Shown: positions 1 through 64,000 of the stretch, piece by piece
How positions within the stretch are numbered: position 1 is the stretch's first letter
How the letters are laid out: each line of letters starts with the position of its first letter
Source: Colwellia sp.
GTDB lineage: Bacteria; Pseudomonadota; Gammaproteobacteria; Enterobacterales; Alteromonadaceae
Assembly: GCA_013215465.1 (NCBI GenBank)
Contig: JABSOW010000004.1
Location: forward strand, 186,001 to 250,000
DNA: 64,000 nucleotides
Direction of reading: 5' to 3'
Program-made: the position numbers and the translations under genes
Notes under the pieces: generated by a model
What the model saw: only the letters and a program-made list of their open reading frames with translations
Told to the model about the DNA's origin: nothing
The model's database searches: none

Positions 1-30
1 TTGCGAATTACGAGTCACGAGTTACGAAAA
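1..30. repeat. ACGAGT-type dispersed intergenic repeat (edge of window)
   Basis: The first 30 bases contain ACGAGTCACGAGTTACGAAA, a run of near-repeated ACGAGTnACGA words. The same word family recurs at about 39.02-39.12 kb, 41.14-41.37 kb and 52.83-52.88 kb. The rest of the stretch up to 210 shows no convincing gene. The repeat may extend beyond the window. Confidence 0.4.
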
Positions 31-210
31 GCTTTGCTGATAGGCAAAGTACTACTCTTACAGCTTACTGCATTACTTAGCCCGCTACTTGAAACTAAAA
101 CCTCGAAGATATCCGTCTTTGGCACAAATTATGCTTAATAAAGCTTAAGTAAGATACTTTACTCTATATAAAGAGTAAAGCGTCAAGAATTTGAATTGCC
201 GGAGATGTTT

Positions 211-849
211 ATGGAACTTGTTTTATTTGCTTTAATTAGCCTAATTGTTATTGTGGGTGTGTTGGCAAGTCGTTTAAATGACAGCAGCTTTCCCTTTCCT
301 TTTGATAGTAAACCTTCAGTATTCACTGCTGCAGAGAAAAACTTCCAAAACCTACTTGAACAAGCCGTAGGACCAAAATATCGTATTATCAACCGAGTAA
401 AATTAGCCGATATTGTCACTATTCGCAATGGTATTTCTAACCGAGCAAGTCAAAGTGCAGTCACAAATGCCGAAGGGAAATATTTAGACTTTGTTATTTG
501 TGATAGGAGTACCATGAAGCTTTTAGGGGCTATTGATTTAGTTGATACTCAGGGCAAGGGTTATAAAATTAAAAAAGACTGGTTTGTTAGTGGCGCTTTA
601 GAAGCAGCTACCATTCCTCACCTGCGCATTAAAGTAAAAGCCAATTACACTCTAGATGAAATTAGAGCCTGTATTAATTCTCGTTTATTAGGTAATCGCT
701 CACCACAACCTAAAATAAAAGGAAAAATAATTCCTGCGCCTATGCTAAAAGCTCGCTCAAAAACCTCTGGCGCTTTAACTCCTGCGGCAGCACAAGCGCA
801 ATTGACACCGCAATTATCCGGTCAACCGTTAACTGCATTACCTCATTAG
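211..849 (+). CDS. DUF2726 domain protein with N-terminal membrane anchor
   Basis: About 212 residues. An N-terminal hydrophobic segment (residues 3-19) is followed by a DUF2726-like domain (about 35-160), with the typical 'FVICD..TMKLLGAIDL' strand pair and a later KKDWF segment. DUF2726 is thought to be related to PD-(D/E)XK nuclease-like folds; no catalytic claim is made, and the usual ELDD-like motif reads DLVD here. The C-terminal 50 residues are low complexity (Pro, Ala, Gln, Lys). The ORF track starts at a TTG at 196. The ATG at 211 is preferred because GGAG lies six bases upstream of it. The gene stands alone and is followed by a terminator. Confidence 0.75.
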   Translation: MELVLFALISLIVIVGVLASRLNDSSFPFPFDSKPSVFTAAEKNFQNLLEQAVGPKYRIINRVKLADIVTIRNGISNRASQSAVTNAEGKYLDFVICDRSTMKLLGAIDLVDTQGKGYKIKKDWFVSGALEAATIPHLRIKVKANYTLDEIRACINSRLLGNRSPQPKIKGKIIPAPMLKARSKTSGALTPAAAQAQLTPQLSGQPLTALPH

Positions 850-871
850 CTTTATAAGCAAACATTTTAAT

Positions 872-898
872 AAAAACCAGCAACCTGCTGGTTTTTAT
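872..898 (+). terminator. Rho-independent terminator after DUF2726 gene
   Basis: AAAAACCAGCA, loop ACC, TGCTGGTTTTT forms a perfect 11-bp stem that ends in a T run. It lies 22 bases after the stop codon. Being A/T flanked on both sides it could act in both directions. Confidence 0.85.
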
Positions 899-1114
899 TA
901 ATTCCCTACTATAATCCCAAGTCCATTACGTTAGCCCCCACGCAGATAAATTCACTGGGATTGCAATAAACTCATTCCAGTAATTGTTCAAACTTCACGC
1001 CATCATTTCAATTGCTAACTTCCTGATTAAAACAAATCAGTCTTCTAAAGATTTTTAGCTAAAGTCAGGTTATAATTCTTTCATATTTAAGTAAAAAATA
1101 AAGAAGATATTAAC

Positions 1115-1825
1115 ATGAAAGCAGGTATTATTGGCGCCATGGAGCCCGAGGTCGCTATTTTAAAAGCAAAACTTTCTCACTGTGAAACCATTACTCACGC
1201 GGGTTATAACTTTTATCAAGGACAAATTGATAACTGCGATGTAGTTATTGTGCAGTCAGGCATTGGCAAGGTAGCTGCCGCACTAGCAACAGCAATACTG
1301 ATAGATAAATTTCAACCAGACTATGTCGTTAATACTGGCTCAGCTGGTGGCTTTGATCCTTCATTAAAAGTAGGCGATATTGTTGTCAGTTCAGAAGTAA
1401 GATACCACGATGTAGATGTTACTGCTTTTGGTTACGAAATAGGTCAATTACCAGCAAACCCTGCCGCGTATATTCCTCATCCAACATTAATTAACGCCGC
1501 ACAAGCCGGGATAAAAAAATTAAATAACATCAACGCCATGCTTGGCTTGATTACTACAGGTGATACTTTTATGACTAAAGAAGATGATATTGCCAAAGCT
1601 CGCGCTAACTTTCCCACGATGGCCGCGGTAGAAATGGAAGGCGCTGCTATTGCTCATACCTGCCATCAATTTAAAGTTCCTTTTGTTATAGTGCGCTCTT
1701 TATCTGATATTGCCGGTATAGAATCACCCACTTCGTTTGATGAATACTTAGAAACAGCATCAGTTAATTCATCTCAGTTAGTGCTAAATATACTTAACGC
1801 CCTAAAAGGTAAAACCCTGAATTAA
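1115..1825 (+). CDS. mtnN: 5'-methylthioadenosine/S-adenosylhomocysteine nucleosidase
   Basis: 236 residues, the usual length of MTA/SAH nucleosidase (Pfs). It hydrolyses MTA and SAH to adenine plus the ribosyl thioether in the cytoplasm, serving methionine salvage and autoinducer-2 precursor formation. Visible motifs are N-terminal GIIGAMEPEV (the catalytic Glu region), QSGIGKVAAA, NTGSAGG, VEMEGAAIAH (substrate-binding Glu, about residue 175) and RSLSDIAG, which carries the catalytic Asp. The start ATG follows an AAGAAG-like ribosome site. A CobD/CbiB-like gene follows 39 bp downstream, a pairing I recall from other Alteromonadales. Confidence 0.95.
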   Translation: MKAGIIGAMEPEVAILKAKLSHCETITHAGYNFYQGQIDNCDVVIVQSGIGKVAAALATAILIDKFQPDYVVNTGSAGGFDPSLKVGDIVVSSEVRYHDVDVTAFGYEIGQLPANPAAYIPHPTLINAAQAGIKKLNNINAMLGLITTGDTFMTKEDDIAKARANFPTMAAVEMEGAAIAHTCHQFKVPFVIVRSLSDIAGIESPTSFDEYLETASVNSSQLVLNILNALKGKTLN

Positions 1826-1864
1826 TGTATAAGTCAATGTAGTAATGAATCAAGTAAATGATTA

Positions 1865-2860
1865 ATGGATAAAATAATGATTGATTTCATCACCCTATCT
1901 TCTTTTAGCTATCAGCTATTAATATTAATAATAGTAATAAGCGGTAAGGCGACTATTAGTCATTTTATTCGTCATGAGCCATTACGGTTTTTTCAATTCT
2001 ATTGTCGAAAATTAGCTGACAAGGTTAACAAAGCTCAAAATAGCCCACAGCAACAATCTATTGCAGGTTTAATTGCTATCCTAGTGACCTTATTACCTAT
2101 TGCTATTATTCTCTATTTATTCGAAGCCTTCATTGAAGTTAATATGCTATGGCAAGCTTTGTTGCTTTATATCGCGATTGGCTCATTTGGCTTAACCCAG
2201 ATAAATAAAACAATTGCTCAAGCTTTGGTTGCTAAACAAAACTACTTTGCTAAACAAACCCTCAATCCGTGGGTACTTAGAGAAACTGAGCCATTATCTA
2301 GCTTAGGGCTAAGTAAAAGTAGTATTGAAATGCAATTATTACGTACGCTACAACAAGGTTACGTGGTTGCTGTTATCTTTCTTATTGGTGGACCTTTAAC
2401 TGCTATAAGCTACCGACTGTTACTTGAAATGCACTATTGTTGGAATACAAAACTAATTAGCTATAAATACTTTGGCTTTTATAGCAAACGCTTGGTTAAT
2501 TTACTGCAATGGTTACCTGTGCGAATTTTCTCTTTGTTATTACTCTTTACTAGTGTAGGGAAAAATTTCGTGCTTTTTTGGCGCCTGAGTAAACAACATT
2601 TTTTCCAACTCGATAATAATATCGCCCTATTACTATTAGCCTTGAATTTAGAAATTAAACTCGGCGGTGTTGCTTTGTATAATGATCAAAACCAAGAACA
2701 ACAAAAGCTTCGCAAAGTAAGTTTTAATGACTTAGCCAGACAACCACAAATTACCGATATTATTCATGCGAGTAATAAAATTAAAAGCATTATTTATATC
2801 AGTTTATTTTTCATTATTTTTATCACCTTTTGTTTTGAATTAGCTTTTGCTAATATATAA
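1865..2860 (+). CDS. CobD/CbiB-like integral membrane protein
   Basis: 331 residues with about five hydrophobic segments (near 12-26, 68-88, 93-112, 165-188 and 310-328). Size, topology and position right after mtnN match the CobD/CbiB-like proteins of Alteromonadales. CbiB makes adenosylcobinamide phosphate by joining cobyric acid to aminopropanol. The C-terminal LGGVALYND block resembles the family's LGG-x-Y element. The better conserved upstream motif (usually a PEAGFPM-like stretch) is replaced by LLLLALNLEIK. No other cobalamin gene is nearby, so the enzymatic role is uncertain. A second ATG four codons in is an alternative start. Confidence 0.6.
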   Translation: MDKIMIDFITLSSFSYQLLILIIVISGKATISHFIRHEPLRFFQFYCRKLADKVNKAQNSPQQQSIAGLIAILVTLLPIAIILYLFEAFIEVNMLWQALLLYIAIGSFGLTQINKTIAQALVAKQNYFAKQTLNPWVLRETEPLSSLGLSKSSIEMQLLRTLQQGYVVAVIFLIGGPLTAISYRLLLEMHYCWNTKLISYKYFGFYSKRLVNLLQWLPVRIFSLLLLFTSVGKNFVLFWRLSKQHFFQLDNNIALLLLALNLEIKLGGVALYNDQNQEQQKLRKVSFNDLARQPQITDIIHASNKIKSIIYISLFFIIFITFCFELAFANI

Positions 2861-2969
2861 TAGAATGCGCTATTGGTAGCGCCATGTGCTTAGTATAAAA
2901 TAACACTGTCAGGTAAAATAACGGTGTCAATATACTCAAACGACTTTAATTTACCTTTGGAGATCAATT

Positions 2970-3374
2970 ATGTTTACCATTAAAAACCTTATCATTTCAG
3001 CATTTAGTTTGTTTGCTACTGTGGTATTTGCTGGTGAAGCACCACAGATATCACAGCAAGAATTATTAACGGCACTTAAAGCACCAAACCATAATATAGT
3101 GGTGTTAGATGTACGCTCTAAGGAAGAGTATCAAAATGGTCATCTTGTTAATGCAATTAATATTAGTCATAACACCGTTGCAGAAAAGTTAAATCAATTG
3201 TCTCAATATAAAAATAGTACTGTGGTAGTTTACTGTCGCTCTGGTCGACGTGCAGGTATTGCTGAACAAATATTAGCTGAAAATGGTTTTGAAAATTTAC
3301 GCCATCTCACTGGCGATATGAATGGTTGGCTTAAAGCAGATCTACCTGTTGTAACGACTAAAAGTGCCCACTAA
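2970..3374 (+). CDS. Periplasmic rhodanese-domain protein
   Basis: 134 residues. A Sec signal peptide (about 1-22, KNLIISAFSLFATVVFA) precedes a single rhodanese domain (about 28-128). The catalytic loop is CRSGRR with the reactive Cys near residue 90, and LDVRSKEEYQNGHLVNAINI is the typical CH2A-like start. It is predicted to carry persulfide sulfur or act as a thiol sulfurtransferase in the periplasm; the substrate is unknown. GGAG precedes the ATG. It stands between a CbiB-like gene and a palindromic repeat and is probably monocistronic. Confidence 0.85.
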   Translation: MFTIKNLIISAFSLFATVVFAGEAPQISQQELLTALKAPNHNIVVLDVRSKEEYQNGHLVNAINISHNTVAEKLNQLSQYKNSTVVVYCRSGRRAGIAEQILAENGFENLRHLTGDMNGWLKADLPVVTTKSAH

Positions 3375-3395
3375 TAACGATATTTTTTAATAACG

Positions 3396-3539
3396 TGCCT
3401 ATGTAGATTACTCAGGCTCAAATGTAGGTCGGAATTTATTCCGACAATACCATCAACTGGTGCTAATTTGTCGCACTAAAGTACGACCTACAAAAAATAA
3501 AGACATTAAATCCTTCTTCCTGAGTCAAGTGCATAGGCA
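3396..3539. repeat. REP/REPIN-like nested inverted repeat
   Basis: There are three nested pairs of complementary arms. The outer pair is TGCCTATG (3396-3403) with CATAGGCA (3532-3539). The middle pair is ACTCAGG (3410-3416) with CCTGAGT (3519-3525). The inner pair is TGTAGGTCG (3423-3431) with CGACCTACA (3484-3492). The inner part is two inverted copies of a TGTAGGTCG...CGACA unit, which resembles REP-family palindromes of gammaproteobacteria. No transposase is seen nearby. It sits just before the next start codon. Confidence 0.7.
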
Positions 3540-3548
3540 TGTTTAATA

Positions 3549-4166
3549 ATGAATGAACTTTTATACTGGCTAGATATTTTTGGCATTATCGTTTTTTCCC
3601 TGTCTGGGGCATTAATGGCTGGCCGGTATAAACTTGATCCCTTTGGCGTTGTCGTACTTGCCTCAGTTACCGCTGTCGGTGGTGGTACAATTCGTGATGT
3701 TATTTTACAAACGCCAGTTTTTTGGGTTGTTCAGCCTATTTACCTTTATGTTATTTTAACCACCGCGCTACTCACCATAGTACTAATTCGTCAGCCAAAG
3801 CGTATTCCTAAACGGTTTTTACTTATTGCTGATGCGTTAGGTTTAGCACTATTTGCTGTATTAGGTACACAAAAGTCATTAGCACTAGGCTCACCATTAC
3901 CTGTCGCGATTGTAATGGGAATAATTACCGGCGTAGCGGGCGGAATGATCCGTGACGTATTATGTAATGTTATTCCGATGATTTTACAAAAAGAAATATA
4001 TGCACTAGCAGCCATGCTTGGTGGTGGTTTATTTGTGATCTTTCATTTACTTGATTGGCCAGAAAATGAAGCTACCATAACGGCTATTTCAGGCGCATTG
4101 CTGTTAAGGTTAGCAGCCATTTATTGGAAAGTATCACTACCCGCATTCAATATTACTGAGAGATAG
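3549..4166 (+). CDS. TRIC-family (UPF0126) cation channel protein
   Basis: 205 residues with about seven hydrophobic helices. Two copies of the family hallmark are present: VGGGTIRDV (about residue 45) and AGGMIRDVL (about 130), which mark the internal duplication of prokaryotic TRIC proteins (YicG/YadS type). Known family members form trimeric K+-permeable channels in the inner membrane; ion selectivity here is inferred. It begins only nine bases after a REP-like palindrome, which may influence its expression. Confidence 0.85.
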   Translation: MNELLYWLDIFGIIVFSLSGALMAGRYKLDPFGVVVLASVTAVGGGTIRDVILQTPVFWVVQPIYLYVILTTALLTIVLIRQPKRIPKRFLLIADALGLALFAVLGTQKSLALGSPLPVAIVMGIITGVAGGMIRDVLCNVIPMILQKEIYALAAMLGGGLFVIFHLLDWPENEATITAISGALLLRLAAIYWKVSLPAFNITER

Positions 4167-4235
4167 AATAAAGAAAAATAATATAATTGGTATAATTAGT
4201 GTTCAAAAACCCTCTTCATATCGTGATGAACTTGC

Positions 4236-4672
4236 TCATACCATCCTTCTTTTACAGATACCGTTGGGTAAGGCTTCTATTTCAATGATCCCACTTTTTA
4301 CCGTGCCCTTTGATTCATTATAAATAGCTAAAATACTTTTAATGACCACGGGTTGGGCTTTAAGGTTTAATTTTTCAACTAAAATTTTAGTGCCTAGTTC
4401 AAAGTTATCTATTTTACCTGATTGGGAGCGCGTACCTTCAGGAGAAATAATCATCTTTTTCTTTTGCAGGCACGCACGTCTTTGAGTAATTTAATGATTG
4501 CCCGTCGGTCTTGTTGATCTACGGTGATATGCCCCACTCTGCTAACAAGGCGAGAAATAGGCCACTGATCCATAATGCCCGTTAACTTAAAAGAAGCGCC
4601 TGCATTTATAACAATAGTAATACTAAAAAAGCGACTTGATTTATTAAATAAACAACCGTGTCGCGGGCACAA
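4236..4672 (-). pseudogene. Degenerate 1-acylglycerol-3-phosphate acyltransferase (PlsC-like) remnant
   Basis: Two minus-strand ORFs in different frames together resemble the middle and C-terminal parts of a PlsC acyltransferase. The upstream piece (4451-4672) has SRLVSRVGHITVDQQDR, equivalent to the block before motif II. The downstream piece (4236-4454) begins MIISPEGTRSQSG, containing motif III (PEGTRS). The pieces overlap by four bases at AAAAGAAAAAGATGA, so a frameshift in the A-rich run is likely. The catalytic NHxxxxD motif is not intact; NKSSRFFSI sits at the expected place. The N-terminus is also missing. Confidence 0.7.
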
Positions 4673-4761
4673 AGAAAGCGCAATTGATTCAGTAGCAATA
4701 ATTAACTAGGCTTTGTATTTATTGAGGATAAAAGACAGTATGAATTTTAGTCAAGTATCGT

Positions 4762-5085
4762 TTAAGCTTCTATTCCCCAACCATCATTATAACCAGAAAA
4801 TTTAATTGCCAATTGTTCAAAATCAGCTTCTTGTTTTACTACCGCTTCATGGCTTGGTACCATTTTTACGGTGCAATCAACGTCCCAAACATTAGGCGTT
4901 TCATCGGCATGCACACTTACGTTAACATTGGCTATATTTTGCTTAACAAAGTCAGCCATTGCTTGTGCTTGAGTTTGTTGCTCAAACAAATGAAAAAAAA
5001 CCACATCATGAGTGATGCTAAGATCAATGCCTGCTTGCTGCATTTCTGCTAATACTTGACCCGTTTCATCAGAAGGAAAGTTCAT
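4762..5085 (-). CDS. RraB-family ribonuclease E inhibitor-like protein
   Basis: 107 residues, matching RraB (regulator of ribonuclease activity B) in length and pattern: FPSDETGQVLAEMQQAGIDL near the start, a central HVVFFH-like strand (DVVFFHLFEQQTQA), NVWDVDCTVKMVPSHEAV, and a terminal GYNDGWG. Known RraB binds RNase E and alters degradosome composition. That role is inferred here. The sequence is more compact than E. coli RraB. It appears to be a single gene between the plsC remnant and two envelope-protein genes. Confidence 0.75.
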   Translation of the reverse strand: MNFPSDETGQVLAEMQQAGIDLSITHDVVFFHLFEQQTQAQAMADFVKQNIANVNVSVHADETPNVWDVDCTVKMVPSHEAVVKQEADFEQLAIKFSGYNDGWGIEA

Positions 5086-5178
5086 ATACGCTTTGTTCTC
5101 TGCTTGATTTTAATTGTTTACTTAAGAAAGGCATTATAAACAGTGAAGAACACCTTGAATAGTTTTTTGGTTAAATTA

Positions 5179-5661
5179 TTAACGGTCAAACGCGCAAGTA
5201 TTATTTTTACAAGACAAGGTTAATACTGTTTCCTGTGAATATGCCTGCTGACAGTCATTAGTGGGCACTTTAGAACCCTTTTCTTCATTCGCTGTTTTTA
5301 ATAAAATTGCGACCCCTGTTGAGTTCACTGCCACAATACAACCTAAAGCTTGGCTATTAGTATGCACCAATAAACAGTCTTTTGGGGTTTGACAACTAGC
5401 GTTATTCGCGATTATTTTTTGCTGTGATTGTTCGAATACGGTTAGTTTTTCCGTTAGATAAGATGACGGTTTAACTCGAAAAAGTGCCTGTTTCCATATT
5501 TCTTTTTCTTGTTTAAGTTGCGCCTCTTGGTTTAATTTTATTTTTAACTGATTAGTTGCTTCTTCATTTTCTTTTAATAAATAACCCAAACCTAATAACA
5601 CCATGAAAAAAAACATTAAAACAACAACGGTAATAAGCAACCATTTAAATAATGTGCGCAT
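5179..5661 (-). CDS. Unknown membrane-anchored protein with extracytoplasmic Cys-rich domain
   Basis: 160 residues. One N-terminal transmembrane helix (about 6-29) is followed by a charged, probably helical stretch (30-70) and a C-terminal domain with five Cys (CQTPKDC, LGCIVAV, DCQQAY, LSCKNNTC) that could form disulfides outside the membrane. I do not recognise a family. It starts five bases after the stop of the DUF4136 lipoprotein gene, so the two are probably co-transcribed and may act in the same envelope compartment. Confidence 0.6.
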   Translation of the reverse strand: MRTLFKWLLITVVVLMFFFMVLLGLGYLLKENEEATNQLKIKLNQEAQLKQEKEIWKQALFRVKPSSYLTEKLTVFEQSQQKIIANNASCQTPKDCLLVHTNSQALGCIVAVNSTGVAILLKTANEEKGSKVPTNDCQQAYSQETVLTLSCKNNTCAFDR

Positions 5662-5666
5662 AACGA

Positions 5667-6221
5667 CTAATTAGCTTTGCTTTTAGGGTACAGCGCTAAC
5701 ATTAAGCTTACTGCCTGTAGAATTTTTTCATTTACCTCTGCACTATTGTCTTTAACGTCAATATTTAACGGATAAACACTACGCCAAACTGAACGCTTCT
5801 TTTTTGGATCTACTAGATCTATAATTAGACTTCCTTTGGTGATTTTTGAATATTGGTTAGTAGTTTGCCAAGTATTGGCACGTAAACATTGAACACAAAA
5901 CCGTACTACCGCATTATATTTTTCGTACTCTTCGGCTATGTCATTAAGTAAATAATAGGTCACAATTACATCAGCTTGTTCTGGCTCAGCATAATTAAAT
6001 TTTTTATTACTCATGTTACCTTCTATGGCAATTTCAATCGTATTCCGACGTATATCAATGAGACTTTGGCTGTCAGTAAAAGCAGAATTTCGATTATATA
6101 AGCTGTAATTTTTCACTTGTGAAAAATCAAAACTGTTATGATAAACCACGCCAACATTGTGCCCACTCGAACAAGCATTAAGAAGAGTAAATAACAGGGT
6201 TATAGAAAGTAATTTAAGCAT
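5667..6221 (-). CDS. DUF4136-like lipoprotein
   Basis: 184 residues. A lipoprotein signal (MLKLLSITLLFTLLNAC) has its lipobox Cys at residue 17, with S-S after it. The body resembles DUF4136: a 'DFSQVKNYSLY' opening, an IEIAIEGNMSNKKF segment, and ADVIVTYYLLNDIAEEY, which is the family's 'ADv.V.Y' strand. The C-terminal third has the typical 'LIIDLVDPKKKRSVWRSV' strand. It is probably outer-membrane attached. The function of the family is not established. It leads a two-gene unit with the downstream membrane protein. Confidence 0.75.
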   Translation of the reverse strand: MLKLLSITLLFTLLNACSSGHNVGVVYHNSFDFSQVKNYSLYNRNSAFTDSQSLIDIRRNTIEIAIEGNMSNKKFNYAEPEQADVIVTYYLLNDIAEEYEKYNAVVRFCVQCLRANTWQTTNQYSKITKGSLIIDLVDPKKKRSVWRSVYPLNIDVKDNSAEVNEKILQAVSLMLALYPKSKAN

Positions 6222-6302
6222 GTAAAGATGACAAATATAAAATAACAGAACTTTATCTTAGCCTAGCAAGTTCTTTATTAATACCAAATCAAATAGGAAA
6301 GC

Positions 6303-6818
6303 CTACATTAAAGCATCATAATTAACATCGGCAAAACTTAAAAATTTTCCACCAAACTCTTTAGCAAATGCTTGGGCATCGCTTTGCAAGCTAAAGCTAG
6401 CCAGAGTTTTACCCATAGCACCAGTTTTCTTTGATCCGGTGACAAACCAAGCCTTTTTAGCATCAATAAAATGCTTATCATTTATGCTATCACTGCCCCA
6501 AGGCATTTTGCTCATATCGTGCACTAATATTTGGCTGATATTGCGGGTGTTTTCTGGATCAAGGTAGTAGCTGAACATGTCCCGAGTTGAGCAAAACTTG
6601 AAAACTTTATCACCTTGCTCTTTCCTGAATACTTCGCCTTTTGGGCCGTCAAAATGAGTGATTAACATGCCGCATAAATGGCATTCATCACTGCTTTCCA
6701 TGGCGACTGCTTGGTGAATAGTTTTTTGCTGAGCGGCTTTATCTGAACAGGCGGATAGCATAGTTAAGGACGTGGCTAAGCAAAATATCAGCGCAAGCGT
6801 TTTGGAAATGGTAGGCAT
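6303..6818 (-). CDS. nosL: NosL copper-binding lipoprotein
   Basis: 171 residues from the ATG at 6818. The longer ORF-track start lies inside nosY and is not needed, since AAGGAAG precedes this ATG and the stop and start overlap as TAATG. The lipobox LSAC gives a lipid-anchored Cys. DECHLCGM carries the Cys-x2-Cys-Gly-Met segment typical of NosL. NosL delivers Cu(I) for assembly of the NosZ CuZ centre. It is the last gene of the nos cluster. Confidence 0.93.
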   Translation of the reverse strand: MPTISKTLALIFCLATSLTMLSACSDKAAQQKTIHQAVAMESSDECHLCGMLITHFDGPKGEVFRKEQGDKVFKFCSTRDMFSYYLDPENTRNISQILVHDMSKMPWGSDSINDKHFIDAKKAWFVTGSKKTGAMGKTLASFSLQSDAQAFAKEFGGKFLSFADVNYDALM

Positions 6819-7636
6819 TAAAGTTTCTTCCTTTTGAAAATAAAAATGGCTAGGGTCAAGGGCAGTACAACCCAAGCCAATAAAGCGGCAATTAACTGTT
6901 CTTGCGGTAAACTGGCATTAATGGCCACACTTAAGGCGCCATTAACATCACTGCTATCAAGTCCGGCGAGATTAACTAAACGAAAGATATCAGCAGGATT
7001 AAGCATCATTAACTGGGTTAAGCCTTGTTGTGAAATACCATCTTCAACGCCAACCAGTAAAGCTAATAAAGCCAGATCAAAGGCTAAGGCGAATAAAAAC
7101 CAAGTGATCAAAGCAAAACCGGCAGCTTTAGACTTCTCACTTACAGAAAGACTAATTAAATAAGAAATGGCGGTAAAACTTAACCCTAATAAAATAGCAC
7201 TAAAAATAAACAACGAAAAGCTGCTGATTATGTCGATATCCCCTGTTTGAAAATAGAGTAATACTGCTGAAGCGCCAAAGCCTAATAGAGTGGCTAGGGC
7301 GATAATGCTGCCTTGGCCAATAAATTTACCCAGTAATAATTGGCTTTTGCTTAACGGATAAGTGAGTAATAACAACAAGGTGCCACTTTCTTGCTCACCA
7401 ACAAAACTATCGTAACTTAGCAATAAGGCAATTAATGGAATAATGAATACCGCCAAACTGGCTAAACTGGCCACTGTGGTTGATAGCGAGGCAACGCCTA
7501 CTGCACCTGAGGCGGCAGAACCAAAGTAAGTCAGACCAATAGACAGTAGAGCAAAAATAAGGGTGATAGAAATTAACCAACGGTTTCTTAAACCATCATG
7601 AAATTCTTTATTTGCAACAGTAAGTATTTGTCTCAT
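6818..7636 (-). CDS. nosY: NosY ABC transporter permease
   Basis: 272 residues with about six transmembrane helices, of the ABC-2 permease type. It pairs with NosF (ATPase) and the periplasmic NosD to form the NosDFY transporter needed for maturation of the NosZ copper centres. A conserved SYDSFVGEQESGTLLLLLTYPL block lies before helix 3. It overlaps nosF and nosL by one base (TAATG) at each end, a sign of translational coupling. Confidence 0.93.
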   Translation of the reverse strand: MRQILTVANKEFHDGLRNRWLISITLIFALLSIGLTYFGSAASGAVGVASLSTTVASLASLAVFIIPLIALLLSYDSFVGEQESGTLLLLLTYPLSKSQLLLGKFIGQGSIIALATLLGFGASAVLLYFQTGDIDIISSFSLFIFSAILLGLSFTAISYLISLSVSEKSKAAGFALITWFLFALAFDLALLALLVGVEDGISQQGLTQLMMLNPADIFRLVNLAGLDSSDVNGALSVAINASLPQEQLIAALLAWVVLPLTLAIFIFKRKKL

Positions 7637-8577
7637 TAGCCTTGTACTCCTTGTTCTTGCCGAGTAGTTTCATGTAAGGTTAAAAAGTGCTGATAAACTT
7701 GTTCTAAATTAGCGGTTTCTACATGCAAATCATCTAAACCATCATGGCTTAGTAACTGCCTCAATACGGTGAGTTTTTCCTGCTCGGGTACCATTAGCGT
7801 ATGTGGACAATTGCCCGTTAAAAAACCATTGAGTTTACTGTCATTTGCCACTGAGCCGTTTAAGCCAGATGGTTTTATGGCTACGGGTAAGGCCGCTTGT
7901 TGGCGTAATTCTTTTAAGGTGCCCATGGCCAGTAATTGCCCGGTCGACATTATCATTGCTCGGTCAATATGCTGCTCAACACCGGGTAAAACATGTGAAC
8001 ACAAAATAATGCTAGAGCCGTTTGATTTCAGCTGGTCGACTGTTTTATAGAAATCACGGGTTGCCATAGGATCTAAACCTACGGTGGGTTCATCCAATAA
8101 TAATAACTTCGGCTGACCAATAAAAGCTTGTGCTAACCCTAGACGTTGGCGCATACCTTTTGAATAGGTTTTAACTTGTCTTTTCATCGCATGGGTAATG
8201 CCAACTTGCTCAAGCAAATCAGTAACTTGTTTTTTAGCCCCATTACGTGTAAATCCTTTGAGTTTGGCGAAATAAGTGAGTACTTCCAAACCGGTGAGTT
8301 GCTCATAAAAGCTGACATTTTCAGGTAAATAACCTACCTTACTGCGACAGTGCCAAGCCTCTTTTGAGTCAGGAGCCATGCCCATGACTTCAACTTTTCC
8401 GCGACTTGGTGAAATAACACCTAAAATAAGCTTCATCATGGTGGTTTTACCGGCACCATTATGACCAAATAAACCGAGCACTTCACCTTCATTTAAACTC
8501 ATGGTCATCGACTGTAAAGCATCTAACGAGCCATAACTTTTTCCTGCCTCAACCAGTGAGACTAACGGTGTATTCAT
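7636..8577 (-). CDS. nosF: NosF ABC transporter ATP-binding protein
   Basis: 313 residues. Walker A GHNGAGKTT (about 38-46), ABC signature YSKGMRQRLGLAQ (about 138-150), Walker B LLLLDEPTVGLDP and an H-loop (CSHVLPG) are present. The C-terminal ~80 residues follow the NosF pattern and end in a helical extension. It powers the NosDFY complex at the inner membrane. ATGA overlap with nosD and TAATG overlap with nosY indicate one transcript. Confidence 0.95.
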   Translation of the reverse strand: MNTPLVSLVEAGKSYGSLDALQSMTMSLNEGEVLGLFGHNGAGKTTMMKLILGVISPSRGKVEVMGMAPDSKEAWHCRSKVGYLPENVSFYEQLTGLEVLTYFAKLKGFTRNGAKKQVTDLLEQVGITHAMKRQVKTYSKGMRQRLGLAQAFIGQPKLLLLDEPTVGLDPMATRDFYKTVDQLKSNGSSIILCSHVLPGVEQHIDRAMIMSTGQLLAMGTLKELRQQAALPVAIKPSGLNGSVANDSKLNGFLTGNCPHTLMVPEQEKLTVLRQLLSHDGLDDLHVETANLEQVYQHFLTLHETTRQEQGVQG

Positions 8578-9965
8578 AATTGTTCTTCCTTCAAACTCAT
8601 CGGCGTTGCATTGTTTGCCAGTGATGTGTTTTTGTCATTTTCATCTAGGTTTTTTTGAGCAAAATGAGGCAACATTAACGGGTGACTATCTTTAACGCCC
8701 GGTGGTTTAAGCACGGGGAATTGCCTTTGCACCCAACGTAAAATTAAAATGGCTGGACTGTCCATGATCATCTTCATTTCGGGGTACTGCCAAACCAGTT
8801 TATCAATGCCATCATTGGGTTCAAAAATAGTATCGCCAACACCATTATTGTCCATATCCCAACCTAAATAATTACTCCAATAATTACCACGACCGTCTTT
8901 GCTCCATTCTTGTTTTTTATTGGAAACGTATTTCACTTGCGTTGGATTATTAATAAAACTATTGCCATATATTTTGATATTTTCTGAGCCGGCAGTGAGG
9001 TGAATGCCTATTTCTGCGGTATCAATGATATTGCCTGTGAGGGTGTTGTAACCCGAGTTATAAACAAACAAACCTTTACCATCGCGGCCTAATACCTTGT
9101 TTTCGGGTTTGGTCCAAACGTTTTTAATATGATTATTAGTAAAAGTAGATTGAGTAATAAAGTTAAGCAGAAAGCCGTAATCTTCACTGTCGGTAGTTTT
9201 ATTGCCAGTAATGGTTAAACGCCGTGAACTCATTAGCGCATAACCGGCACGGATGTTATAAGCAGTATTGTCTTTGACGGTATTATCGTAAGAATACATA
9301 TAATGAATACCGTAGCGTAAATGGTGCATGGTATTTTTTTCAATGAGATTGTTTTGACTGGAAATAACATAAACACCGTCACGTGTTTCACTGACTTCAT
9401 TATTAAAAATATGACTATGAGTGACATTGGCCACTTGAATGCCATTGCCTCTATCGGATGAGCGTATGTTTAAGTTGCCTTTAACACGATTATTCAGCAC
9501 CTTGGCATCAGTAACATGATTAAGCCAGATGCCAAAACCATCACCAATTAAAGTATTATTTTTAATCACTAAGCCCGTTGCTTTTTGATTGTTGACCTTA
9601 TCATGAGAATAGATGCCAGAGGTTTGCTCGGTAAGATCATCACCCCAGTTAATAATATTGAGGTTTTCTATAGTGATTTTTGAATTTTTTAACCGTAAAG
9701 CATGACCTTTACCTTGAGCGTTAATAATGGCTTCGCCTTTACCTGCCTTTAAAGTAGCACCGCGTAATGTTACTTGTTTAGAGATAATGAAGTTACCGAA
9801 ATAACTGCCGGGGCCTAAAGTAATTACATCACCGTCTTGGCTATTATCGAGTACTTTCTGTAAATCATCATTGGGCGATAATTGAATTTCTTGCGCGTTT
9901 ATTTGTTGGCCATAAAAGCTGGCGAAAAAAAATAATAGGAAAAGTATTTTTTTGAAGACTAACAA
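8574..9965 (-). CDS. nosD: NosD periplasmic copper-maturation protein
   Basis: Parallel beta-helix protein with many CASH/NosD repeats (NNxIxxNxxxxxxGIxL pattern, about residues 60-380 of the mature part). It is exported to the periplasm, where it works with NosF and NosY in NosZ copper-centre assembly. The ORF track starts at an ATG at 10007. The TTG at 9965 is preferred: it gives a compact signal peptide (LVFKKILFLLFFFASFYG), has AGAAG seven bases upstream, and leaves room for an FNR-type promoter whose -10 would overlap the 10007 start. The start remains unproven; the product is clear. Confidence 0.9.
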   Translation of the reverse strand: MLVFKKILFLLFFFASFYGQQINAQEIQLSPNDDLQKVLDNSQDGDVITLGPGSYFGNFIISKQVTLRGATLKAGKGEAIINAQGKGHALRLKNSKITIENLNIINWGDDLTEQTSGIYSHDKVNNQKATGLVIKNNTLIGDGFGIWLNHVTDAKVLNNRVKGNLNIRSSDRGNGIQVANVTHSHIFNNEVSETRDGVYVISSQNNLIEKNTMHHLRYGIHYMYSYDNTVKDNTAYNIRAGYALMSSRRLTITGNKTTDSEDYGFLLNFITQSTFTNNHIKNVWTKPENKVLGRDGKGLFVYNSGYNTLTGNIIDTAEIGIHLTAGSENIKIYGNSFINNPTQVKYVSNKKQEWSKDGRGNYWSNYLGWDMDNNGVGDTIFEPNDGIDKLVWQYPEMKMIMDSPAILILRWVQRQFPVLKPPGVKDSHPLMLPHFAQKNLDENDKNTSLANNATPMSLKEEQL

Positions 9966-9997
9966 AACAATTCTTCTTGAAAAGGGTAACTGCAGGC

Positions 9998-10038
9998 AGC
10001 ATAGCATTTTTACTGTTATGGCTATTGATCTCGATTAA
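9998..10038 (-). promoter_or_regulatory. FNR/DNR-type promoter before nosD
   Basis: On the minus strand the box reads TTAAT-CGAG-ATCAA (10038-10025), one mismatch from TTGAT-N4-ATCAA. After exactly 21 bases comes TATGCT (10003-9998), a 4/6 match to TATAAT. This is class II FNR spacing, and the same spacing is found before nosR. The expected transcript would begin near 9990, inside the ORF-track start of nosD, which supports the later TTG start. Confidence 0.5.
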
Positions 10039-10263
10039 ATAAGTTGCATTTAAGGTCTGGATTGAGTAATAAAAATGATAAATTACTTGTAATGTCGTGG
10101 TTTGGTTTATTTTTTTCTTTATACCACGATATATCGCTTATTTTCAGGCTTAAAATTGTAATTATTAAACTGCAATTAGAAGCAAGGCACGCACTTTTGC
10201 TTATATCAGCCTGTTGATTTAGTACGACTGCATGACCGAACCAGTTTTACTGAGTTTCAGATA

Positions 10264-10294
10264 CAAAAAAGCCCGCTATAAAATAACGGGCTTT
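10264..10294 (-). terminator. Rho-independent terminator after nosZ
   Basis: AAAGCCCG (10268-10275) pairs with CGGGCTTT (10287-10294). Read on the minus strand the stem is followed by TTTTTT. It lies downstream of the nosZ tail remnant and would separate the nosRZ transcript from nosDFYL, in agreement with a separate nosD promoter. Confidence 0.85.
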
Positions 10295-10328
10295 GAATAT
10301 ACTTAGTTTACTGTTGTTATATTAAAGT

Positions 10329-10367
10329 CTACGCTTCTACTAACATACGATCACGCATTTCCACGCG
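10329..10367 (-). pseudogene. Remnant second copy of a nosZ 3' end
   Basis: On the minus strand this reads (R)VEMRDRMLVEA-stop, matching the true NosZ C-terminus [12 protein letters not shown]-stop at 10384-10423. Eleven to twelve codons are preserved including the stop position. Most nucleotide differences are synonymous (for example LVEA is tta gta gaa gcg here and ttg gtt gaa gct in nosZ). It starts within about 16 bases of the intact nosZ stop, in the same orientation, and directly precedes the terminator. Confidence 0.7.
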
Positions 10368-10383
10368 GTCTGTTTACTTGGTC

Positions 10384-12282
10384 TTAAGCTTCAACCAACA
10401 TTCTTCCACGCATTTCCATGTGTAATGCGTGACAGAACCAGTTACAGTAATACCATTGTACGCCTGGTTTATTCGCCGTAAAAGTTATAGAGGCAGTTTG
10501 TTGCGGACTAATTTCCATTTGCACACCATGGTTAGTCATACAGAAACCATGAGTTACATCTTCAACTATATCAAGGTTAGTAATAACGACAGTAACTTCG
10601 TCACCTAATTTAACTTTAAATTCAGTTAAGCCGTAGGTTGGTGCTACTGACGTCATGTAAACGGTAACTTTGTTTTTGCCCTTACGAATAACTTTATTGT
10701 CACTCATTAAGTCAATGCCATCTGCTTTAGCCCTTGCTACAGTAGAGGCAAACATAGGGTCATCACGTTCCCAAACCTTTTTAGTTTTGATTTTACTGCG
10801 ATGTACCATAATACAATCATGTGGTTCAGCGAAAGTAGGACCGTCATGTACAAGTTTCATTTCATCACCAGAAATATCAAACAATTGATCGTTTTCTGGT
10901 TTAAGTGGTCCAGTAGGTAAGAATCTATCTTTAGAGAACTTACATAATACCACTAACCATTTGCCATCAGCATCACGTGATTCACCTTGTGAGGTATGGT
11001 TATGTCCTGGTTGATAATGCACATCGATTTTTTGGCGAAGGTAATTAACTTTCTCACCGTTATGGGCTTTAATCGCATCTTCAACGTTCCACTTTGCCAC
11101 TTGGCTATCAAGAAATAACGTTGTATATGCGTTACCGCGGCCATCAAAAGCGGTATGTAATGGTCCTAAACCTAACTCTGGTTCAGCAATTACAACATCA
11201 CGTGGCTTGATTTTATCGTTAAATAAATCAGGTAATTTTTTAATAGAAATAATTGATACAGTTGGTGATAATTTACCATTCACCATAAAATACTTACCAT
11301 CTGGTGAGGCATTTATACCGTGTGGTGATTTTGGAATAGGAATATAACGCGTTAATTCAGAGCCTTTACGGCCATCTAAAACTGGCACATTGTTACCATT
11401 ATACGTTTTAAATTTACCGGCTTTAACCGCTGCTTCACAACGAGCAAGGCTGAAAACAACGACATGATCACGTTCTGCAGAAATCATCTCACCTAAATTC
11501 ATACCCATTTCTGAGTTATATGAAGTAGAAGCAAAATATTTTCCATCAAAATCAGCGTCGGTATTATCTAAGTTACCATCAACCATAACTTGGAAAGCCA
11601 TTTCCATGGTTTCAGCGTTAATGACGTTAAAGAGTGAACGGTAAGTACTAACATCTTCCATGCCAGATTTACCATCATTATTCATCGGGATTTCAAATTC
11701 ACCGTTACAAATAATGTACTTAGTGTAAGGTACTTTTTGTACGCGTAAGCCATGAACTGCTTGGATGTTAGGTACATGTAAAATTTTATCGGTTTTCATT
11801 ACATCACAACGGATACGGGCAACACGGGTATTGGCTTTATCGTTGATAAAAACATATTTACCATTGTAATGGCCATCAGTCATAGACATGTGTGGATGAT
11901 GACAATCACCGGTAACATAATCGCTATTTAAGATTTCTTTTGATTCATTGGTTAAACCGTAACCGGTAGCGTTATCAAGGTTAAATACAGGGATGCGCAT
12001 TAATTCACGCATTGAAGGAACACCCATAATACGGATTTCGCCTGAGTGACCACCAGACCAGAAACCGTAGTATTCATCTAATTCGCCAGGAGCTACATGC
12101 GGTGAATTAGCCGTTTTACTCGATTTTGCTTGTGCCATTGAGGTGAACATAGCAGCACTCATTGGTGCCGCTATAGCGCCTGCGCCGATTAGTGCAGTTT
12201 TACCGAAAAACTTACGGCGACTTTCATCTTCCAATTTCACGTCATTGGAGTCATTAATTACAGTTAATTCTTCTTTACTCAT
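10384..12282 (-). CDS. nosZ: Nitrous oxide reductase NosZ (Tat-exported)
   Basis: 632 residues. It catalyses N2O + 2e- + 2H+ to N2 + H2O in the periplasm. The N-terminus carries a twin-arginine signal ([15 protein letters not shown], about 21-35), as in clade I NosZ. A seven-bladed propeller holds the CuZ histidines ([12 protein letters not shown] and later HTAF and EPHD motifs). The C-terminal cupredoxin domain has the CuA ligands in [16 protein letters not shown] precedes the ATG. It follows nosR by 73 bp and ends just before a duplicated fragment of its own tail. Confidence 0.97.
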
Positions 12283-12355
12283 TGGTTTTCTCCACTTTTA
12301 ATAAACTTTTAAATTAGTTAAATATTTTATTTAGCTCACTTGATTAAGTAATCAA

Positions 12356-14536
12356 TTAAGCTACTTCGGTTATTTCAATTGCTGTTTCTTTATTGTCTTT
12401 AGAGAAACGTGCTTTTTTACGCGCTAACTTTTTCAATGGCGGACATTTTTCTTCATTAAAATAGGTTACTTGGCAATCAAGACAGTAATGGCATTCCCGC
12501 ATATTGATTTCACCATCAGGGTTGATTGCTTGAATTTCACATTCTTTGGCACAGGTTTTACATGGCTGACCACATTCTGGACGACGTCTTAACCAGCTGA
12601 ATAAACGAATGCTGTTACTGGTAGATAACGCCGCCCCAAGCGGGCATAAATAACGACAGAAGAACTTGCGATTAAAAATATTAATAATCAGTAAAGCGCT
12701 GGCATACAGTATAAATGGCCATTCACGATCAAATTTTAATAAGAAAGTGGTCTTAAAAGGCTCTATTTCAGCAAACTGTTCAGCTAGTGATAGCGACTCC
12801 ATCGACAAAGCAAATAGCGCCAATAAAATAAGGTATTTAATTGCCCATAAACGTTCATGCACAGCCCAAGGAAATTCAAACTGCGGTATTTTTATGTAAC
12901 GCGCAAATATATTCATCAGCTCTTGCAGCGCGCCAAAGGGACATAACCAACCACAATAAACCGCACGACCCCATAAAAGCATGGTGACGGCTGCTGCGCC
13001 CCATAAAATAAAAATCACCGGGTCAAGTAAGAATAAGTCCCAAGAAAAATCAGACATCAGGGCTTGCAAGAAAGTAAATACATTAACGATAGATAACTGT
13101 CCGCCCCATGACCAACCAATAAAGACCACAGTAATAATTAAAAACAAGTGTCTGAAATTGTGCATAAAGGTTGGGTGACGTACTAGAATATCCTGGAAAA
13201 ACAAGCTCATTACGACAATGACCAGTAAAATAATGAGGATAATTACTTCCGCTTCTTTCTCTTGCCATACTTGTTGCACTAAGGTTTGCTCAGGCTCAGG
13301 CAGGATCAGGGCGGGTCTATCAAGGTACTTATCTAAGGTGTGATATTCCGCTTTGAAGCTGGTGAAGATACTATCTAAGGGGCCAGTTTGACGGCGAACC
13401 AGTAATTCTAACTGCCAATCAGATGCTGGGTTAAATTCATGGTGTTCACGTACGATAAATAATGACATTTCTTTAAAGTGCGGTGCACCTTCTACATAAA
13501 TATCAGTGACGCGAATATGATCTAAATCTCGAAAAGCAAAGGCTTCATTATTTTGCAAAATTTGAATGCGGTCGAAAATACCACCGCGTACATAGCCAGA
13601 GCCTTTAAAAGAATAACCATTACCTAACATGATAATGGCATGTTCATTTTCTTTTAAGCTGCTGATTAACCATTGGTATTCACTATCACCTAATAAATTT
13701 CGACCTACGGTGGGAATATCTGCTTGGGCAAAATACACTTCAGCAAACAACTCTTTTTTTTGTTCTGCGCTTGCTTTATCAATATGTTCGGCTTCGGTGC
13801 CAACAAAAGCCTCATCAATGATTTTTTTGTTTAAATATAACTTACGAATTGAGCCGTCACCGGTGAGGGTGGTCCAATTAGCTTGGTCAAATACCTCGGG
13901 GTAGATAGTGCCCATAGGCTGGATAGCTTCTTGGCTGGCACTGATAATACCGAGTGCGCGAGCGACTATGGTGGCCGATTTAACAATGCCAACATTCATC
14001 ACCATAACGGTTACCGTCGCGCCGGAAAGACCATCGATATGAATAACGCCTTCGCTTTTGTTTCCGCCCACTTTTAGGCGGTCGCGGACATTTAAACCGT
14101 CATATTGATCGGTAAAAGCGTGTAATTTACTTTCTGGAATACCGGCAAGAATGATGGGTTCATGGTGCTCTAATACTTTAGCGCCGAGATAAATGCCGTT
14201 AGGGTCTATGGCCACTAACATATTTACTGGTTCGCCCGAGTAGGCAGGGATTCGAGCTAAATCATTAGTTTCAAAGGCGTAGCCTACAACTACATCGTCT
14301 TTACCCTCTTTTTCACCATAAATAGTCCACATTAATGGTGCATCTTCTTTGGCTGCCACCTTTTCAGAAATACGCGTTTGGTTTACAAAGATCTCTTTGA
14401 TAAGTGGCATAGGATCTTTAGGAGGGCTAACAAAAAGTGCTTGTGCCGGTAAGATCACACCCAAACACAACACTAGAGCGTAAACTAATGTTTTAAGTAA
14501 GGACTTAGTCACTGTATTTAACAAAGTAAAAAACAT
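12356..14536 (-). CDS. nosR: NosR membrane flavo-iron-sulfur regulator/electron donor
   Basis: About 726 residues. A signal or first helix (10-33) is followed by a periplasmic FMN-binding domain (about 90-200, with the DGLSGATVTVMVM covalent-flavin type motif), then transmembrane helices from about 420 onward. Two cytoplasm-facing CxxxCP motifs are present (CGWLCPFGALQE and CRYLCPLGAALS), and C-terminal ferredoxin-like clusters (CGQPCKTCAKEC, CHYCLDCQ). NosR is required for nosZ expression and passes electrons to NosZ. The start is set at the ATG one codon after the track's TTG. An FNR-type box lies about 110 bp upstream. Confidence 0.95.
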   Translation of the reverse strand: MFFTLLNTVTKSLLKTLVYALVLCLGVILPAQALFVSPPKDPMPLIKEIFVNQTRISEKVAAKEDAPLMWTIYGEKEGKDDVVVGYAFETNDLARIPAYSGEPVNMLVAIDPNGIYLGAKVLEHHEPIILAGIPESKLHAFTDQYDGLNVRDRLKVGGNKSEGVIHIDGLSGATVTVMVMNVGIVKSATIVARALGIISASQEAIQPMGTIYPEVFDQANWTTLTGDGSIRKLYLNKKIIDEAFVGTEAEHIDKASAEQKKELFAEVYFAQADIPTVGRNLLGDSEYQWLISSLKENEHAIIMLGNGYSFKGSGYVRGGIFDRIQILQNNEAFAFRDLDHIRVTDIYVEGAPHFKEMSLFIVREHHEFNPASDWQLELLVRRQTGPLDSIFTSFKAEYHTLDKYLDRPALILPEPEQTLVQQVWQEKEAEVIILIILLVIVVMSLFFQDILVRHPTFMHNFRHLFLIITVVFIGWSWGGQLSIVNVFTFLQALMSDFSWDLFLLDPVIFILWGAAAVTMLLWGRAVYCGWLCPFGALQELMNIFARYIKIPQFEFPWAVHERLWAIKYLILLALFALSMESLSLAEQFAEIEPFKTTFLLKFDREWPFILYASALLIINIFNRKFFCRYLCPLGAALSTSNSIRLFSWLRRRPECGQPCKTCAKECEIQAINPDGEINMRECHYCLDCQVTYFNEEKCPPLKKLARKKARFSKDNKETAIEITEVA

Positions 14537-14612
14537 CAATTAATCAACTTCTATTATTTTTAATATAAATAAGGAAATTGCAGAGCATAAAAAAGCAGCA
14601 ACTGCGACAATA

Positions 14613-14659
14613 TGACACAGTCTACGCTTTCAAATTTTTATCGTTATGATGTAGATCAA
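14613..14659 (-). promoter_or_regulatory. FNR/DNR-type promoter before nosR
   Basis: The plus strand reads ATGAT-GTAG-ATCAA (14646-14659), so the minus strand reads TTGAT-CTAC-ATCAT, one mismatch from the FNR/DNR consensus. After 21 bases on the minus strand is TAGACT (14624-14619), a 4/6 match to a -10 box. This is class II spacing, giving a predicted start near 14613 and a leader of about 75 bases to nosR. Confidence 0.6.
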
Positions 14660-14910
14660 AAAACCATAGCGAAATATGATTTTAAAAAGTTGAATAAGAA
14701 CAAAGTGATATAACCTTAATTAGAATAAGGTTATTAAGAGGAAAGTCATTTAAAACAAAAAGAACTTTTTTACCACCGATTTTCACAGATTAGAAAAAAG
14801 AGAGAAGAGAAGAAAAATAAAACAAGTAACAAGTAACAAGTAACAAGTAACAAGTAACAAGCGCTCATTTTCAATTCTAATTATTAACTTTTTTAAACGT
14901 TTTTATCGAT
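14660..14910. other. Gene-free stretch between nosR promoter and tyrS terminator
   Basis: No credible ORF was found. It contains a purine-rich run (AAAAAAGAGAGAAGAGAAG), a segment CACCGATTTTCACAGATT, and the AACAAGT tandem repeat listed separately. Nothing else could be identified. Confidence 0.5.
14821..14861. repeat. AACAAGT heptamer tandem repeat (5.9 copies)
   Basis: Five perfect copies of AACAAGT are followed by AACAAG. The array lies outside any gene, between the nosR promoter and tyrS. A 7-bp unit is prone to slippage, so copy number may vary among strains. Confidence 0.9.
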
Positions 14911-14945
14911 AACGTCAGTATTCATTATTAATAATGACGTTACTT
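14905..14945 (-). terminator. Possible terminator hairpin after tyrS
   Basis: TAACGTCA (14911-14918) pairs with TGACGTTA (14936-14943), enclosing a second palindrome, TCATTATTAATAATGA. It sits about 30 bases after the tyrS stop. There is no long T run directly after the stem, so termination is plausible but not certain. Confidence 0.45.
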
Positions 14946-14974
14946 TCAATTTAAAGAAAACAAGATAAAATCAT

Positions 14975-16174
14975 TTAGTTAACAATCACCCGAGCAAATT
15001 TTCGTTTACCCACTTGGTATACTGCTTTGCTACCACTAGTGATAGTCAACCCTTTATCGGTTATTTTTTCACCATCAATTTTGGCTGCGCCTTGTTTAAT
15101 CATACGGTATGCATCTGAAGTACTACTAACTAAGCCCACTTCTTTTAATAAGTTAGCAATGGCGATTTCACCTGCTTCAGGGCTAAGCTCAAACTCTGGC
15201 ATTTCGTCAGGCATAGCACCTTTTTGAAAGCGATTGATAAATTCATCATGTGCAGCTTGTGCAGCAGCTTCATCATGAAAACGGGCAATCAGCTCTTTGG
15301 CTAAATCTATTTTAACATCACGAGGGTTTTTACCATTGTCAATATCTGTTTTATAACCCGCTATTACTTCAAGTGACTTAAAGCTAAGTAGCTCATAATA
15401 ACGCCACATTAGCACATCAGAAATAGACATTATTTTACCAAACATATCACTCGGACTATCAGTAATACCAATGTAATTACCTAATGATTTAGACATTTTT
15501 TGCACGCCATCTAATCCCTCAAGTAAAGGTGTCATAATCACTGTTTGTGGACGTTGGCCTTCAGATTTTTGTAACTCACGTCCCATCAATAGATTGAACT
15601 TTTGATCGGTACCACCTAGCTCTACATCAGCTTCAAGGGCTACAGAATCCCAACCTTGCACTAGCGGATACATAAATTCATGTATCGCAATAGCTTGACC
15701 ATTAGCGTAACGTTTCTTAAAGTCATCACGCTCCATCATTCTGGCAACAGTTTGACGCGACGCCAGTTTCAACATACCTGCCGCCCCTAACTTATCCATC
15801 CAAGTAGAGTTAAAAGCGACGGTCGTTTTTGCCGGATCTAATATTTTAAATACTTGCTCTTTATACGTTTCGGCATTAGCTAACACATCTTCTCTGGTTA
15901 AAGGCTTACGGGTAACATTTTTACCGGTTGGATCACCAATCATGCCGGTAAAATCACCAATTAAGAAAATAACTTCATGACCAAGCTGCTGAAATTGACG
16001 TAACTTATTAATCAATACTGTATGGCCAAGATGTAAATCTGGGGCGGTAGGATCAAAACCAGCCTTAATTTTTAATGGTTTACCTGTTTTTAGCTTTTCT
16101 AATAACTCATTTTCTACTAAGATTTCTTCCGTGCCACGTTTTAGTTCTGCAAACGCTTGACTAACATCAGTCAT
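14975..16174 (-). CDS. tyrS: Tyrosyl-tRNA synthetase
   Basis: 399 residues, class I aminoacyl-tRNA synthetase charging tRNA-Tyr. The HIGH signature is HLGH (about residues 48-51, in [14 protein letters not shown]), KMSKS occurs at about 233-237, and a C-terminal S4 RNA-binding domain covers about 340-399. The length and the [10 protein letters not shown] context fit the TyrZ-like bacterial subtype. It is divergent from the mepM-anmK pair, a gene neighbourhood common in gammaproteobacteria. Confidence 0.96.
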
Positions 16175-16299
16175 TACTCGACTCCGAGATTAAGGATATA
16201 AAATAATTCAATGGCCGAATTCTACTCACTTTATCTACTACATAACAGGAGAAAAGCAATTGTGAGCTTATTTTTTTAAAACTTTTATAAAAAATTTGG

Positions 16300-16305
16300 T
16301 ATAGT
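16300..16305 (+). promoter_or_regulatory. Candidate -10 box for mepM-anmK
   Basis: TATAGT followed by GCT lies about 50 bases before the first possible mepM start. The upstream spacer is A/T-rich with no clear TTGACA, so this is a weak promoter call. Confidence 0.3.
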
Positions 16306-16353
16306 GCTAAGTAGTAAACGACAGTTATCGTATTTCAGCTAACACTTACCTAC

Positions 16354-17859
16354 TTGCATTCAAGAACAAATATATCAGTGAATAAACAACAAATAATACA
16401 GCGCCAATTGAAAAGCCTTCAGAGCATATTGCTAAGTTTGTGCGAAATGTTTCTGCGCCTTCCCAAAAAACATCGCTTATTCATTGTATTCATCGGTGGT
16501 TTTTTAATGCTCTTGATGATGTTACCAACCAAGCAAGAACTAACCACGCAAGATGCTAGCAGTCGGGGTTTCGAATTAGGCAAACGCTACCAAGTTGCTA
16601 TGCCTCAAAACAGCAGTGATGCAAGCACTGATAACCTAATAAAAATTCCATCTATTAAAGAGACTATTTCAGGGAGTATTACACCAGATGAGCCAACTCC
16701 TAGCGCTATAGTAAGTACGGTTAACTCACAACAACAAAATAATATATCTTGGCGAACGGCAAAAGTACGTAGTGGCGATTCGTTAGCAAGAATATTCAAA
16801 CGCTTAGGTTTTACTGCCCAAGAAACTTACTCGGTAAGTACGGCACAAGGTAAAGACAGTAAATTACTAAGAAAAATAAATGTTGGCGATATTTTACGCA
16901 TAGCGAGCAATGACGAACACCAAGTAACTGCCCTAGAATACCCATTATCAAAAACCGATACTTTATATATCAACCTTGTTGGTGATACCTTTCAATCACA
17001 TAAAGAATCTAAAACAGTCGAAATTCGTCAAGCTTTCGCACACGGTACTATCAGTTCAAGTTTTTGGAATGCTGGTACTACTGCGGGTTTAACTGATGCG
17101 CAAATCATTAACTTTGCCAATATTTTTGGTTGGGATATTGATTTTGCTTTAGATCTCCGCACTGGTGATAGCTTTCATATGATTTTTGAGAAAAAATATG
17201 TTGAAGGTGAATATATAGGTACCGGCAATATTCTCGCCGCAGAATTTATTAATCAAGACCAGCCTTTTCAAGCGGTGCGCTTTACTGATGATGAATACTA
17301 CACTCCTGATGGTAAAAGCATGCGCAAAGCTTTTTTGCGTGCCCCCGTTAATTTTAAATACATTAGCTCAAGCTTTAAACGTAAACGTTTTCATCCGGTA
17401 CAAAAGCGCTGGAAGGCACATAGAGGAGTTGATTATGCGGCTAAAACAGGTACGCCAGTAGTTGCCGCAGGCAATGGCAAAGTTATTCGTGCTACTTATG
17501 ATAAATATAATGGCCATCATGTCTTTCTTCAGCATGGCAATGGTATAGAAACAAAGTATATTCACTTCTCCAAACGTGCAGTTAAAAAAGGTCAACGTGT
17601 TAAGCAAGGACAAGTGATAGGTTATGTCGGCGCTACTGGTTTAGCGGCAGGTCCGCACTTACATTATGAGTTTTTACTAAATGGCGTGCATCGTAACCCA
17701 AGAACGGTGAAACTTCCTGATGCTAAACCTATAGCAAAAAAATATAAAGCTGAATTTATAGCACTCGCTAAAAAGCGCATACAAGCGTTAGCGGGTTCTA
17801 AAAGTGCCATGCTATCGCTGACAACTGCAGAAATAAACACACAAGCCAGTGATGATTAA
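16354..17859 (+). CDS. mepM: M23 family murein DD-endopeptidase, MepM type
   Basis: About 501 residues. A short cytoplasmic part and one transmembrane helix (about 45-60) are followed by an OapA/LysM-like region (about 130-180), a linker domain, and a C-terminal peptidase_M23 domain (about 355-455). The zinc ligands are visible in HRGVDYAA (HxxxD) and HLHYEF (HxH). It cleaves peptide cross-links in peptidoglycan so that new strands can be inserted. The start is uncertain: the track uses TTG at 16354, with GTG at 16378 as the alternative, and neither has a strong ribosome site. It overlaps anmK by 11 bases. Confidence 0.9.
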   Translation: MHSRTNISVNKQQIIQRQLKSLQSILLSLCEMFLRLPKKHRLFIVFIGGFLMLLMMLPTKQELTTQDASSRGFELGKRYQVAMPQNSSDASTDNLIKIPSIKETISGSITPDEPTPSAIVSTVNSQQQNNISWRTAKVRSGDSLARIFKRLGFTAQETYSVSTAQGKDSKLLRKINVGDILRIASNDEHQVTALEYPLSKTDTLYINLVGDTFQSHKESKTVEIRQAFAHGTISSSFWNAGTTAGLTDAQIINFANIFGWDIDFALDLRTGDSFHMIFEKKYVEGEYIGTGNILAAEFINQDQPFQAVRFTDDEYYTPDGKSMRKAFLRAPVNFKYISSSFKRKRFHPVQKRWKAHRGVDYAAKTGTPVVAAGNGKVIRATYDKYNGHHVFLQHGNGIETKYIHFSKRAVKKGQRVKQGQVIGYVGATGLAAGPHLHYEFLLNGVHRNPRTVKLPDAKPIAKKYKAEFIALAKKRIQALAGSKSAMLSLTTAEINTQASDD

Positions 17860-19051
17860 GATGGGCACAGCTCCGGTAAATAAAAATAGCTATTACCTTG
17901 GTTTAATGTCTGGTACCAGTGCCGATGGCATTGATTTAGCCTTAGTTACTTTTGATGAAAATAATAAGCTTGAGCATCATGCTAGTTATTATCAAGCCTA
18001 CAGTGATAAAACCGCCGCTAAAATTACCGCCTTGTACTGCGCTAAAAATAACAACCCTAGTAATAATGAAATAGACCGTGCTTTTGAATTAGATGTAGAG
18101 CTAGCCCAACTTTTTGCCAAAGCTATCAGCGGCTTTTTAGTCCAAGAACAACTAAGTTGTCATGATATTATTGCCATTGGCAGCCATGGGCAAACTATTC
18201 GTCACCGACCACTAGCAAAGCGCCCTTTCACCTTACAAATTGGTTGCTGTCAAACGTTAGCAACCTTAACTAACATTCGCGTTATTGGTCAGTTTCGGCG
18301 TAAAGATATGGCACTTGGTGGACAAGGCGCCCCTTTAGTGCCAGCTTTTCATCAAACCATATTTAGTGAAAACTCGATAAAAAATGGCAGTGATGTTTTT
18401 GTAATCAACATTGGCGGCATTGCCAACCTCACTTTTCTCCCTGCGACGAATAAGTTAACTGTTATTGGCTATGATACCGGCACAGGTAATGCCTTAATGG
18501 ATGATTGGTTTCAGTTACACAATCCCAATAGTAAAACTAACTATGATAAAAATGGTGATTGGGCTGCAAAGGGAAAAATAAACGATGATTTATTAAAACA
18601 ATTATTGTCTGATGATTATTTTCAGCTAGCACCACCTAAAAGTACCGGCCGAGAATACTTTCACTTATCTTGGTTAAAAAAACAACTCAGCCGTGTTAAG
18701 CCAATCACCAAGCAAGATGTGCAAGCAACACTGACAGCATTTACCGCAATAACCATTATAAAGGCGATTAAGCAACATAGCGCTAATAATACCAACACTA
18801 CTAAGGTTTACCTTTGTGGTGGTGGTGCTCACAACAACACATTAGCAAGCCAAATAAATCAACTGTTAGTATCAGAAAATAAAAAGTACCAACTCTTACT
18901 TACTAATCAAAAAGGTATCGATAGCGATCAATTAGAAGCAATCGCTTTTGCTTGGTTAGCATTTTCTTATGATCACAAGCTCTTAAGTAGTATGCCAGCA
19001 GTCACCGGAGCTAGTAAAAGTTGCACACTTGGCATCGCATATTTCCCATAA
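17849..19051 (+). CDS. anmK: Anhydro-N-acetylmuramic acid kinase
   Basis: 400 residues. AnmK cleaves and phosphorylates 1,6-anhydroMurNAc to MurNAc-6-phosphate during peptidoglycan recycling in the cytoplasm. Family motifs are GLMSGTSADGIDLALV near the N-terminus, GSHGQTIRHRP, INIGGIANLT, GYDTGTGNALMD and the C-terminal LCGGGAHN. It overlaps the peptidase gene, so the two are translationally linked and act in the same wall turnover process. An ATG at 17861 is an alternative start. Confidence 0.95.
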   Translation: MMIKMGTAPVNKNSYYLGLMSGTSADGIDLALVTFDENNKLEHHASYYQAYSDKTAAKITALYCAKNNNPSNNEIDRAFELDVELAQLFAKAISGFLVQEQLSCHDIIAIGSHGQTIRHRPLAKRPFTLQIGCCQTLATLTNIRVIGQFRRKDMALGGQGAPLVPAFHQTIFSENSIKNGSDVFVINIGGIANLTFLPATNKLTVIGYDTGTGNALMDDWFQLHNPNSKTNYDKNGDWAAKGKINDDLLKQLLSDDYFQLAPPKSTGREYFHLSWLKKQLSRVKPITKQDVQATLTAFTAITIIKAIKQHSANNTNTTKVYLCGGGAHNNTLASQINQLLVSENKKYQLLLTNQKGIDSDQLEAIAFAWLAFSYDHKLLSSMPAVTGASKSCTLGIAYFP

Positions 19052-19238
19052 ATACCACTCGTAAATATTAACGTTACCGCTATACTTATTACTATCAATC
19101 ATTAAAGAACAAAAAACGGCAAATCTCGGAGCTTTTTTCTGCGGCCTCAGTGTGTATTTGTACAAAAATTGAACTAATCATAAAATAAGCACTCTAAGTT
19201 ATTACGTCTAGTCTTGACAATAAGTAGCAGGAGGAGCT

Positions 19239-19430
19239 ATGGAATTTAATGATATTCATATTGGTATGAAATGTGGCAGCACCAAAGGCAGTGGTACCGT
19301 GACTTGGATCGACGGTTCAACCCGTACAATCTATTTAGCAGATAGCTGCAACAACAATAATTTTGAAGTAGAGTTTGAAGAAATCATCGAAGACCCTCAA
19401 GCGCACAATAGAGACGATACTTTTTATTAA
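19239..19430 (+). CDS. Small conserved-looking protein of unknown function
   Basis: 63 residues, acidic, no membrane segment and no signal. I do not recognise a family. It has a near-perfect ribosome site (AGGAGG, four bases before ATG) and its own terminator, so it is a genuine and probably well translated gene. Strand-like alternation (GSGTVTWIDGSTRTIYLAD) suggests a small beta-sheet fold. Two Cys (positions 12 and 32) could bind metal or form a disulfide, but this is speculation. It lies between anmK and putA with no obvious partner. Confidence 0.7.
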   Translation: MEFNDIHIGMKCGSTKGSGTVTWIDGSTRTIYLADSCNNNNFEVEFEEIIEDPQAHNRDDTFY

Positions 19431-19458
19431 ACTAATCACTGTATTTATTTGATATTTT

Positions 19459-19492
19459 AACCCCGTAAACGCTCGTTTATGGGGTTTTCTTT
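19459..19492 (+). terminator. Rho-independent terminator after the 63-residue gene
   Basis: AACCCCGTAAAC pairs with GTTTATGGGGTT across a GCTC loop, with one G-T wobble, followed by TTCTTT. It lies about 30 bases after the stop. Confidence 0.85.
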
Positions 19493-19564
19493 GCAATAAC
19501 ATACAGTATTATTTGCACATATTTTATCTATAGTGCTACGATAATATCAATCACGAAAGTGCAA

Positions 19565-19596
19565 TATGTTGGTATGTTGGTATGTTGGTATGTTGT
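19565..19596. repeat. TATGTTGG octamer tandem repeat (4 copies)
   Basis: Three perfect TATGTTGG units are followed by TATGTTGT. It lies between the terminator of the 63-residue gene and the 3' end of putA, with no coding role. Confidence 0.85.
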
Positions 19597-19657
19597 TTGA
19601 AATTTAGTGACCAACTAGCTTGAGTATTAGCCACTAAATTTTTAGCAAAGTTTGATG

Positions 19658-22600
19658 CTACACTTCCTCTTCTTCAACTAGAGTCATTAACGATGTATTG
19701 CCGCCAGATGCTGTGGTATCGATACTAATAGTTTTTTCTGTTAACAGTCGCTGTATTAAGTTGTCAAAATACTCAGAGGTGATCACAGGTAATATTGCAC
19801 CACTACGCTGTGCTAATTTTTCACTGATGTAATGTTTACGGTCACAATGACTTTCAACCACTACGCCGGCTAATGCAGAATGGGCAAGCATAGTTTCTAA
19901 ATGACCTAATCTAGCTACTTGAAATACTCCCTGCTCCGCCCCGGTAGAGATAAATTTATCTCTAAACACTAATGCTTCATCATAAAATAAATCAGATACC
20001 ACGGTTACCACGCTATTGCCTGTCGCTAGTGCTGTAACTATAGACATCACCCAAAAATGAAAGCTGACCTTTTCATCTGCAAAACAGATAATTACCCCTC
20101 TATTTTCCAAATAAAGTATATTCGATTCGCCAGTAGGCCCTGGTAATATTTTAGGTTTTTTAAGACGTTTTTCAATATTGATTAACTGATCACGTGCAGC
20201 AGCTAAAGTGCGATTTAGATCATCAGCCAGATCATCGACACTTTCTACATGGGCAATTTTTGCTAATAGTTGACGGACACAAGATATACGTGTATTTAAC
20301 TCGCTTAGCCGCCAACTTTTTTCTGATTTATCGGCCTGAACCATTAACCGTTTAGCTTCTTGCTGAGCGTTAACATCACCCGTTAAAGCAGCAGCTTGCG
20401 AAGGTAAGAAGTTAAATTTCTCTTCATTAGGCGTGGCTTTTTCTTTCACTAAGCGGGTTAAATAATTTGGTCCGCCTGCTTTAGGGCCAGTACCCGAAAG
20501 ACCACGGCCGCCAAAAGGTTGCACGCCCACAATAGCGCCAATCATATTACGGTTTATGTAAACATTGCCCGCGCGTGACAGTTTAGCTAATTCTATTGCT
20601 CGGTGTTCAATACGGGTATGAATACCCATAGTTAAACCAAAACCTGTACCATTAACTTTTTCAATAACTTGTTCAATTTCAGAGCCTTTAAAACGTACAA
20701 TATGCACGCAAGGACCAAATACTTCTTTCGTTAATATATCGATATCACTAATTTCATACAAACGTGGGGCAAAGAAGAAGTGACCATCTTGGTTAGTACT
20801 TTCTTCATTACTGTTTTCATCCGTTTTTTCATTGAATAAAGTACACTGATACAATAAGTTGCCATTAGTTTGCATATAATCGCTGTGAGCATTAAGCGCA
20901 TCAAGCGCTTTTTGATCGATCACCGGACCAATATCAGTACTTAATTTTGCCGGATCTCCTATATATAACTCAGCTAAAGCGCCTTTAAGCATAGTGATAA
21001 CTTTATCGGCAATATCTTCTTGTAAGAATAATACTCTTAATGCGGAGCATCGTTGACCTGCTGATTGAAAGCCCGACGAGATAACATCATCCACTACTTG
21101 TTCAGGTAAGGCCGTTGAGTCGACTATCATGCAGTTTTGGCCACCTGTTTCAGCAATAAGTGGCACTTGATCACCACCGCGCTGTGCCAAGATTTGTGAA
21201 ATACGGGTTCCGGTTTCAGTAGAGCCAGTAAACATTACCGCAGCAATACGTTCATCTGGCACAATAACTGCGCCAACAACACTTCCTCGCGCAATGACCG
21301 CTTGTACCACATTTATCGGTAAGCCAACCGAGTGCATTAGCTCAATAGCACGTAAAGCAATAAGCCCAGTTTGTTCTGCTGGTTTTGCTATAACAGTATT
21401 ACCGGTAACAATAGCTGCTGCTACTTGTCCTAAAAATATCGCTAATGGGAAATTCCATGGGCTAATGCATAAAACTACACCGCGGGCTTCTATCCGTTCA
21501 TTTGCACTTAACTCAAGAGCACGAGTAGCATAATATCTACAAAAATCAACCGCTTCACGTACTTCGTCAATACCGTCTTGAGCAATTTTTCCCGCCTCTT
21601 TAATACAAAGAGCAATTAACTCATTCATATGTCGTTCTAAAATATCGCCGATACGGCACAGCAAAGCCGCTCGTTCATTTACCGGTGTGGTTGACCATGA
21701 AGTAAAAGCAACTTCAGCTTTGTTTATCATCGCCCTCATATCATCTTCACTGTGATGATAATGAAAACCTATTATTTCACTATGGTTAGCAGGGTTTTTT
21801 ACCGCATAAGCGCCCTCTGGCACTGCATTTTTATTGAGTAGATTGTCCGCAAACCAGTTATCTAATGCTGATTTCAACGGCACTATTTCATTAACATCGG
21901 TTAAATCTAAACCCTTAGAATTATTTCTACTTGCTAAAACATCGCTACTAACTAATACACCATTACCACTACGCTTATTTTCATCACGGTATAAATCAAT
22001 AGGCATAATAATTTGCCTGTTATATTTTATTTTCAAGCGCTGCGTTTTCTCAACAGGATCTTCAAGTAACGACTCCACTGGTAGCGATTCATCGACAATG
22101 GCATTAACAAATGACGAGTTAGCACCATTTTCTAATAATCGGCGTACTAGGTAAGCCAGCAAATCTTCATGGTGACCAACAGGAGCATAGATACGACACT
22201 GGATACCGTCACCGGCAACAATTTGATCATATAAAGAATCACCCATGCCATGTAAGCATTGAAACTCAAAACCTTCTTTATCATCGCCAGCTAACTCAAT
22301 AATAGTCGCAGCGGTATAAGCATTGTGAGTAGCAAACTGCGGATAAATACTATCTCTATAGTCGAGTAATTTATTGGCGCAGGCATGGTAAGAAACATCG
22401 GTTGATGATTTTCGGGTAAATACTGGAAAATGCGACATACCATCTTTTTGAGCATTTTTAATCTCAGTATCCCAATAAGCGCCTTTGACTAGACGTACCA
22501 TCATGCGACGGTTAGTACGTAGTGTTAGTTCTCGAAGCCATTCAACCACGAACATCGCCCGCTTTTGATACGCTTGCAGCGCAATACCAAAGCCTTGCCA

Positions 22601-23557
22601 GTCGCCTAAATCAGTATCGGTAAAAACCGCTTCAATAATATCAAGTGAAAGTTCTAAACGCTCAGACTCTTCAGCATCAATTGTTAGGCCTATATTATAT
22701 TGCTTGGCTTGCATACAAAGGGCTTTCAATTTAGGAACAATTTCAGCCATAACCCGTAACTTATGGGTAAACTCATAACGAGGGTGAATAGCCGATAGTT
22801 TTATTGAAATTCCGGGCACTCGACGGGGATCATTTTTACCTGATGCTAAGGCCACCTGCCCTATCGATGTAATAGCATCTTGATAGGATTTTAAATACTG
22901 TTTGGCATCTGCCATGGTACGGGCGCCTTCGCCAAGCATGTCATAAGAATAAACATAACCTTGTTGCTCTTTAATTGCCGCTCGTTTAGTCGCATCAACA
23001 ATAGTTTCTCCCATAACAAACTGCTTACCCATAATTTTCATGGCATAGTTCATCGATTTTCTAATAACAGGCTCACCTAATCGACCGATAGTCTTTTTCA
23101 ATAAACCAAAGCTATCTTGTTTACGTTTGTCAGCATAATTCACCATAGAGCCCGTGATTAATAATCCCCATGAAGAAGCATTAACAAAAAGTGAATCACT
23201 TGCGCCTAAGTGTGAACTCCACTGGCCTTGAGAAATTTTATCGCGTATTAATACATCCTGGGTGTGCTTATCTGGTACCCGCAATAGAGCCTCAGCTAAA
23301 CACATTAATACTATTCCCTCTTCGCTAGATAATGAATATTCATTTAACAAGGCATCAATAGCCCCATTACCCGATTCATCTTGGCGAATTTGTAAAACCA
23401 TTTTACGAGCACGTTCCCAAGCACGACTTCTAGCACTTACATTGACTTCGGCAAAAGGGAGAAGATGGTCAACAGCAACGTTTTCATCAATACGATAAAA
23501 TTCACGAATTTTTTGTCTAATAGGACAATCAGTAATTAACGAGCCAGTAAAAAGCAT
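19658..23557 (-). CDS. putA: Bifunctional proline dehydrogenase / P5C dehydrogenase PutA
   Basis: 1299 residues. It oxidises proline to glutamate in two steps with FAD and NAD+. The PRODH barrel (about 150-480) shows DAEESERLE and RLVKGAYWDTEIK. The P5CDH domain (about 560-1040) shows SPWNFPLAIF, the catalytic Glu in ETGGQN and the catalytic Cys in GQRCSALR (about 836). A further C-terminal domain (about 1050-1299) is typical of long PutA proteins. There is no N-terminal ribbon-helix-helix segment as in E. coli PutA, so it is probably not its own repressor. Confidence 0.95.
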   Translation of the reverse strand: MLFTGSLITDCPIRQKIREFYRIDENVAVDHLLPFAEVNVSARSRAWERARKMVLQIRQDESGNGAIDALLNEYSLSSEEGIVLMCLAEALLRVPDKHTQDVLIRDKISQGQWSSHLGASDSLFVNASSWGLLITGSMVNYADKRKQDSFGLLKKTIGRLGEPVIRKSMNYAMKIMGKQFVMGETIVDATKRAAIKEQQGYVYSYDMLGEGARTMADAKQYLKSYQDAITSIGQVALASGKNDPRRVPGISIKLSAIHPRYEFTHKLRVMAEIVPKLKALCMQAKQYNIGLTIDAEESERLELSLDIIEAVFTDTDLGDWQGFGIALQAYQKRAMFVVEWLRELTLRTNRRMMVRLVKGAYWDTEIKNAQKDGMSHFPVFTRKSSTDVSYHACANKLLDYRDSIYPQFATHNAYTAATIIELAGDDKEGFEFQCLHGMGDSLYDQIVAGDGIQCRIYAPVGHHEDLLAYLVRRLLENGANSSFVNAIVDESLPVESLLEDPVEKTQRLKIKYNRQIIMPIDLYRDENKRSGNGVLVSSDVLASRNNSKGLDLTDVNEIVPLKSALDNWFADNLLNKNAVPEGAYAVKNPANHSEIIGFHYHHSEDDMRAMINKAEVAFTSWSTTPVNERAALLCRIGDILERHMNELIALCIKEAGKIAQDGIDEVREAVDFCRYYATRALELSANERIEARGVVLCISPWNFPLAIFLGQVAAAIVTGNTVIAKPAEQTGLIALRAIELMHSVGLPINVVQAVIARGSVVGAVIVPDERIAAVMFTGSTETGTRISQILAQRGGDQVPLIAETGGQNCMIVDSTALPEQVVDDVISSGFQSAGQRCSALRVLFLQEDIADKVITMLKGALAELYIGDPAKLSTDIGPVIDQKALDALNAHSDYMQTNGNLLYQCTLFNEKTDENSNEESTNQDGHFFFAPRLYEISDIDILTKEVFGPCVHIVRFKGSEIEQVIEKVNGTGFGLTMGIHTRIEHRAIELAKLSRAGNVYINRNMIGAIVGVQPFGGRGLSGTGPKAGGPNYLTRLVKEKATPNEEKFNFLPSQAAALTGDVNAQQEAKRLMVQADKSEKSWRLSELNTRISCVRQLLAKIAHVESVDDLADDLNRTLAAARDQLINIEKRLKKPKILPGPTGESNILYLENRGVIICFADEKVSFHFWVMSIVTALATGNSVVTVVSDLFYDEALVFRDKFISTGAEQGVFQVARLGHLETMLAHSALAGVVVESHCDRKHYISEKLAQRSGAILPVITSEYFDNLIQRLLTEKTISIDTTASGGNTSLMTLVEEEEV

Positions 23558-23651
23558 AGGAGATCCTCAAAAGTGCGTAATAGCATTTGAATTAATGAAT
23601 TCACTACTTCGCGATTCAATTGCTATTAAACTATCTATAGTTATTATAGTT

Positions 23652-23811
23652 ATACCAATACCAGTAAGTTAGTGATTAAATATTAATGAGGGAAAATATT
23701 CAAGAACAAGGCGCTTGATTGAGCAATAGCTGGCTATTGGGATTGAAAGCAACGACGTTATTGGAATATTTAGTCCATTCAGAATGAGCACATATTTATT
23801 TGTATTGGTAT
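23652..23811. repeat. MITE-like element A with 9-bp terminal inverted repeats
   Basis: Ends are ATACCAATA and TATTGGTAT (perfect complements), about 160 bp apart. The core holds CAAGAACAAGGC, then 38 bases with a CAATAGC/GCTATTG hairpin, then AACGACGTTATTGGAATATT. A related element with the same two core blocks and nearly the same spacing lies at 51445-51577. No ORF is inside. It fills much of the putA-murA gap; the remaining bases hold only the murA terminator. Confidence 0.7.
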
Positions 23812-23902
23812 TAACTTTATTTAAGTGAATAAGTTTGAGGAGGATTTTAATGTGAAGACAGCAGAATGTGCTGGTTATTTTACGTTTATTACCTTATTAA
23901 AA

Positions 23903-23948
23903 ATGGAAAAAACTATCATTAGCAATAGAATGTTCTATTGCTAATGAT
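23903..23948 (-). terminator. Rho-independent terminator after murA
   Basis: ATCATTAGCAATAGAA (23915-23930) and TTCTATTGCTAATGAT (23933-23948) form a perfect 16-bp stem. Read on the minus strand it is followed by AGTTTTTTCC. It lies 37 bases after the murA stop. Confidence 0.9.
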
Positions 23949-23984
23949 GGCTTCACTATTTAGAATGAAAAGCTATGTAGATAA

Positions 23985-25268
<1,284 letters not shown>

Positions 25269-25333
25269 TTACTTCTTACTTATAAATGAATAAAATTAAT
25301 TGACTAGGTGACCAGTATTGCATGCCTTTACAT

Positions 25334-25435
25334 ATTAAACAATTTGTCACCTTGCCATTGTGCTTTCGTAAAGGTTTTTACGTTTATCAGCTATGCGCAT
25401 GTATACTGTTTTCTTTAATAGTATCGGCTAATGTA
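25334..25435 (-). pseudogene. Remnant second copy of the ibaG 3' end
   Basis: Bases 25334-25380 match 25446-25492 (inside ibaG) at 46 of 47 positions. After an 8-base length difference, 25397-25435 match 25501-25539 at about 31 of 39. On the minus strand the remnant reads TLADTIKENSIHA, then after a frameshift KTFTKAQWQGDKLFN, clearly homologous to the IbaG C-terminus (TLADAIKDGSIHA...KTFTKAQWQRDKLFN). It is in the same orientation and offset by 112 bases. Confidence 0.8.
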
Positions 25436-25439
25436 ATTA

Positions 25440-25691
25440 TTATTGATTAAACAATTTGTCACGTTGCCATTGTGCTTTCGTAAAGGTTTTTACCGTCACG
25501 GCATGTATACTACCGTCTTTAATGGCATCAGCTAACGTAGCAAATACCACTTGTTGACGTTTAACACGTGATAAATCACCAAACATATCAGCTACGGCTA
25601 CAACACTGCATTGTGAACCATCAAACTTTATTTGCAGTTCATCAAGCACTAATGCGTCATTGATTAATTTTTCAATTTCTTTTACTTCCAA
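25440..25691 (-). CDS. ibaG: BolA-family protein IbaG
   Basis: 83 residues from the TTG at 25691. This start has AAGGA seven bases upstream and gives LEVKEIEKLI, matching the usual IbaG N-terminus; the ORF-track start at 25733 would add 14 unlikely residues. BolA/IbaG proteins bind monothiol glutaredoxin with an Fe-S cluster; IbaG is linked to acid resistance. The conserved segment SVVAVADMFGDLSRVKRQQ holds the BolA loop, and C-terminal HAVTVKTFTKAQW is typical. It lies between mlaB and murA. Confidence 0.9.
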   Translation of the reverse strand: MEVKEIEKLINDALVLDELQIKFDGSQCSVVAVADMFGDLSRVKRQQVVFATLADAIKDGSIHAVTVKTFTKAQWQRDKLFNQ

Positions 25692-25789
25692 GGGGAATTC
25701 CTTAATAGGGTTTAATTTATTTGCGAGAAACACTTATCACAAAGAGTAGAGCTGCCCATTGTGCCAATGATAAAAAATAATAACATCTA

Positions 25790-26098
25790 TTATTTAACTG
25801 GCAAAAAGCCTTCAACACCACTTAAGCTAATAAGCTTATCTAGTTTAGTCGGTATATTAGCAAAAGATAATTGGCAATTAGCAAGATCTGCTTGCTCTAA
25901 TAAGTAAAAAAGCCAAGCTAATCCTGCGGTATCAATGCGAGTTATGCTCGTTAAATCAAGTATCGTAGACGATGGTAAAAATAATTGTTTAATACTTTTT
26001 TTAGTTATTTTCATAATCGTGTGTCGAGTTAATTCACCACTGAGCTCTACCAGTTCAGCAGTAATATTCAACACTATTTTTGGCGTAAGTTCAGACAC
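25790..26098 (-). CDS. mlaB: MlaB STAS-domain subunit of the phospholipid transporter
   Basis: 102 residues, a single STAS domain. The core is LDLTSITRIDTAGLAWLFYLLEQA, with the conserved Thr at the helix start. MlaB is a cytoplasmic subunit that supports the MlaF ATPase in the MlaFEDB complex. It lies three bases after mlaC and is the last mla gene. Confidence 0.88.
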   Translation of the reverse strand: MSELTPKIVLNITAELVELSGELTRHTIMKITKKSIKQLFLPSSTILDLTSITRIDTAGLAWLFYLLEQADLANCQLSFANIPTKLDKLISLSGVEGFLPVK

Positions 26099-26101
26099 TC
26101 T

Positions 26102-26857
26102 TTAACCCGCTTTCTTTTTCACTGATCTAGTTTTAAAAACTATATCACGTGCACTTTTTTTCTTTAATAATTCAGTCACATAAGGAAGTCCTTTTTGACG
26201 AATTATACTACCCAATTCAGCTTGTTTACTATCAAGTAAACTAACCCCCTCGGCGACCATATCAAATGCTTTCCACTCTTTAGTTTTTCTGTTTTTTCTT
26301 ACTTTAAAAGACACATCAATATCATTTCTTCCCTGCATAATAACACGACTATTAACAGCAACAATTTTTTTATCACTAAAGTTTTTTGCTGGTGCGAACT
26401 CAACGGGTTGATTATCATATAAAGTGAATACTTGCGCATAAGAGGTCACTAAATATTCTCGAAATACAGGGACAAAATTTTTGCGCTCTTCTGCCGTTGT
26501 TTTCTTTAAGTGCTTGCCTATCACTTTAAATGCAGAGTATTTATAATTGATATAAGGCATTAGTTCTTCTCGAACTATCTTTTTTAGTATATTAGGGTTT
26601 TTCTGTATTGCTTGTTGTTCATCAGCAAAACGTTTAAATGTTTTACCGGCGACGGTTTTAATCATTAAATAAGGATTTTTTTTATCTACATAAATACGAG
26701 TAGCGCTTGGAGATTGCTGTGTTTTGTCCGCTGATAATTTAATTGTTTGTGCTTTTTCATACGCAAAGGTACTAACGCTGCATAAGCTCGCTGCTATAGT
26801 TACTATCAATAACAAAGGGGTGATTAAATTCATCTTATTTACGTATTTCACTTTCAT
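26102..26857 (-). CDS. mlaC: MlaC periplasmic phospholipid-binding protein
   Basis: 251 residues, slightly longer than E. coli MlaC (211). The Sec signal peptide spans about 8-32 (LLLIVTIAASLCSVSTFA). The Tol-tol-Ttg2 domain follows, with LKKIVREELMPYINY, the conserved NFVPVFREYLVTSYAQ helix and QGRNDIDVSFKVRKN. It shuttles phospholipid across the periplasm between outer-membrane MlaA and inner-membrane MlaFEDB. The start overlaps the mlaD stop (TAATG). A lysine-rich tail (KKKSARDIVFKTRSVKKKAG) is longer than usual. Confidence 0.92.
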   Translation of the reverse strand: MKVKYVNKMNLITPLLLIVTIAASLCSVSTFAYEKAQTIKLSADKTQQSPSATRIYVDKKNPYLMIKTVAGKTFKRFADEQQAIQKNPNILKKIVREELMPYINYKYSAFKVIGKHLKKTTAEERKNFVPVFREYLVTSYAQVFTLYDNQPVEFAPAKNFSDKKIVAVNSRVIMQGRNDIDVSFKVRKNRKTKEWKAFDMVAEGVSLLDSKQAELGSIIRQKGLPYVTELLKKKSARDIVFKTRSVKKKAG

Positions 26858-27330
26858 TACTCATCACCACTCCCTTGGCTAAATAAAAACTGTCCTATTA
26901 ATTCTTCCAGTACTAAAGCTGGCTTAGTATCTTCAATAAAATCATTCGGCTGTAAAATTTCTAATGATTCATCCATAAAGCCCGGCTGTAAACCAATATA
27001 TTGTTCACCTAATAAGCCTGCTGTTAAAATAGCCACTGAGGTTGCTTCTGAAAACTGATTGTATTCACTATATATTCTCATAGTGACCACGGGCGTATAA
27101 TCTTCTTCATCAAGCGTTATATCACTAACACGACCAACAACAACACCACCAACTTTTATTGGTGAACGTACCTTTAAACCACCAATATTATCAAATTTGG
27201 CAAATAGATTGTAGCTTTCTCCACCGCCTGAAATACCGTTATTCGCGACTTTTAGTGAAAGCATAAGTAATGCTGCAATACCTAAAGCAACAAAAAAACC
27301 TACCATTAATTCTACTTTTTTTGACGTCAT
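26857..27330 (-). CDS. mlaD: MlaD MCE-domain protein
   Basis: About 157 residues from the ATG at 27330 (MTSKKVELMVGFFVALG, a typical MlaD start). The track's TTG start at 27369 adds 13 residues without a ribosome site. One transmembrane helix (about 8-27) is followed by a single MCE domain (YNLFAKFDNIGGLKVRSPIKVGGVVVG...). MlaD forms a hexameric ring that binds lipid and is attached to the MlaFE transporter. Confidence 0.93.
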   Translation of the reverse strand: MTSKKVELMVGFFVALGIAALLMLSLKVANNGISGGGESYNLFAKFDNIGGLKVRSPIKVGGVVVGRVSDITLDEEDYTPVVTMRIYSEYNQFSEATSVAILTAGLLGEQYIGLQPGFMDESLEILQPNDFIEDTKPALVLEELIGQFLFSQGSGDE

Positions 27331-27385
27331 GTTTTTCACCAAGCACCTTATAAATTTTCTAAAACTCAAAACGATTCTATTTCAG

Positions 27386-28162
27386 TTATCTTGCAAACAT
27401 TAATGCCGTTAAAATAAAATCTAATGCTAATATTAATAGCGACGATTGTACCACAGTTGAGGTAGTCGCCCGAGAAATACCTTCGGAAGTAGGCTCACAA
27501 TCATAACCTTTATATACAGCAATCCAAGTGACGACAAAAGCAAAAACAACACTCTTAATAATGCCATTTAAAATGTCTTTATTAAAGTCTACTTGATCTT
27601 GCATAACAGACCAAAATATTCCTGCATCAACGCCTAACCAGTCAACCCCAACCAAATGCGCACCGAGAATACCTACCATAGAAAAAATAGCCGCCAATAA
27701 AGGCAAACTAATAAAACCAGCCCAAAAACGCGGTGCGATAATACGGCGCAGAGGATCAACAGCCATCATTTCTAAACTAGATAATTGCTCTGTGGCTTTC
27801 ATTAAACCAATTTCAGCCGTTAGCGCAGAGCCTGCTCTTCCAGCAAATAATAATGCCGCAACCACTGGGCCTAGTTCACGTAATAAAGACAACGCTACCA
27901 TAGGTCCTAAACTAGCTTCAGCGCCATAACCAACCAAGATGGTGTAGCCCTGCAAAGCTAACACCATGCCAATAAAACCACCTGAAACCACGATAATAAC
28001 TAATGACATTACCCCAACACTATAAAGTTGCTGTAATAATAACGGAATGCCTTTACGAGGATTCGGCTTATGCAACAAAGCCGAAAGCAACACAATAACT
28101 GCTCGTCCTAGGCCGCTAATAAGTGCTAGGGTATTTCGACCTAATAATTGTAATTGCCACAT
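27386..28162 (-). CDS. mlaE: MlaE phospholipid ABC transporter permease
   Basis: 258 residues, five or six hydrophobic helices, MlaE/permease family. Hallmarks are the [15 protein letters not shown] helix, [34 protein letters not shown] and the C-terminal [20 protein letters not shown]. It forms the membrane part of MlaFEDB. It overlaps the mlaF stop by one base. Confidence 0.95.
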
Positions 28163-29001
28163 TATATTTTCCCTCGACCATCTGCCTTGGGTGACAATTT
28201 AAAGAGTTCGTTTTGATAACTCGGCGCCTGATAATGAAATGGTACAGGGCCGTCAGCCTTCCCTTGCACAAACTGCTTCACCAGTGGCGACTTATCTGCG
28301 CTGATTTGAGCAGGTGTACCTTGACCAATAATTTTTTGTTCTGCCACAATATAAATATAATCGGCAATACTCATCACCTCAGGAACATCATGCGACACGA
28401 CAACAGACGTTAATCCTAACGCGTCACTAAGAGAGCGAATTAAACGAACAATCACCCCCATTGAAATAGGATCTTGGCCGGCAAAAGGCTCATCATATAA
28501 AATCAATTCTGGATCAAGTGCTATAGCACGTGCTAGTGCCACACGGCGTGCCATTCCCCCAGAAAGTTCATTAGGTTGTAAATTTCGTGCGCCACGTAAC
28601 CCTACCGCCTCTAACTTCATTAGTACTATTTTTTCAATAATATTTTCAGGTAGCTTACTATGTTCACGAATAGGAAAAGCGATATTGTCAAAAACACTCA
28701 TATCAGTAAAAAGAGCGCCACTTTGAAATAACATACTCATGCGCTTACGTGTTTCATATAAATCATGACGGGATAAGCGAGGGATATCTTTACCTGAAAA
28801 TAAAATTTTACCGCTATCTGGTTTAATTTGTCCGCCAATCAAGCGCAATAAGGTTGTTTTACCAATACCGCTTGGCCCCATAATAGCCGTGACTTTCCCG
28901 ATAGGAATAGATAAGCTAATATCATTATAAATAATGCGTTCACCTCGGGTAAAAGTGAGATTTTCAATTTCAATTAGATTTTCTAGCGTTGATAGTGTCA
29001 T
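28162..29001 (-). CDS. mlaF: MlaF phospholipid ABC transporter ATPase
   Basis: 279 residues. Walker [10 protein letters not shown] (about 43-51), signature [14 protein letters not shown], Walker [14 protein letters not shown] and H-loop VVSHDVPE are present. It drives lipid movement by MlaFEDB at the inner membrane. It is the first gene of mlaFEDCB-ibaG-murA and is divergent from yrbG. Confidence 0.95.
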
Positions 29002-29345
29002 TTTATAACATCAATGTAGTTAGTTAGTTTCTTATTAATAAAGATTACAGAAAGTCCTGCTTCTAAATAGAAAGCGATTTTACCTGAGCACTTATCATTG
29101 TTCACTAAAAATTAAGAATTAAAAACAAAAAAAATGTCAGAAAATGTAAGAAAGCATCTTTTTTTGGTTTTTATGCCAACTAATGAATAAAATTACAACA
29201 AAATAAAACTATTTTATCTTTGAAGACATTAATTACTTTGTTTTTCGCTCCCAAACAGCGACAATTTAACCTTGTTGTGCCAAATAACTTAGAACTTCTT
29301 ATCTTTCGCACTAAAGTTATTTAGGTATATTAATTGGAGTTATGA
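29002..29345. other. Divergent regulatory region between mlaF and yrbG
   Basis: 344 bases with no credible ORF. It must hold the promoters of the mla and kds/lpt units. A/T-rich runs (AAAACAAAAAAAATG, CTTTTTTTGG) and the yrbG ribosome site (TTGGAG, six bases before the ATG) are visible. A clear -35/-10 pair was not identified with confidence. Confidence 0.5.
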
Positions 29346-30332
29346 ATGTTAGAACAAGTTATTATTTTATTAATTGCCTTCGCAGTACTCGTTTGGAGTG
29401 CTGATAAGTTTGTGTTAGGGGCTTCTTCTTTAGCAAGAAACCTTGGGATTTCTCCAATGATTATTGGCTTAACAATCGTTGCTATGGGTTCCTCAGCGCC
29501 AGAAATGATGGTAGCCGCAGCGGCTTCTCTTCAGGGTAACCCTGATACTGCTATTGGTAATGCTATTGGCTCTAACATAACAAATATAGCCCTAGTACTT
29601 GGCATAACACTGCTGATAAAGCCTTTAGTGGTTTCCTCTTCAACCATTAAACAAGAGCTACCACTGCTACTGATATTAACGATATTTAGCTATTGGATAC
29701 TCTCTGATGATTTTTTTAGCTTTTATGAAGGTTTAGCTTTAATGATCGGTTTCTTTACTTTTATCTCTATATTGCTGATGAAAGCGTTAAAACAACGGAA
29801 AAACAATAATCTTGATGACCCAATGATTATTGAAGCTGAGCACGAAATACCTGAAGCGACCAGTACGGTGAAATCTGTTTTCTGGCTAATTGTTGGTATC
29901 AGCCTGTTGGTTTCAAGTGCACATTTCCTAGTTGATTCTTCTATATTTATCGCTAAAGCATACGGTATAAGTGACTTAGTTATCGGCTTAACGGTTATCG
30001 CCTTAGGAACAAGTTTGCCCGAATTAGCGGCGAGTATTGCCAGCGTAATGAAAAAAGAAGACGATTTGGCCATGGGCAATATTGTTGGCTCTAATATTTT
30101 TAATATCTTAGCGGTATTACCTTTCGCCGGTTTAATAGCCCCAGGACAGATAAACCCAGAAGCATCTTTTCGAGATGCCCCGGTGATGATTGCTATTACT
30201 GGTTTGCTATTTATATTATGTTTTAGTCGTAAATCAGGATACTTTAGACTTACTCGCGCAAAAGGCGCACTATTATTAGTAAGCTTTATTGCTTATCAAG
30301 TATTACTTTTTAGCCAAACCACTTTTAGCTAA
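29346..30332 (+). CDS. yrbG: Calcium/sodium antiporter YrbG family
   Basis: 328 residues with ten or so transmembrane helices in two halves. Each half carries the CaCA alpha-repeat: GLTIVAMGSSAPEMMVAAAASLQG...AIGNAIGSNITNI (about 37-80) and GLTVIALGTSLPELAASIASV...AMGNIVGSNIFNI (about 215-260). It exchanges Na+ and Ca2+ or related ions across the inner membrane. It heads the kds-lpt-rpoN unit, as in E. coli. Confidence 0.94.
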   Translation: MLEQVIILLIAFAVLVWSADKFVLGASSLARNLGISPMIIGLTIVAMGSSAPEMMVAAAASLQGNPDTAIGNAIGSNITNIALVLGITLLIKPLVVSSSTIKQELPLLLILTIFSYWILSDDFFSFYEGLALMIGFFTFISILLMKALKQRKNNNLDDPMIIEAEHEIPEATSTVKSVFWLIVGISLLVSSAHFLVDSSIFIAKAYGISDLVIGLTVIALGTSLPELAASIASVMKKEDDLAMGNIVGSNIFNILAVLPFAGLIAPGQINPEASFRDAPVMIAITGLLFILCFSRKSGYFRLTRAKGALLLVSFIAYQVLLFSQTTFS

Positions 30333-30356
30333 ACGCTTATTTACTGAAGTAGAGCC

Positions 30357-31322
30357 ATGAAAAATTTTAAACAACTTGCCAAAAATGTTATTAACATTGA
30401 ACAACAAGCCATTGCCGAATTATTACAATATATTGATGATAATTTTGAATATGCCTGTCAGCTAATGTTTGCATGTAAAGGCCGTGTGATCGTTATAGGT
30501 ATGGGTAAATCCGGCCATATCGGTGGTAAAATTGCCGCGACATTAGCCAGCACTGGCACACCGTCATTCTTTGTTCATCCCGGCGAAGCTAGCCACGGTG
30601 ACTTGGGTATGATCACCAAAGACGATGTGGTACTGACCATTTCCAACTCAGGTGAAACTGGCGAAGTATTAGCTATTATCCCGGTGATAAAACGTATTGG
30701 CGCTAAACTTATTGCCATGACAGGCAATACCAGCTCTACCTTAGCTAAATTAGCCGACACTCATATTTGTATTAAAGTATCGACTGAAGCTTGCCCATTA
30801 GGATTAGCTCCTACATCAAGTACTACTGCCACGCTTGTTATGGGAGATGCCCTTGCCGTTGCGCTACTTAATGCTAGAGATTTTACTGCTGATGATTTTG
30901 CTTTATCGCACCCCGGCGGTAGCTTAGGTAAACGTTTATTATTATGCTTAAACGATATCATGCACCAAGGTGAACGCTTACCCGTAGTTAATGAACAAGC
31001 GCTAATTAAAGATGCTCTAGTAGAAATGTCGCTAAAAGGCTTAGGCATGACCGCCATTATTAATGACAATAAAGAGTTGGTTGGTTTGTTCACCGATGGC
31101 GACTTACGTCGTATTCTAGATGAACGAATTGATATACATCAAGACATTATTTCTTCTGTAATGACAACGTCACCAACGGTTGCGCAAAGTAATATGTTAG
31201 CCGCACAAGCACTGAACATAATGGAAGATAAAAAAATTAATGGCTTAATTATTGTTAATGAACAGCAACAACCTATTGGTGCTATGAATATGCATGATTT
31301 ACTTAGCTCTGGGGTACTTTAA
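30357..31322 (+). CDS. kdsD: Arabinose-5-phosphate isomerase KdsD
   Basis: 321 residues. An N-terminal SIS domain (about 35-175; GMGKSGHIGGKIAATLASTG, FFVHPGEASHGDLGM) is followed by two CBS domains (about 205-320). It converts ribulose-5-phosphate to arabinose-5-phosphate for Kdo synthesis. TAATG overlap with kdsC indicates coupling. Confidence 0.95.
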   Translation: MKNFKQLAKNVINIEQQAIAELLQYIDDNFEYACQLMFACKGRVIVIGMGKSGHIGGKIAATLASTGTPSFFVHPGEASHGDLGMITKDDVVLTISNSGETGEVLAIIPVIKRIGAKLIAMTGNTSSTLAKLADTHICIKVSTEACPLGLAPTSSTTATLVMGDALAVALLNARDFTADDFALSHPGGSLGKRLLLCLNDIMHQGERLPVVNEQALIKDALVEMSLKGLGMTAIINDNKELVGLFTDGDLRRILDERIDIHQDIISSVMTTSPTVAQSNMLAAQALNIMEDKKINGLIIVNEQQQPIGAMNMHDLLSSGVL

Positions 31323-31891
31323 TGAACAGTATATTAAATACTAGCCCAAATACCTTATACGGTATGGTGAACGAAAGCGTGCTAGTTAAAGCTAAAAAGA
31401 TAAAACTATTAGTGTGCGATGTAGATGGTGTTTTTTCTGATGGCAGGATCTACTTAGGCAATGACGGTGAAGAATTAAAAGCCTTTCATACTAAAGACGG
31501 CTTTGGCATAAAAGCACTTGGCAATAGTGGTGTCACTGTCGCGATAATCACCGGCCGACGTTCAGCCATTGTCGCCAAACGCATGGCGGCGCTTAATGTT
31601 AAACATATTATTCAAGGGCAAGAAGACAAGCTTCCAGCTTTACTTACTTTGGCAAAAGAGCTTGCTATTAGTCTCGACGAAATTGCCTACATTGGCGATG
31701 ACATCCCAGATTTACCTTGTATTGTGCGGATTGCTTTAGGTATCGCCGTACAAGATGCACACCCTATGGTTATAGAAAAAGCCGATTACACCACCTTTAC
31801 TTGCGGTGGTTTTGGTGCAGTCAGAGAGGTTTGTGATTTAATCATGCAATGCCAAGGTTCACTTGAGCGCGCAACAGGCGCTAGTATATGA
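31322..31891 (+). CDS. kdsC: 3-deoxy-D-manno-octulosonate 8-phosphate phosphatase KdsC
   Basis: 189 residues, C0-type HAD phosphatase. Motif I CDVDGVFSDG (about 31-40), motif II VAIITGRRS and motif III IGDDIPDLP are all present. It dephosphorylates Kdo-8-phosphate before CMP-Kdo formation. It sits between kdsD and lptC with overlaps at both ends. Confidence 0.95.
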   Translation: MNSILNTSPNTLYGMVNESVLVKAKKIKLLVCDVDGVFSDGRIYLGNDGEELKAFHTKDGFGIKALGNSGVTVAIITGRRSAIVAKRMAALNVKHIIQGQEDKLPALLTLAKELAISLDEIAYIGDDIPDLPCIVRIALGIAVQDAHPMVIEKADYTTFTCGGFGAVREVCDLIMQCQGSLERATGASI

Positions 31892-32487
31892 CCAGGCTAA
31901 ACTTTTTAGCCTTATTAACCCTGTTATTAGGTGCTATGGCTTACGGAATTATTGAGTGGCGTAACGGGCAAATAACTCCCGGCGAAAGTATTGAAAGTGA
32001 ATTAACCCCCGACTTTATTGCCGAAGCACTAAAAAGTAATATTTATACTCAACTAGGACAACTTTCCCACACAATTGTCGCTGATCGTATGGAGCACTAC
32101 GCTAAACTTGAAGTTACCCACTTTGAGTTACCAAATTACACCTTATATCCAACAAATAATACTCAATCAAAAACATCTTCTATTGAAAAGCAGAATTATC
32201 CATGGAAACTTAGCGCAAAAGAAGCGACACTGTATAAAAACAATAGGGTTATTTTAAATCATCGCGTACACTTAGCGGCTACCGATGAAAGTAGTTTAAT
32301 ACAAGAAATACATTGTAAATATTTAGAGTTAGATTTAAATACCAATATTATCAGTTCAGATCAAACCGTGATGGTACAAGGGAAAGACTTCATCATGTAT
32401 GGCTCTGGCTTGATAATTGACTTAAACACCAAACAAATGACACTGACAGAGCATGTACGCACCATTTATAAAAAAAATAATAGCTAA
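31888..32487 (+). CDS. lptC: LPS export protein LptC
   Basis: 199 residues. One N-terminal transmembrane helix (about 4-22) precedes a periplasmic beta-jellyroll domain with PWKLSAKEATLYKNNRVILNHRVHL. LptC is the bitopic inner-membrane subunit that receives LPS from LptB2FG and hands it to LptA. ATGA overlap with kdsC. Confidence 0.9.
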   Translation: MTRLNFLALLTLLLGAMAYGIIEWRNGQITPGESIESELTPDFIAEALKSNIYTQLGQLSHTIVADRMEHYAKLEVTHFELPNYTLYPTNNTQSKTSSIEKQNYPWKLSAKEATLYKNNRVILNHRVHLAATDESSLIQEIHCKYLELDLNTNIISSDQTVMVQGKDFIMYGSGLIIDLNTKQMTLTEHVRTIYKKNNS

Positions 32488-32494
32488 GCCCTTA

Positions 32495-33067
32495 ATGACA
32501 ATTAAAACGTTCATTACTGGTATATTGCTTACCTCACTGATTTTCGGTTTAGCAGCGCCTGCACATGCAGCTAAAAAAGATCTAAATCAAGAAATCACCA
32601 TTAAATCTAAACGTCAATCTGCTGACTTAAAAAACAAAATAGCGAGTTATTTAGATGATGTTAGCATCACCCAAGGCTCTATCTCTATTATTGCCGACAT
32701 AGTACAAGTTTATAGTACTATTGATAAAAAAACTGGTGTCAAATCTAACACTTATCTTGCCAAGGGCAAGCCTGCAATTTTCAAACAACAATTAGAAGAT
32801 GGTAGTTTAATTAGCTTACAAGCCAATGAGATAAAATATCAACCAGATCAACATAGTATTACCGTTTCAGGTAATGCTCAAGTAAAACAAGCCGGTAGTA
32901 AAATGAGTGGTGATATCATCACCTACAACACCTTAAGCGAAAAGTTAGAGGGACAAAGTAATAACGATGAACACGTTACTACCATTTTACAACCTGTCCA
33001 AATAAAAGCGCAACAAGATCGTTCAGAACTTAAAAAAAAGAAAGCGAATGACAGTGACAATAAATAA
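32495..33067 (+). CDS. lptA: LPS transport periplasmic protein LptA
   Basis: 190 residues from the ATG at 32495; the track start at 32453 lies inside lptC and is not needed. Sec signal peptide [25 protein letters not shown] is cleaved before AKKD. The OstA-like domain carries [39 protein letters not shown] and [15 protein letters not shown]. LptA forms the periplasmic bridge for LPS between LptC and LptD. The gene overlaps lptB by 20 bases. Confidence 0.92.
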
Positions 33068-33830
33068 CGCAGCTCAAACTATCATCACTAATGGCAAGTT
33101 GGCAAAATCAACTTTAATTGCCCAAAACTTATCAAAATCTTATAAAAATAAACAAGTGGTTAAAAGCGTCAGTTTATCCGTTAGTGCTGGACAAATTGTT
33201 GGCTTATTAGGACCAAATGGTGCAGGTAAAACCACTTCTTTCTATATGATAGTCGGGCTAGTGCCCAATGATAATGGCAAAATAATTCTCAATAACGAAG
33301 ATGTCACGCTTGCACCTATGCACGAGCGAGCGCGTTTAGGTATAGGCTACTTACCACAAGAAGCGTCAATATTTAGAAAACTTACCGTGAGCGACAATAT
33401 TATGGCTATTTTGCAAACGCGAAAGGGCCTTAATGAACAAGACAGACAAGAAAAATTAGAACACCTACTGGAAGAATTTAATATCAGCCATATCAAAGAC
33501 AACTTAGGTATGAGTTTGTCTGGCGGAGAAAGGCGCCGAGTAGAAATTGCCCGAGCTCTTGCCGCCGAACCGAAATTCATCTTGCTTGATGAACCCTTTG
33601 CTGGGGTTGACCCTATCTCGGTTGGTGATATTAAAAAAATAATTATTCACCTGAAAGAGCGTGGTATTGGCATACTAATAACCGATCATAATGTCCGTGA
33701 AACACTTGATGTTTGTGAGCATGCTTATATTGTCAGCCATGGCGAAATAATCGCTGAAGGTGATGCGGATCAAATTCTTGCGAATCAAAAGGTAAGAGAT
33801 GTATACCTAGGTGAACAATTCACGTTATAG
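33048..33830 (+). CDS. lptB: LPS export ABC transporter ATPase LptB
   Basis: 260 residues. Walker [10 protein letters not shown], signature [15 protein letters not shown], Walker [14 protein letters not shown] and H-loop [10 protein letters not shown] are all present. It hydrolyses ATP to extract LPS with LptF and LptG. The N-terminal ~20 residues ([20 protein letters not shown]) are an extension compared with E. coli LptB. It lies in the lptCAB block before rpoN. Confidence 0.95.
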
Positions 33831-33937
33831 TTAACACATACATGGGTAACTTAAGCTATGCTTATTACGAAAGCAAATATTTACAAGCAAGCAAAGTTAA
33901 TAAAAGCAATAAGACAAATAGGATGTACATAAGGTAG

Positions 33938-35452
33938 ATGCGACCAACTCTGCAACTCCGTATAGGACAACAACTAACCATGACGCCACAACTGCAACAA
34001 GCTATCAAGCTATTGCAGTTGTCAACGTTAGAACTTCAACAAGAAATTCAAGAGATACTTGAAAGCAACCCTTTGCTTGAAGTTAACGAAGATCAAACGT
34101 CTGACTCAGATAATAATCCTGCCGATCGCCTCGAAGAAGCTTTTTCAACAACCGTAGCCGATACGCCAAAAGAAGTGACTGACGGTACAGAAGATGCTAC
34201 AGCAACTATTGATGAAATAAGTACCTCAGAAGCAATGGCAAAGAATGATATTCCTGAAGAATTAAATATCGATACTACTTGGGAAGAGAGCTATAGCGCA
34301 GGTGTATCTAATACGGGTGCTATCAGTAGCCCAAGTGAAGATTATACTTACCAAGGAGAAACTACTGATTCAATTCAAGATCACTTACTTTGGCAAATGC
34401 AATTAACGCCCTTTTCTGACACCGATAGAACGGTGGCCATTGCTATTATTGAAGCGGTTGATGATGCCGGTTACCTAACAGTTTCATGTGAAGATATTTT
34501 AGAAAGTGTTGGTATTGAAAACCTTGAACTAGATGAAGTAGCAGCGGTATTAAAACGTATCAATGTTTTTGATCCTATCGGCGTCGCCGCACCATCTATT
34601 GCGGATTGCTTATTAATTCAACTAAATCAATTTGACTCTAGTACGCCTTTCCTCAAAGAAAGTAAATTAATTATCAGCCAACATATTGATTTACTCGGTA
34701 ATCGCGATTACCGTCAACTGATGCGTAAAACGCGACTTAAAGAAGAGCAATTACGCGAGGTAATGCGTTTAATTCAAAGTTTAAACCCTCGCCCTGGTGA
34801 TGTGATAATTAAGGGCGATGATCAATATGTTATTCCAGATGTTACCGTTGAAAAGAAAAATGGTCGCTGGATTGTAGAATTAAACTCAGATACTGCGCCC
34901 AAGCTGTCGATCAATCAACAATACGCGGCAATGACAAAAACAACGAAATCATCCAGTGATGACGGTCAGTTTATTCGCGCAAACTTGCAAGAAGCTAAGT
35001 GGTTTATAAAAAGCTTAGAGTCACGCAACGATACTTTACTAAAAGTTTCAAATTGCATTGTACAACGCCAACAAGGCTTTTTAGAACATGGGGCAGAGGC
35101 AATGCGCCCTATGGTATTAAATGATATTGCTGAAGCAGTAGACATGCATGAGTCAACCATTTCACGAGTAACAACGCAAAAGTATATGCATACGCCAAGA
35201 GGAATTTTTGAATTGAAATATTTTTTCTCAAGCCATGTAAGTACCGAAAATGGTGGTGAATGTTCATCCACTGCGATTCGATCACTCATTAAGAAACTCA
35301 TTTTAGCGGAGATACCTGCTAAACCGCTAAGTGATAGTAAAATGGCCACATTATTGGCCGAGCAGGGAATTAACGTTGCTAGACGTACGATAGCCAAATA
35401 CCGAGAATCCTTGTCTATTCCGCCGTCTAATCAACGTAAGAGTTTACTCTAA
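33938..35452 (+). CDS. rpoN: RNA polymerase sigma-54 factor
   Basis: 504 residues. A Gln/Leu-rich region I ([28 protein letters not shown], about 12-40) and an acidic region II (about 52-125) precede the core-binding and helix-turn-helix regions. The RpoN box [10 protein letters not shown] near the C-terminus (about 483-492) recognises the -24 element. It directs transcription needing enhancer-binding ATPases. The order rpoN-hpf-ptsN-rapZ-ptsO is conserved. Confidence 0.97.
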
Positions 35453-35490
35453 AACTTAATATCTGTATTTACCCTATAAGGAACATGCAT

Positions 35491-35778
35491 ATGCAAATTA
35501 ATCTTACTGGCCACCATGTAGAAGTAACTTCATCATTACGCGAATACGTTGATAATAAATTTGCCAAATTAGAACGACATTTCGATCATATCAATAATGT
35601 GCACGTAGTCTTAATCGTAGAAAAATTAAACCAAAAGGCCGAAGCAACTGTTCATATGAATGGCACGGAAGTTTTTGCTTCGGCAACGAATGCTGATATG
35701 TACGCTTCTATCGACACCTTAGTTGATAAATTAGATCGCCAGGTTCTCAAATACAAAGGCAAAATTTCGCAACATTAA
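35491..35778 (+). CDS. hpf: Ribosome hibernation promoting factor HPF
   Basis: 95 residues from the second ATG, the exact length of E. coli HPF. AAGGA lies eight bases upstream of this ATG but only two before the track start at 35485. The start MQINLTGHHVEVTSSLREYV and the later DMYASIDTLVDKLDRQVLKYK match the short HPF/YfiA family. It binds 30S subunits and promotes 100S ribosome dimers in stationary phase. Confidence 0.94.
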   Translation: MQINLTGHHVEVTSSLREYVDNKFAKLERHFDHINNVHVVLIVEKLNQKAEATVHMNGTEVFASATNADMYASIDTLVDKLDRQVLKYKGKISQH

Positions 35779-35792
35779 CACCACAGAAACTT

Positions 35793-36242
35793 ATGACACT
35801 ACAAGACATCCTAACACTGGACTGCACTCAATGTGCAGTCCCTGCTAGCAGTAAAAAGCGCATTCTTGAACAAATTTGTCTACTTGCCGCCGAAAAAATA
35901 GGTAGTAGTGCAAGTGATTTATTAGAGAGCATACTTAATAGAGAAAAAATGGGCAGTACCGGTATAGGTAATGGTATTGCAATACCCCACGGTAGATTAA
36001 GTAACACAGATAAAGCGATGGCAGTGTTATTAACAACCGAACAAGCTATTGATTTTGATGCTATTGATAACAAAGCAGTTGATATTTTTATTTGTTTATT
36101 TGTTCCTCAAAATAGTACCCAAGAACACCTAAATACCTTGCAAAGTATTGCAAAATTATTCAGTGATAGAAAAACAGCCAAGCAAGTACGTAAATGTACC
36201 AACAACCAACAACTGTTCAATTTTATCCAACAAACGAATTAA
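35793..36242 (+). CDS. ptsN: Nitrogen PTS EIIA component PtsN
   Basis: 149 residues, PTS EIIA type 2 domain. The phosphoryl-accepting His is in GNGIAIPHGRL (about residue 66). It receives phosphate from NPr and acts as a regulator of K+ transport and other processes rather than as a sugar transporter. It begins 14 bases after hpf. Confidence 0.94.
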   Translation: MTLQDILTLDCTQCAVPASSKKRILEQICLLAAEKIGSSASDLLESILNREKMGSTGIGNGIAIPHGRLSNTDKAMAVLLTTEQAIDFDAIDNKAVDIFICLFVPQNSTQEHLNTLQSIAKLFSDRKTAKQVRKCTNNQQLFNFIQQTN

Positions 36243-36390
36243 GTTGCGAATACGGTAGCACTCGAAGTTAATATACTCATAACATAATCAAGAAAATAAT
36301 AAACTAAAATTAATTCAGCAAGTAAGTTAAATTACGAGTTGTAAATACAGTGTGCGAAACTAGAAAACTCGAAATTCGGAGCTTAAATAG

Positions 36391-37257
36391 ATGAAACTTA
36401 TTATTGTTAGTGGTCGCTCAGGCTCAGGTAAATCAGTAGCGTTAAGAGTGCTAGAAGATTTAGGTTATTACTGCGTAGACAATATACCCATTAATTTACT
36501 ACCAGCATTAACTCACACCGTTATTAATGACTATGAAAATGTTGCCGTAAGCTTAGACGTACGTAACCTACCCAAAGACCCCAACGATATTCCTGAAATT
36601 ATTGAATATCTTCCTAATGCTGTCGAAGTTAGCACACTTTATTTAGATGCCGATGATAACGAGCTTATTCGTCGCTTTAGCGAAACCCGTCGCTTACACC
36701 CCTTGATCAAAAAGAATATCGCGCTTGATCAAGCAATTGCTTTAGAAAAAGAATTATTAACTCCTATTTCAACCAATGCAGATTTATACATTAATACCAG
36801 CCAACTAACTCCACATCAGTTAGCGGACTTAGTTAGAGAGCGTATTTTAGGTAAAAAAACCGGTGCTATGGTTTTGGTGTTCGAATCATTTGGCTTTAAA
36901 CATGGTATACCTGCCGATGCTGATTATGTTTTTGATGCTCGATTTTTGCCAAACCCCTTCTGGGAAAAAGAGCTTAAACCTTATACTGGCTTAGAACAAC
37001 CGGTAAAAGATTTCCTTTCAAGCCAACCTATAGTGACCAAATTCGTTTGGCAAATTAATAGCTTTATGATGACTTGGCTACCACATTTAGAACGTAATAA
37101 TCGCAGCTACGTCACCATTGCTATTGGTTGTACCGGCGGTAAACATAGATCCGTTTATATTGCTGAACTGTTAGCAAATAACTTTCGTAAAGAGCAAAAA
37201 GACGTACAAACTCATCATCGAGATATTGAAAAAACAAAGCAATTGCCCTCTATATGA
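36391..37257 (+). CDS. rapZ: RNase adapter protein RapZ
   Basis: 288 residues. Walker A GRSGSGKS (about 8-15) begins the N-terminal P-loop domain. The C-terminal domain has the conserved IAIGCTGGKHRSVYIAE motif. RapZ binds sRNA and RNase E to control glucosamine-6-phosphate synthesis in E. coli; the family also binds nucleotides. ATGA overlap with ptsO. The 148-base gap after ptsN contains more ACGAGTT/ACTCGAA-like words. Confidence 0.94.
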   Translation: MKLIIVSGRSGSGKSVALRVLEDLGYYCVDNIPINLLPALTHTVINDYENVAVSLDVRNLPKDPNDIPEIIEYLPNAVEVSTLYLDADDNELIRRFSETRRLHPLIKKNIALDQAIALEKELLTPISTNADLYINTSQLTPHQLADLVRERILGKKTGAMVLVFESFGFKHGIPADADYVFDARFLPNPFWEKELKPYTGLEQPVKDFLSSQPIVTKFVWQINSFMMTWLPHLERNNRSYVTIAIGCTGGKHRSVYIAELLANNFRKEQKDVQTHHRDIEKTKQLPSI

Positions 37258-37553
37258 CCATTGGAGCAAGCAATAACTCGATAATCGCCACCAAAGAATT
37301 AACTATTGTTAATAAATTAGGCCTACATGCCCGTGCTGCCAGTAAACTAGCACAACTTTGCCAACAATTTAGCGCAACTATCATCTTAGAGTTAGAGGAA
37401 AAAGAAGCCGATGCCAGTAGTATCATGGCGATAATGTTGCTAGCAGGGGGACAAGGAAAAAGAGTTAAAGTCACCGCGCAAGGAGCAGATGCGCCACAAG
37501 CATTACAAGCCATTAGCCAGCTGATCTCTGATAAATTTGATGAAGGTGAGTAA
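37254..37553 (+). CDS. ptsO: Phosphocarrier protein NPr (nitrogen PTS HPr)
   Basis: 99 residues, HPr fold. The active-site His is in LGLHARAASKLA (about residue 26) and the second conserved site is ASSIMAIMLL. It transfers phosphate from PtsP to PtsN. The N-terminal ~12 residues precede the usual HPr start, so a later start is possible, but the ATGA overlap with rapZ favours this one. Confidence 0.92.
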   Translation: MTIGASNNSIIATKELTIVNKLGLHARAASKLAQLCQQFSATIILELEEKEADASSIMAIMLLAGGQGKRVKVTAQGADAPQALQAISQLISDKFDEGE

Positions 37554-37582
37554 CAATAAGGTAACAAAAAACTGCTAAAATC

Positions 37583-37613
37583 ACTAACTTACGATAAGCT
37601 AATGTAAGTTAGT
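37583..37613. repeat. 10-bp inverted repeat before mgtE
   Basis: ACTAACTTAC (37583-37592) and GTAAGTTAGT (37604-37613) are perfect complements with an 11-base loop. No T run follows, so it may be an operator or a leader hairpin of mgtE rather than a terminator. Confidence 0.5.
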
Positions 37614-37651
37614 CACATATCATGTAAACGCAGCGAATATACGTAATATTT

Positions 37652-39010
37652 ATGTCTGAAATTTTAGAAGCAGAAAATTTTCATCAAACTCTACATCAAG
37701 TCAATGAAGCGCTTGATAGTGGTATGTTTGTTTATGTGCGTAAATTATTACAAGGCATGTCTGCTTATGATTTAGCCTTGATCCTTGAGTCTTCAACTAC
37801 TAAAAGTCGCCAGGTTATATGGCAACTCATTGATATCGAACATCACGGTGAAATACTAGAAGAGCTAAACGAAGAAGTACGTAAAGGTATTTTACAAAGT
37901 ATGCGACCTGAAAAGCTGGCCGCTGTTGCTGAAGGTATGGATGTTGATGATATTGCCGAAGTATTACGTACTCTACCCAACGGTGTTTACCGTGAAGTTC
38001 TCAACTCAATGGACTCACAGGATAGAAGTCGAGTAGAAACGGCACTGTCTTATGAAGAAGACACTGCCGGTGGTATCATGAATACTGATACCATTACCTT
38101 ACGTCCTGAAGTCAGTGTTGATGTGGTACTACGTTATCTCCGGTTAAAAGGGCAATTACCGGAAGCAACTGACTCTTTTTATGTAGTTGACAGAAATAAT
38201 TTTTTTATTGGTGCAGTATCACTAGCAGCCATAGTTACCGCGCAACCAGACATCATCATTTCAACCCTTATAGATGCAGAAACTGAAGCGGTTCAAGCTG
38301 ATATGGACGAACAAGAAGTGGCGCAATTATTTGAACGCCATGACTGGTTCTCAGCCCCAATAGTCGACAAAAACGGGCATTTACTTGGGCGGATAACCAT
38401 AGACGATGTGATTGATATTATTCGTGAAAATGCCGAGCATTCGATGATGAGTATGGCTGGTTTAGGTGATGAAGCGGATACCTTTGCGCCAGTAATAAAA
38501 AGTACTAAACAGCGTTCCTTATGGTTAGGGGTAAACTTAATCACCGCGTTATTAGCCGTAGCAGTTACCAGTATGTTTGAAGGGATTTTTCAGCAATTAG
38601 CTATTTTAGCGGTACTAAACTCACTGGTGCCAAGTATGGGGGGAGTTGCGGGCAATCAAACATTAACCTTGGTTATTCGTGGTATGGCACTAGGTCATGT
38701 TGGTGACAGTAACGCTCGAGCGTTGCTCAACAAAGAAGTCGCGATTGGTTTTCTTAATGGCATCATATGGGCACTATTAATTGCCACCTTTGTTTCTATT
38801 TGGAAGCAAGATTTAATGTTAGGTGGCGTGATAGCTTTTGCTATGCTAATGAACATGACTGCCGCAGGTTTGGCAGGCGTATCTATACCGTTAATGTTAA
38901 AACGTTTTAACATTGATCCGGCCTTAGCGGGTAGCGTGATTATCACTACCGTTACCGATGTAGTAGGGATTTTTGCTTTTTTGGGTACCGCAACCCTATT
39001 ATTAACTTAA
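37652..39010 (+). CDS. mgtE: Magnesium transporter MgtE
   Basis: 452 residues. The MgtE N domain (about 10-130), paired CBS domains (about 135-260) and a C-terminal five-helix channel domain (about 290-450) follow each other. The channel part shows LNSLVPSMGGVAGNQTLTL and the late IPLMLKRFNIDPALAGSVIITTVTDVVG, both family hallmarks. It conducts Mg2+ under control of its cytosolic sensor domains. It is convergent with pmbA. Confidence 0.96.
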   Translation: MSEILEAENFHQTLHQVNEALDSGMFVYVRKLLQGMSAYDLALILESSTTKSRQVIWQLIDIEHHGEILEELNEEVRKGILQSMRPEKLAAVAEGMDVDDIAEVLRTLPNGVYREVLNSMDSQDRSRVETALSYEEDTAGGIMNTDTITLRPEVSVDVVLRYLRLKGQLPEATDSFYVVDRNNFFIGAVSLAAIVTAQPDIIISTLIDAETEAVQADMDEQEVAQLFERHDWFSAPIVDKNGHLLGRITIDDVIDIIRENAEHSMMSMAGLGDEADTFAPVIKSTKQRSLWLGVNLITALLAVAVTSMFEGIFQQLAILAVLNSLVPSMGGVAGNQTLTLVIRGMALGHVGDSNARALLNKEVAIGFLNGIIWALLIATFVSIWKQDLMLGGVIAFAMLMNMTAAGLAGVSIPLMLKRFNIDPALAGSVIITTVTDVVGIFAFLGTATLLLT

Positions 39011-39019
39011 GAAGAGTTT

Positions 39020-39122
39020 AATTACGAGGCTTTTAGTTACGAGCAAGAAAGTTTCGAGTAGCGAAGAAATAAATAAAAAATTTTCAACACTATTACTTCT
39101 TTGCTCGTAACTAGTCACTCGA
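39020..39122. repeat. ACGAGT-family repeat, inverted pair between convergent genes
   Basis: TTACGAGCAAGAA (39037-39049) faces TTCTTTGCTCGTAA (39097-39110), with ACGAG and TCGAG words around both arms. The pair could form a hairpin between mgtE and pmbA and act as a two-way transcription stop, but T runs are absent. The word TTAGTTACGAGCAAG also occurs on the minus strand right at the mshQ stop codon. Confidence 0.6.
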
Positions 39123-39136
39123 CACTGCTCGGCTAT

Positions 39137-40516
39137 CTACTGCCCTGCTATTTGCATTTCGTCAATGAGTATCGAACCTGTGCCAATACTACCGTGCTTA
39201 TCAATATCTGAGCCTACGGCGATAATGCCTTTAAACATTTTCGTTAGGTTACCGGCAATAGTGATTTCACTTACAGGATAAGCCAACTCACCGTTTTCTA
39301 CCCAAAAACCTGCTGCACCACGAGAGTAATCGCCATTGAGAACATTAACACCTTGACCCATTAATTCGGTAACTAATAACCCTGTGCCTAAAATTTTTAA
39401 CATGGCATCAAAATCGGCACTGACACAGCCTTTTGTCTGAGCATTTTTATCCTTAACTAACCAATTGTGAATACCACCCGCGTGACCCGTGGTCGTAAGT
39501 CCTAACTTGCGTGCTGAATAACTGGTTAATAAGTAAGTTTGTAAAGCGCCATCAAGAATAATATCTCGGTCTTGAGTAAGTACCCCCTCACTATCAAAGG
39601 CACTACTTGCTAACGCTTTTTTGATATGCGGGCGCTCTACAATAGTTAAAAACTCAGGAAATACCTCTTTTCCTAACGCATCAAGTAAAAAAGATGATTT
39701 ACGATATAAATTCCCTCCACTAATCGCAGCAATAAAATGCCCCCAAAGCGTATTAGCAATATCGGCGCGAAACAATACAGGCACTTTTTGTGTCGATAAT
39801 TTTTGTGGATTTAACCGTGAGAGTACTTCACTAGCCGCTTTTTTACCGATACTAATACCACTATCTAGCAGCGCAAAGTCACGATTAACATCATAAGCAT
39901 AGTCTCGTTGCATTTCATCATCGCTGCCAGCAATAACTACACAGCTTAAGCTATGGCGAGAGCTTGGGTAACCGACTAACTGGCCATTACTGTTACCGTA
40001 AACTTTAAAACCTGAAAAACAATCTAAGCTAGCACCATCTGAATTTGTAATTCGGCTATCACTGTCTAATGCGCTTTGTTCACATTCTTTAGCAATTTCT
40101 ATCGCTTGCTCGGTAGTGAGCTCTTTCGGATGATATAGATCTAGATCGATTGACTGCATCGCTAATAGCGCTTTATCAGCTAAACCAGAGCAATCATCAA
40201 CCGACGTATATTTAGCAATATTAACAGCCGCCTCAACAGCTTGAGCTAGTGCTTTTTCTGATAAATCAGCCGTAGAGGCACTACCTTTTCGCCCTTGTTG
40301 GTAAACGGTAATACCTAAAGCACCGTCGTTGGTAAATTCAACATTTTCGACTTCACCAAGGCGAGTACCTACACTTAAACCTTGTTGGCGACTCATGGCT
40401 ACTTCTGCACCATCGGCTCCTAATGATTTAGCTAATTCAAGTACTTGCGCAACTCTTACTTTTACTTGGTCAAGTTGTTCGATTAATGGGTCACTAAATT
40501 GTTTTGCTTGGCTCAT
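39137..40516 (-). CDS. pmbA: PmbA/TldE metalloprotease subunit
   Basis: 459 residues, TldE/PmbA family partner of TldD. It lacks the HExxH motif, as expected for TldE. Typical segments are AKSLGADGAEVAMSRQQGLSVGTR near the start and GNDYSRGAAGFWVENGE-like NGDYSRGAAGFWVENG near the end. TldD and TldE form a heterodimer that degrades unfolded peptides and processes some modified peptides. It is divergent from darP. Confidence 0.95.
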   Translation of the reverse strand: MSQAKQFSDPLIEQLDQVKVRVAQVLELAKSLGADGAEVAMSRQQGLSVGTRLGEVENVEFTNDGALGITVYQQGRKGSASTADLSEKALAQAVEAAVNIAKYTSVDDCSGLADKALLAMQSIDLDLYHPKELTTEQAIEIAKECEQSALDSDSRITNSDGASLDCFSGFKVYGNSNGQLVGYPSSRHSLSCVVIAGSDDEMQRDYAYDVNRDFALLDSGISIGKKAASEVLSRLNPQKLSTQKVPVLFRADIANTLWGHFIAAISGGNLYRKSSFLLDALGKEVFPEFLTIVERPHIKKALASSAFDSEGVLTQDRDIILDGALQTYLLTSYSARKLGLTTTGHAGGIHNWLVKDKNAQTKGCVSADFDAMLKILGTGLLVTELMGQGVNVLNGDYSRGAAGFWVENGELAYPVSEITIAGNLTKMFKGIIAVGSDIDKHGSIGTGSILIDEMQIAGQ

Positions 40517-40612
40517 AGTTTTTTGTCTACTTCGGCTTTTAAAATATCAACTTTATTAATTTTTAAGTATAATAAAGATATTAATTAAAATTAACTTATA
40601 TTAACAACCATT

Positions 40613-41137
40613 ATGCCCCAGTCAGCCAACGATATCGACGGTTTATCCTCGGAAATAGACCAAGAATTGAAGAGTAAAACCGAAATTAAAAGAGAAATGC
40701 ATCAATTGCAGGATTTCGGCCAAAAATTAGTAGAAATGTCTAAACACCAACGTAGTCGCTTACCACTAACCGAAGAGTTAAAATACGCGATGGTTGTGGC
40801 TGATAGAATTAGAAATAAACATGAAGCACTACGTCGTCATATCCGCCATATTGCCAAGATATTATTAGAAACCGATCTTGCTCCCATTCATCAAGCTATT
40901 GATGTTATGGCAAATAAACATCAACAAGAAACCGCTAAATTTTTACGCTTAGAGGGCGTGAGAGATGAATTGATTGAACAAGGCAATGATGCTGTAGAAG
41001 CATTATTGACTGAATTTAAACAGATGGAGCGACAAAAACTAAAACAACTGGTTCGTCATGCTGCTAAAGAGAAAAAAGCAGAAAAAATAGGTAAACATTA
41101 CCGTAATTTATTCACTTACCTGAAAGAAAATAGTTAA
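40613..41137 (+). CDS. darP: DarP/YjgA ribosome biogenesis factor (DUF615)
   Basis: 174 residues, mostly helical and very charged. The central KHQRSRLPLTEELKYAMVVADRI and EALRRHIRHIAKILLE are typical of the family. DarP associates with late 50S precursors. It lies next to pmbA, an arrangement common in gammaproteobacteria. Confidence 0.92.
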   Translation: MPQSANDIDGLSSEIDQELKSKTEIKREMHQLQDFGQKLVEMSKHQRSRLPLTEELKYAMVVADRIRNKHEALRRHIRHIAKILLETDLAPIHQAIDVMANKHQQETAKFLRLEGVRDELIEQGNDAVEALLTEFKQMERQKLKQLVRHAAKEKKAEKIGKHYRNLFTYLKENS

Positions 41138-41145
41138 AAAGTAGT

Positions 41146-41362
41146 GACGAGTAAACGAGTGACGAGTAAACGAGTGACGAGTAAACGAGTGACGAAAACA
41201 CCATATTCTCTACAAGTTGTCTTCGATACTCGTAACTATAAACTCGTTTACTAAATAGTTATGGACGAAAAGTTGTGAGTAATGGAAGTTGCGAGTTGCG
41301 CAAGCACCATACCCTCAACAAGTTGTCTTTGATACTCGTAACTATAAACTCGTCACTAAGAA
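41146..41362. repeat. ACGAGT-family complex repeat (15-bp tandem array plus ~60-bp direct repeat)
   Basis: Three perfect tandem copies of GACGAGTAAACGAGT cover 41146-41190 and a partial fourth follows. After them a block of about 60 bases (41199-41260, CACCATATTCTCTACAAGTTGTC...ACTCGTAACTATAAACTCGT) is repeated at 41305-41366 with few changes. It lies between convergent darP and tldD. Confidence 0.85.
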
Positions 41363-41369
41363 CTGTTGT

Positions 41370-42824
41370 CTATTTCGTACCACCAATGGTTATTTCATCA
41401 ATTTTCAATGTTGGTTGACCAACGCCAACAGGAACGCTTTGACCATCTTTACCACAGACGCCAACACCCGCATCTAGTTTAAGATCATTACCTACCATAG
41501 AAACTTTTCTCATCGCCTCGGGGCCACTACCAATTAAAGTAGCACCTTTTATTGGTGTGGTAATTTCTCCGTTTTCAATTAAATAAGCTTCTGAGCTAGT
41601 AAAGACAAATTTACCCGAGGTAATATCCACTTGCCCACCAGCAAAGTTTGGTGCATAAATACCTTTCTTCACTGATTTAATAATATCTTCAGGGCTAGAT
41701 TCTCCGGCAAGCATATAAGTATTGGTCATACGCGGCATAGGCAAATGCGCATATGATTCACGACGACCATTACCTGTTGGTTTAACGCCCATTAATTTCG
41801 CGTTATGCTTATCTTGCATATAGCCTTTCAAAATACCCTTCTCGATCAATACATTATATTGCCCCGGTGTGCCTTCATCATCAATACTAACTGAGCCTCG
41901 ACGATTTTCCATGGTGCCATCATCAACAATAGTACAAAGAGTTGAGGTAACTTGCTGACCAACTTTTCCTGAAAAAGCCGATGAACCTTTACGGTTAAAG
42001 TCACCTTCTAAACCATGACCAACCGCTTCATGTAATAACACGCCTGGCCAACCGGCACCAAGTACTACTGGAAAAGTGCCTGCGGGTGCATCAACGGCAA
42101 CTAAATTAACCAAGGCTTGACGTACCGCTTCTTCAGCATACGTTAAATACCGGGCTTGTCCTTGTCCAGCAGCATTATTTTCAGATTCAAAAAAATAGCT
42201 ATAATCAGTTCTAGCGCCGCCTCCGGCACTAGCCCGTTCACGTTTACCGTTTTCTTCCACTAATACAGAACAGTTCAAACGCACTAAAGGACGAATATCA
42301 GTGGCATAGGTGCCATCACTAGCCGCGACTAATATTTTTTCATATACACCAGATAAGCTAACAATAACCTGACTGACGCGACTATCTACTTGTCTGGCGT
42401 GTGCTTCAACTTGGTGTAACAAATCAATTTTTTGCTCTTGCGTTAAGCTACCAAGCGGCTCAATTGCTTGATATATTTTAATAGGAGACTGGCGTTTAAA
42501 TGCTTGAACTTGTGCACCTTTACCACTGTCAGCAATGCCTTTAGCCGCATCTGCTGCTTGCTGAAGCGCTAATGGCGAAATATCATCAGAATAAGCAAAG
42601 CCTGTTTTCTCACCAGAAATAGCCCGTACGCCAACCCCTCGCTCCATATTGTATGAGCCTTCTTTAACGATGCCGTCTTCAAGCATCCAAGATTCATGTT
42701 GGCTAGATTGAAAATACAAATCAGCAAAATCTACTTGTCGTCCCATCATGCTTTTCAATATTTTAGATAAAATAGCATCATCAATGTGGCTATCGGCTAA
42801 TAGGGCTTGCTCAACATTATTCAT
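41370..42824 (-). CDS. tldD: TldD metalloprotease
   Basis: 484 residues. The zinc-binding HExxxH-type motif is visible in [13 protein letters not shown] (about 260). Glycine-rich segments [15 protein letters not shown] and the terminal [29 protein letters not shown] are typical of the family. It is the catalytic partner of PmbA, encoded 850 bases away. It follows the nitrilase-like gene by 14 bases. Confidence 0.96.
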
Positions 42825-42838
42825 TTAAAACTCGATTT

Positions 42839-43669
42839 TTAATTGGATATTAAAGCATGCTTTAATGGCATACTTGTTCGTATTCTCTGTATTTCTAGGG
42901 GGATAAAATCACTAGTAATAATCCCTTCGCCTTGTGCAAGGTAAGCTAATATTTCACCCCAAGGGCTAATGATCATTGAATGCCCCCATGTTTCTCGGCC
43001 GTTAGCATGTACACCTTCTTGCCCAGCAGCAATAATGTATACTTGGTTTTCAATCGCTCTGGCCTGTAATAATGTTTGCCAATGTGCCTTGCCTGTTACG
43101 CGAGTAAATGCGCTCGGCACGGTAATAATATCCGCACCTAACTCGCTAAGTTTTTGATACAAACTAGGAAAACGTATATCAAAGCATACCGACAAACCAA
43201 TATTTGCTATTGATGTTTTTGCCACGCAAGCTTTATCACCCGCTTGAGTATAACGAGATTCACAATAGGTCTTGGCATTATCAGCAACATTGACATCAAA
43301 CAAATGAATTTTATCATAACTGGTAATAAGTTCACCGCGTGAATTAAAAATACAGCTGGTATTAGTAAACTTATCGCCACTTTCAGTAACTACCGGAATA
43401 GTGCCGCCAATAAGGGTAACCTTATATTGCTTAGCTAACTGACTTAAGGCTAATTGCAGTTCATTATTATTTTTTGATTGCTGGGCTAGTGATAGCTGCG
43501 CTTGATCATTGGCACCAAAAAACAAACAACACTCTGGCAGCACCACAATATGCTCAACTTCTCCGTTGTTTTCTAGCGGTATTAGTTTTGCTAACTGCTT
43601 AGTGATCGCTTTAATATTCTGTTCAACATCTGGCGTAGAGTTAAGTTGAATAGCACTGAGCTTAACCAT
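42839..43669 (-). CDS. Nitrilase-family carbon-nitrogen hydrolase (Nit-like)
   Basis: 276 residues. The catalytic Glu-Lys-Cys triad is visible: E before or in VVLPECC, K in YDKIHLFD, and C in SVCFDIRFPSLY. Overall pattern and position between yhdP and tldD match the deaminated-glutathione amidase group, but the substrate is inferred. It overlaps the yhdP stop by eight bases. Confidence 0.88.
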   Translation of the reverse strand: MVKLSAIQLNSTPDVEQNIKAITKQLAKLIPLENNGEVEHIVVLPECCLFFGANDQAQLSLAQQSKNNNELQLALSQLAKQYKVTLIGGTIPVVTESGDKFTNTSCIFNSRGELITSYDKIHLFDVNVADNAKTYCESRYTQAGDKACVAKTSIANIGLSVCFDIRFPSLYQKLSELGADIITVPSAFTRVTGKAHWQTLLQARAIENQVYIIAAGQEGVHANGRETWGHSMIISPWGEILAYLAQGEGIITSDFIPLEIQRIRTSMPLKHALISN

Positions 43670-46600
43670 TATTTAGTTCACCTTGATAATTATTTTGATT
43701 AAAAAGTTTATGATCATCTGCTTTAAACTGATTATAAGGCAGAGATGGTGGATACTGCTCAATCGACTTTTTATTAAAGTTATCTTCTTCTTGAATATTT
43801 TTTTGTTCGATATTGCTTTTTTCGGTAAAATCAATAAACTTTGGTGGCGTAGAACGGCCAACACTCACATCTCTGCTTTTACGATTAACTTCTTTAAAAT
43901 TAGGCTCGCTAAGACTACCCGTAAGCTCAAAATTAAATTCTGAAACAACTTGAGAAGTGATCACTTGATCAATTGCTACGCCAGCTAAAAAAACGACTGG
44001 ATTAAGGGTCGCGATCCAAGCTAAAACGGGCAAACTTGCGGTTAGGTTTGGTTTATACGACATTTTATAATCAAGGGCATTGGTAACAAAACTAGTATTG
44101 CCTTTAATATATAAATTACCTGCGGTGCCATCCATACGGGTATTATCCGTGTATAACACCCCGTCCTCTATATGATAATCGCCTTTAATGTCTTTATAAA
44201 ACATACCATCGCTAAAAATATCGCGAAAATCTAAGGTTAACTTTCTCACAATAGACTGCAAGCTTAACACAGAAAAAATACGTGCTTTATCGCTAACATC
44301 CGCTAAATAACCATCATCAATGCTGGCATTAAGTTCACCATTAAGATGGATAAAACTAAAGTCATGTGGACCACCTTGCCAATTAAGATCAACATTTAAT
44401 TTACCACCGCTATCACGAATAATGGAGCCATAACCTAATTGCTCTAACTCGTATTCAATATCTTTTAACGCCAACTCCCCAGTAATGCTAGTAATTGATA
44501 TCTGGTCATTTTTCTGCCATTGCCCCGACAAGCTAAATTGAGCTTGTTCACGTTTGCCATTAAAATGCTCAATTTCAATAATATCTTGCCCGCTGCGCGA
44601 TATAGATAAATTAACTTCTCCTAAATTTAATTCATCAATTTGACAACGGTCACAATGTAAATTAATTTTTGGCATATTATCAAAGACACCGTCATCCGAT
44701 AATGACGAAGTAATAGTCCCTTGCGACTCTGCTGCTATTTCATTATCAATTTTAGTAGTTAAATGAATAAAGTCGGCATTAATATCAACTCCCTGCTCTA
44801 ACCAATTTGGATAAAATTTAATTTGACTGCGCGTCTCTTTCGCATTGAGTTGTAAAAGCCACCAATCTGTTTTATCTAATAAGTTAAAAGAAACATTGTT
44901 TAAGGTTTGCCCTAAAAGATCTAATTTAGCGATAGTTCCTCGAATACGTTCAGGTGTTGAAAACAAAGTAGTTGCATTTTCCACATCCACTTTGGCACTT
45001 TTAGGCTCAGCAACGCTAGCAACCGTATCAATAATATCGCTAATCAACGGCTGCCAATCGGTAAAATCTACTTGGGCGAGTTTAGTGGTAATATGAAAGC
45101 CATCCATAGGCAATAGCATTTGTTCATTACCTAATACTATATGAGCACGAGAAAAATGACTTGTATCATGTGCTAATACGCCAAAAAAGCTCAATTGATC
45201 GCCGTAAAATGCGTTAAAAATCGATTGCTCTAACTGCCCAGCGACGGAAATTTTTAACGGTACTTTGATTTGCGCTGCTTTATTGTATGGCTGTGGCAGC
45301 TTCAACGCTATTTTTTGTAAGTTTGAGTCAATAGTAAGTTGATATGAAAAACCGCCATTGTGATGTTGATACAGTGATAAATCACCTTGAAACTGTAATT
45401 GACCATCAAAATATTTTTTCAAATTCGGTGAGATATGTTGTTGCCAAGCATTGGCCTGCCAATCAGCCGTTATGGCAATATTAGTATCGTAATAATCAGC
45501 TTTATCTAGCCCTTTTATCGCTAATTTCAACGGCAAGTTTTGCCAGTTTAGTGTTACATTTTTAGTTGATAATTTTTCATTTTCAAAACTAAGCTGGCCC
45601 TGTACTTGACTAAAATTCATCCGCGGCGTTTGCAAAGCAATGTTATTATCAATAAAGTTAATTACACCACTGGCGAGTACTTGCTCTGTTGCGTTCAACG
45701 GTAAGTTTAAATGAAATTCGCCATTAATATCGCCACTCACTTGTAATTGCTCTAACACAGTACCGACACTTTCTTTTAATGGGCTTTGAGCCATTAAGTT
45801 GGTAACTATACTGGCCGGAGATGACTTAATTAATGTATCTAACAGCAGTATTTGTTCATTGGCTAAATCATCAATAGTCGCTTGCACGCCAGTTATATCA
45901 AGCCCGACTAAACTTCCTGAACGGCCAGTAATGAACATACTGTTATTGGTGAAATTCAAATTTGCTGAAAAAGATGTTATTGCCGGCCACTGCGCATCAA
46001 ATTCAAAAATAGCATCTGCTAATTCAGCATCGACAACAAAAACACCCTCGTTATCGTTAAAAGGAAAGCTAGCCAAAGGTCCATTTAATAATACTTGTGC
46101 TTGCGTTATTTTTCCGTCAATTAAGCCATTATTAAGGTAATCGACTAAATTACGGCTCATCGAGGTTAATGGGTAATAATGCCCGATATTACTGATATCT
46201 AGCTCGGTAACATTCGCTAATAATGACAGTCTAGTATCGGTGTTTTTAAATGATTCTATAGCTAAATCAGCGGTTAAATTCAGCTCACTAGAGTTGACCG
46301 CTATATCATTAACCTGCAATTGCCAACCTTGCTCAACAAAAGACAAGTCAACAGTAGCGTTAAGTGATTGGTAAGGAATTGGGGCAATAAAATGTTGTCT
46401 AAAGTCTAATGCACCTGCTGTTGCCGCTAATTCAAGGTGTAAGTTTTGTTGACTATAACTTAACTGCCCTGAAAGATTCATTATGCCTGGAATACCTTGG
46501 CTATATTGGGTTGAGGTATTCGTAAAGTTCGCCAGTGCTTTTATTTCACCTGCTGTTTTTTTGAAATATATTTCACTTGCTTGACCACGAATAGCTAATT

Positions 46601-47732
46601 CAGACAGTAGCTCACGCATCTCTTGAGTATTAATAAATAGCGGTGATACCTGGCTAATTAACGCGAGGTCAAAAGCAGATAAATAAATTGAAAAATCATC
46701 TGCTGTTTTATTCATTTGTACAATATATTCTTGTTTTTCTTGTTGGTTAAATTGCAATAAAAGTGGCGTACTATAAAGCTTAAAACTTGCTGGTTGCTTG
46801 CCTTTAACGATCAATAATTGTCCCGCACTTAGTGCTAAATTATGCGCTTTACCTTCGGTTTGCCAACTAATATTATTTTCATGTAAAGAGAACTGTAAGC
46901 GTTCGATACCACCCGCTTTTACGTTTAACCAAGTAGAGAAGCCAATATCAGCTTTAGTGTTATCATTATCAAGTACTAAAACACTATCAAGCCAAGGAGT
47001 AATATCAAGGTGATTAGCTTCAATATAGATTAAGCCTTGTAACTCATCTACCGACGAACCGCTAATATCTATTTGTAAAATAAGGTTATTACTGCTTAGC
47101 TCATTAACAATAATGTTACCTTGCGCTTGATGCCTGGTGCCCTTATTTAGCCAATGTAAGTTATTAATATGAAAACTACGCTCAAGCGACTCATTACGGA
47201 TTGAGATTTGACTATTTCGTAAGGAAAAACGATTAATTCGATTTAAAAAAATATCTGTTAGTTGCTGGAAAGCATCAGTTTTTTTATTTTTTGTTGTGAT
47301 AGATTTTTTTGTTTTTTCCTGAGTATTGTTGTTGATATTCTGCGAATCCCACGTACTTTGATCAACATTGACTATCGCGCCCTCTAAGATCAAATTACTT
47401 GAAATCAATTGCTGAGCCGTAATAGTTGCCCAAAAATCGACCTGGATCTCTAGATGCTCAATATAGATATGGGCATCTTTAGTATCAATTAAGCTCACTT
47501 GATTGGCAATCAACGTTGGGCCAGAGCCTCGCCAACTCAGCCCTAAACCGCCAATAACAATATTGGTTTGATTATTATTGTTTATATAGTTTTGAAAGTC
47601 TTGACGATAATGTTCAACATAAGGTAGTAACAAACGGAACGCGCTAATTAGCACCGCCAAACAGACCAGCATAATAGCGAGTATTTTATAAAGACGGTTT
47701 AACCAACGATTAGAGACGCTTGCAATTGACAT
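43662..47732 (-). CDS. yhdP: YhdP, AsmA-like intermembrane lipid transport protein
   Basis: 1356 residues. One transmembrane helix (about 14-36) is followed by a very long beta-rich periplasmic part (DUF3971 and AsmA-like repeats). The C-terminus shows FSVLSLQSIVRKLTLDFRDIFSDG, the family-diagnostic stretch, and ends with a charged, Asn/Gln-rich tail. YhdP belongs to the TamB/AsmA group that moves phospholipids to the outer membrane. It lies between rng and the nitrilase gene as in other gammaproteobacteria. Confidence 0.93.
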   Translation of the reverse strand: MSIASVSNRWLNRLYKILAIMLVCLAVLISAFRLLLPYVEHYRQDFQNYINNNNQTNIVIGGLGLSWRGSGPTLIANQVSLIDTKDAHIYIEHLEIQVDFWATITAQQLISSNLILEGAIVNVDQSTWDSQNINNNTQEKTKKSITTKNKKTDAFQQLTDIFLNRINRFSLRNSQISIRNESLERSFHINNLHWLNKGTRHQAQGNIIVNELSSNNLILQIDISGSSVDELQGLIYIEANHLDITPWLDSVLVLDNDNTKADIGFSTWLNVKAGGIERLQFSLHENNISWQTEGKAHNLALSAGQLLIVKGKQPASFKLYSTPLLLQFNQQEKQEYIVQMNKTADDFSIYLSAFDLALISQVSPLFINTQEMRELLSELAIRGQASEIYFKKTAGEIKALANFTNTSTQYSQGIPGIMNLSGQLSYSQQNLHLELAATAGALDFRQHFIAPIPYQSLNATVDLSFVEQGWQLQVNDIAVNSSELNLTADLAIESFKNTDTRLSLLANVTELDISNIGHYYPLTSMSRNLVDYLNNGLIDGKITQAQVLLNGPLASFPFNDNEGVFVVDAELADAIFEFDAQWPAITSFSANLNFTNNSMFITGRSGSLVGLDITGVQATIDDLANEQILLLDTLIKSSPASIVTNLMAQSPLKESVGTVLEQLQVSGDINGEFHLNLPLNATEQVLASGVINFIDNNIALQTPRMNFSQVQGQLSFENEKLSTKNVTLNWQNLPLKLAIKGLDKADYYDTNIAITADWQANAWQQHISPNLKKYFDGQLQFQGDLSLYQHHNGGFSYQLTIDSNLQKIALKLPQPYNKAAQIKVPLKISVAGQLEQSIFNAFYGDQLSFFGVLAHDTSHFSRAHIVLGNEQMLLPMDGFHITTKLAQVDFTDWQPLISDIIDTVASVAEPKSAKVDVENATTLFSTPERIRGTIAKLDLLGQTLNNVSFNLLDKTDWWLLQLNAKETRSQIKFYPNWLEQGVDINADFIHLTTKIDNEIAAESQGTITSSLSDDGVFDNMPKINLHCDRCQIDELNLGEVNLSISRSGQDIIEIEHFNGKREQAQFSLSGQWQKNDQISITSITGELALKDIEYELEQLGYGSIIRDSGGKLNVDLNWQGGPHDFSFIHLNGELNASIDDGYLADVSDKARIFSVLSLQSIVRKLTLDFRDIFSDGMFYKDIKGDYHIEDGVLYTDNTRMDGTAGNLYIKGNTSFVTNALDYKMSYKPNLTASLPVLAWIATLNPVVFLAGVAIDQVITSQVVSEFNFELTGSLSEPNFKEVNRKSRDVSVGRSTPPKFIDFTEKSNIEQKNIQEEDNFNKKSIEQYPPSLPYNQFKADDHKLFNQNNYQGELNNG

Positions 47733-47868
47733 TAAGATACGCTTATTTTTTTAAGGGAGCGACCATTAATCAAAACATGCGCCTTGATCATAAATCGCTC
47801 AAGCGTGCTGGAACAGATATTTTGAAGTATCATGAGTATAAAACTTTCCTAAAACATGTGGCTTTTGA

Positions 47869-49326
47869 CTACATCATCACTACATCAAACTGTTCTTGAG
47901 AATACATGGTTTCTGTTTTTACCTTTATTGATTTACCAATAAACACCTCAACCTCAGCAAGGCTATGAAATTCATCATTAACAAGAAAATCACTAACCAA
48001 AGAGGAAGCATAAACAATAAATTTATCCGCCTCGTGAGCACGGTTCACTCGTACAATCTCACGTAATATTTCAAAACAAACAGTTTCTACCGTCTTTAGA
48101 TTACCACGGCCAGTACAAATAGGGCATTCATCACATAAGACATGCTCTAAACTTTCACGAGTGCGCTTACGGGTCATTTCCACTAAGCCAAGTGAAGAAA
48201 AGCCTTGCACACTAAATTTAACATTGTCTTTAGACATCGCCATTTCTAAACTACTTAACACTCGGCGTTTATGATCGTCATTATGCATGTCAATAAAATC
48301 GACAATAATAATCCCGCCTAAATTTCTTAACCTTAGCTGCCTAGCAATCGCTTGAGTTGCTTCTATATTGGTACTGAAAATAGTATCTTCAAGATTGCGA
48401 TGACCAACAAAAGCGCCAGTATTAATATCAATTGTAGTCATTGCTTCGGTTTGATCAATAATTAAATAACCGCCTGACTTTAATTCAATTTTACGATGCA
48501 AGGCGCGTTGTATTTCAACTTCAACTGAAAACAAATCAAAAATAGGCCGTTCACCTGGATAATATTCCATTACCTTTGTTAGTTCAGGTACAAATTCTTT
48601 GGCAAAAATCACTAATTGATCATAGGTGAGTTTAGAGTCAATGCGAATACGTTCAAAATCAACCCCAACAAAATCCCGTAGTACCCGCAAAGATAATGAT
48701 AAGTCTTGATATAACGGCATATCGACCTGTTTACGTTGTTTACGTTCTTGTACTTTTTTCCAAACACGGCGGAGAAACTCTGCATCGTGTTTAAGTTCTT
48801 GTTCACCTGCACCTTCACCAGCAGTACGAACAATAAAACCCTGTTGCTCATCACAATAAGGACTAACAATATCTTTTAAACGCTTGCGTTCTTTTACATC
48901 TTCAATGCGCTGAGAAATTCCAGCATGGCTAGCATGTGGCATTAACACCAAATAACGAGAGGCAATAGTAATATCTGTGGTTAAACGCGCACCTTTTGAA
49001 CCAAGTGGATCCTTCACCACTTGTACCATTATATGTTGACCTTCATGAACTAACGCTCGAATATCAGGAACTTGCTGGGTTTCTTCTTTCAAAATAAGTT
49101 TCGAATTAATGTCTGATGCATGGAGAAAGGCGGCTTTATCTAAACCAATATCAATAAAAGCTGCTTGCATACCCGGTAAAACTCGAATCACTTTGCCTAA
49201 ATAGATATTGCCGACAATGCCACGTTTCGCTTCACGCTCAATATGAACTTCTTGCAAAGAGCCATGCTCAATTAAAGCGACCCGAGTTTCACTGGGAGTT
49301 ACATTGATTAATAGTTCACTGCTCAT
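47869..49326 (-). CDS. rng: Ribonuclease G
   Basis: 485 residues (E. coli RNase G has 489). An S1-like RNA-binding domain (about 38-125) precedes the catalytic domain, with the metal-binding Asp in IIIVDFIDMHNDDHK and the zinc-link CDECPICTGRG. It cleaves single-stranded RNA, including 16S rRNA precursors and some mRNAs. It lacks the C-terminal scaffold of RNase E. It follows maf. Confidence 0.96.
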   Translation of the reverse strand: MSSELLINVTPSETRVALIEHGSLQEVHIEREAKRGIVGNIYLGKVIRVLPGMQAAFIDIGLDKAAFLHASDINSKLILKEETQQVPDIRALVHEGQHIMVQVVKDPLGSKGARLTTDITIASRYLVLMPHASHAGISQRIEDVKERKRLKDIVSPYCDEQQGFIVRTAGEGAGEQELKHDAEFLRRVWKKVQERKQRKQVDMPLYQDLSLSLRVLRDFVGVDFERIRIDSKLTYDQLVIFAKEFVPELTKVMEYYPGERPIFDLFSVEVEIQRALHRKIELKSGGYLIIDQTEAMTTIDINTGAFVGHRNLEDTIFSTNIEATQAIARQLRLRNLGGIIIVDFIDMHNDDHKRRVLSSLEMAMSKDNVKFSVQGFSSLGLVEMTRKRTRESLEHVLCDECPICTGRGNLKTVETVCFEILREIVRVNRAHEADKFIVYASSLVSDFLVNDEFHSLAEVEVFIGKSIKVKTETMYSQEQFDVVMM

Positions 49327-49379
49327 ATTGCTTTTGATCCTTGCTATTTTTGCTAGCGTAATTGGTATTTCGGTACTAT

Positions 49380-49997
49380 TTAACTATTATCTTGAATAGT
49401 AGTTGGTAAGCCTGATTTAGCTAATAACTGTGCTGTTTCATATAAAGGCAAACCAACTACAGCAGAATAACTACCGTTAATGGTAGTGACAAATTGGCCA
49501 GCTATTCCTTGAATGGCATATGACCCAGCTTTATCACAGGGCTCACCTGTTTGCCAATAACGTTTAATTTCACTTATTGTTAACGCTTTAAACCAAACTT
49601 GCGTCTCAATTACTTTACTACATACCTTAGTAACACCTATAGCATCACAACTGGCGACAGCAATAGCGGTTAACACTTGATGTTGGTTATTTTCAAGGCG
49701 TAATAATGTTTCAATGCATTCCGCTTCATTTGCTGGTTTACCTAATATAGTGCCATCAATAACCACACACGTATCTGCGCCTAATACTAACGATTTTTTT
49801 TGTTGCTCATCCGCTAAAGTATAAAAAATAGCGAGCGATTTTTCTTGAGCTAGTCGCAATACATACTCTTTAGGGCTTTCATGATCACATACTGACTCAT
49901 CAATGTCTGCCACTAACGTGTTAAATTGATACCCTAATTGTCCTAAAAGTTTTTTTCGCCTAGGTGACTGCGAAGCAAGAATAAGTTGTTTCATCAT
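49380..49997 (-). CDS. Maf-family nucleoside triphosphate pyrophosphatase (YhdE type)
   Basis: 205 residues. Motifs are LASQSPRRKKLLGQLG, LGADTCVVIDGTILGKPAN and QGIAGQFVTTINGSYSAVVGLPLYE; the last fits the dTTP/UTP pyrophosphatase subgroup. It is a house-cleaning enzyme for noncanonical nucleotides and is linked to division. It begins 15 bases after mreD. Two consecutive ATGs leave the start ambiguous by one codon. Confidence 0.93.
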   Translation of the reverse strand: MMKQLILASQSPRRKKLLGQLGYQFNTLVADIDESVCDHESPKEYVLRLAQEKSLAIFYTLADEQQKKSLVLGADTCVVIDGTILGKPANEAECIETLLRLENNQHQVLTAIAVASCDAIGVTKVCSKVIETQVWFKALTISEIKRYWQTGEPCDKAGSYAIQGIAGQFVTTINGSYSAVVGLPLYETAQLLAKSGLPTTIQDNS

Positions 49998-50012
49998 TTA
50001 TATATTCACGGC

Positions 50013-50492
50013 TTATTTAATAGAAAAATTTCGGCGCACTTTGCGCAATAAATAGAACACCCAGGGCCATAATATAATGGTTGTTATAACCGGATATAAG
50101 TAACTGGTCAGAAAAACCACATCGATTAAAAAGCGTTGTAACCAAAAAACAACTAAATGATACAAAGCCGCTAATACACCAGTGATCAGTGCTTGTTGCC
50201 AAATAGAAAAATTACGTATTTTTTGATGATTTACAACAATAATATAGATTGATATTGCCATGGCGGTAGCGTGAACCCCCAAAACAGATCCTAACAGCAC
50301 ATCCAGTAAAAAACCCATGACCCATGCAGTGATAATATTCACCCTACCTGGTAATGCCATACACCAATATATTAAAACAATAAGCACCCAGTCTGGACGA
50401 AAAACATCAACGCTTAATGGCATTGGCATTATGCTTGCCATTAACGCAATCAATAACGTGAAAAGAATAATAACACCGTTATAAGCAAACAT
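50013..50492 (-). CDS. mreD: Rod-shape determining protein MreD
   Basis: 159 residues with about five transmembrane helices. RPDWVLIVLIYWCMALPGRVNI and GFLLDVLLGSVLGVHA are family hallmarks. It is part of the elongasome with MreB and MreC. TAATG overlap with mreC. Confidence 0.94.
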   Translation of the reverse strand: MFAYNGVIILFTLLIALMASIMPMPLSVDVFRPDWVLIVLIYWCMALPGRVNIITAWVMGFLLDVLLGSVLGVHATAMAISIYIIVVNHQKIRNFSIWQQALITGVLAALYHLVVFWLQRFLIDVVFLTSYLYPVITTIILWPWVFYLLRKVRRNFSIK

Positions 50493-51391
50493 TAATTAGC
50501 AGCCTTTGCTTGAACTTTCACACTGGTTGATAAGTTTTTCACCCTAGTTTTAGGCGCGAAAATATTTTGCGGTTCTTTTTCTGATAATAATAATAAATAT
50601 CGTAATCGATCAATTTTCGCCACTGGTGTACTAAATACTCGAACAAATTCTCTCGACTCATCGTCACTAACAAAGGAAACTTTAGCAACAGGGTATCCTT
50701 CTGGATATTTACCACCTAAGCCGGAAGTAACCAATAAATCACCTGTTTTTATATCGGCACTTTGTGGGACAAAATTATGAATTAATCGATCTATTTTTCC
50801 GCTGCCTGAGGCGAGTAACCTTAAGCCATTACGCTGAACTCTCACTGGCACAGCATGCGAGATATCAGTAATGAGTATCACCCGAGAACTCGTTTGTCCT
50901 ATATGCAATATTTGCCCAACAATACCTAGCGCATCAAGTACCGGCTGTCCTTCATAAACACCATCGCCAGCACCACGGTTAATCACTATTTGATGGCTGT
51001 ATGGGTCACTATCTACCGATATAACCTCTGCCACCATCTTCTTTATTTCACTGCGCAAAGGCGAAGCAAGTAAAGAGCGTAACCGTTCATTTTCTTGCTT
51101 TAATATATCAAGTTGCATCGCTTGTTCGTGAAAACCAAGTTCATTTAAACGATATTGTTGATTTTCAGTCATTAACTGTTCACGAGTAGTAATATTTGTC
51201 GATGCCCATGTCATCAACTGTTTTGGGGTATTAGCCAAATATTGCAATGGACTGACTAGTGATTGCAAATAACCACGTACAGATTCAAAACTGGCCATTT
51301 TATGATCGAAAAAAATCAATAAGGCAGAACAAAACAGCACCAAGACAAGTCGGTGCTGCGGGGATGGACCATGTTTAAAAATTGGGTTCAT
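50492..51391 (-). CDS. mreC: Rod-shape determining protein MreC
   Basis: 299 residues. One transmembrane helix (about 14-30), a coiled coil (about 65-110) and two periplasmic beta-barrel domains follow. VISVDSDPYSHQIVINRGAGDGV and LLVTSGLGGKYPEGYPVAKV are typical. It connects MreB with the wall synthases. It is separated from mreB by 180 bases that hold a MITE-like element. Confidence 0.95.
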   Translation of the reverse strand: MNPIFKHGPSPQHRLVLVLFCSALLIFFDHKMASFESVRGYLQSLVSPLQYLANTPKQLMTWASTNITTREQLMTENQQYRLNELGFHEQAMQLDILKQENERLRSLLASPLRSEIKKMVAEVISVDSDPYSHQIVINRGAGDGVYEGQPVLDALGIVGQILHIGQTSSRVILITDISHAVPVRVQRNGLRLLASGSGKIDRLIHNFVPQSADIKTGDLLVTSGLGGKYPEGYPVAKVSFVSDDESREFVRVFSTPVAKIDRLRYLLLLSEKEPQNIFAPKTRVKNLSTSVKVQAKAAN

Positions 51392-51444
51392 ATAAAACCA
51401 GTTACAAGCTTCTTATTGTAAGTTCTATCTATCTCAACTCTTTT

Positions 51445-52710
<1,266 letters not shown>

Positions 52711-52824
52711 TTAAAGCCAATTCTATTGTGTCGGTTCTTTTTAATGAATAAAAGTTCAGAATAAACAATTACCAGTGGCGAGTTGAATAGTTTTGAAAAC
52801 AATTCACTAAGCGTGTGGTATTTT

Positions 52825-52879
52825 CTGCACTTTTATTACTCGTAACTTTGCTTGCTCATATATTGCTTGCTCGTAACTA
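52825..52879. repeat. ACGAGT-family repeat at the mshQ 3' end
   Basis: On the minus strand, TAGTTACGAGCAAGCAATATATGAGCAAGCAAAGTTACGAGTAA begins exactly at the mshQ stop codon TAG. TTAGTTACGAGCAAG is shared with the mgtE/pmbA copy. No terminator stem with T run is visible. Confidence 0.6.
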
Positions 52880-55800
52880 ATGTACTTCTCTCTGATAAAT
52901 AATTCTGTCATTACCACGAAATAGTCCAAAAGTAGCGGTGCTCGTTGGGTTTTCATTAAACTCTTTTGCATTAACACCATTCCAACTCCAGTCGTACTGC
53001 AACCAAGCAGGCACAGTATAGATGATTTTCACTTTTCCTTGATTACCAGCACCTGTTGCATTCAAATATAAGGCATTTATTTCACCATCACTAAACATTC
53101 CTGTTGCAGGTGAGCCATCATAACCATTAGGAGCAAGACTAATGCTTAATAAAGTTAAGCCATTTTTATTGTAGTTTGTACAGTTATCTAAAGTATTAGT
53201 AATGAAATTACTACCATCGTAATATTGAACAGCCATGGGCACAGGTAAATCACTAGTTTCAGGGCCGAATGCATTTTTAACAGCCCATCGGCCAAAGCGA
53301 AGGTTCACGCCTGTTGGTGAAACTAAATCTGATGAAGGACTTACATTTAAAGCAACACTAGCATTAACGCTATCGGAGTCTTGAATTTTATCAATAATAA
53401 TATTGTAATCTACCTGAAAAGGCTTAACCATTGAGTTTGAATTTTTTGTATACGTAAAAGTGTCATCTTCATCAAAGGTATATTTTAATACCCCTGCCGA
53501 GTCTTTTTCCAAACCACCCACATTAGGAGAAGCTGAAACAACCATTTTGCTAGCATCATCAGCACCGTCAATAGTGGAATCTATAAGCGGAAAGGTACGA
53601 TCAATATTAGTTGCGACTAATTTTTGATAGCCTATTTCTGTATAGTTTTTAGTTGTTATTCCTGATTTGTTTTTTGCAGTGATCAATAATTTAGGGGGAT
53701 TTAAGTAGGTAAATGGTTGCCCGATATAAGTAAAGTCTGATGTACCTGTAGTGCACGTATCAGCAAAAGCATTACTGGTGATGTCCACATCAAAGTGATC
53801 TGGAATAAAGCGACCAACCGTACTATAACTAGCTGAGTTTATCGGGTTACCCAAATAATTAGTATCTTGAGCCGCAAGGTTTATAATACCAACTTCGCTA
53901 TACTTACCATTAAAATTAACGGTAGTTTGATTAGCGTCTGCCCATGTTGTCGTTACAAGGTTTGTAGCACCAACATCAACACTTCCTATGGTCAATGTAC
54001 CTGTATTGGTAATTGGCTCTTTTTGTTGAACAGATAATTGCAATACGCTATTCGACTGAGGTGAATAATTAGGAGTAGGATCACCATTTTGACATTGTGC
54101 TATGATGTTTATCGGGAAGTTTTCTCCTGCGACTTGGGTTATAACACCATCACTATCTGTAGATGTTAATGCAGTAGAAACAACTAATTTTGTCGGATAA
54201 AACTCTTTACTTAATGTCGCTGAATTAACTCCTGATGAAACCAGCTCTGAAACTGAAAAACTAAGCTCGCCAGCATCATGGTACTGTATAGCAAGAGTCG
54301 CCTCACCATCACCATTAAAAGTTACCGACCTAGTTTGACTCACTCCTGTTGCTAACATATTAGTGATACCCAACGTTGGTACTTTTGTACCCGTACTAGG
54401 ATTTTGGTAATTAAAGACAAAATTCAGTGATTGGCTCCCAGTAAAAGCAGGGGCACAACTAACACCATTATCACTTAATTTAACCGCTCTTATTAACAAT
54501 AATTTTGTTAAATCACAAGATTCAACATCATTAGCACCATTAATTTCAAGTACAAAACCAGCCTCAACAAAATTTAGATCACAACTTGAACCACCACTAG
54601 TATTTACACAAACCAAGGCGTTACCAGGTGTGATTGTTGGGTTAGTCACTGATAAGGTTAGCGTTTCAACTATGATATGATTAACGTTAACCGTAGTAGA
54701 GCCAGTAAAAGTTGGCGAGCTAATCGTCGCACCATCTGCTTGAAAATCTAAGTTTACCGGCTCAGTACTCAAGGTTAAACAATCACTCGTGGCACAGGCC
54801 TCAATAGTTACTGACTCTCCTTCACAGGTTAGCCCTTGGCCATTATGAGTTATTTTAAAATGATCTATTTGTGAGGGGCCGACACAATCTCCAAATTTTA
54901 CCTTACCGCTGAGAGCACCGTGTTTTAAAATTTCATAACTAGAAGTGCGAGACGCGGAATAAGTACGGATGTCATTTGCAATAGATATTTCAAAAAAGTC
55001 GCCACCACCACGTTCAAAAAATATCGCTGTTATGTCGAAGACAGAGTCTTGATTTAAGGTAAAAGATCCTCCTGTATTTGAATTGGCGGTTGGGGTTTCA
55101 AACCTTAATTCATTACTACCACCGCTAGTTGAGCCGCCAAACTTATTGAATAAAACAGTGTCACCAGACAGCGTATCCATGATAAAACTAAAACCGTCAT
55201 CACTTTCAACATAAATGGTGTAATCGCCTGCAGGTAAACTGAGCGTACCTGATGCATGCACTAAAAAATCTTCACCACTTACACCAGTACTGGGGTAAGG
55301 TAGTGTGCCTGAAAAGTCGTGATCAGAGCCACCAAAATCTATGCGGTCAACTGTACTTGAACCACTGGCAACAACATTATATGTACCACCATTTATTAAA
55401 CCAAACACAGGCGAACCTGCAGCAAGCCACGCATCATAAATGGTTAGTGCTTCCGTTGTAGTGTTTATTTGAGAGTTACTACCACCACCGCCAATTCTAA
55501 TACCCACGGCATATAGTGTACCGGCTTCACAGTTATTATCACACCTTACCTCATCACGAGAGCTACCATCATAATTATTGTCAGCTAATTCATTTTGGTA
55601 AATGGTATCTATATGACGACTAGAAAGCCTAACCTTGTAAATTTTGAATTCATCTAACTTACCCTCAAAACCTTGCTCATCTGAAAAATCACCACCAAAT
55701 GCATCTTGTTCTTGGCCAATAACAATTGCGTTACTCTTAGGTACGTATAAAACGCCGCTATCAACACCGTCATTACAGCCTTGCTCTTTGCCATCAACAA

Positions 55801-57754
55801 ATAAACACACATCTTCGCCTACTCGAGTCAGGGCAATATGATGCCAAGTACCGTCAGTGAGCTTAATATTACTTGTTAGCGTTTCGCTATTATCTCTGAC
55901 TTTGATATATACTTGATTGCCCCCTTTCAGAAATATTTCGAGTTCGTCATCACTAGCACTATCGCCCAAAGCATGAAAAACTTCCTGTTGGTCTTTATTT
56001 ACTAAGGTATTAACCCAAAAACTAACCGTAAAGTCATCCAAGCCATCCACAACAGCCCTTGGTACAGTAAGCCAGTCATCAATGCCTGTAGCAGTTAAAT
56101 CTATTGAGTTATTAATAACAACATCATTCACTGGATCAGGTACACCATAGGTTTTACCATGATTAGTGCCTATTTGATCAAGAACCTTACCACTAGAGCC
56201 ATTGTAGCTACATTCATCAAAACGATAATCAACAATAGGTAATGGCATCCCGCAAATGACAGTATCGCGACTTGTCCCATCATAATTTAAACCAATATCT
56301 TGGTTATAATAAATTTCGCTAATTTGTCCGGTAGAAATTGCCTTATCAAAAATTAAGACTTCATCAATTAAGCCTTCAAAAGCTTGACTCGACACAAAAT
56401 CACCACCAACACTGTTTTGTTCTTGACCTAATAATAAACTTTGAATATTTAAAGCATAGGATGATTGTGTTACACACCCTTGTAACAATTTATCTCGATA
56501 TAAGCAGCTTTGTGAACCTTTACGTGTCCAAACTAAATGGTGCCAATTATTATCTGCAATTGATTCTGTCGCTCTGCCTCCGTTAGAGCTACCTTTTAAA
56601 TAAGGCCTAAAAACCTTATGGTTATCAAACCACATGATTAACTCATTATCCCTAAAAGAACTAGCTCCCGAAACTAAGCTTTGATTAGATTTTTTTGCTG
56701 TTTTAGCCCATAAAGATACGGTAAAATCAGACTTTCCTGATAAAACCCTTTTATCTAAAATAACATAATCATCAATACCACTAGCCGAAAGATCTACTGC
56801 ATGACAGATTTTACCGGCTATGGGCTGAGCATTTTTTGCTTGCCCATGATAATCACCGATAGTATCAATAACTTCATCTGCAACATCATGATATTCAATT
56901 TCATCAAAGCGATATTCGGCAATAGGCGCAGCAGCGCCACTACAAAGATCACCAAAATCTGCTTGTAAATTGGCATAAGTAACCTTTGCACCATTTTTAA
57001 GTTTCAACTCACCAATAGACGAAATAGCCCCAAAAACGTGAGAGCTACCCCCTTTAATTTCAACCTTACTCTGAGAATAAATATAACCAGCATAGGTAGC
57101 GCCACTTTGAATTTTAATTGTGGATTTTTGATCAGCAAAAAGATAAACAATAAGCTTTCGTGGATCTCCTGATAATCCTCCGTTAATAACTGCAGATTCT
57201 TTAAAGTTAGCTTTATTTTTAACAAAAAGTCGTACATAGCCAGGACCAATAACAATTAGTTTACTAGAGCTCTTCACTTCAATGTTGTCAAAATAGTAAT
57301 CACCGGCAGTTAAGTAAACAGTTGAAGTTTCTTTGAGTTTAAGTGTCTTGAAACGGTAAGTAGAAAAGCGATTAGACATAGTTAAACTACCGCCTAATTT
57401 AACTTCAACATCTTTATAATTATTTGTTGTTATTGTTTGTGAACCGTTATTCACGGTTAAATTAGTGTTTGAACTATAGCTGAGATAACTAGCTGATAGC
57501 GCTGGAATAATAAAACCACCGGGTTTGCAGTTAGTTGTTTGGCAGCTCAAAGATGTATTTTTATGCTCGATAAATGTTGTCGCTAAAATTTTATCTGGAT
57601 TATTTAACAGTTGAGAAGAGTTTTCAAATTTAATTTTTCCGTTTGCATGACTATTAGTTAAGCCATCTGCAAACGTTGCCGAGCATTGCGCTGCTTCAAC
57701 TGAAACTAAAAAAGTAAGATAAAGAAAAACACCAAAGTAAAGGCGAATGAACAT
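52877..57754 (-). CDS. mshQ: MshQ-like large surface protein (two LamG domains, PA14-like domain, DUF6701)
   Basis: About 1625 residues from the ATG at 57754, chosen because GAGGA lies eight bases upstream; the track start at 57781 has no ribosome site. After a Sec signal (MFIRLYFGVFLYLTFLVSVEAA) come a beta-helix-like part (about 60-275), two LamG-like domains in tandem (about 290-500 and 525-745; both contain SGIDD and WHH motifs), a PA14-like domain (about 755-965) and a C-terminal DUF6701-type region (about 1080-1625). Position next to mshP and mreB fits MshQ, the putative tip or adhesive component of the MSHA pilus. The adhesive role is inferred. Confidence 0.85.
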   Translation of the reverse strand: MFIRLYFGVFLYLTFLVSVEAAQCSATFADGLTNSHANGKIKFENSSQLLNNPDKILATTFIEHKNTSLSCQTTNCKPGGFIIPALSASYLSYSSNTNLTVNNGSQTITTNNYKDVEVKLGGSLTMSNRFSTYRFKTLKLKETSTVYLTAGDYYFDNIEVKSSSKLIVIGPGYVRLFVKNKANFKESAVINGGLSGDPRKLIVYLFADQKSTIKIQSGATYAGYIYSQSKVEIKGGSSHVFGAISSIGELKLKNGAKVTYANLQADFGDLCSGAAAPIAEYRFDEIEYHDVADEVIDTIGDYHGQAKNAQPIAGKICHAVDLSASGIDDYVILDKRVLSGKSDFTVSLWAKTAKKSNQSLVSGASSFRDNELIMWFDNHKVFRPYLKGSSNGGRATESIADNNWHHLVWTRKGSQSCLYRDKLLQGCVTQSSYALNIQSLLLGQEQNSVGGDFVSSQAFEGLIDEVLIFDKAISTGQISEIYYNQDIGLNYDGTSRDTVICGMPLPIVDYRFDECSYNGSSGKVLDQIGTNHGKTYGVPDPVNDVVINNSIDLTATGIDDWLTVPRAVVDGLDDFTVSFWVNTLVNKDQQEVFHALGDSASDDELEIFLKGGNQVYIKVRDNSETLTSNIKLTDGTWHHIALTRVGEDVCLFVDGKEQGCNDGVDSGVLYVPKSNAIVIGQEQDAFGGDFSDEQGFEGKLDEFKIYKVRLSSRHIDTIYQNELADNNYDGSSRDEVRCDNNCEAGTLYAVGIRIGGGGSNSQINTTTEALTIYDAWLAAGSPVFGLINGGTYNVVASGSSTVDRIDFGGSDHDFSGTLPYPSTGVSGEDFLVHASGTLSLPAGDYTIYVESDDGFSFIMDTLSGDTVLFNKFGGSTSGGSNELRFETPTANSNTGGSFTLNQDSVFDITAIFFERGGGDFFEISIANDIRTYSASRTSSYEILKHGALSGKVKFGDCVGPSQIDHFKITHNGQGLTCEGESVTIEACATSDCLTLSTEPVNLDFQADGATISSPTFTGSTTVNVNHIIVETLTLSVTNPTITPGNALVCVNTSGGSSCDLNFVEAGFVLEINGANDVESCDLTKLLLIRAVKLSDNGVSCAPAFTGSQSLNFVFNYQNPSTGTKVPTLGITNMLATGVSQTRSVTFNGDGEATLAIQYHDAGELSFSVSELVSSGVNSATLSKEFYPTKLVVSTALTSTDSDGVITQVAGENFPINIIAQCQNGDPTPNYSPQSNSVLQLSVQQKEPITNTGTLTIGSVDVGATNLVTTTWADANQTTVNFNGKYSEVGIINLAAQDTNYLGNPINSASYSTVGRFIPDHFDVDITSNAFADTCTTGTSDFTYIGQPFTYLNPPKLLITAKNKSGITTKNYTEIGYQKLVATNIDRTFPLIDSTIDGADDASKMVVSASPNVGGLEKDSAGVLKYTFDEDDTFTYTKNSNSMVKPFQVDYNIIIDKIQDSDSVNASVALNVSPSSDLVSPTGVNLRFGRWAVKNAFGPETSDLPVPMAVQYYDGSNFITNTLDNCTNYNKNGLTLLSISLAPNGYDGSPATGMFSDGEINALYLNATGAGNQGKVKIIYTVPAWLQYDWSWNGVNAKEFNENPTSTATFGLFRGNDRIIYQREVH

Positions 57755-57883
57755 CAACAAATTCCTCGCAGTTACCTGCATCAGATGATTGTTAAAAAAG
57801 GTATCGTAAAGGTAACGCTAAGTGCCTAAATATGCAATATAAAGAGGTTTGAATTAACAGATTAAAACCTGATTTTTGACAAT

Positions 57884-57908
57884 AAAAAACCCCGCCTTGG
57901 CGAGGTTT
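57884..57908 (-). terminator. Terminator after the PEP-CTERM gene
   Basis: AAACCCCGCC and GGCGAGGTTT form a 10-bp stem (one C/A mismatch) with a TT loop. On the minus strand it is followed by TTTTTT. It would end the msh pseudopilin/PEP-CTERM transcript before mshQ. Confidence 0.8.
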
Positions 57909-57943
57909 CTCGAGTATCTGAAGTTTGTCAAAGCGTAGCTTAG

Positions 57944-58529
57944 CTAAATAATCTTTTTTACTGACTAAAGCAATTAAGCCTAATGCAAAAATTATTAGTG
58001 TTGCAGGCTCTGGAACTTGAGAAAGGCGAACATAAAAAGTTTCTGCTGTATTTAAAAAATAATTAAAGGATCACTCTGAGCAATCCATTCACTGCTCGCT
58101 GTATTAAACTCAGAACTATCTACATAATCAAAATCAGAGTTGAAAAACTGTGCCGCTTGGATGATGCCATCATTGAGTGCGGTAAAGTGCTGAACTACGG
58201 TTAACTCAGTTCTTAGAATATGAAGTAAATCCTCAGTTGCAAATTGCCAATTCTTCTGTAATTCAGGTGCATACAAAGTATTAGTAATAGAATTACTAAT
58301 ATCATAATATTCTACATTAACAGGAGAAGCCCAATCATAGCCTTTATAATTAATGTAGTTGACACCTAATAAACTATCAACAAGTTCATCTTCTGCATTA
58401 GTATAATCATGTGCATCTAACTCAACTTGCGTTAAATTGATAATCAGCGTTGCATTGGAAAAAGAAACAAAATAAAATAAAGTAAAGTAAAGTAATACAC
58501 ATTAATATTTTAACTGTAAACTTAATCAT
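57944..58529 (-). pseudogene. Frameshifted PEP-CTERM surface protein gene
   Basis: Three minus-strand frames join into one protein. The ATG at 58529 (GAGG seven bases upstream) starts a signal peptide (MIKFTVKILMCITLLYF...). The frame then breaks at a (ACTTT)3(ATTTT)2 array. The middle frame runs from SNATLIINLTQVELDAH through MYAPELQKNWQF to IAQSDPLIIF-stop. The last frame, entered by adding one T to a six-T run, reads TAETFYVRLSQVPEPATLIIFALGLIALVSKK, a classic PEP-CTERM sorting signal (VPEP, hydrophobic helix, basic end). The exact stop is unclear because the last frame runs on into the terminator. The mature domain is not recognised. Confidence 0.75.
58469..58493 (-). repeat. Pentanucleotide repeat (ACTTT)3(ATTTT)2 in signal-peptide region
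   Basis: On the minus strand, three ACTTT units and two ATTTT units lie within the coding sequence for the signal peptide. One extra 5-base unit would put the ATG in frame with the downstream protein and give MIKFTVKILMCITLLYFTLFYFVSFSNA, a good Sec signal. Confidence 0.85.
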
Positions 58530-58689
58530 TAAAAACCTCGACGATAAATGAAAAGAGACATTACAACCACTACAAGGAAAAAAACACACCAACTTAATTA
58601 ACACTTTATTTTTCAATTAGTTAAAATAAATTTTATTTATCAAAAATATTATTTGTAAAAAAAACCGACAATAATATATCGGGAAACGG

Positions 58690-59121
58690 TTATAGTCTGC
58701 GCGCCTTAACTTCCAATACTCTTGTAGTTAACACACCACCAACTTCACACCGACCTGTGCTTGTTATTGTATAATATGTAACATCTAAAATCACGGACTC
58801 AGTACATCCTACATTTATTGCCTGGCAATTTTCCAAACCTTGAATAGCTGAAAAATCATAAAGAACTGGTGCCTTGCAGTCACCGTTTGCTGGCTCAAGA
58901 GGGAAAACTTCAACGAGTTTTCTTTGTAAACCCGATTGAGCCGCTTGATAAGCACGAATGCCTAACACTTCATAGACAACAGTTTCAGCACTAGAACTTA
59001 TCATTCTAACCAATGCAGTTCCTAACAAGGTCATTATTACAATAATAAAAACGGCAATAATTAAGGCACTACCTTGTTGATACTGATTAACGCCATTCGT
59101 TGGCATCACTTTAGGGTACAT
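58690..59121 (-). CDS. mshP: MshP-like pilus assembly protein
   Basis: 143 residues. An N-terminal hydrophobic helix after QQGSALIIAVFIIVIMTLLG (about 16-36) is of PilX/MshP type, without the G-FTLIE pilin cleavage site. A C-terminal domain with four Cys (DCKAP, NCQ, GCTE, RCEVG) follows. It is thought to be a minor, tip-associated component of the MSHA pilus. It overlaps mshO by 11 bases. Confidence 0.85.
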   Translation of the reverse strand: MYPKVMPTNGVNQYQQGSALIIAVFIIVIMTLLGTALVRMISSSAETVVYEVLGIRAYQAAQSGLQRKLVEVFPLEPANGDCKAPVLYDFSAIQGLENCQAINVGCTESVILDVTYYTITSTGRCEVGGVLTTRVLEVKARRL

Positions 59122-59854
59122 TTAGCACCTGCACTTCATTATTAAAGGTAATTTTTTCAAAATTCTTTTCAAATTGAAGATGTATTTGTACTAAAGCATT
59201 TCGCCGCAATGATGCAGATGCCACCTGAAAAGGAGCATTGTTGGTAATATTCTGCGCCATCAAAATACCATTACGCGTTAAATTGGTTCCTGCCAAACAA
59301 TAATGTACATTATCACTAATAAAATAGACACGCTGTGACGGTGAATCACTTTCAAAGTGAATTGGTGATACAAAATTTAGTACCCATGGCTCAGTCGATT
59401 TATCTAAGCTAGAAAATCTATGATTTTTATCTGAGACACCCGCTAAATCAGCTATAGCCAAAGGGTAAACAATAACTTTAGTGGCCTGAGCAAAATTATC
59501 ATCATTAAATGGAATTATAGCTAGAGTTGAACGACTAAGCTCAGGTAAAACGGGTAAATCAATATAAGTAGAACTTGCTATAATTGGCGTAAATTGTAAA
59601 CAAGAAAAGCCTGCAAAATTAATATATGTGCTTGGGCTGTTAGGCAGTGCGTGCCTAACCTCTCTATTTAAGCGCTCAACAGAAAAACGTGCCGATGAAA
59701 TAATTTGATCCCTTGCTGTCGCTTCTACATATATTTGCGTACCAAACTTTAAAAAACTACTGACTCCTACCGCAAGAATACCAAGTATAACAATAACGGA
59801 AATTAATTCTATTAAGGTAAAACCCGACGCTTTATTAAACGATAGCCTCTTCAT
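59111..59854 (-). CDS. mshO: MshO-like minor pseudopilin
   Basis: 247 residues. Type IV prepilin leader ends at ASG with the mature FTLIELISVIVILGILAVG helix (about 12-30), cleaved by the prepilin peptidase. The rest is a large pseudopilin domain (PilW-like). It overlaps mshD by one base (TAATG style) and mshP by 11. Confidence 0.88.
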   Translation of the reverse strand: MKRLSFNKASGFTLIELISVIVILGILAVGVSSFLKFGTQIYVEATARDQIISSARFSVERLNREVRHALPNSPSTYINFAGFSCLQFTPIIASSTYIDLPVLPELSRSTLAIIPFNDDNFAQATKVIVYPLAIADLAGVSDKNHRFSSLDKSTEPWVLNFVSPIHFESDSPSQRVYFISDNVHYCLAGTNLTRNGILMAQNITNNAPFQVASASLRRNALVQIHLQFEKNFEKITFNNEVQVLNVP

Positions 59855-60435
59855 TAGAAGTTCGCTCGATAAGTTGAGAAAACAATATCAAAATCGGTTG
59901 GCGTGGTGATTATAATAGTAATGAGTTTAGCCGTTGAATTATCACTGTTAGTTAAGCAATCGCCATCATAATCACTATCATTACACACGGTAACTTTTAT
60001 AGCGTAACCGGTGTATAAATTTAGCACTTGTCCTTGTGAATTTTTAATATTTCCATCGCTATAAGTCAAACCATGGTAATCATCAACATCATTAAATAAA
60101 TCACGACTATCCTCGTTATTGTCAGGACGACTATCCACTCCATCCTCTGGTCCCATTCCGATAGAACACTCTACAGTATTTTCTCCACAGCGAATACGAC
60201 CACCAGCCATATCCGAGTTTTGATCAAAGGCTTTATTTTGAATTTCATTCAGCATTGATTGTCCTAATTCTGCAGCCCTGATTTGATGTAACTGTTCCGC
60301 ACTTTGCTCAGCAATAGGATAAATAAGTGTTGTAAGAATAGAAAAAGAAACCGCTAATACGACAATACCAACAATGGTCTCTATTAAGGTAAAGCCTTTA
60401 TTCTTCATTAAATTAAAGACAAAATTAGAGTGCAT
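59854..60435 (-). CDS. mshD: MshD-like minor pseudopilin
   Basis: 193 residues from the track start, which has an AGAGGG site upstream and overlaps the mshC stop. An ATG at 60408 would begin directly with MKNKGFTLIE. The prepilin site is KG-FTLIETIVGIVVLAVSF. The PilV-type body has HQIRAAELGQSMLNEIQNKAF. A DxDxDG-like stretch, DSDYDGDC, may bind calcium. Confidence 0.87.
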   Translation of the reverse strand: MHSNFVFNLMKNKGFTLIETIVGIVVLAVSFSILTTLIYPIAEQSAEQLHQIRAAELGQSMLNEIQNKAFDQNSDMAGGRIRCGENTVECSIGMGPEDGVDSRPDNNEDSRDLFNDVDDYHGLTYSDGNIKNSQGQVLNLYTGYAIKVTVCNDSDYDGDCLTNSDNSTAKLITIIITTPTDFDIVFSTYRANF

Positions 60436-60934
60436 AAATATAGCCCTCTGAATTGATCAAAACACCCAATGCATCACTGCCGGTAATCGTCAATGTTATT
60501 TTACAAGGGTTAATAGCAATACAACCAACAGGTCGCCCCATGGAAGAAAAGCGAAATGAGGATAAGTTTTCGCTTATAGAAAAACTAATATCATTATCGC
60601 TGACAATACGTACGGTGGTGGTATCACCAGCGAGAACACTATCACATGTATTCGTATTTATTTCAGTAGCTAATAAGCCAATATCAGATGCATTAACACG
60701 AATAACTTGGCAGGTAACGTCGTTGCTTTGTTGCATAGCACGTAATTGAATATACCTGAGTTTAGTAATGAGCTCATCACGGTAAACATGTTCTTCAAAA
60801 CCTTTCGACGTTAAAAGTCGTGGCACAATAGTTGCTGCCATAATTCCTATCATAATGATAGTGACCACCAACTCTATCAGAGTAAAGCCATACTCACTAT
60901 TACGCTTGAAATCATTCAATCTTTCCATTTTCAC
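60425..60934 (-). CDS. mshC: MshC-like minor pseudopilin
   Basis: 169 residues. A 16-residue leader ending in YG is cut before FTLIELVVTIIMIGIMAATIVPRLL. The body is GspH-like, with FRFSSMGRPVGC and two Cys pairs. It overlaps mshA/B by one base and mshD by 11. Confidence 0.88.
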   Translation of the reverse strand: MKMERLNDFKRNSEYGFTLIELVVTIIMIGIMAATIVPRLLTSKGFEEHVYRDELITKLRYIQLRAMQQSNDVTCQVIRVNASDIGLLATEINTNTCDSVLAGDTTTVRIVSDNDISFSISENLSSFRFSSMGRPVGCIAINPCKITLTITGSDALGVLINSEGYIYAL

Positions 60935-61428
60935 TAAATACAGTCATTAACTTGAAAAGTAGGTTTTTGGTTAACACTAGTAGAATTAATGTAATACACA
61001 ATACAATCCTCACTAGTAGAAGTCGGAATGCTATCCTCTTTAAAATAGATAACAAAAGTAGAAAAGCTAGTTCCTAATGCTTTATACTCATATTGGCTAT
61101 CAATATCCACCAAACGCTTAAACTCATCAGGAATTCCAACAGGATACCCATATACGATTAGTAGCTCCCCATCATTATTTAAACCTTTACCATCGCCAAT
61201 ATTAATAGAGTTAGTTTCAGAAAACTGTTTATTCTGATTACCCTTCACAAGAGATTTACCATGTACTAAAGCTGCTGCCCCTTGTAAAGAAGCCTTTATC
61301 GCATGTAATGTCGCAGTTTTCGCATCAGCTTGCAAATTAATAAATTTAGGTACCGTTGTTACCGCTAAGATACCTAAAATAACAATAACCACCACTAATT
61401 CAATTAAGGTAAATCCTTTACTATTCAT
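60934..61428 (-). CDS. MSHA-type pilin (MshA or MshB)
   Basis: 164 residues. A short leader MNSKG is followed by FTLIELVVVIVILGILAVTTVPKFINLQADA, the diagnostic MSHA pilin N-terminus. The C-terminal DCIVYY...VNDC probably forms the disulfide loop. It is the first gene of the local msh unit and has GAGAA before its ATG. Which of mshA or mshB it is cannot be decided because only one such gene is present before mshC. Confidence 0.9.
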   Translation of the reverse strand: MNSKGFTLIELVVVIVILGILAVTTVPKFINLQADAKTATLHAIKASLQGAAALVHGKSLVKGNQNKQFSETNSINIGDGKGLNNDGELLIVYGYPVGIPDEFKRLVDIDSQYEYKALGTSFSTFVIYFKEDSIPTSTSEDCIVYYINSTSVNQKPTFQVNDCI

Positions 61429-61576
61429 TGTACATTCTCTAATGCTAATACTTTAATTATTCTAGATAAAATACGTTATATCTCTGTTATGATACCTTAC
61501 AATATTTCATCAACAAAGGGTAAGTTATTGTTTATTTAACACTCATAAACAAATAAATTTACTTATCACTAAACCT

Positions 61577-63264
61577 ATGTGGTCAGTTTATTCATATTTC
61601 AAATTTTTTCTTGTTAGCTATTTTTTAGTCGGCATGCATATTATTTTAGATACACCCGGTGGCACTGGCTTGTATCTATCCTTTAATACTATCGCTTGGT
61701 TATTTATTGTCACACTCGTTGCTTTAGGCCTATGGCAAATAACCCTAAATAAACGAATTTACTATAGCAAAATGCTTATATGACTATTGCTCGGCTATCT
61801 TTGCTTATTAACGCCAGTTTTTTACTCCTTTGAATTTACTGATCACGCTATTCCGCGCCTTTTAGCACTAATCGGCGGTTTGCTGTTGTTGTTTTGTTTA
61901 TATCAATTTCCAGTTAAGGAATCTGATAAATACCAGCTGCTGATAGTTATTTTAATTGCTGTTTCCTTAGAATCTTCGTTAGGACTGCTACAATACTTTT
62001 TCTTTGCCGAAGGTTTTTGGGGTGGTTATAAAGTAGGTGTTAGCAGACCACATGGCGTATTTTTACAACCTAATGTCATGGCCAGTTTTATGGCGACAGG
62101 GCTGGCTATTGCTCTTTTTATCTCAACTCGCTTTACCTTAGTTAAATCTCGTGTTGCTACTCCGCTAAAAGGGCTTATATATTTCACTTTATTTTCCACT
62201 AGCTTTTTATTAGTGATATTGCAATCAAGAACAGGGCATTTAAGTGCCTTATTAGTTTTAGCGCTTATATTCCCTTATTTATATAAAAAAAACAGCAAAC
62301 AATTAGCCCGCAACATTGCCATTATCACTCTCGCTGTTGTTATCGCCTTGATGAGTTTTGACGGTTCAGATGTTGCCAAACGGGGTGGTGATAATTATCA
62401 ATCCATTGGTTCTCGAAGTATTATCTTTGAAGTGAGCCTTGATATATTTAAAACTAAACCCTTGCTTGGTTATGGCTATGGCGGTTTTGAACGGAGTTTT
62501 ATTGATCATTTTAATCAATATACGATAGCACACCCCGAAGCGGGCAATACCATACAACGTTTATCTCACCCTCATAATGAATTGCTATTTTGGGTAATTG
62601 AAGGGGGAATAATAGCCTTGTTGGCTTTTATCTTATTCACCACCGCTTACATTACCACTTGGCTTAGCATTAGTAGAGGTAAAGCTTTCGCGTTATTTGC
62701 TTTACTATTGCCGATTTTACTACACAGTCACTGGAATTTCCGTTTTACAGCTCAGTAAGCCACTTGGTCATTTTTCTGTTAATACTTTGGTTAACGGATA
62801 CTGAAAATTCAAAAAACAGTTTATTTATCAACTGCACAAAAACGTTCTTAATCCGCTTTATTGCGCTATTAATTCCAACGATATTTATCCTTTTTTTAGC
62901 AACAAGCTTACACACCGCTAACATTTTAGTTGAGCATAAAAAAAACGGCTATCAATCAATAGAAAAACTGAATGATATAATCAACCCTATTGCTTGGCAA
63001 AATAGATTAGATGCGGCGGTTTATGCTCATATTTTAGTTTCAGGATTATTAGAAAAGAACAGTGAAAAATTAGAGTTGTATGTAGCTTGGGCTCAACAAA
63101 GAATAAAATACCTACCCAGAGATAGTATATATGCAAACCTACTTTTAGCACTTAAGATCTTAAACAAAGACACTGAGCATCAACAATTACTTAGAGAAGC
63201 CAAGCAAACTTACCCTCAAAGAGAAAACTGGCAAAGTAATGTTTATCACCAAAAAGATAAATAA
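61577..63264 (+). pseudogene. Disrupted PglL/Wzy-type O-oligosaccharyltransferase gene
   Basis: Three ORFs make one polytopic protein of about 560 residues. Pieces one (61577-61783) and two (from 61784) share a frame and are split only by a TGA at 61781-61783. Piece two contains the Wzy_C-type motifs FLQPNVMASFMATGL, QSRTGHLSAL and LSHPHNELLFWVIEGG. It ends after HSHWNF because of a frameshift in AATTTCCG; adding one T restores HSHWNFPFYSS and joins the third ORF (to 63264), the C-terminal Wzy_C_2-like domain. PglL enzymes transfer glycan to pilins in the periplasm, which fits the adjacent msh genes. Confidence 0.8.
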
Positions 63265-63318
63265 TCCTCTTGGTGATGTTTAGGCATAAAGCTAACGTAA
63301 GCTAAACTTTGTTATCCA

Positions 63319-64000
63319 TTAAACCCAGTATTTAAAATCACTGTCATCAAGTAAAGATAGTGAATCCCCTACTATATCAGCTGAATTTAGCGCCGCGACC
63401 AACTCAAACCCCTGTTGGCGTTGCACTTTAGATAAGGCTTTATAAGGTAGACGAAAGTTAGGTAATACTGCACCTGTCATCATCAGCGCAGTATTAATAC
63501 CAATAGGGTTTGGCTCACAAAACAACCATTGCATTAAACCTTGCAAGCTACTGTTAAGCTCTGTGTTTTTATTATCCATTAATTGGCGCATTAAACTTGG
63601 TACAATATTTGAGGTAACAGAAATAACGCCGTTAGAGCCATGTATATGACGCCCATCATGACTTTCATCATCATTACCCGACCAACAAGCAATACCTTGT
63701 TTTGTATAATGTGCGATACGCTCGTTACCAGCACATTCTTTTACACCAATAAAGTTTTTATGCTTAGATAGTGGTTCAATAATATCAGGGGTAATATCTT
63801 GACCAGTTCTTCCCGGAACATTATAAATAAAGGCAGGGCCAATATCTAATGTACGCGTTAAATGTTCAATAACCCCTGCTGTTGACGTTTTGCCATAGTA
63901 AGGGTTAATTTGTAAAGTAGCATCCATTCCCGCAGCAAAGCCATTTTCCGTTGCTTTTATCGCCTCACTAGTATTATTGCTACCGGTATTACCAATAATT
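63319..64000 (-). CDS. 4-hydroxy-tetrahydrodipicolinate synthase (DapA) homologue, 5' part outside window
   Basis: The minus-strand frame is open to the window edge; upstream of the track's Met it reads IIGNTGSNNTSEAIKATENGFAAGMDATLQINPYYGKTS. The Tyr of NPYY, YNVPGRTG and the Schiff-base Lys in FIGVKECAG are present, so it is DapA-like. DapA condenses pyruvate with aspartate semialdehyde in lysine and diaminopimelate synthesis. The context (next to a pilin glycosyltransferase gene, not bamC) allows a paralogue with another aldolase role; at least 227 residues are visible. Confidence 0.88.
   Translation of the reverse strand, partial: IIGNTGSNNTSEAIKATENGFAAGMDATLQINPYYGKTSTAGVIEHLTRTLDIGPAFIYNVPGRTGQDITPDIIEPLSKHKNFIGVKECAGNERIAHYTKQGIACWSGNDDESHDGRHIHGSNGVISVTSNIVPSLMRQLMDNKNTELNSSLQGLMQWLFCEPNPIGINTALMMTGAVLPNFRLPYKALSKVQRQQGFELVAALNSADIVGDSLSLLDDSDFKYWV

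Follow-up and report, generated by a model that had tools for sequence, protein, structure and literature searches.

The 3' end of ibaG is repeated in the gap between ibaG and murA of the Colwellia sp. genome analysed here (the host, G000), and we consider it quite probable that the repeat descends from an old tandem duplication of the gene end, whose extra copy has been kept similar by local recombination. With both genes on the minus strand, the non-coding remnant (25334-25435 of the window, the 64,000-nucleotide stretch of DNA that was analysed) follows ibaG and precedes murA, in the same orientation as the coding tail from which it derives (25446-25539). The two copies were identical at 47 of the 48 positions of a core, with a spacing of 112 bases, and then at 31 of 39 (79%) in a more diverged segment with a spacing of 104, a difference that corresponds to a net insertion of 8 bases in the distal copy (Table 1). 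This is the tail repeat with an indel that the original prediction had described. Local BLASTN of the two copies gave an E value of 2e-22, and when the whole window was compared with itself the pair was the strongest repeat (E = 1.5e-17). The ibaG-murA locus occurs once in the host genome, and a search of six ibaG-murA loci for structured RNAs returned no Rfam match up to an E value of 1.

Table 1. Features of the ibaG-murA region of the host, in window coordinates.
Feature	Position	Strand	Basis
ibaG coding sequence (97-aa ORF, BolA-like; start uncertain; present TAA stop in repeat junction)	25440..25733	-	orthologues in 39/39 genus genomes
Proximal (coding) copy of diverged 39-base segment	25501..25539	-	local alignment
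Proximal (coding) copy of 48-base core	25446..25493	-	local alignment
Junction between repeat units, with present ibaG stop (CAATAA)	25436..25445	-	sequence and relatives
Distal (non-coding) 39-base segment, 79% identical	25397..25435	-	common to G017, similar in G030
Stretch with 8-base net insertion, boundary of homogenised core	25382..25396	-	alignment
Distal (non-coding) core copy, 47/48 identical to gene	25334..25381	-	alignment
Putative murA promoter: TTGTTT (25337-25342, within distal tail), 17-base spacer, TGC-AATACT (25314-25319)	25314..25342	-	conservation
murA coding sequence	23985..25262	-	ORF

The gap was compared across 39 genomes of the genus, one per species, where its length ranged from 57 to 400 bases (64 to 400 within the 15-species clade of the host). 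Tail copies between ibaG and murA were found in 7 of these 15 species, with a maximum of three per gap: three in G017 (period 112) and in G016, two in the host, G026 and G030, the second one decayed in G030, and a decayed copy in G022 and G028. No second copy was visible in the remaining eight (G001, G034, G036, G025, G007, G031, G032 and G037). In the single-copy relatives G001, G034 and G036, ibaG ends in ATGTAA and is followed by (A/G)(G/T)GCATG(C/T)AATACT. The end of the gene in G001 reads ...TTTAATATGTAAAGGCATGTAATACTGG, and in the host that sequence comes after the distal copy, not after the gene, whose own end reads ...TTTAATCAATAATAATTACATTAG and is the junction between repeat units. 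Judging from these sequences, the ancestral junction between the ibaG end and the murA promoter is the one on the distal copy, not that at the present end of the gene.

The distal core was closest to the ibaG of its own species in G000, G017 (second copy), G026 and G016, the own gene ranking first in all four, and the spacer was clearly common to G000 and G017, with that of G030 resembling theirs. A shared spacer together with an own-species core means that the duplication predates the similarity of the core, which must have been restored separately in each line. Own-species similarity would also be expected if every line had duplicated its tail recently and independently, but the shared spacer would then be left unexplained. 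Neither G016 nor G022/G028 has a spacer that matches that of G000, which implies that the copies either arose more than once or drifted heavily; on these sequences, ibaG tails have probably been duplicated more than once at this gap. The homogenised core is limited at one side by the 8-base insertion and ends near the stop at the other, as expected if pairing requires unbroken similarity, and this bounded core accounts for the uneven identity that had been read as partial gene conversion; a partial homogenisation is indeed what the interspecific spacer and the own-species core support. As in tandem arrays, the copies are head-to-tail and vary in number among relatives, and, as in concerted evolution, likeness within a genome exceeds likeness between genomes despite the older origin.

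We propose that a tandem duplication in an ancestor would have copied about 111 nucleotides of the ibaG 3' end. Of the two copies, the proximal one would have gone on encoding the end of the protein, its stop codon now being part of the junction CAATAA, and the distal one would have retained the old ibaG end joined to the murA promoter region. The junction could plausibly derive from the ibaG codons CAACAA by one base change, giving an in-frame unit of 111 bases; the present unit of 112 bases counts against such an in-frame origin. Recombination between copies, whether unequal exchange, slippage or gene conversion, may then have altered copy number and held the 48-base core like the coding tail of each species, the part beyond the 8-base insertion being left to drift. 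Similar events would have been repeated at other Colwellia gene ends, where copies past a stop codon are tolerated. The ibaG feature is likely a by-product of recombination with promoter DNA on its distal copy, not a dedicated system.

Part of the murA promoter probably lies on the distal copy. Nine species of the clade conserve the putative elements, including species whose copy is otherwise decayed, and TTGTTTAATANGTAAAGGCATGCAATACT persists on the distal copy in each of G000, G017, G022 and G028, although the remainder decays in the last two. The distal tail might accordingly have been kept as the upstream part of the promoter, its identity to the gene being due to selection and not to recombination. 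We regard this as improbable, because selection of that kind explains neither the species' own synonymous variants across the 48-base core nor the eight relatives with a single copy, and the promoter match is weak, TTGTTT/AATACT not being flagged by a consensus promoter scan; such selection may nonetheless act together with the proposed tandem duplication. A lost integrative element could likewise account for a same-orientation repeat downstream of the gene: entering at the ibaG 3' terminus, it would have rebuilt the gene end from a copy that it carried, displaced the old end to the distal position and left both behind on its loss. Such a scar is very improbable here: the gaps of the 39 genomes measure only 57-400 bases and hold neither an element nor an integrase, the DNA separating the cores derives from ibaG, the tail had no match in viral contigs, phages or plasmids, and no distant tail copies appeared among the matches listed from 299 family genomes. 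No mobile element was found. In separate observations on the murA leaders of G016, G026, G030, G031 and G032 (L006, L008, L011, L012 and L014), an inverted repeat resembling GCTGCTCA...TGAGCAGTTCCC was conserved around the -10 region, and the loci compared with Rfam gave no match.

The original prediction had also considered allele replacement. In such a case, DNA recombining in from another Colwellia would have met the resident allele within the gene's tail, so that one allele's tail remained downstream of the other. This fits flgC, whose remnant adjoins an imported flgD (see below), and a diverged patch upstream of the ibaG tail and another in murA point to recombination nearby. At ibaG itself the idea found no support and we judge it unlikely, since the mla and murA trees agree in placing the host in the same five-species clade, with no conflict indicating a distant donor across the junction, the identity to sister species is level over the tail, the spacer and the start of murA, and the distal core matches the host's own gene at 47 of 48 positions. 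Arrays with three copies would require tandem events regardless. From these comparisons, a distant donor at ibaG is not needed. An apparent sisterhood of G000 and G017 in murA was set aside, as it came mostly from a local murA patch and not from the ibaG end. Further upstream, at about 25580-26095 of the window (mlaB and 5' ibaG; -655 to about -140 from the ibaG stop), the host was only about 70-84% identical to its sisters, versus about 87-92% on the flanks, which suggests either that this DNA came from an unsampled lineage or that it changes fast.

The ibaG repeat is real but modest, and the more interesting part is a genus-wide tendency, which rests on partial genome samples. The tails of 1019 ORFs were compared with the DNA downstream of them, over 1.26 Mb of the host in stretches and with a score threshold of at least 20. 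This lenient scan, with permutation, head/upstream and reverse-complement controls, replaced a strict one that missed weak remnants such as that of nosZ. It returned 11 same-strand tail matches, versus 0.2-0.6 in permutations, none in reverse complement and three in the head/upstream comparison. Real and spurious matches were sorted by eye, and after removal of simple repeats nine were judged to be real tail remnants, namely those of flgC, rseP, aceA, ibaG, nosZ, pilC and three others; we take the gene names of these loci from recognition of their sequences, without a family search. No tail remnants were found in 1197 control ORFs sampled from G022, G014, the more distant genus G060 and 300 kb of E. 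coli (Fisher p = 0.0009 for host versus controls; 0.003 without the two cases of the window that had prompted the scan). The asymmetry between tails and heads in the host (9 versus 2, by our own classification) was not significant (p = 0.065). Matches set aside as not being tail remnants comprised CRISPR arrays, a broken transposase cluster, a repeat protein and the repeated extragenic elements of E. coli.

The same genes recur in other Colwellia species, where the tails of nosZ, flgC, rseP and pilC are also repeated; second copies were seen for rseP in G028 and G031 and for pilC in G026 and G030, and the aceA tail copy was seen in the host alone. These recurrences, and nine remnants in 1019 ORFs where 0.2-0.6 were expected and 1197 controls gave none, support the proposal of a general process in this lineage, and the scan of gene tails against downstream DNA that had been suggested as its check did reveal an excess in the 1.26 Mb covered. 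The prediction had added that the remnant would be an ordinary old duplication if all related strains carried it unchanged and no excess of such pairs existed: several relatives do carry it, but not all of them and not unchanged, and the excess exists. An active process that preferentially copies Colwellia gene 3' ends just downstream, some of the copies being put to use as promoter-upstream DNA (ibaG-murA), translated mini-genes (flgC) or tail-terminator units (nosZ), seems to us quite unlikely. A literature search retrieved no description of such gene-tail arrays in Colwellia. Other than at ibaG, tail duplications of the host were noted at L069:10072-10950 (recent, 339 bases at 98%), L083:2559-4440 (aceA-like with terminator, 83%), L084:3855-4900 (an ABC-transporter gene junction, 92%) and L113:2416-4000 (rseP-like, 72%).

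Allele replacement does find support at flgC. In the flgC-flgD region of the host (L087:18723-19285), a 95-base remnant repeats the flgC tail at 91% identity, and the flgD allele that comes next belongs to another Colwellia group. The trees conflict at the remnant: flgD of the host groups with G010/G012/G035 (support 100/99) and its flgB-flgC with G001/G017/G036 (98/98). The position of the remnant at the junction with an imported flgD fits a contribution of allele replacement at this locus, in line with that idea of the original prediction. Tandem arrays of the flgC tail were present in relatives: two species had 2.6 and 4.6 copies of 158 bases. In G015 the tandem copies reach about four. In 10 of 11 species the remnant forms an open frame that has an ATG of its own and shares the reading frame of the flgC tail, and its copies differ mostly at third codon positions, even when diverged. 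A translated stretch inside an operon would avoid polarity, and this is a likely reason why the flgC remnant would have stayed open.

The nosZ remnant, which had been credited with a geometry comparable to that of ibaG, is weaker but real, with 34 bases at 79% and a further 18 bases at 89% farther down. It encodes MEMRDRMLVEA*, which aligned against 11 residues of the nosZ tail, and decayed array pieces occupy the region downstream of the host nosZ (window 10229-10418). Arrays in relatives confirm it: in three other Colwellia loci (L223, L227 and L219) there are 3-5 units of 153-260 bases, each made of nosZ tail plus terminator, and one single-contig Colwellia genome carries 4.6 copies of a 156-base tail-terminator unit.

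Among known systems, minisatellite-like tandem arrays undergoing concerted evolution share with the ibaG repeat the head-to-tail copies, the variable copy number and the greater likeness within than between genomes. Unlike them, the ibaG unit is the coding end of a gene, one copy is under coding constraint and serves as master, and the same genes are affected in several species. The attL/attR sites of integrative elements in gene 3' ends are alike in the downstream, same-orientation repeat of a gene end, whereas at ibaG there is no element or integrase, the DNA between the repeats is gene-derived and the tail was absent from the phages and plasmids searched. Merodiploids (e.g. PMC3784515), partial gene duplications formed by homologous or illegitimate recombination during transformation, resemble our cases in having a truncated copy beside the full gene, and flgC-flgD does lie at an import junction; in contrast, no foreign donor was seen at ibaG. 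If the proposed duplication and homogenisation are correct, Colwellia gene ends would be hot spots at which small tandem duplications arise and are then homogenised locally, coding DNA could be watched there as it turns into intergenic DNA, and the parting of a gene end from the promoter of the next gene, without losing either, would be explained. A repeated gene end need not mean an attachment site or a scar of transfer.

Two other repeat regions were noted. Downstream of a tldD/pmbA-like gene, positions 41138-41353 of the window hold non-coding tandem repeats, with two 62-base copies at 87% identity (spacing 106) and 15-base repeats. L079:1-470 is a CRISPR array with the repeat GTTCACTGCCACGCAGGCAGCTTAGAAA, presumably of the type I-F kind.
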